From Bacilli bacterium (lineage in GTDB: Bacteria > Bacillota_I > Bacilli_A > RFN20 > CAG-826), in contig JAFXWB010000061.1 in the NCBI GenBank assembly GCA_017534425.1, forward strand, positions 1 through 32,476: a DNA stretch of 32,476 nt, read 5' to 3'. How positions within the stretch are numbered: the stretch's first letter is position 1; each line of letters opens with the position of its first letter. Shown in pieces: positions 1 through 32,476 of the stretch. A program made the translations under genes and the position numbers. The notes beneath the pieces are model-generated. The model was not told where the DNA came from and ran no database searches. It saw nothing but the letters and a program-made list of their open reading frames with translations.

Positions 1-65
1 CTTTGATAAAAGATTACATAAATTACTACAATTATGAGCGCCCGATGTACTGTCTTAAATACAAA

Positions 66-96
66 ACCCCACATCAGTATAAATCTGACATGGGGT
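66..96 (-). terminator. Intrinsic terminator after the PPi-phosphofructokinase gene
   Basis: Arms 66-77 and 85-96 form a 12-bp stem with a 7-nt loop. Two pairs that are mismatched in plus-strand RNA (C/A and A/C) become G-U wobbles in minus-strand RNA, so the helix is complete only in the minus transcript. It is followed by UUUUGUAUUU. This fits termination of the gene whose stop is at 170. Positions 1-65 beyond it show nothing recognisable. Confidence 0.75.
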
Positions 97-169
97 ATTG
101 ATGCTTTTTTTGAATTGTCTACTTTTCGTTGACTAGTTCAAAAGCCTCTCTTTTTTTACATTTGTCTTA

Positions 170-1831
170 TTATTCGCCTTTCTCAAGCACAAGTGTTCTT
201 GTTGTGATATCACAAACCTCTTTTGGTCCGTAATATTGAATTGCACCAGGGAAGACGAAACAAGTTTCTTTTGACCATTCATCTCTATGGGCTGCAAAGT
301 ACTTGAATGGTTTTCCATCTAACTCAACCAATGCTTTGCGGATAACTGGTTTGTCTTCACCGTTTCTTCTTTCTATGTTCATCATCTTTGTGATCGGCAT
401 ACCACCAGCAACCCATTGTTCTGCTGGAGCGGCAAGATTAGAAACTTTTGACAAGTAACCAGTGTATCCATATTGAATTAACATGAATGCATTGTAACCA
501 AGTGAATAACAATAATCTGCATCGAAATTGGATGGGAATGCGCATCTACCTTCATAACCAAAGAAATGATGTTGTCTCCCGAATTTACCAACAAATTCCC
601 CGGTTTTTTTGCGGTTTTTAAGTTCGTTTGCTACTAATTCAGAGAACAATTTTTCAGATTCAATGAGAGAAACTTGGACATTACCATGTGGATCTCTTTC
701 AAGGAACAATTGTTGTTGAATTGCTTCTGGAAGGAAGGCAAATACCTTCATTGATTCTTTGGATAAACCTTTTTCGATGAAAGCATATTTTTCTTTCCAA
801 GATGGCAATGCGTTAAATGCTTCAGTCTTGCTTCCTGCGAGTAATTCGTTAATTTCTGCGATCAAGACTTTAAATTCTGGAACGAACTCAACAATACCTT
901 CTGGAATGATAGCAACACCAAAATTATTTCCTTTAGATGCACGATAGCAAACTGAGTCAGCAATTTGCTTTGTAATGTCTTGAAGTGACATCTTCTTTGC
1001 TGCTACTTCTTCACCAATCAAACAAATGTTTGGTTGTGTCTCCAAAGCACATTCAAGTGCAACGTGCGATGCTGAACGGCCCATGACTTTAATGAAATGC
1101 CAATATTTCTTTGCAGAGTTAGCATCTCTTTCAATATTTCCAATTAATTCAGAGTATGTTTTTGTAGCTGTATCAAAGCCAAATGAGCAATCAATATCTT
1201 CATTCTTTAAGTCGCCATCAATTGTTTTTGGACAACCAATAACTTGAACTCCGGTTTTATGTGCGGCAAAGAATTCTGCTAAAACTGCTGCATTAGTATT
1301 TGAGTCGTCACCACCAATAATAACGATTGCGGTAATTCCGTGTTTCTTGCAAACTTCTGCAGCGACATTAAATTGTTCTTCAGTTTCAAGTTTTGTACGA
1401 CCTGACCCAATGATATCGAAACCACCAGTATTTCTGTATTGATCCATAAAATCTGCGGTAATTTCCACGAATTTATCTTCTAACAAACCACTTGGACCAC
1501 CTTTAAAGCCAAGCAAAATGTTTTCTTTGTTTGTGGCTTTTAAAGCATCAAATAATCCTGCGACAACGTTATGTCCACCTGGTGCTTGGCCACCAGAAAG
1601 AATAACACCAACGACTTGTTTCTTTGCTGGAGAAGTGTTCTTTCCTTTTTCAAAAGTGATTTCCTTTTTGCCATAGGTATTTGGAAATAATGCTTTAATC
1701 TTTTCTTGATCTGCTACTGAAGAAGTTTCTTTTCCTTCTTTAACACAGATATCATTAATACCATTTCTTAACATTCCAGGAAGTTTTGGAACGTATTTGT
1801 ATCTTTCAATTTGGAGGGGTGATAATTTCAT
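170..1831 (-). CDS. pfp: Pyrophosphate-dependent 6-phosphofructokinase, long form
   Basis: This enzyme phosphorylates fructose 6-phosphate to fructose 1,6-bisphosphate with pyrophosphate in place of ATP, a reversible cytosolic glycolytic step. At 553 residues it matches the long PPi-PFK class rather than the roughly 320-residue ATP-PFK. Visible family features are LSGGQAPGGHN at residues 78-88, GGDDSNTNAA from 173, where the Asp-Asp arrangement marks PPi specificity, the catalytic PKTIDGDL at 201-208, and MGRSASH further on. The start is supported by AAGAAGGA (1841-1848) upstream of ATG and by the usual N-terminal MKLSPLQ. It is a single-gene unit with its own promoter and terminators on both sides. 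PPi-based glycolysis is typical of anaerobic Bacilli and Acholeplasma-type organisms. Confidence 0.95.
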   Translation of the reverse strand: MKLSPLQIERYKYVPKLPGMLRNGINDICVKEGKETSSVADQEKIKALFPNTYGKKEITFEKGKNTSPAKKQVVGVILSGGQAPGGHNVVAGLFDALKATNKENILLGFKGGPSGLLEDKFVEITADFMDQYRNTGGFDIIGSGRTKLETEEQFNVAAEVCKKHGITAIVIIGGDDSNTNAAVLAEFFAAHKTGVQVIGCPKTIDGDLKNEDIDCSFGFDTATKTYSELIGNIERDANSAKKYWHFIKVMGRSASHVALECALETQPNICLIGEEVAAKKMSLQDITKQIADSVCYRASKGNNFGVAIIPEGIVEFVPEFKVLIAEINELLAGSKTEAFNALPSWKEKYAFIEKGLSKESMKVFAFLPEAIQQQLFLERDPHGNVQVSLIESEKLFSELVANELKNRKKTGEFVGKFGRQHHFFGYEGRCAFPSNFDADYCYSLGYNAFMLIQYGYTGYLSKVSNLAAPAEQWVAGGMPITKMMNIERRNGEDKPVIRKALVELDGKPFKYFAAHRDEWSKETCFVFPGAIQYYGPKEVCDITTRTLVLEKGE

Positions 1832-1862
1832 AAGTTTTACTCCTTCTTATGTGTCGCTAAAT

Positions 1863-1890
1863 ATTATATATTTCCAAGCATATAAAACAA
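1863..1890 (-). promoter_or_regulatory. SigA-type promoter of the phosphofructokinase gene
   Basis: On the minus strand a -35 TTGTTT (1885-1890) and a consensus -10 TATAAT (1863-1868) are separated by 16 nt. This places the transcript start about 25 nt upstream of the ATG at 1831. It lies just after the serA terminator, so the gene is transcribed independently. Confidence 0.7.
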
Positions 1891-1915
1891 GAATAAAAAT
1901 ATAATAATTAAGAAA

Positions 1916-1938
1916 AAGCACTGACTTTGTCAGTGCTT
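1916..1938 (-). terminator. Intrinsic terminator of the gdhA-serA operon
   Basis: A perfect 10-bp stem (1916-1925 with 1929-1938) with a UUU loop is followed on the minus strand by UUUUUCUUAAUU counting the closing pairs. It starts 18 nt after the serA stop codon and ends the four-gene operon. Confidence 0.9.
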
Positions 1939-1956
1939 ATATAAATATTTGTAATA

Positions 1957-3090
1957 TTATTTAATAATACGAACTCTTAGAACGCCCGGCAATGCTTTAA
2001 GAGTTTTCTCATCAAAGGATTTGCCTTCAGAGAGTGCTACGCCATAGCCTTTGTTAAAGGCCATAACATATTTCATTGCGCCTTTTGACACTACATCAGA
2101 TATTTCTTTTGCGTGGCTTTCTTCAAATAGGACCACCGCACGGGCTCCTTCTTTCTTACCCAAATCAACTCTTGGGAAGTTAACCGAGTTAATAATATTT
2201 CCGTTTTCGATATAATCGACAATTTGTTTTGCTGCCATTGCTGCACAGTTATCTTCTGCTTCTTCAGTTGATGCACCTAAGTGAGAAATAGCAACAACGC
2301 CTTTCATATTAGCGGTCTTATAATTTGGGAAGTCAGTAACATAACGTCTAACTTTGCCTGATTCAAGAGCCTCTCTCATATCGTCATCATTAACGATTGC
2401 ATCACGAGCACAGTTAACAAAGATTACGCCATCTTTACATTTTGCAAAGACATCTTTATTAATCATTCCTCTTGTAGCATCCATTAATGGAACATGAATT
2501 GAAACATAATCAGCACGTTTATACATTTCATCTGCTGGAACAATTTCCATATCAGCTGGGAAGAGATGTTTATTTCTTTCAATAGTTGCCTCAGATGGTT
2601 CAACGCCAAGAACATGCATTCCGAGTGCTCCTGCTGCTTGTGCGACAAGTGCTCCAATAGCACCACAACCAATAATTCCTAAGGTTTTTCCAAGAATTTC
2701 TGTTCCTGCGAATGCCGATTTAGCTTTCTCCATGGACTTGTTAATTAGTTCGTCATCCTTATTTGCTTGAACCCATTCCATTGATCCACGGATATCTCTG
2801 GCCGCGAGGAGCATACCAGCGATTGTTAATTCTTTAACTGCATTAGCGTTTGCACCAGGAGTATTAAAAACAACAACGCCAGCTTTTGCATATGCTTCAA
2901 GAGGAATATTGTTAACACCAGCACCGGCTCTTCCAACTGCTAAAACGTTTTCTGGAAGAGTTGTTTCAAGCATATTTGCGCTTCTAACAAGAATTGCATC
3001 AGCCTCATTAATATCTTCAGTAAAACCATAAGATGAAGGTAAAACCTTCAAGCCTACTGGAGAGATCTTATTTAAACAAAGTATTTTCAT
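1957..3090 (-). CDS. serA: D-3-phosphoglycerate dehydrogenase
   Basis: Catalyses NAD-dependent oxidation of 3-phosphoglycerate to 3-phosphohydroxypyruvate, the first step of serine synthesis. The 377-residue protein has the D-isomer 2-hydroxyacid dehydrogenase fold: NTPGANANAVKELT, the Rossmann motif GIIGCGAIGALVA, the catalytic Arg in NCARDAIV (usual form NCARGGIV), and the catalytic His in SHLGASTEEAE. After about residue 310 a roughly 70-residue ACT-like tail replaces the longer regulatory region of the full-length Bacillus enzyme. So this is the short form, and serine feedback may be weak or different. The start ATG overlaps the serC stop by one base (TAATG), which implies translational coupling. 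It is the last gene of the operon. Confidence 0.93.
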   Translation of the reverse strand: MKILCLNKISPVGLKVLPSSYGFTEDINEADAILVRSANMLETTLPENVLAVGRAGAGVNNIPLEAYAKAGVVVFNTPGANANAVKELTIAGMLLAARDIRGSMEWVQANKDDELINKSMEKAKSAFAGTEILGKTLGIIGCGAIGALVAQAAGALGMHVLGVEPSEATIERNKHLFPADMEIVPADEMYKRADYVSIHVPLMDATRGMINKDVFAKCKDGVIFVNCARDAIVNDDDMREALESGKVRRYVTDFPNYKTANMKGVVAISHLGASTEEAEDNCAAMAAKQIVDYIENGNIINSVNFPRVDLGKKEGARAVVLFEESHAKEISDVVSKGAMKYVMAFNKGYGVALSEGKSFDEKTLKALPGVLRVRIIK

Positions 3091-4172
3091 TATTTGTGAG
3101 CCTCTTCAAATTCTTTCATGTAAGCAACAAGTGCTCTAACACCATCAAGTGGCATAGCGTTATAAATTGAAGCACGAAGTCCACCAACTGATCTATGACC
3201 TTTAAGGTTTGTGAATTTATATTTCTTTGCGCCTTCTAAGAATTCAGCGTCTAATTCATCTGATGGGGTTCTGAATGTAACGTTCATTAAGGAACGAGAA
3301 TCTTTATCAACATATGGTCTATAGAAATCACTAGAATCTAAATAATCGTACAAAATAGCCGCTTTTTCCCTATTATTTTTGTCTCTAAACTCTAATCCAC
3401 CAGTTCTAAGTAACCATTTGAAGACAAGGCCACAAATGTAAATACCATAGGTTGGAGGAGTATTGTACATAGAGCCATTTTCAGCAGCGATTCTATAGTC
3501 TAGATATGCTGGAAGAGGTCTTGGAGCAGGTTTCTCAAGTAAATCGTTTCTAATAATAAAAATAGTAACGCCTGCTGGACCAACGTTTTTTTGAGCACCA
3601 GCATAAATAATTCCAAACTTTTTAACATCAATTGGTTCTGATAAGAAACATGATGACATATCACAAACTAATGGAATATCACCTGTATCTGGATATTCTT
3701 TAAATTTGGAACCATAAATTGTGTTATTGTCACACATATAGACATAGTCTGCATCTGAACTGAACTTAAGTGATTTAACATCTGGTATTTTTTTAAACCC
3801 ATTATCCTCACCAGATGCGATGACATTAACTTCACCATAAAGTTTGGCGTCCTTCATTGCTTTCTTTGTCCAAACACCAGTGTTAATTAAATCAATTTTT
3901 CCATTAAACATGAAATTCATTGGAATCATTGCAAAACCGAGTGTTGCACCACCTTGCATAAACAAAACTTTGTAATTGTCTGGAATACCAATTAACTTAC
4001 GAAGATCTGCTTCTGCTTCATCAATAATTTGTTGATAGGTTTTGCTACGGTGTGACATCTCCATTACGGACATTCCACTACCGTGGTAGTCGAGCATCTC
4101 TGCTGCTGCTTCCATAAGGACTTCCTCAGGTAACATAGCAGGACCTGCTGAGAAGTTGTAAATTCTACTCAT
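3090..4172 (-). CDS. serC: Phosphoserine aminotransferase
   Basis: A PLP enzyme that converts 3-phosphohydroxypyruvate plus glutamate to O-phosphoserine plus 2-oxoglutarate. The 360-residue protein starts MSRIYNFSAGPAMLPEEVL, the standard SerC N-terminus. MQGGATLGFAMIPMN and YAGAQKNVGPAGVT, with the PLP-binding Lys, are typical. The open frame continues upstream to 4295, but AAAGGAG at about 4181-4187 and the conserved N-terminus place the real start at 4172. The longer version would overlap the preceding gene and adds nothing family-like. The upstream DUF1015 stop lies inside this gene's ribosome-binding region, and serA follows with a 1-nt overlap. The glutamate donor is made by gdhA in the same operon. 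Confidence 0.95.
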   Translation of the reverse strand: MSRIYNFSAGPAMLPEEVLMEAAAEMLDYHGSGMSVMEMSHRSKTYQQIIDEAEADLRKLIGIPDNYKVLFMQGGATLGFAMIPMNFMFNGKIDLINTGVWTKKAMKDAKLYGEVNVIASGEDNGFKKIPDVKSLKFSSDADYVYMCDNNTIYGSKFKEYPDTGDIPLVCDMSSCFLSEPIDVKKFGIIYAGAQKNVGPAGVTIFIIRNDLLEKPAPRPLPAYLDYRIAAENGSMYNTPPTYGIYICGLVFKWLLRTGGLEFRDKNNREKAAILYDYLDSSDFYRPYVDKDSRSLMNVTFRTPSDELDAEFLEGAKKYKFTNLKGHRSVGGLRASIYNAMPLDGVRALVAYMKEFEEAHK

Positions 4173-4185
4173 ATCTTTTTCTCCT

Positions 4186-5403
4186 TTATTTAATTCTCTT
4201 AGATTCGAGATAATAACGTTTTTCTGTAGCATGCCCCATCGAGAATGCTTTTCTCGGTAAGACTTTATCTTTGGCAATATAGTCGAAGATATCACCTTTC
4301 GTGAGAGCAGGCATTATAATTGCAACACTTTTTGGATGGTTTTTAGCAACTTCAATTGCTTGATCTTCATCGTGTATGTAATCCACGCTTGCTTGCTTGT
4401 GCTCACTCAAGTAAGCATCCACATACGCTTGAACTTTTTCATACGCTTCAGGACCTACTTTAGGCATCATAAGTTTTCCTTTTCCGTATTCTACTGAATA
4501 TACATATGATTCATAAGAACCGCCTAATGCTTTATATAAGCCTTCTAAGAATGAAGCATCAGCATTAAATATGACGCGATGAATTGGTTCAAAAATTAAA
4601 CCTTCATCATAAATATTTAGAGCCTCAACAAGAGCATATCTTGCTGGATGGTTCGCCCTATCTTTTTCACTTAAATTAACTTTAATCTTATCCCAGTGAG
4701 CTTTCGCGGTTGCTAAGCTGTGGTTTCCATCTCCAACAATAAAAAGCAAACCATTATTGTTTTCTTTAAGTAGGCTCTCAAATTGTTTAATGATTGCAGA
4801 GGTATCAGAGATTCGATAACCAGTTAAATGACCGCCATCTTTATTGAGATCAAAGTCGTAAACTTTTTCAAAATTACCGCGATTTTCCCATAATTTTTCG
4901 ATAATTTGACGTTTTTTATCATCAAATAAGAACAAAATATGAGGAAGTTCGACTGGAGCGTTTTCTCTAATTTTTAATCTTGGAGGAATACGATCTACAA
5001 TAGTTGCTTCACTTGCTCTAATTAAAGATTTAACACCCTTTTCATATGAGTAATCTTCCAAATCTATTGAGATAACCAAACCTAGTCTTCTATCAACAAT
5101 AGATGTCTTTCTTTCAACAAGAATGAAACATTCACCTTGGTCAACTAAAACTCCGTTATCTAGATAATTTTGGATATTGTTATTAACTTTGTTAATAAAT
5201 TCTTTAGATTCAACTTTACCGAGATATGCTTCCGGGAACATCATACGTAAAGTAGATGGCTTATCACCAACTAACTTTTCGACATCTTCCCAGTAGTCTA
5301 ATTGAGAGGTAAATTGATCGCACGCGATGACTGCCCATGCGGTCATATCTATTCCTTTTTTAGGAAGAAGAATATGAGGTGCTTTTATGGTCGAAAAGGC
5401 CAT
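4186..5403 (-). CDS. DUF1015 family protein of the serine operon
   Basis: A 405-residue protein of the DUF1015 family (often annotated conserved hypothetical), cytosolic, with no signal peptide or membrane segment. The N-terminal KAPHILLPKKGIDMTAWAVI and the IVGDGNHSLATAKAHW segment near the middle are family hallmarks. GDGNHS resembles the DG(N/H)HR motif of ParB/sulfiredoxin-fold nucleotide enzymes, some of which (SerK, SbnI) act on free serine and phosphoserine; this similarity is my reading and not a search result. It is known to neighbour serA/serC in many Bacillota. Here it sits between gdhA (TAATG overlap) and serC (13 nt), with AAGGAG at 5411-5416. No serB is in the window, so a role in the phosphoserine-to-serine step or its control is plausible but unproven. 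Confidence 0.85.
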   Translation of the reverse strand: MAFSTIKAPHILLPKKGIDMTAWAVIACDQFTSQLDYWEDVEKLVGDKPSTLRMMFPEAYLGKVESKEFINKVNNNIQNYLDNGVLVDQGECFILVERKTSIVDRRLGLVISIDLEDYSYEKGVKSLIRASEATIVDRIPPRLKIRENAPVELPHILFLFDDKKRQIIEKLWENRGNFEKVYDFDLNKDGGHLTGYRISDTSAIIKQFESLLKENNNGLLFIVGDGNHSLATAKAHWDKIKVNLSEKDRANHPARYALVEALNIYDEGLIFEPIHRVIFNADASFLEGLYKALGGSYESYVYSVEYGKGKLMMPKVGPEAYEKVQAYVDAYLSEHKQASVDYIHDEDQAIEVAKNHPKSVAIIMPALTKGDIFDYIAKDKVLPRKAFSMGHATEKRYYLESKRIK

Positions 5404-6749
5404 TAACAGACTCCTTGAGCAAGCATTGCGTCTAAGACTTTTTCAAATCCAGCAATATTTGCACCTAGTGCTAAATTATTAGGTTGACCGTATTTTACTG
5501 CAGTTTCATGGCATTTTTTGAAGATATCCTTCATTATTTGTTTAAGTCTAGCGTCAACTTCTTCAAATGTCCATGAGAGGTGTAATGAGTTTTGTGACAT
5601 TTCTAACCCAGAGACTGCAACACCGCCAGCATTACTTGCTTTACCAGGAGCAAATAAGACGCCGTTTTCATTGAAGTAACGTATTGCTTCAACATCACAA
5701 GGCATATTGGCACCTTCAACTAGCATGTAACAGCCATTTTGTTTAAGAAGTTTTGCATCCTCTTCATGAATTTCACCTTGAGTTGCACACGGTAATGCAA
5801 TTTCACATTTAGCAAAACCCCACATTCCATGAGGGCCTTCATGCCATTCGATATTGTGGTCTTTAGCATAATCCTTTGAAAACATACCTTTTTGTTTTGA
5901 TTTAGCAACGATATAAGGAACGTCTAATCCTTTTGGATCATAAACAAAACCTTCAATATCAGACATACCAACGAGAACACCACCAAGTTGATTTAACTTT
6001 TCAGCAGCCATTCCACCAACTTTACCTGAGCCAGAAATAATAACTTTCTTGCCTTCAATAGTTGTATTTTTATATGTTTTTAACATCTCTTCTACAAAGT
6101 AGAGAAGTCCATAACCAGTTGCTTCTGGTCTTGCTAATGAACCTCCATAAGAGAAGTTCTTTCCAGTAAATGTTCCAGACCATTCATCTCTAAGCTTCTT
6201 GTAGTAGCCAAACATATATCCAATTTCACGAGCTCCTACGCCAAGATCTCCGGCAGGAACGTCAGTGTTAGGACCAATATGTCTAAATAATTCGGTCATA
6301 AGTGATTGACAGAATCTCATAACTTCGCCATCAGATTTGCCTCTTGGATCGAAGTCCGCACCACCTTTGCCGCCACCCATTGGAAGTCCGGTAAGTGAGT
6401 TTTTAAATGTTTGCTCAAACCCTAAGAATTTTAGAATTGATAAATTGACTGACTTATCAAATCTCATTCCGCCTTTGTATGGACCAATAGCAGAGTTAAA
6501 TTGAACTCGGTATCCAGTATTAACTCTAATCTTTCCATTATCATCAACCCATGGAACTATAAAACAGACTGTTCTTTCTGGTTCAACAATTCTTTCAAGG
6601 ATTGAGTATTTTTCAATTCGCGGGTCCTTATCTACAACATAGTCCATGGAGTCAAAGAATTCTTCAACTGCTGAGATGAATTCCTTTTGTTCTCCGTGTT
6701 TTGCCTTAATTTCATCAAGGACTCTATTCAAGTATTCACTTTTATACAT
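5403..6749 (-). CDS. gdhA: NADP-type glutamate dehydrogenase
   Basis: Assimilates ammonium by reductive amination of 2-oxoglutarate to glutamate; cytosolic hexamer. At 448 residues it is the usual length of the bacterial anabolic enzyme. Diagnostic stretches are PMGGGKGGADFDPRGKS with the catalytic Lys, PAGDLGVGAREIGYMFG, and GSGKVGGMAAEKL in the Rossmann domain. The ATG at 6749 is preceded by GAAAGGAA. It is the first gene of gdhA-DUF1015-serC-serA, so the glutamate made here feeds the SerC transamination. Its upstream region holds a promoter, a perfect cre match over the -10, and a terminator hairpin in the leader. Both catabolite repression and attenuation are therefore likely. NADPH preference is inferred from overall similarity. 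Confidence 0.95.
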   Translation of the reverse strand: MYKSEYLNRVLDEIKAKHGEQKEFISAVEEFFDSMDYVVDKDPRIEKYSILERIVEPERTVCFIVPWVDDNGKIRVNTGYRVQFNSAIGPYKGGMRFDKSVNLSILKFLGFEQTFKNSLTGLPMGGGKGGADFDPRGKSDGEVMRFCQSLMTELFRHIGPNTDVPAGDLGVGAREIGYMFGYYKKLRDEWSGTFTGKNFSYGGSLARPEATGYGLLYFVEEMLKTYKNTTIEGKKVIISGSGKVGGMAAEKLNQLGGVLVGMSDIEGFVYDPKGLDVPYIVAKSKQKGMFSKDYAKDHNIEWHEGPHGMWGFAKCEIALPCATQGEIHEEDAKLLKQNGCYMLVEGANMPCDVEAIRYFNENGVLFAPGKASNAGGVAVSGLEMSQNSLHLSWTFEEVDARLKQIMKDIFKKCHETAVKYGQPNNLALGANIAGFEKVLDAMLAQGVC

Positions 6750-6776
6750 ATGATTCCTTTCTTCCGTAAAAATAAA

Positions 6777-6802
6777 AAATCCCCCAAAAATTCGGGGGAT
6801 TT
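6777..6802 (-). terminator. Leader terminator (attenuator) just upstream of gdhA
   Basis: A 9-bp stem with five consecutive G-C pairs (6777-6785 with 6794-6802) is followed on the minus strand by UUUUUAUUUUU. Only 27 nt separate it from the gdhA ATG, too little for another promoter, so the hairpin lies inside the gdhA 5' leader. An 8-codon ORF (6805-6831, start ATG, stop TAA) ends 2 nt before it. No clear antiterminator helix or known riboswitch core was found. Confidence 0.65.
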
Positions 6803-6832
6803 AATTAACTACGAATACAATATATTCTCATA

Positions 6833-6848
6833 ATGATAACGCTTACAT
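6833..6848 (-). promoter_or_regulatory. cre (CcpA operator) overlapping the gdhA -10
   Basis: The minus-strand 16-mer ATGTAAGCGTTATCAT matches the Bacillota cre consensus WTGNAANCGNWWNCAW at every position. It covers the end of the -10 and the predicted start site, a position that blocks RNA polymerase. In Bacillus subtilis the catabolic rocG glutamate dehydrogenase is also CcpA-repressed, so the logic has precedent. A CcpA gene is not in the window. Confidence 0.7.
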
Positions 6849-6874
6849 TTTAGCACACACCCATGTTTACGCAA
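6847..6874 (-). promoter_or_regulatory. Probable gdhA promoter
   Basis: On the minus strand TTGCGT (6869-6874) lies 16 nt from a -10 TAAAAT (6847-6852), which is preceded by a TG two bases upstream as in extended -10 promoters. The predicted start is near 6840. An imperfect AAACG-N12-CGTTT palindrome (6873-6894) covers the -35 and could be an additional operator. Confidence 0.5.
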
Positions 6875-6938
6875 ACGATATTTATAATGCGTTTCTTATA
6901 AAATCTTTCTATCAAGATGTTTGCCTGCATCGAACGAC

Positions 6939-6967
6939 TTGTTTTTGGTTGTTTTTATTTATATAAT
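6939..6967 (+). promoter_or_regulatory. Promoter of the antisense RNA (antitoxin)
   Basis: On the plus strand TTGTTT (6939-6944) and a consensus TATAAT (6962-6967) are separated by 17 nt. It points toward the small hydrophobic gene, opposite to every other recognised gene, and is followed within 65 nt by an intrinsic terminator. It is one of the best promoter matches in the window. Confidence 0.7.
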
Positions 6968-6973
6968 GTTCTC

Positions 6974-7032
6974 AGAAGAACGAGGTCTCCTACGACTACT
7001 TGATGAGGTGAAGCCGGTAGGCCTCTTTTTTT
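6974..7032 (+). ncRNA. Convergent antisense RNA, candidate type I antitoxin
   Basis: Predicted transcript of about 55-60 nt from the plus-strand promoter at 6939-6967 to a seven-U tract at 7026-7032. GAGG plus CCTAC (6982-6985, 6989-6993) pair with GTAGG plus CCTC (7017-7025), giving a 9-bp terminator stem with a 3-nt bulge. The RNA runs into the stop codon of the 29-residue toxin-like gene and is complementary to the mRNA 3' region, as with Fst RNA II, RatA and SR4. Its GUCUCCU segment (6985-6991) could also pair with the toxin Shine-Dalgarno sequence. Start and end are inferred from signals only. Confidence 0.55.
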
Positions 7033-7120
7033 AACTAATTAAAAGTTTAACTAGTGCTAAAAGCAGGCAAACGATAATGAGCTTCAGAACTTTTGCTAGC
7101 TCTTTTTGTTCATTTTTCAT
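7031..7120 (-). CDS. Small hydrophobic peptide, candidate type I toxin
   Basis: A 29-codon ORF begins with ATG 8 nt after a consensus AGGAGG (7129-7134) and ends in TAA at 7031. The peptide has a charged N-terminus (MKNEQKELAK) followed by one Leu/Ile/Val-rich membrane segment (about residues 11-28) with two embedded lysines and one Cys. This is the architecture of membrane-acting type I toxins, but the sequence does not match Fst, TxpA, BsrG or Hol-Tox types that I know. The gene overlaps the end of a convergent antisense RNA, and its ribosome-binding site is locked in a hairpin. Alternatives are a plain small membrane protein or a gdhA-linked leader peptide. Function is inferred entirely from architecture. 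Confidence 0.6.
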   Translation of the reverse strand: MKNEQKELAKVLKLIIVCLLLALVKLLIS

Positions 7121-7128
7121 TTAAGATA

Positions 7129-7146
7129 CCTCCTTTCTGCAGGAGG
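7129..7146 (-). promoter_or_regulatory. Shine-Dalgarno-sequestering hairpin of the toxin mRNA
   Basis: In minus-strand RNA CCUCCU (7141-7146) pairs perfectly with the Shine-Dalgarno AGGAGG (7129-7134) across a 6-nt loop. A second small hairpin, CTCG-GAA-CGAG (7149-7159), lies just upstream. Blocking of the ribosome-binding site by a leader hairpin is a recurring feature of type I toxin mRNAs. Confidence 0.65.
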
Positions 7147-7186
7147 CTCTCGTTCCGAGTTTTAACGACTTTGCTTTGTCTTCACC

Positions 7187-7215
7187 ATATTAGCAAATAA
7201 AAAATATAAAACTAA
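7187..7215 (-). promoter_or_regulatory. Possible promoter of the toxin-like gene
   Basis: On the minus strand TTAGTT (7210-7215) and TAATAT (7187-7192) are 17 nt apart. This would give a leader of about 60 nt containing the sequestering hairpin. The match is moderate and the assignment tentative. Confidence 0.35.
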
Positions 7216-7238
7216 GTGAATTTTAATGAGCAAAAATC

Positions 7239-7313
7239 TTCCCAATATTTATATTAAGAAACAATAAACAAAGGGACCATTCCCTATATACTAATAAATA
7301 TAAATATTGGGAA
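7239..7313. repeat. 17-bp perfect inverted repeat enclosing a small hairpin
   Basis: Arms 7239-7255 and 7297-7313 are perfect reverse complements; further A/T pairing to 7232 and 7320 includes two mismatches. The 41-bp interior holds a second palindrome, AGGGA-CCAT-TCCCT (7272-7285). Neither strand has a proper U-tract beside the main stem. It lies between the preA terminator and the toxin promoter. It could be a miniature mobile-element remnant, a cruciform or an RNA structure; no target-site duplication is obvious. Confidence 0.6.
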
Positions 7314-7329
7314 AAATTTTTATAAAAAA

Positions 7330-7349
7330 AGAGCCACCGAAGTGACTCT
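7330..7349 (-). terminator. Intrinsic terminator of the preT-preA operon
   Basis: An 8-bp stem (7330-7337 with 7342-7349) is capped by a UUCG tetraloop in minus-strand RNA and followed by UUUUUUAUA. One pair is a U-G wobble valid only on the minus strand. It begins 15 nt after the preA stop. Confidence 0.93.
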
Positions 7350-7364
7350 CATAAAATATTTGGA

Positions 7365-8612
7365 TTAAAGTTTAATGTCGCTCGCTTTGCACTTACGGCC
7401 TTCTTTAATTGAAATCTTGCCTAGTTTAATTGCTCCTACTGGACAAACGTGACCACAAAGTAAGCAACCAACACATTTATCTGTGTTACAACTTGGTTCG
7501 CGTTTTTCAGCGTTCCATTCAATTGCTTGGTGACCACCATCATAGCAACTAATATAGCAACGACCACACTTAATACATTTATCTAAATCAATGTCTGGAC
7601 GGACGATGTAATCTCTATTGAGATTTTCTGCTGGAATAATGTTTTTATTTGCAAGTCCAACTAAATCCTCAAGATGATCAACACCTTGTTCTTCCATGTA
7701 GTGCATTAAACCATTTTTGAGATCTTCAACAATTCTATAACCGTATTGCATAATAGCGGTTGTGACTTGAAGTGTTTTTGAACCAACAAGAATGAATTCT
7801 GCTGCATCTTCCCAAGTTTCAATTCCACCGATACCTGAAATTTCAAGATTTTCTAATCCTTCAGCTTGTCTCATTTGTTGGATGAAACGGAGTGCAACTG
7901 GTTTAACTGCTTTTCCAGAGTAACCTGAAATTGCAGATTTTCCATCAACAATTGGTAAACCAACTTTCTTATCTAAGTCAATATTGCATATTGATTTGAT
8001 TGTATTAATTGCCGCAATACCATCTGCTCCACCTTCTAAACAGGCTTTTGCAACTGGCACCATATCTGTAACATTTGGTGTCATTTTAGCCATCATCGGA
8101 AGAGAACTACCGCGTTTAACGGCTTGGCAATATCTCTTACAAAGTTCTGGATTAGTTCCAACATCACTACCCATTGCGTGTGATGTCATTTGTGGACATG
8201 AAAGATTCATTTCAATCATATCTGCCCCACATTCAGTAACTTTTCTAGCAAGATCTTCCCAGGTTTCTTCATCATTACCCATAATGGATGCGATTAATAT
8301 TTGATTTGGGAATTCTTCTTTTAGTTTTCTTAAATCGCGAAGATTTTCTTCAAGAGTATGTTCAGCGATTTGCTCCATGTTTTTAAAACCAACAAATGGA
8401 GTATTCTCTTTATTTAACTTATCGAAACGTGGAGAAACTTCATCAATGAAGTATGATTTTGGCCCGATTGTCTTAAAGACAACACCACCCCATCCTACTT
8501 CATATGCTTTCTTACACATGTCATAGCAGTTACCAACTGGTGAGGAAGATAAACAGAATGGATTTGGGAATTTGACACCTAAGAAGGTAATCGATAAATC
8601 TTTTTTAACCAT
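7365..8612 (-). CDS. preA: NAD-dependent dihydropyrimidine dehydrogenase, subunit PreA
   Basis: FMN-containing catalytic subunit that reduces uracil and thymine to their 5,6-dihydro forms with electrons passed from PreT. At 415 residues it is close to the E. coli PreA length. The dihydroorotate-dehydrogenase-like barrel carries [19 protein letters not shown], with the Cys that serves as general acid in the family. The C-terminus has two 4Fe-4S motifs, [11 protein letters not shown] and [12 protein letters not shown]. Start ATG lies 2 nt after the preT stop with AGGAGGT inside the end of preT, so the subunits are translationally coupled. Gut preTA operons are also known to inactivate 5-fluorouracil. 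A UUCG-loop terminator follows. Confidence 0.94.
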
Positions 8613-8614
8613 AA

Positions 8615-9844
8615 TTATTTACCTCCTATTGTTGCATCAATATAGAACGCAACTTCTTTACCTGTACGAACTCCACCAACAACTGTTTTGTCGTATGCAC
8701 TATGTGCAATGTCACCACAAACCCAAACTTTTGGATCTTTGGTAATGTATGGACGACCTTCATCAACTTCACCACGAACAAGGTCAATACCTAATCCAGC
8801 GACAATTGGAATCTGGCCAACAGCGAGAATAATTAAATCTGCTTCAACTTCAACTTTTGCCTTAATGACTCTATGTTCAAATGAAACTTTGTTTTCTTCA
8901 ACTTTAACTGGTACATAACCATCCATGATTGTGACACCAAGTTTTTGAGCACCTTCAAGTTCTTTCTTTGAAGCTTTGAATTCTTTAAATTCTTCATAAA
9001 CAACATCAGTAACGTTTTCAGCGCCTAATAGCTTAAGTGTTGAAACAACGTCCATTGCGACATCTCCACCACCAACAACTAATACGTTATTTGGAACTGA
9101 AACTTTGCCTGCTTTAGCTTTAACTTCTCTAAGAAAATCTACGGCTTTTACGACATTTTTGTTTCCATCAAACATTGGAAGCATCTTACCATATGAATAA
9201 CCTGGTGCGAGTAAAACGGCATCATGTTTTGCCTTAAGTTCTTCAAGAGGCATCTTATGACCAACTTCGCAATTTGTGTGGAATTTCACGCCAAATTTTT
9301 CAATTCTTTCAATTTCTTTATCAACAATATGGTTTGGTAAACGATACTCTGGAATAAGTCTAAGCATGCCGCCTAATTCCTTTTCCTTTTCATAAACTTC
9401 AACTGCGTAACCTAACATTGTTAAAGTTGCTGCAGCTTGAAGTGCGGCTGGACCTGAACCGACGATACCTACTGATTTACCATTAGCAGGTTTCTTTTCT
9501 AAAATGTCCATCTTACTAGTTTCTTCAAAGTCTGTGACATAACGTTGAATACGACCAATATCAATTGGACGATCAATACCACTTCTAGAGCATCCTTTTT
9601 GACAGTATTTTTCCGTTGGACAAACTCTAGCACAGACAGCACCAAGAGCATTATTCATTCTAATAGTTTCTGCTGCGCCTTTAAAATTACGGAATCTTAC
9701 TGAACGTATAAACTTGTCTGGATTAGTTCCGGCAGGACAAGCTTTTGAACATGGGGCGTCATGACAAAGCAAGCAACGTGATGCTTCTTCAGTCACGGTT
9801 AAAGAATCAAACCCCACATCTTCTTTTGTGTATTTTGAATCCAT
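8615..9844 (-). CDS. preT: NAD-dependent dihydropyrimidine dehydrogenase, subunit PreT
   Basis: Iron-sulfur flavoprotein that takes electrons from NADH and passes them to PreA; related to the GltD small subunit and the N-terminal half of mammalian DPD. The N-terminal cysteine-rich region has [16 protein letters not shown] and [15 protein letters not shown]. The FAD-binding motif [14 protein letters not shown] and the second nucleotide-binding motif [11 protein letters not shown] follow. I chose ATG 9844, with AGAAAGGA at about 9852-9859, giving 409 residues near the E. coli length of 412. The longer frame begins with TTG at 9874 with no ribosome-binding site. No strong promoter is seen in the short gap after the preceding terminator, so the promoter may overlap the terminator T-tract. 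Confidence 0.93.
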
Positions 9845-9893
9845 ATGAAAATCCTTTCTATAATATTTTAACAACCAAGCGCGTAGTAAAAAA

Positions 9894-9913
9894 GCACCAT
9901 TATTTTATGGTGC
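9894..9913 (-). terminator. Intrinsic terminator after the MFS_2 transporter
   Basis: A 7-bp GC-rich stem GCACCAT/ATGGTGC (9894-9900 with 9907-9913) has a 6-nt loop and is followed by UUUUUU on the minus strand. It separates the fusion-enzyme/transporter unit from preT-preA. Confidence 0.9.
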
Positions 9914-9939
9914 CTTTTACATATACGTAAGTGTATGTA

Positions 9940-12000
9940 TTAATTACCTTTTGCTTGAAGTTTATCAGAAATCTTATTGAACATATTTGTTCTAATAGCG
10001 AGTGAATAAACATTCATCATAAATGGAACTGGAATGCATGCGAAGATAATCATTGAAGGAACGAAACGTTTAGAACCTAAATCTAATTCGTGTTGTTTCT
10101 CTAATTCTTCAAATGCTTTCTTAAACTTGTAATCTGCAAGAATTCCAAGGGATGGGACAAAACAAGCGATAATTGCAATTGCTTTAACACCAGCGCTTAA
10201 TTTAACTCCAGCAATTTTGAATTTCTTGAAGTCAAGTAAGACTGAAACAAGACCAAAGATTCCACCACTTAAGACCCAAAGAGCAACGTTTGCGAATGTA
10301 GAGTTCTTTTCAAGAACACGGTCTTCTTCATTACCAATGGAGTGAGCTTCATCAAACTTGTAATCAATGATTGCTTTTGTTTCAGCAATATCTTTTTCAA
10401 TCTTAACAATCTTAGCTCTAACGCCATCTAAGGATTTAAGTGCTAATTCTTTAGCAGATTCTTCTTCAAGATGTTCTGCAGCAATTTCGCCTTCTTTAAC
10501 TTTTAACATATAAACTGCACGTTTCTTTTCAAGTTTTGGAAGTCTACGTTCTGCGGACTCTTTAATGTCTAAATATGTTGTTCTTGCAGTGTAATTTTTT
10601 GGCATTAAGAAACAGAAGAAGAAACCTAAAATACAAGCAACAAAGACAATAAACGGAACCATTGAAACACCGTTTTTCCAGAAAACATCAACATTTTTGC
10701 CTAAGATTTCATCATACATTGTCTCGCCTGTTGGTGTTTGCCATAACTTAAGGTAGTTATAAACTAAGGATGAAGCGATAGCACCAACGATTGATGTTGC
10801 TAAAGCTTGAATTGCAAAGTACATAGCAGAGTGATTCTTGCCTGTAACTTCTTCTTCAACTGAAGCAATTGATGTTGGGATAAGATATGGCATCATAAAG
10901 AATGCTCCAATACCCCATGATCCGATAATTCCACCGATAGCACCAATAATGAGTTTTGGCATGAGTTGATCACCCCAGAACCATTGACTGCCTAAGCAGA
11001 ATGAGAAAATACAAATACCAAATGAAAGTAATGCACTTTGGAAAACTGGTCTAACACCAACTTTTTTACGAAGTCTATTAAACAAATAGAGCATTAATGG
11101 GACAGGTGCAAAAGCACATGTATTTAAGACTGCTGCCCAGCCTGCACCTAAGTTCATAACACCAGAAATTAATGTGTTTTGAGCAACCAAGAACATTTGA
11201 AGTCCAAAGAATGCAACGCAATTAACAAGTGTCCATTTCATAAATGGTTTAGATTCAAGTGTTAATTTAATTGAAACACCAATTGGAACAGCCTTTTCTT
11301 CATTAAATGTAACAGTTTCTCCAGCCGGAACTTTCTTTTGCATAAAGATTGGGAAAAGAATAGTAACCATTAATGGGGTTCCATATAAGGCAACTTGCCA
11401 AATTGGTAGACCAATTGCTTTAAAGATTGCTGGGATTGCTGCATAAACTAAAGCATAGCTTATTGTGTCGAAAACTGATTTATAAGCGGAAACACGAGCT
11501 CTTTGTGTTTGGTCTTCACAAACATCACTTAAAGCACCATAGAAGGTGATTAATGCAAGTGTATAAGATGCAAAGAAGATGATTGACCAGAAGAAAATCC
11601 AAATAGAGTTACCAATTTGTTGACCAAGACTTAAATCTCCTGATTTTCCAAAAATTGGAATCCAACAAAGAATAAATGAGATAACCATTGGGGCAACTGC
11701 TATTAAAATAGCAACCCAACGTTTTCCAGTCTTATTCTTTAAGTTATCAGTGAATGCTGCAAGTGGGACGTCAACAATACCATCGAAAACTCTTCCGATT
11801 GTCCAAAGAATCGGGAAGATAATTGTTGAAACAATAATTGTTCCACCATAACTCCAGAATCCGATGTCTGCTTTTAAACCGGTTGGAATAACGGCATCGG
11901 TAAAATATGCCATCATAAGAACCATTAATAAGTTTGGTCCAAAACCTGTTGCTGCAAACAAAACTTCTTTCCAACGTTTGTTAAGGGATACTTTTTTCAT
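9940..12000 (-). CDS. MelB-like (GPH/MFS_2) cation symporter with C-terminal coiled-coil and membrane extension
   Basis: A 686-residue membrane protein. Residues 1-468 form the 12-helix glycoside-pentoside-hexuronide (MFS_2) fold; RVFDGIVDVPLAAFTDN (70-86) contains the DxxxD pair (Asp73, Asp77) that binds Na+ in MelB. Family members usually import sugars, but MFSD2A in the same superfamily imports lysophospholipids. Unlike normal members (about 450-500 residues), residues 475-550 are a charged, probably coiled-coil segment. They are followed by about three extra membrane helices (568-590, 604-622, 646-668). The gene starts 3 nt after the acyl-ligase/acyltransferase fusion gene, with its ribosome-binding site in that gene's end, so co-expression is near certain. 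That neighbour favours a lipid-related substrate; a sugar is the main alternative. Confidence 0.8.
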   Translation of the reverse strand: MKKVSLNKRWKEVLFAATGFGPNLLMVLMMAYFTDAVIPTGLKADIGFWSYGGTIIVSTIIFPILWTIGRVFDGIVDVPLAAFTDNLKNKTGKRWVAILIAVAPMVISFILCWIPIFGKSGDLSLGQQIGNSIWIFFWSIIFFASYTLALITFYGALSDVCEDQTQRARVSAYKSVFDTISYALVYAAIPAIFKAIGLPIWQVALYGTPLMVTILFPIFMQKKVPAGETVTFNEEKAVPIGVSIKLTLESKPFMKWTLVNCVAFFGLQMFLVAQNTLISGVMNLGAGWAAVLNTCAFAPVPLMLYLFNRLRKKVGVRPVFQSALLSFGICIFSFCLGSQWFWGDQLMPKLIIGAIGGIIGSWGIGAFFMMPYLIPTSIASVEEEVTGKNHSAMYFAIQALATSIVGAIASSLVYNYLKLWQTPTGETMYDEILGKNVDVFWKNGVSMVPFIVFVACILGFFFCFLMPKNYTARTTYLDIKESAERRLPKLEKKRAVYMLKVKEGEIAAEHLEEESAKELALKSLDGVRAKIVKIEKDIAETKAIIDYKFDEAHSIGNEEDRVLEKNSTFANVALWVLSGGIFGLVSVLLDFKKFKIAGVKLSAGVKAIAIIACFVPSLGILADYKFKKAFEELEKQHELDLGSKRFVPSMIIFACIPVPFMMNVYSLAIRTNMFNKISDKLQAKGN

Positions 12001-12003
12001 CGA

Positions 12004-15000
12004 CTATTTCTCCTTCTTTTTAGAGTAATTTTGCGAAATACCTTGTAATTCTATCATTTTTTGTTGAAGAATTTCAGTAAATTTTGCGATATTTTCTTTA
12101 CTAGCACCGCGCTCTTCAAAATAATCACACGGATAAAGTGGATCACCAATAATGATGCGATTAGGTCTTAGAGGTCTTGTAACCTTTTGGAAAATCATTG
12201 GTATGACCGGAACATTATGTCTTAATGCGTGCATCGATATTCCTTGTTTCAAATCACCTTTAATAGTTCCGTCTTCTTCAATATGACCTTGAGGGAACAT
12301 AACAACACAGCCGTTGCCTTCAAGGATTTCATCGGTTTCTTTAAATGATTGAAAATCAAATCCCCCTTTAGCGTCTCTATCATATTCAATAACGCCCGCT
12401 CCTTTAGTCAAAGGATGTAAGAACTTTCCCCCTACTGCTTTCTTTAAAGAAAGAATTCTTAAACGTCTAGTTACCCAATAAAGATACATGTATGTAACAT
12501 CGAAAAATGATGTGTGATTTGGTGCCAAAATGACCTTTTCGCGGAAAGCTTTCTTAACTTTCTTTTTATCTCCAACGTATTTCTTAACGGCCCAAAAAAC
12601 TAAATAGCCAAATGGGAATCCAGTAATTTTAAATAAATCAGAAATGAAAAGCTTCCATGAAAAGATAGATTTTGTTTTATGCGTTTCAAAACAATAAAGT
12701 TGATGTTTAAGCTTTTTGATAGTTTCTTGTAAGTATTTGTTAACACGAATAATTTCATCGTTTGTTAATTCATCGCCTTTAACTAAATCACGAACATATA
12801 TCTTCTCGCCAACGTTATATTTAGCGCGCTTAAATAGACCATAATTTCCTTTAAAGTAGTACGGAATTATTGGTTTATTTGTCTCAAACGAAAGTCTAAT
12901 AGCGCTTGAAGAAAATCTTTCTATTTCGCCCACTTTATCTTCAAAACGGCCTTCTGGAAATATAGCAATTGTCTTGCCCTTATTAAGGTAAATCTTGGCT
13001 TTTCTCATTGCCTCAATGTTTGCAGGATCATCTTTCTTAACTTCGATGTTTTCCAAAACATTACAAAGATGTCTTAATGAACCGAATCTATAGATTGCTG
13101 GTCCTACAAACGTATGAACAACTCTAAAGAAATATTTATAAAGCAAAGAGATGTAATCAAATGTAGATGAGTGGTTTCCAATAATGATTGCACCACCTTT
13201 AAGTTTCTTAGATTCCTTCTTCGCTTTATGTGAAGCATAGAAGTATCTTGGAGTAATAAAGATGAGAAATGGAATAATGCCCGAAATCTTAATAAAGCAT
13301 CTTCCAAGGAAACGGAAAAAGTTAAAATTCCCCGCTTTTTCTTTAGTATTTTCATGTTTATTGCTTTGTTCGGATAGCTTAAGATCAATATTTTCTTTCT
13401 TTGCGGTTTCTTCAACTTTTATTGCAAAATGAAGTGGGGTCCTTGTTGTGTTAACGTTAATTTCAAGACCCATTCCAAAACGAGATTCAATCTTGCTAAC
13501 CAAATCAAAATAAGAAAGCGAATCACCACCTAGATCGATAAAGAAATCAGAGTCGAATTCAACTTTTTCATTAGCAGTAACTTCTGAGAATATTTTACTG
13601 ATTTCTTTAACGAGCTCTATATTGTAATTAACGACTTTTTCATTTGCTTCATCCATTGAAATTTCAAACGTCTTAATAGTTCCGTTATCTAAAAGATTTG
13701 CTAATTCGTTTCGCTTAATTTTAATGCCGTTAGCTTTTGGAAGTTCGTCATTTGTAATAAGGATTTTCTTAATTGAATATTTGACAAAACCTTCTTCATG
13801 AATAAGTTTTGACAACTCTTTACGAATAACATTATGCGGTATAGTTTTATCATATGATAAAAGAACAGTTAATTTATCTTTATAGTTAAGACAAACAACA
13901 TCACTTGCATAGTTAGCTTGAAGTGATTTTTCCATACGTGGGAGTGAATAGTTTTCACCATTTCTTCCAATGTAAAGTTCGTCTAATCGGCCTCTAATGT
14001 AATACTTTTTAAATTCATAATCACATAGGTCGTTTGTATAAACAGGTTCATAAATATTTCTTTCAACAAATTCTCCATTTTCAAACATCGCATGATAAGC
14101 AGAACTTGTCGTAACTAATAATTCTTTATGGCTTGAAACTTCATATTTATAGTTAGCGAAAGGATTACCAATCGTGGTCATTAATCTATCTTTTATTTTC
14201 TTGGTATTGCTAAATGAAGAAATGCCAATTTCAGTTGAACCATAACCGTTAACAAGAGGATAGCCAAGTCCGTTTATGATTCTTAATGTATCTTCTGAAA
14301 TAGCAGTGCCACCAGTTACACAGAATCCAAAAGATCTACCTAAAATTTGGTCTAAATACTTTTTGAATAAGTGATTCTGGACGAATTTTCTACCGGAATT
14401 CCCATGGTTTTTTTGGAATTTAATGGAAAATTTAAGTGCTTTTTCGAATTTTTCTTCAGCATTTCTTTCTTTAACTGCCTGCATCACTTTTCTAGAAATT
14501 AATTCCCAAAATAAAGGAACTGCTAACAAATGAGTTGGGTGAGTTAATAATGCTGCCTCTTTAACTTTATCTGCAGCGAGACTTTCAGGTAAAACGAAAG
14601 TTACGTTATGGAATGAGAACCATAAGAACGTCGCCGTAAATCCAAATATATGATAAAGAGGAAGAATTAAAAATTGCTTAATATAACCTTTGTATGTTGA
14701 ACATAAGTTTGGTGATCTTTTCAGCAAGTTAGGTATTTCTAATATTTGATTAGATAATTCTAAACCAGTATAGAGATAAATCTTAGATTTGCCGCTTGTG
14801 CCAGATGTAACAAGCACTGTACCATCAGCCCATTTCGGGCGTTCAATTGCTTTCTCTTCGGTAATCTCGAACGGATTTATTTTTTCTACACCAATCTCTT
14901 TATTCGTGACTGCATAATTACTTTGTAATTGGTTTAAAATTTCTTCATTTTCTTCTTTTGATGCAGCCGTAGAAAGTAGGACTGGAATATAGCCCGCCAT

Positions 15001-15306
15001 TAAAAGTCCATAATACGAAGAAACCCATTCAGGAGAATTATCTAAAAGAAGACCAACATATTTAGCGTTGTCGCCAATGGTATTTTGGAAGTGGTTCGCA
15101 AAACATTCGATTTGTTTTTTAACTTCACCATAAGTTATATTCGTGACTTCCCCATTTTTGCAAACATTAAAGAACGTAAAATCTGGATGATAGAAAGTTG
15201 TTCTAAAAATGTCTTGCATCGTTTTGCGAGAACATGAAAGCCTTTCGTGGTTAAATGCTACTCTTTTAGCAAGTTTTTTCTTATTTAATCGTTCTTCTTT
15301 AATCAT
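12004..15306 (-). CDS. Fusion of acyl-AMP ligase, acyl carrier domain and two PlsC-type acyltransferases
   Basis: An 1100-residue multidomain enzyme. Residues 1-545 are an ANL adenylation domain: TSGTSGKSK (167-175), YGSTE (355-359), RGRLDE (438-443) and a C-terminal NGIKIKR. Residues 560-635 form a carrier domain with DLGGDSL, Ser596 being the expected phosphopantetheine site. After a hydrophobic stretch (670-690) comes PlsC domain 1 with NHSSTFD (711-717) and FPEG (783-786). PlsC domain 2 has NHTSFFD (930-936) and FPQG (1004-1007). By family knowledge it should activate a fatty acid, hold it on its own carrier and acylate a glycerolipid at the membrane, like Aas (acyltransferase plus ligase) but in a different order and with added domains. 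The ATG has no clear Shine-Dalgarno sequence. It is followed by the MFS_2 transporter. Confidence 0.85.
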   Translation of the reverse strand: MIKEERLNKKKLAKRVAFNHERLSCSRKTMQDIFRTTFYHPDFTFFNVCKNGEVTNITYGEVKKQIECFANHFQNTIGDNAKYVGLLLDNSPEWVSSYYGLLMAGYIPVLLSTAASKEENEEILNQLQSNYAVTNKEIGVEKINPFEITEEKAIERPKWADGTVLVTSGTSGKSKIYLYTGLELSNQILEIPNLLKRSPNLCSTYKGYIKQFLILPLYHIFGFTATFLWFSFHNVTFVLPESLAADKVKEAALLTHPTHLLAVPLFWELISRKVMQAVKERNAEEKFEKALKFSIKFQKNHGNSGRKFVQNHLFKKYLDQILGRSFGFCVTGGTAISEDTLRIINGLGYPLVNGYGSTEIGISSFSNTKKIKDRLMTTIGNPFANYKYEVSSHKELLVTTSSAYHAMFENGEFVERNIYEPVYTNDLCDYEFKKYYIRGRLDELYIGRNGENYSLPRMEKSLQANYASDVVCLNYKDKLTVLLSYDKTIPHNVIRKELSKLIHEEGFVKYSIKKILITNDELPKANGIKIKRNELANLLDNGTIKTFEISMDEANEKVVNYNIELVKEISKIFSEVTANEKVEFDSDFFIDLGGDSLSYFDLVSKIESRFGMGLEINVNTTRTPLHFAIKVEETAKKENIDLKLSEQSNKHENTKEKAGNFNFFRFLGRCFIKISGIIPFLIFITPRYFYASHKAKKESKKLKGGAIIIGNHSSTFDYISLLYKYFFRVVHTFVGPAIYRFGSLRHLCNVLENIEVKKDDPANIEAMRKAKIYLNKGKTIAIFPEGRFEDKVGEIERFSSSAIRLSFETNKPIIPYYFKGNYGLFKRAKYNVGEKIYVRDLVKGDELTNDEIIRVNKYLQETIKKLKHQLYCFETHKTKSIFSWKLFISDLFKITGFPFGYLVFWAVKKYVGDKKKVKKAFREKVILAPNHTSFFDVTYMYLYWVTRRLRILSLKKAVGGKFLHPLTKGAGVIEYDRDAKGGFDFQSFKETDEILEGNGCVVMFPQGHIEEDGTIKGDLKQGISMHALRHNVPVIPMIFQKVTRPLRPNRIIIGDPLYPCDYFEERGASKENIAKFTEILQQKMIELQGISQNYSKKKEK

Positions 15307-15318
15307 TTTATAAAAAGA

Positions 15319-15338
15319 TACTTATATAAATATAAGTA
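15319..15338 (-). terminator. AT-rich hairpin between the nucleotidyltransferase and the fusion gene
   Basis: TACTTATA (15319-15326) and TATAAGTA (15331-15338) form an 8-bp AU-rich stem followed by UCUUUUUAU on the minus strand. It is a weak terminator at best and ends only 12 nt before the ATG at 15306, so it lies in the presumed leader of the fusion gene. TTTCAA and TATAAG 16 nt apart across this hairpin could be a weak promoter. Confidence 0.4.
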
Positions 15339-15353
15339 CCTATTGAAAGTTTT

Positions 15354-16256
15354 TTAATATAAGCCTTCTTTGTATTCGCCTTTTTTAACAAGTTCTTTTA
15401 AAGCTTTTACTACGCCAGGCTTGTCTTCTTTATATGTAACGCCAAACCAAACCGAATCAGTTGAAAGAAGTTTAAGTGATGCTTTTCCTTCATGGACGAG
15501 TTCATCAACAACTGATGGAATTAAGTATTCAGACTTAAGTTCATTTCCGTGTTCTTTTAACCATTCTGGGAAGCGAGCTCTAAGATGATCAATTAAGTCC
15601 TTGTTGAAGCAAAATAAATTCATTGAAACTGGTTCATCTTCACCAACTTCAAATGGTTCACCACCCTCAAGAGGAGTCGCAATAATCTTGCCTTCTTTAT
15701 TTCTTTCAATTGATGACTCAACCAATTTTGTTAGATTATGATCATTATCTTCAAAACAAACACCACGTTTGACTGAACCGTTCTCAGTCATTGTGTTTGA
15801 TACTTTAAATGCAACATTGGCGTATTTACCAGCACTATTTTTTGGTAAAGAAGCCAAGAATTTATATGCAACTTCATAAGCATCTCTTCCATAAAAGTCA
15901 TCACCATTAATCATAATGAAATTTTCACGGATTAAATCTCTAGCAGCATAAATAGCATGTGCAGTGCCCCAAGGTTTTTCTCTACCTTCAGGAACTTTGA
16001 ATCCTTCTGGAATGTCTTCTAAATCTTGGAATGCGTATTCAGTTTTAATTATTTTTTCGACACGTTTACCGATTGTTTCTTTAAATTCTTTTTCGAATGA
16101 ATGCTTAATAACAAACACGACTGAATCAAAGCCTGCTCTTTTAGCATCATAAACAGAGTAATCTAAAAGAAAGTTCCCTGCTTCATCCATTGGTTCCATT
16201 TGTTTAAGACCGCCAAATCTGGAACCCATACCTGCGGCTAAAATTAATAGTTGCAT
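15354..16256 (-). CDS. Sugar-phosphate nucleotidyltransferase family protein
   Basis: A 300-residue cytosolic protein of the NTP_transferase fold. The N-terminal LILAAGMGSRFGGLKQM is the nucleotide-binding loop (GxGSR plus a Lys), and MINGDDFYG near residue 118 supplies the metal-binding Asp. It should join a nucleoside triphosphate to a phosphorylated sugar or alcohol. The loop differs from canonical GalU and RmlA, so the substrate cannot be named. The start ATG has only a weak AGGT upstream. It has its own promoter (16278-16305). It is followed by a weak hairpin and then the acyltransferase fusion, so partial read-through could link it to lipid or glycolipid metabolism; this is speculation. 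Confidence 0.8.
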   Translation of the reverse strand: MQLLILAAGMGSRFGGLKQMEPMDEAGNFLLDYSVYDAKRAGFDSVVFVIKHSFEKEFKETIGKRVEKIIKTEYAFQDLEDIPEGFKVPEGREKPWGTAHAIYAARDLIRENFIMINGDDFYGRDAYEVAYKFLASLPKNSAGKYANVAFKVSNTMTENGSVKRGVCFEDNDHNLTKLVESSIERNKEGKIIATPLEGGEPFEVGEDEPVSMNLFCFNKDLIDHLRARFPEWLKEHGNELKSEYLIPSVVDELVHEGKASLKLLSTDSVWFGVTYKEDKPGVVKALKELVKKGEYKEGLY

Positions 16257-16277
16257 AATCTATACCTACCACGATAA

Positions 16278-16305
16278 ATACTAAAACAATTTACTAAAAT
16301 ATCAA
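16278..16305 (-). promoter_or_regulatory. Promoter of the nucleotidyltransferase gene
   Basis: On the minus strand TTGATA (16300-16305, five of six consensus bases) is 16 nt from TAGTAT (16278-16283). The predicted transcript starts close to 16271, about 15 nt before the ATG. Confidence 0.5.
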
Positions 16306-16342
16306 GATTTTAATAAATTAACACACTATTTGAGTTTAATAA

Positions 16343-16369
16343 AAAATCCCTCGTTTTTAGAGAGATTTT
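16343..16369 (-). terminator. Terminator overlapping the end of the rsuA-like gene
   Basis: Arms 16343-16352 and 16360-16369 form a 10-bp stem with one U-G wobble valid in the minus transcript, followed by UUUUUUAUU. The upstream arm includes the last sense codons (Lys-Ser-Leu region) and the stop codon lies in the loop, so the terminator is embedded in the coding sequence. Confidence 0.85.
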
Positions 16370-17049
16370 AATCTTTGTTCTTCTTCTATTGTTAGTTCTC
16401 TATGTTCACCAAGTTTAAGATCATTAACTGTTAAGAAAGCAAATGCTTTTCTATTTAAACTCAAGACATTATATCCAAACTTTTTGAACATTCTTTTAAC
16501 CTGATGAAACTTCCCTTGATGAAGTGTTAGCTCAGCGTGCTTATCATTAATAATGATTAGCTCTGCAGGAAATGTTGGCTCACCATCCAGTTCAATTCCT
16601 TGTTTGAACGCTTCCACTAATTTTGAATCTAGTTTCTTATCTACTTCAACTTCATAGACTTTATCAACGTGGTATTTTGGGCTTATTAATTTATGGGATA
16701 AATCGCCATCATTTGTTAATAACAAAGCTCCAGTTGTATCAACATCTAATCTTCCAACAGGATTTAGCTTTGCAAATGCATACTCTGGAATTAAATCTGT
16801 TACTGGAGGATAAACATTATCAATTGCCGCAGAGACATATCCTTTAGGTTTATTGAGCAAGACATAATAAAACTCTTTGTATTTAACTTCTAAATCATCA
16901 AAAAGAACAACGTCTTTAGTTTCGTCAACGTTAAAGGAGTCACTTTTCACGACTTCACCATTAACTTTAACTCTTTTATCTTTGATAAAGCGTTTAACTT
17001 CAGATCTAGTTCCAACACCTGAGTTTGCTAAAAATTTATCTAATCTCAT
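16357..17049 (-). CDS. rsuA: RsuA/RluB-family 16S or 23S rRNA pseudouridine synthase
   Basis: Isomerises a specific uridine in rRNA to pseudouridine. The 230 residues comprise an N-terminal S4 RNA-binding domain (MRLDKFLANSGVGTRSEVKR) and the synthase domain. The latter has GRLDVDTTGALLLTNDG with the catalytic Asp, and LHQGKFHQVKRMF, typical of RsuA (16S U516). Length and the short C-terminus fit RsuA better than RluB, but site specificity cannot be fixed by eye. The ATG overlaps the GH2 stop in an ATGA tetranucleotide, so the two genes are translationally coupled although functionally unrelated. Confidence 0.9.
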   Translation of the reverse strand: MRLDKFLANSGVGTRSEVKRFIKDKRVKVNGEVVKSDSFNVDETKDVVLFDDLEVKYKEFYYVLLNKPKGYVSAAIDNVYPPVTDLIPEYAFAKLNPVGRLDVDTTGALLLTNDGDLSHKLISPKYHVDKVYEVEVDKKLDSKLVEAFKQGIELDGEPTFPAELIIINDKHAELTLHQGKFHQVKRMFKKFGYNVLSLNRKAFAFLTVNDLKLGEHRELTIEEEQRLKSL

Positions 17050-19373
17050 TTAACTTTAATGTCGATGCTCTTCTCAATGTCATCCATTTTAATTGTTACT
17101 TTTGCGTTTCCAGCTTTATTTAAAGAATTGATATAAAGTGTTAATTGTCCACCTAATAAGGTTTGTTGTTTTGGACCCACTAATTGGATTGGACCATCGG
17201 TTTCAACTTCCACAATTCTTTGAGAATATTGCATTAATGACTTGTGGGAATCAACATGTCTTAACGTTATCTTTAATGTGTCATAAGTATCTTCATTTGC
17301 AAGTTCAGTTTTATTTGGAATTACTTCTAAATCGAATTCATTTGATGGACCAAGTTCTACTTCTTTAACTTTGTTACCATCTTTAAACCCGACAAATTTA
17401 TATGTCTTAGCCATTCCACCCCAGCTTCCAACATATTTGTTCCAATAACCTACCAAATCAGTAAAGCTTACTTTGTATCTAAACATCATCCATCCTAAAT
17501 AAATCTTTGTTGATAATGGAAGATGGTTAAATCCATGCATAGCAGCATATGAGAATGTTCTAGCAATCTTTGGATAACTCTTCTTTGGGAATTTTTCTTC
17601 TTTGAATGTTTCTCCAACTATGTCATCCAATAAAATTGGAGGATGTTTTAGATATTTGAATTTATCGTTCTTTGGTTGTAACCTCTTAACAAATTCATCG
17701 CTCTTATAAACTTCTACGTAATCACAGTTTGTAGCAATATAAATATCATTAAAGATTGCCTCTGGAACATCTCCTGGTTTCATATTTGATAAAACTTCTA
17801 AAACTGGGTTCTTATCTTGTTGAGAAGCATAAATTGCCGCCGTGTATTTCTTGTTTCGATATAAATCTAAAACGCCGTGTGGGCAAATGTGGTCTCCACT
17901 ACCGAAGTCTGTGTGGCTGTGGTAATCAACAAAACACCAACCAATTGCACCAGCTGTGTTTTCATATTTGAAATTATCATCAATTACTTTAGCGTGTCTT
18001 AAAGCAACCTCGACACGTTTCCCTTCATCACTGTTCTCCTTAACTGGATCCATATGACCCATGTATTCGGTAATTAGTAATGGATGATTTTGAGTCTTAA
18101 TTGTTTTAGGTTTTGATAAACCAATATTTAATGAATCACAAACGAAATCGTTATAACCATAAATATCTTCTAAAAGCTCACTATTTTTGAAGTTTCTGAC
18201 ACCGATGGTTTGGCGATATTTATCCAATTTATGCGCGATTTCATTGGTTTTTTCGTATAATTCGTGGTCATCAACTGATTCATCAATACGAACACCGTGC
18301 GCAATTATACATGGGTGGTTTCTTTCTTTTAAAACCATTCTTCTAGCATTTTCAACACACTCTTTTCTCCATGTTTCGCTTTGTCCAATGTGCTGCCAAC
18401 CTGGAATTTCATTAACAACAAGTAAACCAAGTTCATCACATTTATTTAAGAAGTGCTCGCTTTGAGAATAATGGCTTGTTCTGACGACATTAACTCCTAA
18501 CTCATTCTTAAGAATGAGAGCATCATCCTCTTGGAGTGATTTAGATGCTGCGTAACCCATGTATGGATAGCCTTGATGTCTGTTTAAACCAACTAATTTA
18601 ACTTTCTTTCCATTTAAGAAGAAACCTTGGTTAGTGAATCTTGTTTCTCTAAATGCAAAGCGATTTTCATACACTTCTGTCTCGCCATTTAAAGTTACGA
18701 TTGTGCGAAGTTTATATAAAGTTGGATTGTCTAAATCCCACAATTTAAAGTCTTCAAGTTTATAAGAATTACCAGAAAAACGTGCTTTTTCCTGATTATT
18801 TTCATCAAATACTACTTTTTCTACGCTTATTTCGTCTTTTCCGTTTACATCATAAATAACATCAATGTTCCCGTTTAAGTCCCCATGAATATAGAAGTTA
18901 TTTAAGTATGTTGGAAGATGTGATTCTAGCCAAACTTCTCTATAGATTCCTGAGAAGGATAAGTAGTCAATTGCAAATCCAAATGGAGGGTAATCTTTAT
19001 TTTCTCTAGAATCAATTACCATCACTAAACGGTTATTGGATTTCTTAACATACTTTGTAATATCAATATCTACTGGTAAATAGCCTGAATAGAATTGGCC
19101 CAGTTTTTCTCCGTTAAGATAAATGTCAGCGAGAAACATAAATCCCTCAAAATGAAGGATATAAACTCGGTTCTCGTTATAGTTATCTACGTCAAATAGC
19201 TTCTCGTAAGTGAAAATTCCCTGATAACTTTTCTCAGAAAAGTAGTTATAAGGGATTTCTACAGGGTTATGAGGAATGTTTACCTCGCTTGCCTCTAATT
19301 TATCGAGCTTAGTTAAATACGCGTCTTTAAAGCCCTTTATAAAGGACCAAGAGAAGTTTAGAGATTGTTTCAT
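17046..19373 (-). CDS. Glycoside hydrolase family 2 protein (beta-galactosidase/glucuronidase-like)
   Basis: A 775-residue cytosolic GH2 enzyme with no signal peptide: N-terminal jelly-roll (GYLPVDIDITKYV, GIYREVWLE), an Ig-like domain, the TIM barrel beginning KLVGLNRHQGYPYMG, and C-terminal beta domains. The nucleophile Glu is seen in LLITEYMGH. The acid/base region reads HGVRIDESVDD where clan GH-A normally has Asn-Glu (GNE, or RINES in related GH2), so Asn is replaced by Asp before the Glu. I prefer ATG 19373, well spaced from AGGTGA, to the ATG 9 nt upstream, which is too close. The substrate is unknown. A TTGATA -35 (19417-19422) overlaps the T-tract of the preceding terminator; the -10 is unclear. 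Confidence 0.88.
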   Translation of the reverse strand: MKQSLNFSWSFIKGFKDAYLTKLDKLEASEVNIPHNPVEIPYNYFSEKSYQGIFTYEKLFDVDNYNENRVYILHFEGFMFLADIYLNGEKLGQFYSGYLPVDIDITKYVKKSNNRLVMVIDSRENKDYPPFGFAIDYLSFSGIYREVWLESHLPTYLNNFYIHGDLNGNIDVIYDVNGKDEISVEKVVFDENNQEKARFSGNSYKLEDFKLWDLDNPTLYKLRTIVTLNGETEVYENRFAFRETRFTNQGFFLNGKKVKLVGLNRHQGYPYMGYAASKSLQEDDALILKNELGVNVVRTSHYSQSEHFLNKCDELGLLVVNEIPGWQHIGQSETWRKECVENARRMVLKERNHPCIIAHGVRIDESVDDHELYEKTNEIAHKLDKYRQTIGVRNFKNSELLEDIYGYNDFVCDSLNIGLSKPKTIKTQNHPLLITEYMGHMDPVKENSDEGKRVEVALRHAKVIDDNFKYENTAGAIGWCFVDYHSHTDFGSGDHICPHGVLDLYRNKKYTAAIYASQQDKNPVLEVLSNMKPGDVPEAIFNDIYIATNCDYVEVYKSDEFVKRLQPKNDKFKYLKHPPILLDDIVGETFKEEKFPKKSYPKIARTFSYAAMHGFNHLPLSTKIYLGWMMFRYKVSFTDLVGYWNKYVGSWGGMAKTYKFVGFKDGNKVKEVELGPSNEFDLEVIPNKTELANEDTYDTLKITLRHVDSHKSLMQYSQRIVEVETDGPIQLVGPKQQTLLGGQLTLYINSLNKAGNAKVTIKMDDIEKSIDIKVK

Positions 19374-19426
19374 ATCATTCACCTACAGATAACAAATCTA
19401 TTTTACTATCGTTTTAAGTATCAAAA

Positions 19427-19448
19427 AAGAGGAACCGAAGTTCCCCTT
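19427..19448 (-). terminator. Intrinsic terminator of the ribosomal protein array
   Basis: A 9-bp stem (19427-19435 with 19440-19448) with a UUCG tetraloop in the minus transcript and one G-U wobble, followed by UUUUGAU after the closing A-U pairs. It starts 15 nt after the rplQ stop and closes the S10-spc-alpha cluster. Confidence 0.92.
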
Positions 19449-19463
19449 ATTTGTAAGTGTTAA

Positions 19464-19844
19464 TTATTTAACAAATTCAACAATAACCTTTTGGGCATTG
19501 TCACCGAGACGGACGCCTGCTTTAATAGCGCGTGTATATCCACCATTTCTTTCCTTATATTGTGGAGCAAGTTCACTAAATAATTTAACGACTGCTTCAC
19601 CATTTTTAAGGACAGCGGCGGCTTGTCTACGGGCGTGTAAATCTCCGCGTTTACCAAGTGTAATCATGTGATCTGCTAAAGATTTGAGTTCTTTAACCAT
19701 ACCAGATGTAACGGTAATTCTTTCGTGAATAACTAAGTCTGTCACTAAAGTGCGAAGTTTGTTTTCGTGTTTTTGTTTGGTATAACCAGCTTTAAATCTA
19801 ACACCAGCTTTACCATGTACGTTTTTTCTACCTTGTGCTGCCAT
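19464..19844 (-). CDS. rplQ: 50S ribosomal protein L17
   Basis: Large-subunit protein lying near the peptide exit tunnel. The 126 residues include [21 protein letters not shown] and [14 protein letters not shown], typical of bacterial L17, and the gene directly follows rpoA as in nearly all bacteria. The N-terminus ([17 protein letters not shown]) differs from the common MAYRKLGR form. Gap to rpoA is 2 nt, with AGGAGA in the end of rpoA. Last gene of the array. Confidence 0.96.
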
Positions 19845-19846
19845 AA

Positions 19847-20833
19847 TTATTCTCCTGGAGCGACTTCACGGAATGAGAGGCCATTTTCAGCAAGTTTTTC
19901 CTTAACTTCTTTAAGGGATTTCTTACCAAGGTTTCTAACCTTCATCATTTCTTCTTCAGTCTTTTGTGTAAGTTCCGCAACTGTAGAAATTGCGGCTCTC
20001 TTTAAACAGTTATAACTTCTAACTGAGAGATCAAGTTCTTCAATTGGCATAACTTCAAATTTATTTTCTTCAACTTTTTCTTCTTCCTTGATCATATTGA
20101 GATCTTCAACGGTCTTTTCAAGGTCGACAAATGGAGTAAGGTTAGTTACTAACATTTGAGCGGCTAAAGCGACTGCTGCTTGTGGAAGAATTGAACCATT
20201 TGTCCAAACTTCAAGTGTGAGCTTATCAAATCTTGAATCGTGACCAACACGGGCTGGTTCTACTGCGTAGCTAGCACGTGTAACTGGTGAATAGTTGGAG
20301 TCGGTTACAATGTAACCTAATTGTTCAACTGCAATCTTTCCTTTGAGTTGTTTGTTGTTTTCTGCGGTCATATAACCACGGCTCTTACGGAGGTAAACAG
20401 TCATATTAAGGGAACCACCTTCAACAACGTGAGCAATCTCAACGTCTGGATTGACGACTTTAACAAAAGCTGGAAGCTCTAAATCAGATGCTTTAACAAC
20501 TTTTGGTCCGACTACTGAAACAGTAATCTTCTTGTCTTCTTTTGATTCATCATCGCAAACGAAGATGATATCGCGAAGATTTAAAATGATTGTGGTAACG
20601 TCTTCTTCAATACCTTTAAGTGCAGAGAATTCGTGTTGTGCGCCTTCAATAACGACACCACAAACTGCTGCGCCTGGAAGTGAAGAAAGAAGAATTCTTC
20701 TAAGGGAGTTACCAATTGTTAAACCATAACCTCTTTCGAGTGGTTCAATAACGAACTTTCCATAATTATCAGTTGCATCGATTTGAGCAACTTTGAATTC
20801 TGAACGTTCAAATGGTTTTGCAAGATTTGCCAT
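19847..20833 (-). CDS. rpoA: DNA-directed RNA polymerase subunit alpha
   Basis: Dimerising scaffold of RNA polymerase. The 328 residues contain the N-terminal assembly domain ([20 protein letters not shown]) and the C-terminal DNA/activator-binding domain ([35 protein letters not shown]). A charged linker of about 20 residues ([15 protein letters not shown]) connects them. Preceded by AGGAGGAGATAATA and located between rpsK and rplQ, the standard alpha-operon position. Confidence 0.98.
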
Positions 20834-20851
20834 TATTATCTCCTCCTACGA

Positions 20852-21241
20852 TTAGCCTCTTGGGCGTTTTGGTGGGCGGCATCCGTTGTGTGGTACTGGT
20901 GTTGAATCAGTAATTGATGTAACGGTTAAGCCAACGTTAGCTAAGGCACGGACTGCGCCTTCTCTACCGCTACCTGGACCTTTAACATCAACATCAACGG
21001 TACGAATACCTTGATCAAATGCAACTTTACCAGCTGCTTCACCGGCTAATTGAGCTGCGAAAGGCGTGGATTTTTTAGCACCTTTGAAGCCTAATGCACC
21101 AGCACTTGACCATGAGATGACATTACCTGCCTCGTCAGAAATAGTGACGATTGTGTTATTAAAGGTGCTATGAATGTGTGCGACACCCTTAGTAAACGAA
21201 CGTTTAATTTTCTTTTTACGGGCTGTTGTTTTAGTTGCCAT
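20852..21241 (-). CDS. rpsK: 30S ribosomal protein S11
   Basis: Platform protein of the small subunit. The 129 residues include [26 protein letters not shown] and the C-terminal [14 protein letters not shown], all diagnostic. Standard position between rpsM and rpoA. Confidence 0.98.
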
Positions 21242-21259
21242 TGTTCATAACTCCTTTCA

Positions 21260-21637
21260 TTAACCTTGTGATGCGACTTTCTTATTCGCAATTGTTTTAC
21301 GTTTGCCTTTACGGGTACGAGCGTTTGTACGTGTTCTTTGACCATGGACTGGAAGACCATGTCTATGTCTAATACCACGGTAACAACCGATTTCGCTTAA
21401 ACGTTTAATGTTAAGGGCTGTTTCTCTACGAAGATCACCTTCAACATGATATTTACCGATTTCGTTACGTAAAGCTGCTAATTGATCATCGGTTAAATCT
21501 TTAACGCGAATGTCTTCGCTGACTTTTGCACCTTTACAGATCTTCTTTGCAGTTGTGTCGCCAATACCATAAATATAGGTAAGTGAAACAACTACTCTTT
21601 TTTCATTAGGGATGTCTACACCGACTATACGTGCCAT
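21260..21637 (-). CDS. rpsM: 30S ribosomal protein S13
   Basis: Head protein that contacts the P-site tRNA and L5. The 125 residues begin [26 protein letters not shown] and contain the conserved [20 protein letters not shown] (21300s). The basic tail ends KKVASQG. Standard position after rpmJ. Confidence 0.98.
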
Positions 21638-21660
21638 GTTTCTAATATCCTCCTAATAAA

Positions 21661-21774
21661 TTAACCTTGGCGTTGTTTGTGCTTTGGGTTTTCACAAATG
21701 ACCATGACTTTGCCATGTCTTTTGATAACTCTGCACTTTTCGCAAATAGGTTTGACTGAAGGTCTTACTTTCAT
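21661..21774 (-). CDS. rpmJ: 50S ribosomal protein L36
   Basis: A 37-codon gene found by reading the gap between infA and rpsM: starts [19 protein letters not shown] and ends NPKHKQRQG. The CxxC, a later Cys and a His form the zinc-ribbon set of the C+ form of L36. The ATG is preceded by AGAAGGAGAAAC (about 21779-21790). A small GTAGC/GCTAC hairpin (21791-21805) lies in the upstream gap after infA. Confidence 0.96.
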
Positions 21775-21808
21775 TTTTGTTTCTCCTTCTGTAGCCTTCT
21801 GCTACTCT

Positions 21809-22030
21809 TTAGTTTTTGTATCGATATGTGATACGCCCACGTGTTAAATCATAAGGTGACATTTCGACCATAACTCTATCGCCTGGTAAGATGCGGATGT
21901 AATGCATGCGGATTTTACCAGAAACGTGGGCAAGAATTACGATTCCGTTTTCGAGCTTAACTCTAAACATAGTGTTAGGCAAAGTTTCGATAACAGTAGC
22001 TTCCACCTCGATGACTCCATCTTTTGCCAT
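21809..22030 (-). CDS. infA: Translation initiation factor IF-1
   Basis: Binds the ribosomal A site during initiation. The 73-residue S1/OB-fold protein starts [22 protein letters not shown] and ends [13 protein letters not shown], a near-canonical IF-1. Preceded by AGGAGG; the infA-rpmJ-rpsM order is standard. Confidence 0.98.
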
Positions 22031-22045
22031 TAAGTCTTTTTCCTC

Positions 22046-22795
22046 CTAGATTTTAGTTAGAATTTCATATCCATCTTTTGTAATAACGATGGAATTCTCA
22101 TAATGGCTAGATAACTTGCCATCTTTCATTTTAGCGGTCCAACCGTCCTTAAGGACGCGAACTGCGAAATGACCTTCTGCAACCATGGGTTCGATTGCAA
22201 GTGTCATTCCCTCTTTTAGAACCGGCCCGCTTCCGGCTGGTCCGTAGTTTGGAATGTAAGGATCTTCATGAAGAGATGATCCTACTCCGTGTCCTGTATA
22301 TTCACGAGGGAGAGAATATCCATGAGACTCGCAATACTCTTGTATCGCGTGACTCACATCGCCTAAGTGGGCACCAGGACGAGCATGTTTAACGCCCTCA
22401 AAGAAACTTTCTTCAGTTACTTTAATAAGACGTAATGCTTTTTCTGAACAAATCCCGACTGGGTAAGTTCTACAAGCATCGCCTACGTATCCGTTTAAGG
22501 TTGCACCGACATCAACTGAAACAATGTCCCCGTCACGGAGAATCCTTCGAGGTGAAGGAATCCCGTGAACAAGTTCATCGTTAACACTGACGCAAACTGC
22601 ACCAGGATAACCATAGTAATTAAGAAATGTAGGAGTTGCACCATTCTCGCGAATGATTTTCTCACACATATCTGCGATGTCTTGAGTGGAGATACCTGGA
22701 ACGATTTTGTCTTTAATGCCTTCGAAGACCAAGGCGACAACACGTCCAGCTTTCTTCATTAATTCGATTTCGCGCTGAGATTTAATGATAATCAA
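22046..22795 (-). CDS. map: Methionine aminopeptidase type I
   Basis: Removes N-terminal Met from nascent proteins, using two metal ions. The 249 residues carry all five ligands in context: the two Asp in VSVDVGATLNGYVGDAC, His in YTGHGVGSSLHEDP, Glu in AIEPMVAEG, and Glu in SHYENSIVI. The start codon is TTG at 22795, because no ATG is in range, the N-terminus IIIKSQREIELMKKAG is standard, and GGAGAA lies about 9 nt upstream inside the end of adk. A TTG start 3 nt after the adk stop suggests deliberately modest, coupled translation. Confidence 0.95.
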   Translation of the reverse strand: MIIIKSQREIELMKKAGRVVALVFEGIKDKIVPGISTQDIADMCEKIIRENGATPTFLNYYGYPGAVCVSVNDELVHGIPSPRRILRDGDIVSVDVGATLNGYVGDACRTYPVGICSEKALRLIKVTEESFFEGVKHARPGAHLGDVSHAIQEYCESHGYSLPREYTGHGVGSSLHEDPYIPNYGPAGSGPVLKEGMTLAIEPMVAEGHFAVRVLKDGWTAKMKDGKLSSHYENSIVITKDGYEILTKI

Positions 22796-22798
22796 GGC

Positions 22799-23443
22799 TT
22801 ATTCTCCAAGGTAAGCTAATAGCTTAGGTGTAAGTTCAGCGGAACTAGTTCCGTCGAATTCTTTAAGTAAACCCTTCTTAGCATAGAAATCTAATAAAGG
22901 TTTAGTTTGCTTGTGATAAGCGTCAAGTCTAACATTTAAGGCTTCTTCATTATCATCTGGGCGTTGAACAAGTTCGCCACCACAAATATCACAAACGCCA
23001 TCTACTTTTGGTTTGATATTGATAACGTGATATGGAGCACCGCATTTTTTACAAACACGTCTACCGCATATACGTCTCACCAATTCTTCTTTTGGAGTTT
23101 CAATATCAATAACGTGGGTGATTTCTCGACCAATTTCCTTAGTCATAACTTCTAAAGCTTCTGCTTGAGGAATGGTGCGTGGGAAACCATCTAATAAATA
23201 ACCTTTTGCACAATCACTCTTACTAAGTCTTTCCTTAACAAGACCAATTGTGACGTCATCTGGGACTAAGTGACCATCGTTAATATAACTTGCGGCTAAT
23301 TTACCAAGAGGAGTGCCTTCTTTAATGGCCTCTCTAAACATATCTCCTGTAGAGATGTGTGGAATTTCTAAGGCTGCAATAAGCTTTTTAGCTTGTGTGC
23401 CTTTTCCTGCCCCTGGTGGACCCATCAAGATTATATTAAGCAT
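22799..23443 (-). CDS. adk: Adenylate kinase, zinc-containing
   Basis: Interconverts ATP plus AMP and 2 ADP. The 214 residues show the P-loop GPPGAGKGTQ, AMP-site LLDGFPRT, and a long LID with CKKCGAP and CDICGGE, the four-Cys zinc site typical of Gram-positive enzymes. It lies in the standard secY-adk-map order, 6 nt after secY. Confidence 0.97.
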   Translation of the reverse strand: MLNIILMGPPGAGKGTQAKKLIAALEIPHISTGDMFREAIKEGTPLGKLAASYINDGHLVPDDVTIGLVKERLSKSDCAKGYLLDGFPRTIPQAEALEVMTKEIGREITHVIDIETPKEELVRRICGRRVCKKCGAPYHVINIKPKVDGVCDICGGELVQRPDDNEEALNVRLDAYHKQTKPLLDFYAKKGLLKEFDGTSSAELTPKLLAYLGE

Positions 23444-23449
23444 AAGTTT

Positions 23450-24799
23450 TTAGTCCCTTCCGGCTGATGCCTGAACCTCGTCGAATGTCTTACCAGCAAG
23501 TAAGCCATTAACTTGGTCATTAAGTTCGAGTGAGACACCAACAGCAATGATAAGTCCAGTACCACCAATGGCGAGTGAACTATTATTACCGAATAATCCA
23601 GATAAGCTAAGGACAACTGGTAACGCGGCGATGAATGTAAGTGCGAGTGCACCAATACATGTAACGCGGTTAACAACTTTCTTAACGTATCTTTCTGTCT
23701 CATTACCTGGACGTACGCCAGGAATATAACTACCGTTTTTACGGAAGTTTTCTGCTAATTGTTCTGGATCAATTTGAAGTGTTGCATAGAAGAACGCGAA
23801 TAACATGATAAGGGTAATATAGATTAATAAACCCCAAGGCATTTTCCACGAACCCATGTCATACATTTCAGTGTATGAGAATATTCCAAGCCACTTTGGA
23901 GTGTCGCTAGAAATAAACGAAGCAATAACAGTAGGAGTCATCATAATACTTGATGCAAAGATGACAGGAATAACTCCAGCTGAGTTTACCTTGATAGGTA
24001 AGAAGCTAGCACGGCTCATAGCCGCTGTTTGTCCACCAGATTTACCAGTGTGTTGGACTGGAATCTTTCTCTTTGCAAGTTCAATAAAGACAACGAATGC
24101 TAAGATAAGAATGAAGGCTAAGATATAAAGAAGGAATAAGATCCAACCTTTAATAACTAAAGGTGGCTCTTTATAAACTTCGCCTGTTCCTACCCAAGTA
24201 GTGAATGCAGTTTTAATCTTGTTTGGAAGACCTCTAACGATACCTGCAAAGATAACCATAGAGATACCATTTCCAAGACCTTTATCGGTGATTTGGTCAC
24301 CGAGCCACATAACTGTCATTGCGCCTGCTAACATAATTGTTACTATGTAAGCGTAGGTCCAGAAACCTGGATTGTTGACTGTGACATATTCACCATTTTC
24401 CATGGTTTTAATAATGCCATAAGCCTGTACTGCTCCAAGCATAAGGGTGAGATAACGAGTAGCCATCTCTGTTTTCTTTCTACCATATTGACCTTGTTTT
24501 GATAACTCGGTTAAGGCAGGAAGAACATCCTTAGATAATAATTGAATAATAATTTGAGCAGTAATGTATGGAGATACACCGAGTGCGAAGATTGAGAATG
24601 ACTCAAGAGCTCCACCGCCCAACATATCCATGAGGGCAACCGCACTGGCGCTATTCATAGCATTGCCAAGTTCTTCACCAACGGTGACACCTGGGACTGT
24701 AATCGCCGCGCCAATTCGGATGACAAGGAAAATCATGATTGTAAACATGATACGAGTCATGATTTCTTTGTTCTTCAATATAGAGGCGATTTTTTTCAT
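23450..24799 (-). CDS. secY: Preprotein translocase channel subunit SecY
   Basis: Pore of the Sec translocon, about ten membrane helices. The 449 residues start MKKIASILKNKEIM and include the second-helix region with VSPYITAQIIIQLLS, AFFYATLQIDPEQLAENFRK in the cytosolic C5 loop, and the RPGNETERYV region. The frame extends 18 nt further to a TTG, but GAGGAAATTT upstream of the ATG at 24799 supports the shorter start. Standard position after rplO. Confidence 0.97.
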   Translation of the reverse strand: MKKIASILKNKEIMTRIMFTIMIFLVIRIGAAITVPGVTVGEELGNAMNSASAVALMDMLGGGALESFSIFALGVSPYITAQIIIQLLSKDVLPALTELSKQGQYGRKKTEMATRYLTLMLGAVQAYGIIKTMENGEYVTVNNPGFWTYAYIVTIMLAGAMTVMWLGDQITDKGLGNGISMVIFAGIVRGLPNKIKTAFTTWVGTGEVYKEPPLVIKGWILFLLYILAFILILAFVVFIELAKRKIPVQHTGKSGGQTAAMSRASFLPIKVNSAGVIPVIFASSIMMTPTVIASFISSDTPKWLGIFSYTEMYDMGSWKMPWGLLIYITLIMLFAFFYATLQIDPEQLAENFRKNGSYIPGVRPGNETERYVKKVVNRVTCIGALALTFIAALPVVLSLSGLFGNNSSLAIGGTGLIIAVGVSLELNDQVNGLLAGKTFDEVQASAGRD

Positions 24800-24801
24800 A
24801 C

Positions 24802-25242
24802 TTAAATTTCCTCGCAAGTGCCACCAAGTTTTTCGATAGCTTCTTTAGCGGAAGCTGAGAACTTGGTTGCTTTGACTGTTAATTTAACAGTGAGTTCTCC
24901 ATTTCCTAAGATTTTGACACCATCAAATTCTTTTTTGACAAGTCCTGATTCAACTAAAAGTGTTGGATCAACGACTGTGCCTTCTTTGAATTTGTTTAAG
25001 GAGCCAACATTAACTATAGCATACTCTTTACGAGCGCCATTGGTAAAACCAAATTTTGGAAGCCTACGGTAAAGTGGGGTTTGTCCACCTTCAAATCCAG
25101 GAGCTTTTCCGCCACCACTTCTTGATTTTTGACCTTTATTACCGGTTCCAGAGTTTTTACCATTTCCAGAGCCCATGCCACGGCCTTTTCTAAATCCAGC
25201 GGTTTTTGCGCCTTCAACGTTTTTAAGTTCATTGAGTTTCAT
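24802..25242 (-). CDS. rplO: 50S ribosomal protein L15
   Basis: Large-subunit assembly protein. The 146 residues open with [20 protein letters not shown], followed by the Gly-rich [18 protein letters not shown] segment, and end with a compact globular domain. It follows rpsE directly; rpmD (L30), normally between them, is absent from the 14-nt gap. Confidence 0.97.
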
Positions 25243-25256
25243 ACGCTAAATCCTCC

Positions 25257-25910
25257 TTATTCTTCGACCTTAGCACGAAGTGCTTGGACTTGTTTATATG
25301 ATTTAAGATTGCTTAAACCATTGTGTGTTGCACGGATAATGTTAATAGGTGCACGTGATCCATAAACTTTACTTGTAACGTTACGGATACCAGCAAGCTC
25401 TAAGATAGCTCTAACAGGACCACCGGCAATAATTCCGGTACCTTCTGGAGCCGGTTTTAAGAAGACTGAACAAGCACCAAACTTACCAATGATTTCATGA
25501 GCAAGTGTTCCACCTTTGACGATGTGGAGCTCGAAAGTATTTCTTTTTGCAGCTTCAAGAGCTTTCTTGATTGCATCTGGAACTTCAGCAGCCTTACCTG
25601 TACCGAATCCATATTTACCTTTTTTATTTCCGATAACAACAAGGGCTGAGAATCTCATTCTACGACCACCTTTGACGGTCTTAGCAATTCTGTTAATTTC
25701 GACAACGGTTTCTTCGTATTCTTTTGGTTCTTCTGCTCTTGGGCGACGATCACCGCGTGGGCCTTTACCATGTGGACGATCACCATGTGGGCGTTGTCCT
25801 TGTGGGCGTGGACCGCGAGCTGGTCTTTCACCATTTTGTTGTTCTTTTGGAGCAACTTCAGCTTTTTCTGCAGGTGTTGCAGTAGCTTCGACTTTTAATT
25901 CTTCTGCCAT
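25257..25910 (-). CDS. rpsE: 30S ribosomal protein S5 with N-terminal extension
   Basis: Small-subunit protein at the mRNA entry, important for accuracy. The core (from about residue 64 of 217) includes [20 protein letters not shown] and the conserved [18 protein letters not shown]. Residues 1-63 are extra: an acidic/Ala start, then a Pro-Gly-Arg-His tract with [10 protein letters not shown]-type repeats, a likely disordered RNA-binding tail. I chose ATG 25910, because GGAGG lies just upstream; an in-frame ATG at 25925 forms part of that Shine-Dalgarno sequence and overlaps the rplR stop. Confidence 0.95.
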
Positions 25911-25924
25911 CGCTATATCCTCCA

Positions 25925-26281
25925 TTAGAACTCTAATCCGCCTTCACGAGCAGCGTCTGCTAAAGCAGCGACGCGGCCATGGTAGAGATATCCACCACGA
26001 TCGAAGACGACATTTTTAATTTTTAATGCAAGTGCTTTTTCAGCAATTTTAGCACCAACTTGTTTTGCAGCTTCAACATTGGAGCCGTTTTCAAGTTTTA
26101 ATTGAACTGAAGATGCTGAGCAAAGTGTAACTCTCTTAACATCATCAATAATTTGTGCCTCAATGTGTTTATTTGAACGGAAAACACATAAACGTGGGCA
26201 TTCAGCGGTACCGGAAATTTTGGCTCTAACACGAGCATGTTTTCTTTCACGAATAACGTTTTTGCTAACTTTGTTAATCAT
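25925..26281 (-). CDS. rplR: 50S ribosomal protein L18
   Basis: 5S rRNA-binding protein. The 118 residues have the usual [39 protein letters not shown] and terminal REGGLEF. Lies in the standard rplF-rplR-rpsE order. Confidence 0.98.
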
Positions 26282-26298
26282 TTACCAAATCTCCTTTC

Positions 26299-26847
26299 CT
26301 ATTTACCTGCTGCTGCAGCACGTTTACCTTCCTTACGGATGATGTGTTCGCCTTTGTACATGACACCTTTACCATTATATGGTTCTGGTTCTCTTGTACC
26401 ACGAATGAGGGCTGCTGTTTGACCAACTGCTTGTTTTGAGATACCTTCAACAATAATGTTGTTAGCGTCTTTACAAGAAATTTTAACAGTTGGTTCTGGT
26501 TTGATTACGATTTCATGGGAGTAACCAACGTTCATAACGATGTTTTCGCCTCTCATGGCTGCTCTATAACCAATACCAACAATTGTAAGTTCCTTTTTGA
26601 AACCTTCTGTAACACCGGTGACAGCATCTGCTAAGTTAGCGCGAACTGTACCATGTAATTGTTTGGTGTGTTTTAATTCATTTGCTCTAGAGCAATGAAC
26701 TTCAGTTCCTTCAACCTTAACGGTGATAACACTTGGAACTTGAACGTTTAAGGTACCTTTTGGACCTGTAACTGTTGCAACGCCGTTATTTTGGCTAATT
26801 GTAACTCCAGCTGGGAGATTGATAACTTTTAAACCTATTCTAGACAT
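26299..26847 (-). CDS. rplF: 50S ribosomal protein L6
   Basis: Large-subunit protein near the factor-binding site. Starts MSRIGLKVINLPAGVTI, includes the repeated L6 fold and ends GKGVMYKGEHIIRKEGKRA plus a short Ala tail. An upstream in-frame TTG (26859) is not the start. ATG 26847 lies 5 nt after the rpsH stop with no clear Shine-Dalgarno sequence, so translation probably depends on ribosomes finishing rpsH. Confidence 0.97.
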   Translation of the reverse strand: MSRIGLKVINLPAGVTISQNNGVATVTGPKGTLNVQVPSVITVKVEGTEVHCSRANELKHTKQLHGTVRANLADAVTGVTEGFKKELTIVGIGYRAAMRGENIVMNVGYSHEIVIKPEPTVKISCKDANNIIVEGISKQAVGQTAALIRGTREPEPYNGKGVMYKGEHIIRKEGKRAAAAGK

Positions 26848-26852
26848 AATAA

Positions 26853-27245
26853 TTACCAAACGTAAGCTAAGACTTCACCACCAACGCCTAAGGCGCGAGC
26901 TTGTTTGTCACTTACGACTCCTTTACTAGTAGAAATAATTGCAATTCCTAAACCGTTTAAGACTTTTGGAAGTTTATCGCTTGCAGCGTGAATACGTAAG
27001 CCTGGTTTAGAAATTTTCTTTAAGCCAGAGATAACTCTTTGGCCATTTGCACCATACTTAAGTGTGATGCTAAGTTCTTTCTTTGTATCGCCAGAGACTT
27101 TGAATTCGGAGATAAATCCTTCTTCTAATAAAATCTTAGCGATTTCAACTTTCATTTTGCTAGATGGCATGCTGACGGAGGCATAACGTAATGCGTTAGC
27201 GTTACGAATACGGGTGAGCATATCTGCAATTGGATCTGTCATCAT
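26853..27245 (-). CDS. rpsH: 30S ribosomal protein S8
   Basis: Primary 16S-binding protein. The 130 residues begin [17 protein letters not shown] and end [13 protein letters not shown], with [14 protein letters not shown] near the C-terminus, all standard. AGGAGGG is spaced correctly for the first of two consecutive ATGs. TGG-encoded Trp is the last residue. Confidence 0.98.
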
Positions 27246-27262
27246 ATTGTTTTACCCTCCTA

Positions 27263-27448
27263 TTACCAACTAGATTTCTTCATGCCTGGAATTTCGCCTT
27301 TGTAGGCTAATTCTCTTAAGCAAACACGGCATAAATGGAATTTAGAATAAACTGAGTGAGGACGTCCGCAACGTTCACAACGAGTATATTCACGAACTTT
27401 GAATTTCTTTGGTCTTGCACATTTGACCTTCATACTGGTTTTTGCCAT
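27263..27448 (-). CDS. rpsN: 30S ribosomal protein S14, zinc type
   Basis: A 61-residue zinc-ribbon S14: [20 protein letters not shown], then the typical [17 protein letters not shown] end. Both CxxC pairs are intact, so this is the ancestral C+ form found in the spc operon of Bacillota. Standard position between rplE and rpsH. Confidence 0.98.
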
Positions 27449-27465
27449 TGTAATTCGTCCTCCTA

Positions 27466-28206
27466 TTATTTGTGGAATGGCATTCCTAATGCTTCAAGTA
27501 AAGCATAAGCTTCATCGTCTTTACGTGCGGTTGTGACGATGACAATGTCCATACCTCTAATTTTTGTAACTTTATCGTAGTCAATTTCTGGGAACATTAA
27601 TTGTTCTTTGACGCCTAAGGTGTAATTACCATGTCCGTCAAAGCTGTTCTTAGAAACACCACGGAAGTCTCTAACACGTGGGAGTGCGATAGAAACGAGT
27701 CTATCGAAGAATTCATACATTCTCATTCCACGTAAAGTGACTTTAACACCAATTGCTTGTCCTTCTCTTAACTTAAAGTTAGCGATTGACTTTTTAGCTT
27801 TGGTGATGACTGGATGTTGGCCAGTAATTGTTGCGATTTCTTTAACGACGAAATCAATTGCTTTTGCATCTTGAAGGGCGTCCCCAACACCGACATTAAT
27901 AACGATCTTTTCAAGTCTTGGAGCTTGCATAACTGAGGAGTAATTAAACTTCTCAATAAGAGCTTTCTTGATTTCGTTATTGTATTTGTCTTGTAAACGT
28001 GTTGTTTCAGCTGGTTTTTTGTTACCATTTCCAGCTTTTTTAACTGGTTTTGCAGCTTGTTTTGGTTCTTCGACCTTAACTTCTTCAACTTTAGCTTCTA
28101 CTTCTTTTGGAGCAGCTGCTTTAGCTGGAGCTTTGGCTGCCGGGGCTTTTGTAGCAGTCTTCTTGACTGCTGCAGACTCTGCTGCAGGTTTCTTGGTTTC
28201 TGCCAT
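27466..28206 (-). CDS. rplE: 50S ribosomal protein L5 with N-terminal extension
   Basis: Central-protuberance protein contacting 5S rRNA and P-site tRNA. The normal 179-residue core begins near residue 68 ([20 protein letters not shown]), followed by [16 protein letters not shown] and [10 protein letters not shown]. The first 67 residues are an added Ala/Lys/Pro/Glu-rich low-complexity segment ([32 protein letters not shown]), probably disordered. The start has AGGAGG upstream and the extension is in frame without internal stops. A shorter start is unlikely because no ATG precedes the core. Confidence 0.95.
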
Positions 28207-28216
28207 ACTCTACCTC

Positions 28217-28528
28217 CTAGTTAAGCTTTGAACCGGATGCTTTTGAGATACGGATTTTGTTGCCATCCTTATCTAATGCATAACCGACTCTACTTGCTTT
28301 CTTTGTCTTTGGATCGACGATAGCAACATTACTAGCATCGATTGGGACATACATTTCCACAATTGTACCTTCTGGGTTTTGTTGTGTTGGTTTTTGATGT
28401 TTTTTATGTGTGTTAACGCCTTCAACGACAACTTTATTTTGCTTTGGGTATACGGCTTGAACGATACCTTCTTTGCCTTTGTCTTTTCCTGCAATAACGA
28501 CGACTTTATCACCTTTAACGATTTTCAT
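28217..28528 (-). CDS. rplX: 50S ribosomal protein L24
   Basis: Early assembly protein with a KOW motif: MKIVKGDKVVVIAGKDKGKE, then VVVEGVNTHKKHQKP and the C-terminal GYALDKDGNKIRISKASG. 103 residues, normal length, standard position after rplN. Confidence 0.98.
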   Translation of the reverse strand: MKIVKGDKVVVIAGKDKGKEGIVQAVYPKQNKVVVEGVNTHKKHQKPTQQNPEGTIVEMYVPIDASNVAIVDPKTKKASRVGYALDKDGNKIRISKASGSKLN

Positions 28529-28540
28529 GATATGTCCTCC

Positions 28541-28915
28541 TTATAATACTTCTGGAGCAAGGGAGACGATTTTCATAGCGCCTTCACCTTTTTCACGAAG
28601 TTCTCTTGCAACTGGGCCAAAGACACGTGTGCCAACTGGGTTACCATCGTTATCGATTAAGACAACTGCGTTGTCATCGAATGCGATTTGGCTACCATCT
28701 GGTCTATTAATAGCATGTTTTGTTCTAACAATAATGCCTTTAACGATGTCAGATTTATGGACACGGCCATTTGGAACGGCTTCCTTGACAGCACAGGTAA
28801 CGATGTCACCAATGCTACAGGATTTGCGGAATGAGCCTCCTTTAATATTGAAGACTCTGACTGAACGTGCGCCGGAGTTATCAGCGACGACTAAGTTAGT
28901 TTCTCTCTGAATCAT
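28541..28915 (-). CDS. rplN: 50S ribosomal protein L14
   Basis: Interface protein. The 124 residues start [20 protein letters not shown] and end [18 protein letters not shown], a canonical L14; [14 protein letters not shown] is conserved. AGGGAGGATTAAGAT precedes the start. Confidence 0.98.
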
Positions 28916-28932
28916 ATCTTAATCCTCCCTAA

Positions 28933-29412
28933 TTATTCGGCTTCCTTTTCAGCCTTTTTAGCAGGAGCTTTTTTTGCTGCTGGCTTCTTTGTAGGAGCTT
29001 TCTTAGCAGCTGGTTTTTCTTCTGCTACTTTTTCTTCTACCTTAGGTTCTTCAACCTTTGGTTCTTCGACTACTGCAGCTTCGACTTTTTCTTCTGCTTT
29101 AACTTCTTCGGCTTGTTCTTCCATTAACTTTTCTGCTTCAAGAACTTCCTTAATGGATTCTTGGTGCTTCTTATCAATTGAGACTAAGCGGAATCTTTTT
29201 GTGGCAGAGAGAGGTCTACAACCCATGATTGTGACAACGTCACCAACCTTGGCTTCATTTCTTTCATCGTGCGCGTAATACTTATTTGAATATTTAATAC
29301 GCTTTGCATATTTTGGGTGTCTCTTATGAGTTTCGACTTCGACAACAATAGTTTTGTTCATCTTATCGGAAACGACGACACCTTGAAGAGATGTTCTACG
29401 ATTTCTTTCCAT
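28933..29412 (-). CDS. rpsQ: 30S ribosomal protein S17 with long C-terminal extension
   Basis: Primary 16S rRNA-binding protein. The OB-fold core (residues 1 to about 85: [54 protein letters not shown]) is complete. The protein then continues for about 75 residues of Glu/Ala/Val/Pro repeats ([13 protein letters not shown]) followed by a Lys/Ala/Pro tract ([17 protein letters not shown]), nearly doubling the usual length. The tail resembles the extensions on L22 and L5 of the same operon. Confidence 0.96.
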
Positions 29413-29424
29413 GGTCTACTCCTC

Positions 29425-29622
29425 CTATTTGATCCCGAGTTCTCTTTCGCGTTGAACCATATAGGCACGTGCGATATCTTTACGAACTCTTCTAACTTCT
29501 TCACCATGTTCGAGTTGGCCAACGGCTTTTCTACGACGGAGATTGAATAATTCTTCTTTAAGAGAATAAATCTTTTGGTTAAGTTCTTCTGGAGACATTT
29601 CTCTAAATTCTTGGACCTTCAT
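29425..29622 (-). CDS. rpmC: 50S ribosomal protein L29
   Basis: Two-helix protein at the tunnel exit. The 65 residues run [20 protein letters not shown] to RRVRKDIARAYMVQRERELG, typical. Its ATG overlaps the rplP stop by one base (TAATG). Confidence 0.98.
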   Translation of the reverse strand: MKVQEFREMSPEELNQKIYSLKEELFNLRRRKAVGQLEHGEEVRRVRKDIARAYMVQRERELGIK

Positions 29623-30038
29623 TATTTACCCTCCTTCTTGGCAACGACTCTGCACTTATTTGGAAGCTTGTAAGCTGCTAAACGAAGTGCTTCGCGTGCG
29701 ACACTTTCTTCTACACCGCCCATTTCAAACATAACTCTGTTTTTACGGACGACTGCAACCCATTGTTCTGGGTTACCTTTACCGGAACCCATACGGACTT
29801 CGGCTGGTTTTTTAGTTTTGGCAAGGTGTGGGAATATACGAATATAAACTTTACCTTCCTTTTTGGTGTAACGGCTTAAGACAATACGAGCGGCCTCGAT
29901 TTGTCTATCGGTAATCCATGCGCCTGTTACTGCTTGAAGACCAAATTCACCGAAGGAAACTTCGTTTCCACCTTTGGATAAGCCTTCATATTTGATACCG
30001 TGTGGACGACGATATTTAACTCTCTTTGGTTGAAGCAT
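29622..30038 (-). CDS. rplP: 50S ribosomal protein L16
   Basis: Contacts A-site tRNA. The 138 residues start [20 protein letters not shown] and include [19 protein letters not shown] and [16 protein letters not shown], all diagnostic. One base separates it from the rpsC stop; rpmC overlaps its stop. Confidence 0.98.
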
Positions 30039-30039
30039 A

Positions 30040-30714
30040 TTATCTACCCTCCCTTACGGTTTCATCTGCGCTCTTCTTTGGCTCTGGTTTGGAAATCCAA
30101 ACTTTGACACCTAAACGACCATAAGCTGTGACTGCCTCTGCATGTGCGAAATCAACATTTGTGCGAAGAGTTGAAAGAGCAATTGTTCCTTCTTTATAAC
30201 CTTCGCTACGGGCGATATCTGCACCACCGAGACGACCAGAGATTAAGGTCTTACATCCTTTAGCACCTGCTTTACGAACGCGTTGAATAGCTTTCTTTTG
30301 AGCAGTTCTGAATGATGCACGGTTTTCAAGTTCAGTTGCAATCCATTGAGCTACGAGTTGAGCATCAAGGTCTGGTTGTTTGACTTCGACTACGTCGAGT
30401 CTAACTTGTGAACCTTTTAACATCTTAGCAACTTCTTTTTTAAGACGGTTGATGTTAGCACCATCTTGGCCAATAACGACACCTGGTCTTGCGACGAACA
30501 TCATAACGACGACTTCGTGACCTTTGTCATTTTTACGTCTTTCAATTTCAATATGAGAGACGAGAGCATCTTTTAATTCTTTGGTTAGATATTTTCTGAC
30601 TTTGACATCTTCTAAGAGGAATTTGTGGAAGTCTTGATTGTTTGCAAACCAACGTGAATGCCAATCGCGGTTTATACCGACACGCATTCCTACTGGACTA
30701 ACTTTTTGACCCAT
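30040..30714 (-). CDS. rpsC: 30S ribosomal protein S3
   Basis: mRNA-entry protein with a KH domain. The 224 residues start [20 protein letters not shown]; the KH loop is [20 protein letters not shown] with GQDG at the GxxG position. [20 protein letters not shown] marks the C-terminal domain. Standard position between rplV and rplP. Confidence 0.98.
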
Positions 30715-30728
30715 TTATACGTTCCTCC

Positions 30729-31265
30729 TTATCTTTCCTTCACCACAACAGTAATGTGTGATGCTCTTTTAACAAGTCCTGATGCGCTTCCTTTTGCTCT
30801 TGGAAGGTAGCGTTTCATTTTAATGCCGTCGCCTGCATAACATTCTGCGACATAAAGTTTTTCTTCACTCATGCCGAAGTTGTTAATTGCGTTGGCGGCT
30901 GCGGACTTAACTACTTTAGCGACAATTGGGGATGCTGCCTTATTAACATTTGATAAGATACCAAGTGCTTCGTTAACAGCTTTTCCTCTAATTAAATCTA
31001 AGACAAGGCGTGCTTTACGTGGTGTAACACGAACGTCTTTTGCAACAGCTTTAGCTGAAGTAACTGCTGGTTTAGCTGGTTTTTCTTCAACTTTCTTTGC
31101 TTCCTTTTTAGCTGGAGCTTTCTTTGCAGGTTCTGCTTTAGCAGCTTCAGCCTTCTTTTCTGGCTCAGCTTTTGGAGCAGCCGGTTTCTTGGCTGGTGCT
31201 TTCTTTTCTGCAGCTGCTTTTGTGGTAGTAGCTTTCTTTGCAGTGGTTTTCTTTTCTTCTGCCAT
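30729..31265 (-). CDS. rplV: 50S ribosomal protein L22 with N-terminal extension
   Basis: Lines the peptide exit tunnel. The core of about 110 residues starts near residue 70 (AKAVAKDVRVTPRKARLVLD) and ends with the tunnel hairpin and GLVKRASHITVVVKER. Residues 1-69 are an added Lys/Ala/Pro/Glu low-complexity segment with repeated KKAPAKK-like units. The ATG at 31265 has AGGGAGGTAGATAAA upstream and the segment is free of stops. Similar segments occur on L5 and S17 nearby. Confidence 0.96.
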   Translation of the reverse strand: MAEEKKTTAKKATTTKAAAEKKAPAKKPAAPKAEPEKKAEAAKAEPAKKAPAKKEAKKVEEKPAKPAVTSAKAVAKDVRVTPRKARLVLDLIRGKAVNEALGILSNVNKAASPIVAKVVKSAAANAINNFGMSEEKLYVAECYAGDGIKMKRYLPRAKGSASGLVKRASHITVVVKER

Positions 31266-31279
31266 TTTATCTACCTCCC

Positions 31280-31573
31280 TTATTTCTTAGCGGCTGCTGC
31301 CTTATCTTCAGCATTGTTACCGTGGTGACCTTTGAAGGTTCTGGTTGGAGCAAACTCACCGAGTTTGTGACCGACCATATCTTCGGTAACATAAACGGTA
31401 ATGTGTTCGCGGCCATTGTAGACTGCGAATGTGTGTTCGACAAATGATGGGAAAATGGTCGAACGACGTGACCAAGTCTTGATGACTTCTTTTTTGTTTG
31501 CGGCGTTTAAAGCGTCAACTTTCTTAAGTAAGTAAGCATCAGCGAATGGGCCTTTTTTCAAACTGCGTGACAT
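31280..31573 (-). CDS. rpsS: 30S ribosomal protein S19
   Basis: Small-subunit head protein. The 97 residues begin [40 protein letters not shown] and [18 protein letters not shown] are conserved. A short [10 protein letters not shown] tail is a small counterpart of the longer extensions on its neighbours. Confidence 0.98.
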
Positions 31574-31590
31574 GACTATTTTCTCCTTTC

Positions 31591-32424
31591 TTATTTGTCG
31601 TTAATTCTACGAATTATTAATTTTGTAGAAGGTTGTTTATTTCTTCTTGTCTTGACGCCAAGTGCACGTTTACCCCATGGGGTTCTTGGTGCATCACGTC
31701 CGACAGGGGACTTACCTTCACCACCACCGTGTGGGTGGTCGTTAGGGTTCATAACGGAACCACGGACAGTTGGGCGTGTGCCTAACCAGCGTGTTTTTCC
31801 GGCTTTACCTTTGTTCACTAAGATGAAGTCTTCGTTTCCGACAACACCGATTGTTGCACGACATTCTTTTAGAACTTTTCTAACTTCACCTGAGGCGAGA
31901 CGTAAGATGACATATTTGCCTTCGGCACCAAGTACTTGAGCACTTGTACCAGCGGCACGACACATTTGTCCGCCTTTCTTTGGGAATAACTCAACGTTAT
32001 GAATGAATGTACCTTCTGGGATATTCATTAATGGAAGAGCATTACCAACTTTGATATCAACGTTTTCGCCAGAGACGATCTTGTCTCCAACTTTTAAGCC
32101 TTGTGGGGCAAGAATGTATCTCTTTTCGCCATCTGAGTAGACAACGAGAAGGATATTTGCGTTACGGTTTGGATCATATTCGACCGCTTTGATTGTTCCT
32201 ACGATTCCATCTTTGTTTCTCTTGAAATCAATGACTCTATAACGACGTTTATGACCACCACCGATGTGACGGCAAGTAATGACACCTTGGTTATTACGTC
32301 CGCCTGTCTTGCTAAGTCTTACTGTAAGACTCTTTTCAGGAGTTGATTTGGTGATTTCGTCAAAGGTTAGATTTGTCATTGCTCTACGAGAAGGTGATGT
32401 AGGGCTGTAATTTCTAATTGACAT
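31591..32424 (-). CDS. rplB: 50S ribosomal protein L2
   Basis: Large-subunit protein needed for subunit joining and peptidyl transfer. The 277 residues include [40 protein letters not shown] and the conserved [20 protein letters not shown] with the functionally important His. Normal length, preceded by AGGAGAA. Confidence 0.98.
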
Positions 32425-32461
32425 TTTTAATTCTCCTATAATGTGTAAATCCTATTTCAGA

Positions 32462-32476
32462 TTACTCTTTGAATAA
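32462..32476 (-). CDS. rplW: 3' end of ribosomal protein L23 gene (cut by the window edge)
   Basis: Only the last four sense codons (Leu-Phe-Lys-Glu) and a TAA stop are in the window, 37 nt upstream of rplB. The call rests on the invariant rplW-rplB order and on the resemblance of LFKE to the usual L23 C-terminus; the sequence itself is too short to prove it. Confidence 0.5.
   Translation of the reverse strand, partial: LFKE

Follow-up and report, generated by a model that had tools for sequence, protein, structure and literature searches.

The window analysed here, a stretch of 32,476 nucleotides forming contig JAFXWB010000061.1 of a Bacilli bacterium (assembly GCA_017534425.1), carries on its reverse strand a gene pair made of a large fusion enzyme and a membrane transporter. 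The features of the pair and its borders are the following:

15316..15341, minus strand: AU-rich hairpin with T-run, separating the fusion gene from the nucleotidyltransferase gene upstream of it (-9.7 kcal/mol, z -4.4)
12004..15306, minus strand: 1100-aa fusion ORF, with an AMP-forming ligase, an ACP and two PlsC-type acyltransferase domains (ORF list, Pfam)
13627..15306, minus strand: adenylate-forming ligase domain, residues ~1-560, with invariant ANL residues
13369..13611, minus strand: built-in acyl carrier protein, residues ~566-646, with phosphopantetheine Ser596 in GGDSL
12667..13317, minus strand: first PlsC domain, with HSSTFD (712) and FPEGRF (783)
12037..12666, minus strand: second PlsC domain, with HTSFFD (931) and FPQGHI (1004)
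9940..12000, minus strand: 686-aa MFS_2 (GPH) transporter ORF (ORF list, Pfam)
9888..9913, minus strand: intrinsic terminator closing the pair, GCACCAT-AAAATA-ATGGTGC-TTTTTT (-15.6 kcal/mol, z -5.4)

The original prediction described a fusion enzyme followed 3 nt later by an MFS_2 transporter, the two being closed by their own terminator, and all of this held. Only TCG lies between the fusion stop TAG and the transporter ATG, with AAGGAG just upstream of that start. The transporter matches Pfam MFS_2 (PF13347) at 84.4 bits against a cut-off of 27 (E 8e-24), and the strong hairpin is read from 9913 to 9888 on the minus strand. The second hairpin, at 15316..15341, is probably the terminator of the nucleotidyltransferase gene.

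Within the fusion, Pfam recognizes AMP-binding (40-391), PP-binding (569-615) and, twice, Acyltransferase (PlsC), so that the predicted fusion enzyme proves to have two PlsC domains. The ligase motifs are intact, namely TSGTSGKSK (167), YGSTE (355), D426, R440 and K529, and T170, G356, E359, D426, R440 and K529 are invariant in 40 relatives. The sequence marks expected of an acyl-ACP synthetase of the ANL type, the A10 lysine K529 and the holo-ACP serine S596, are likewise present without exception (40/40). Both PlsC domains, a type that takes acyl-ACP or acyl-CoA, retain their HX4D boxes; the second reads FPQGH where most relatives have an FPEGHI-like motif, and this Q is common to the fusion and two horse-gut relatives (L128, L129). 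The ligase-ACP part was modelled with confidence (pLDDT 88) and folds like A-PCP didomains and MenE-like ligases. The folds nearest to the ligase are generic A-PCP, MenE-type and similar ligases, and a palmitoyl-adenylate FAAL is among the matches. Such matches being generic, a long-chain fatty acid as the ligase substrate is inferred from context, without biochemistry: it is proposed because of the PlsC domains, the FakAB/PlsX partners and the missing FASII described below. None of the listed NCBIfam equivalogs reaches its cut-off for the fusion, and a search for related loci with the whole fusion as query returned nothing. Among the other family members found, none is fused, and the fusion is seen only in the window.

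We searched 84,980 species genomes with only the transporter family as query and obtained 80 loci, 73 of them with a readable transporter ORF. We counted as lipid-assimilation genes those for AMP-ligase-ACP, PlsC, FakA/FakB, LRAT, PlsX and hydrolase. At least one lies within 1.5 kb of the transporter in 67 of the 73 loci, against 4 of 22 loci of generic MFS_2 transporters from the same order (Fisher p 6e-11). The 73 loci are partly from close relatives and are therefore not a count of independent events. Pfam searches on representatives identified the partners as FakA, DegV/FakB, PlsX, LRAT, PPTase, ACP, a second AMP-ligase and alpha/beta hydrolases. The gene preceding the transporter is a ligase-ACP in 37 cases and FakB in 14, and the one after it PlsC in 39 and FakA in 16. 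Most loci form a conserved operon, and two layouts dominate. Type I runs ligase-ACP, transporter, PlsC, PlsC, second ligase, ACP and LRAT; type II runs ligase-ACP, PlsC, PlsC, second ligase, ACP, (LRAT) and hydrolase, then FakB, transporter, FakA and hydrolase. The window pair, with ligase-ACP and both PlsC domains fused and only the transporter beside them, is the most condensed form of the module that we saw; LRAT had no match in the window genome.

The records with such loci span Bacilli, Clostridia, Lachnospiraceae, Oscillospiraceae, Coriobacteriia and Spirochaetales (Spirochaetes MAGs). Conservation of the neighbours, proposed as a check in the original prediction, is thus passed, the lipid-gene neighbourhood being strongly conserved across lineages. 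Chance adjacency of the pair was considered and is rejected, 67/73 against 4/22 being far beyond chance. Lipid genes are absent nearby in five transporter loci (L137, L169 and the distant L176, L189 and L202), and in L169 the transporter adjoins htpG on a short contig. Separately, three generic MFS_2 transporters of the order (L044, L045, L054) have a FakB-like gene within 1.5 kb, and it is possible that other GPH members are likewise tied to fatty acids.

The transporter has a core of residues ~1-470, followed by an extension of ~215 residues (window 9943-10590), whose scanned part matches no Pfam family. This charged coiled coil with predicted membrane helices is present in type I relatives and missing in type II. 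The predicted model (pLDDT 73) is about as close to MFSD2A as to MelB (Foldseek E 6e-8 and 1e-7; VIA Z 28.7 and 28.2), while SotB and MelB match it as well as or better than MFSD2A, so the predicted structure gives no verdict between lipid and sugar. Sequence searches of the PDB with the transporter, as single sequence or profile, found nothing relevant. Of the MelB cation site, aspartates D55 and D59 of helix II are kept in 74/74 family members, and T121 (MelB numbering) in almost all. The galactoside-site residues are replaced in nearly all 74 (D19 by N, D124 by L/M, W128 by Y). These residues vary outside MelB orthologues (PMC8329300), and their loss alone therefore excludes only MelB-type galactoside binding. 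At the position of MelB K377 none of the 74 has Lys, most having S/G, whereas K377 is mostly kept in generic GPH proteins of the order and in E. coli YicJ/YihP. We take this position to be that of MFSD2A Lys436, which is implicated in contact with the phosphate headgroup (PMC5862976); the equivalent is missing, and an MFSD2A-like binding mode is therefore unsupported.

In a maximum-likelihood tree, the transporter family forms one clade (100/100) apart from MelB, YicJ, YihP and the generic GPH proteins of the order, although long branches leave the deeper joins unsure. Clustering with sugar symporters, which would have refuted the original prediction, was accordingly not seen. The kinship with MFSD2A that it invoked is unsupported, MelB being an equally good structural match and the headgroup lysine missing. 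Distant relatives of the transporter in Anaerolineaceae (L189:2143-7007, L202:1704-8093) lie beside ROK, URO-D-type and amidohydrolase genes, which hints that the lipid clade arose from a small-molecule transporter.

The pair sits between preT and the nucleotidyltransferase gene. In the sister genome G113, the counterparts of these two genes (82% and 80% identical, respectively) lie 125 bp apart, and the gap between them is empty. The contig can be placed in this genus, since its RpoA is 91% identical to that of G113; contamination, considered because the genome is listed at 6%, is rejected on this RpoA match and the synteny with G113. The transporters closest in sequence are found in other genera (G184, 60%; G186, 55%), and the same-genus G145 transporter is 40% identical. 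In the tree, the window transporter groups with those of horse-faeces Bacilli (L127-L129) in a four-member branch supported at 100/100. Joint horizontal gain of both genes is the simplest reading, loss of the pair in G113 remaining possible. Close species of the genus do without the transporter, so the lifestyle does not depend on the module.

Several other features of this region were recorded. The PreA/PreT-type dihydropyrimidine dehydrogenase pair (window 7365-9874) is kept at the same place in G113. A GH2 gene (17046-19382), 1.8 kb from the pair, lies between rplQ and a pseudouridine synthase gene; it is absent at that place in G113, where a LemA gene and another ORF are found instead. Many relatives have a stand-alone tandem PlsC gene (~430 aa) beside the ribosomal-protein operon, ~14 kb from rpoA, for example L208:846-2150 next to S10, with matching places in G097, G118, G142, G145, G188 and G012. 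In the window genome this gene would fall just past the contig end, and no double-PlsC ORF of the stand-alone type was found elsewhere in G000.

Loss of fatty-acid synthesis accompanies the module. A joint E. coli query (PlsX, FabH, FabD, FabG, AcpP, FabF, FabZ, FabI, AccA, PlsY) against 16 genomes of the order, including the window genome, matched PlsX, PlsY, ACP and short-chain dehydrogenases, and in these same genomes FabH, FabD, FabF, FabZ, FabI and AccA had no match. The window genome lacks the ketoacyl-synthase domain PF00109, as do 186 of the 196 genomes sampled from the order (it is present in 10); 14/14 controls were matched, and at a stricter threshold 10/14, the bacterial ones. It is also absent in 28 of the 31 carriers from the transporter-family search. 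Among 245 Clostridia-class genomes, 176 have a ketoacyl synthase, that is 0/7 carriers against 176/238 others (Fisher p 1.1e-4), a test uncorrected for relatedness and resting on few carriers that are not phylogenetically independent. The window organism is thus probably unable to make its own fatty acids, an inference from sequence alone. Its genome has two FakA, several FakB-like proteins, PlsX, one PlsY match and six further PlsC-type ORFs, and the FakAB-PlsX-PlsY-PlsC route is present, whole or in large part. As this classic exogenous fatty-acid route is already there, the pair must add something to it.

We propose that the pair is probably a condensed and horizontally movable module for the assimilation of exogenous lipid in bacteria that lack de novo fatty-acid synthesis, on genomic evidence only and with neither substrate nor transport direction shown. 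What is shown are the domains, the intact motifs, the conserved neighbourhood, the association with FASII loss and the two-gene insertion. By inference, the cation-coupled MFS_2 protein would carry an amphiphile, be it a lysolipid, a fatty acid or another acylglycerol, inward across the membrane. A free long-chain fatty acid would be adenylated by the ligase domain and loaded onto the built-in ACP, and the two PlsC domains would then acylate a glycerol-phosphate-type or lyso-lipid acceptor at one position or at both, so producing a diacyl lipid for the membrane. Because the partnership recurs across many unrelated FASII-less gut bacteria, it probably represents an undescribed uptake of ready-made host or diet lipids. 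The original prediction of a scavenging module analogous to LplT-Aas is therefore supported by genomics at the module level; its fatty-acid half gains from the FakA/FakB/PlsX partners and the FASII loss in carriers, while its lysophospholipid cargo remains a guess. A bolder reading, which we hold to be less likely than not, is that of a widespread undescribed operon with which FASII-less gut bacteria build their membranes from host or dietary lysolipids or acylglycerols. A GPH-family importer would here pass its cargo to the ligase-ACP-double-PlsC enzyme, with activation and acylation in one chain.

Among the other explanations, the nearest to ours is that the transporter specifically imports lysophospholipids, as a true counterpart of LplT or MFSD2A, and that the PlsC domains re-acylate them, both transport and acylation being inferred. 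The order of enzyme then transporter is that of E. coli aas-lplT, the LRAT and hydrolase partners fit phospholipid turnover, and the fold is common to the transporter and MFSD2A. However, MelB and SotB are structural matches at least as good, the K436 equivalent is lost in 74/74, and two PlsC domains exceed the needs of lysolipid re-acylation. In our judgment this narrower version is possible but clearly short of an even chance. The transporter could instead work outward, flipping a special lipid that the ligase, ACP and PlsC enzymes produce. In favour, the full operon's two ligases, two ACPs, two acyltransferases and LRAT exceed simple phospholipid acylation, and MFS lipid exporters are known (SPNS2, MFSD2B; PMC5862976). 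This is unlikely, as many loci have FakA/FakB immediately beside the transporter and the carriers are without fatty-acid synthesis, both pointing to intake, and the conserved cation-site aspartates suit a symporter.

Least plausible is a transporter of sugar or another small solute, feeding the GH2 enzyme close by or metabolism at large and placed here incidentally. Membership of the MFS_2/GPH family, the proximity of the GH2 gene and the Anaerolineaceae outgroup members with their non-lipid neighbours speak for it. Against it, lipid genes accompany the transporter in 67/73 loci, the sugar-site residues are lost, and GH2 homologues occur in only 2/80 loci, with none among the neighbours in G113. 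Supply of the GH2 enzyme, the other result named as refuting the original prediction, is thus argued against. Finally, the 1100-aa fusion might be a sequencing or assembly artefact, with two ORFs in nature. No other relative is fused, the neighbouring genes of relatives usually overlap by a few bases in a different frame, and the junction is A-rich. We nevertheless doubt this, since the frame is single and open, a linker is present and there is no obvious relic of a stop or start signal; the remaining argument is in any case independent of the fusion.

The source of membrane lipids in uncultured gut bacteria that lack fatty-acid synthesis is a gap in the field. If assimilation of exogenous lipid is indeed its role, the operon is a marker for this across several lineages, and its transporter is a candidate for a bacterial lipid carrier with the MFSD2A/MelB fold. 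The module suggests that carriers compete for host and dietary lipids, and it offers a hint for culture, namely to feed lysolipids or fatty acids.

Neither this operon nor any LRAT-containing lipid operon of bacteria turned up in a search of the open-access literature, which is weak evidence of novelty. With MFSD2A and MelB (GPH, MFS_2) the window transporter has in common the fold and the cation-site D55/D59; it differs by the replacement of D19, D124, W128 and K377, by its separate 100/100 clade and by the ~215-residue extra C-terminal region found in the window protein and several relatives. The E. coli LplT-Aas system (PMC11416262; NC_000913 aas-lplT) similarly combines a PlsC-type acyltransferase and an acyl-ACP-synthetase-type ligase in one enzyme gene, placed directly before an MFS transporter gene in the same order. 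However, the domain order is ligase-ACP-PlsC-PlsC in the window and PlsC-ligase in Aas, the window enzyme adds its own ACP and a second PlsC domain, and likeness to Aas is confined to PlsC (~24% identity, E 3e-5). The transporter has no significant similarity to LplT, belonging instead to MFS_2. The fusion also misses the equivalog cut-offs of the Aas / PRK08633 group, reaching 90.4 of 1221 bits in one case and 29.3 of 886 bits in the other. The pair is thus not a member of LplT-Aas: its transporter is no LplT and its enzyme scores far below the Aas equivalogs.

The MFS-PlsC-ligase fusions of PRK08633 (NCBIfam, acyl-[ACP]--phospholipid O-acyltransferase) also join an acyltransferase and a ligase with a transporter, but differ in domain order, and the window fusion scores only 90 bits where 1221 are required. 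These fusions carry an LplT-type transporter. The FakAB-PlsX route of Bacillota has the same purpose, the use of outside fatty acids; it is not known to require a transporter, and it uses acyl-phosphate chemistry where the window enzyme would use an adenylate and its built-in ACP. We picture a module that may work like LplT-Aas, though its transporter is unrelated and its enzyme rearranged, beside the FakAB-PlsX-PlsY-PlsC route, whose FakA, FakB and PlsX genes share operons with transporters and ligase-ACPs of the window type.
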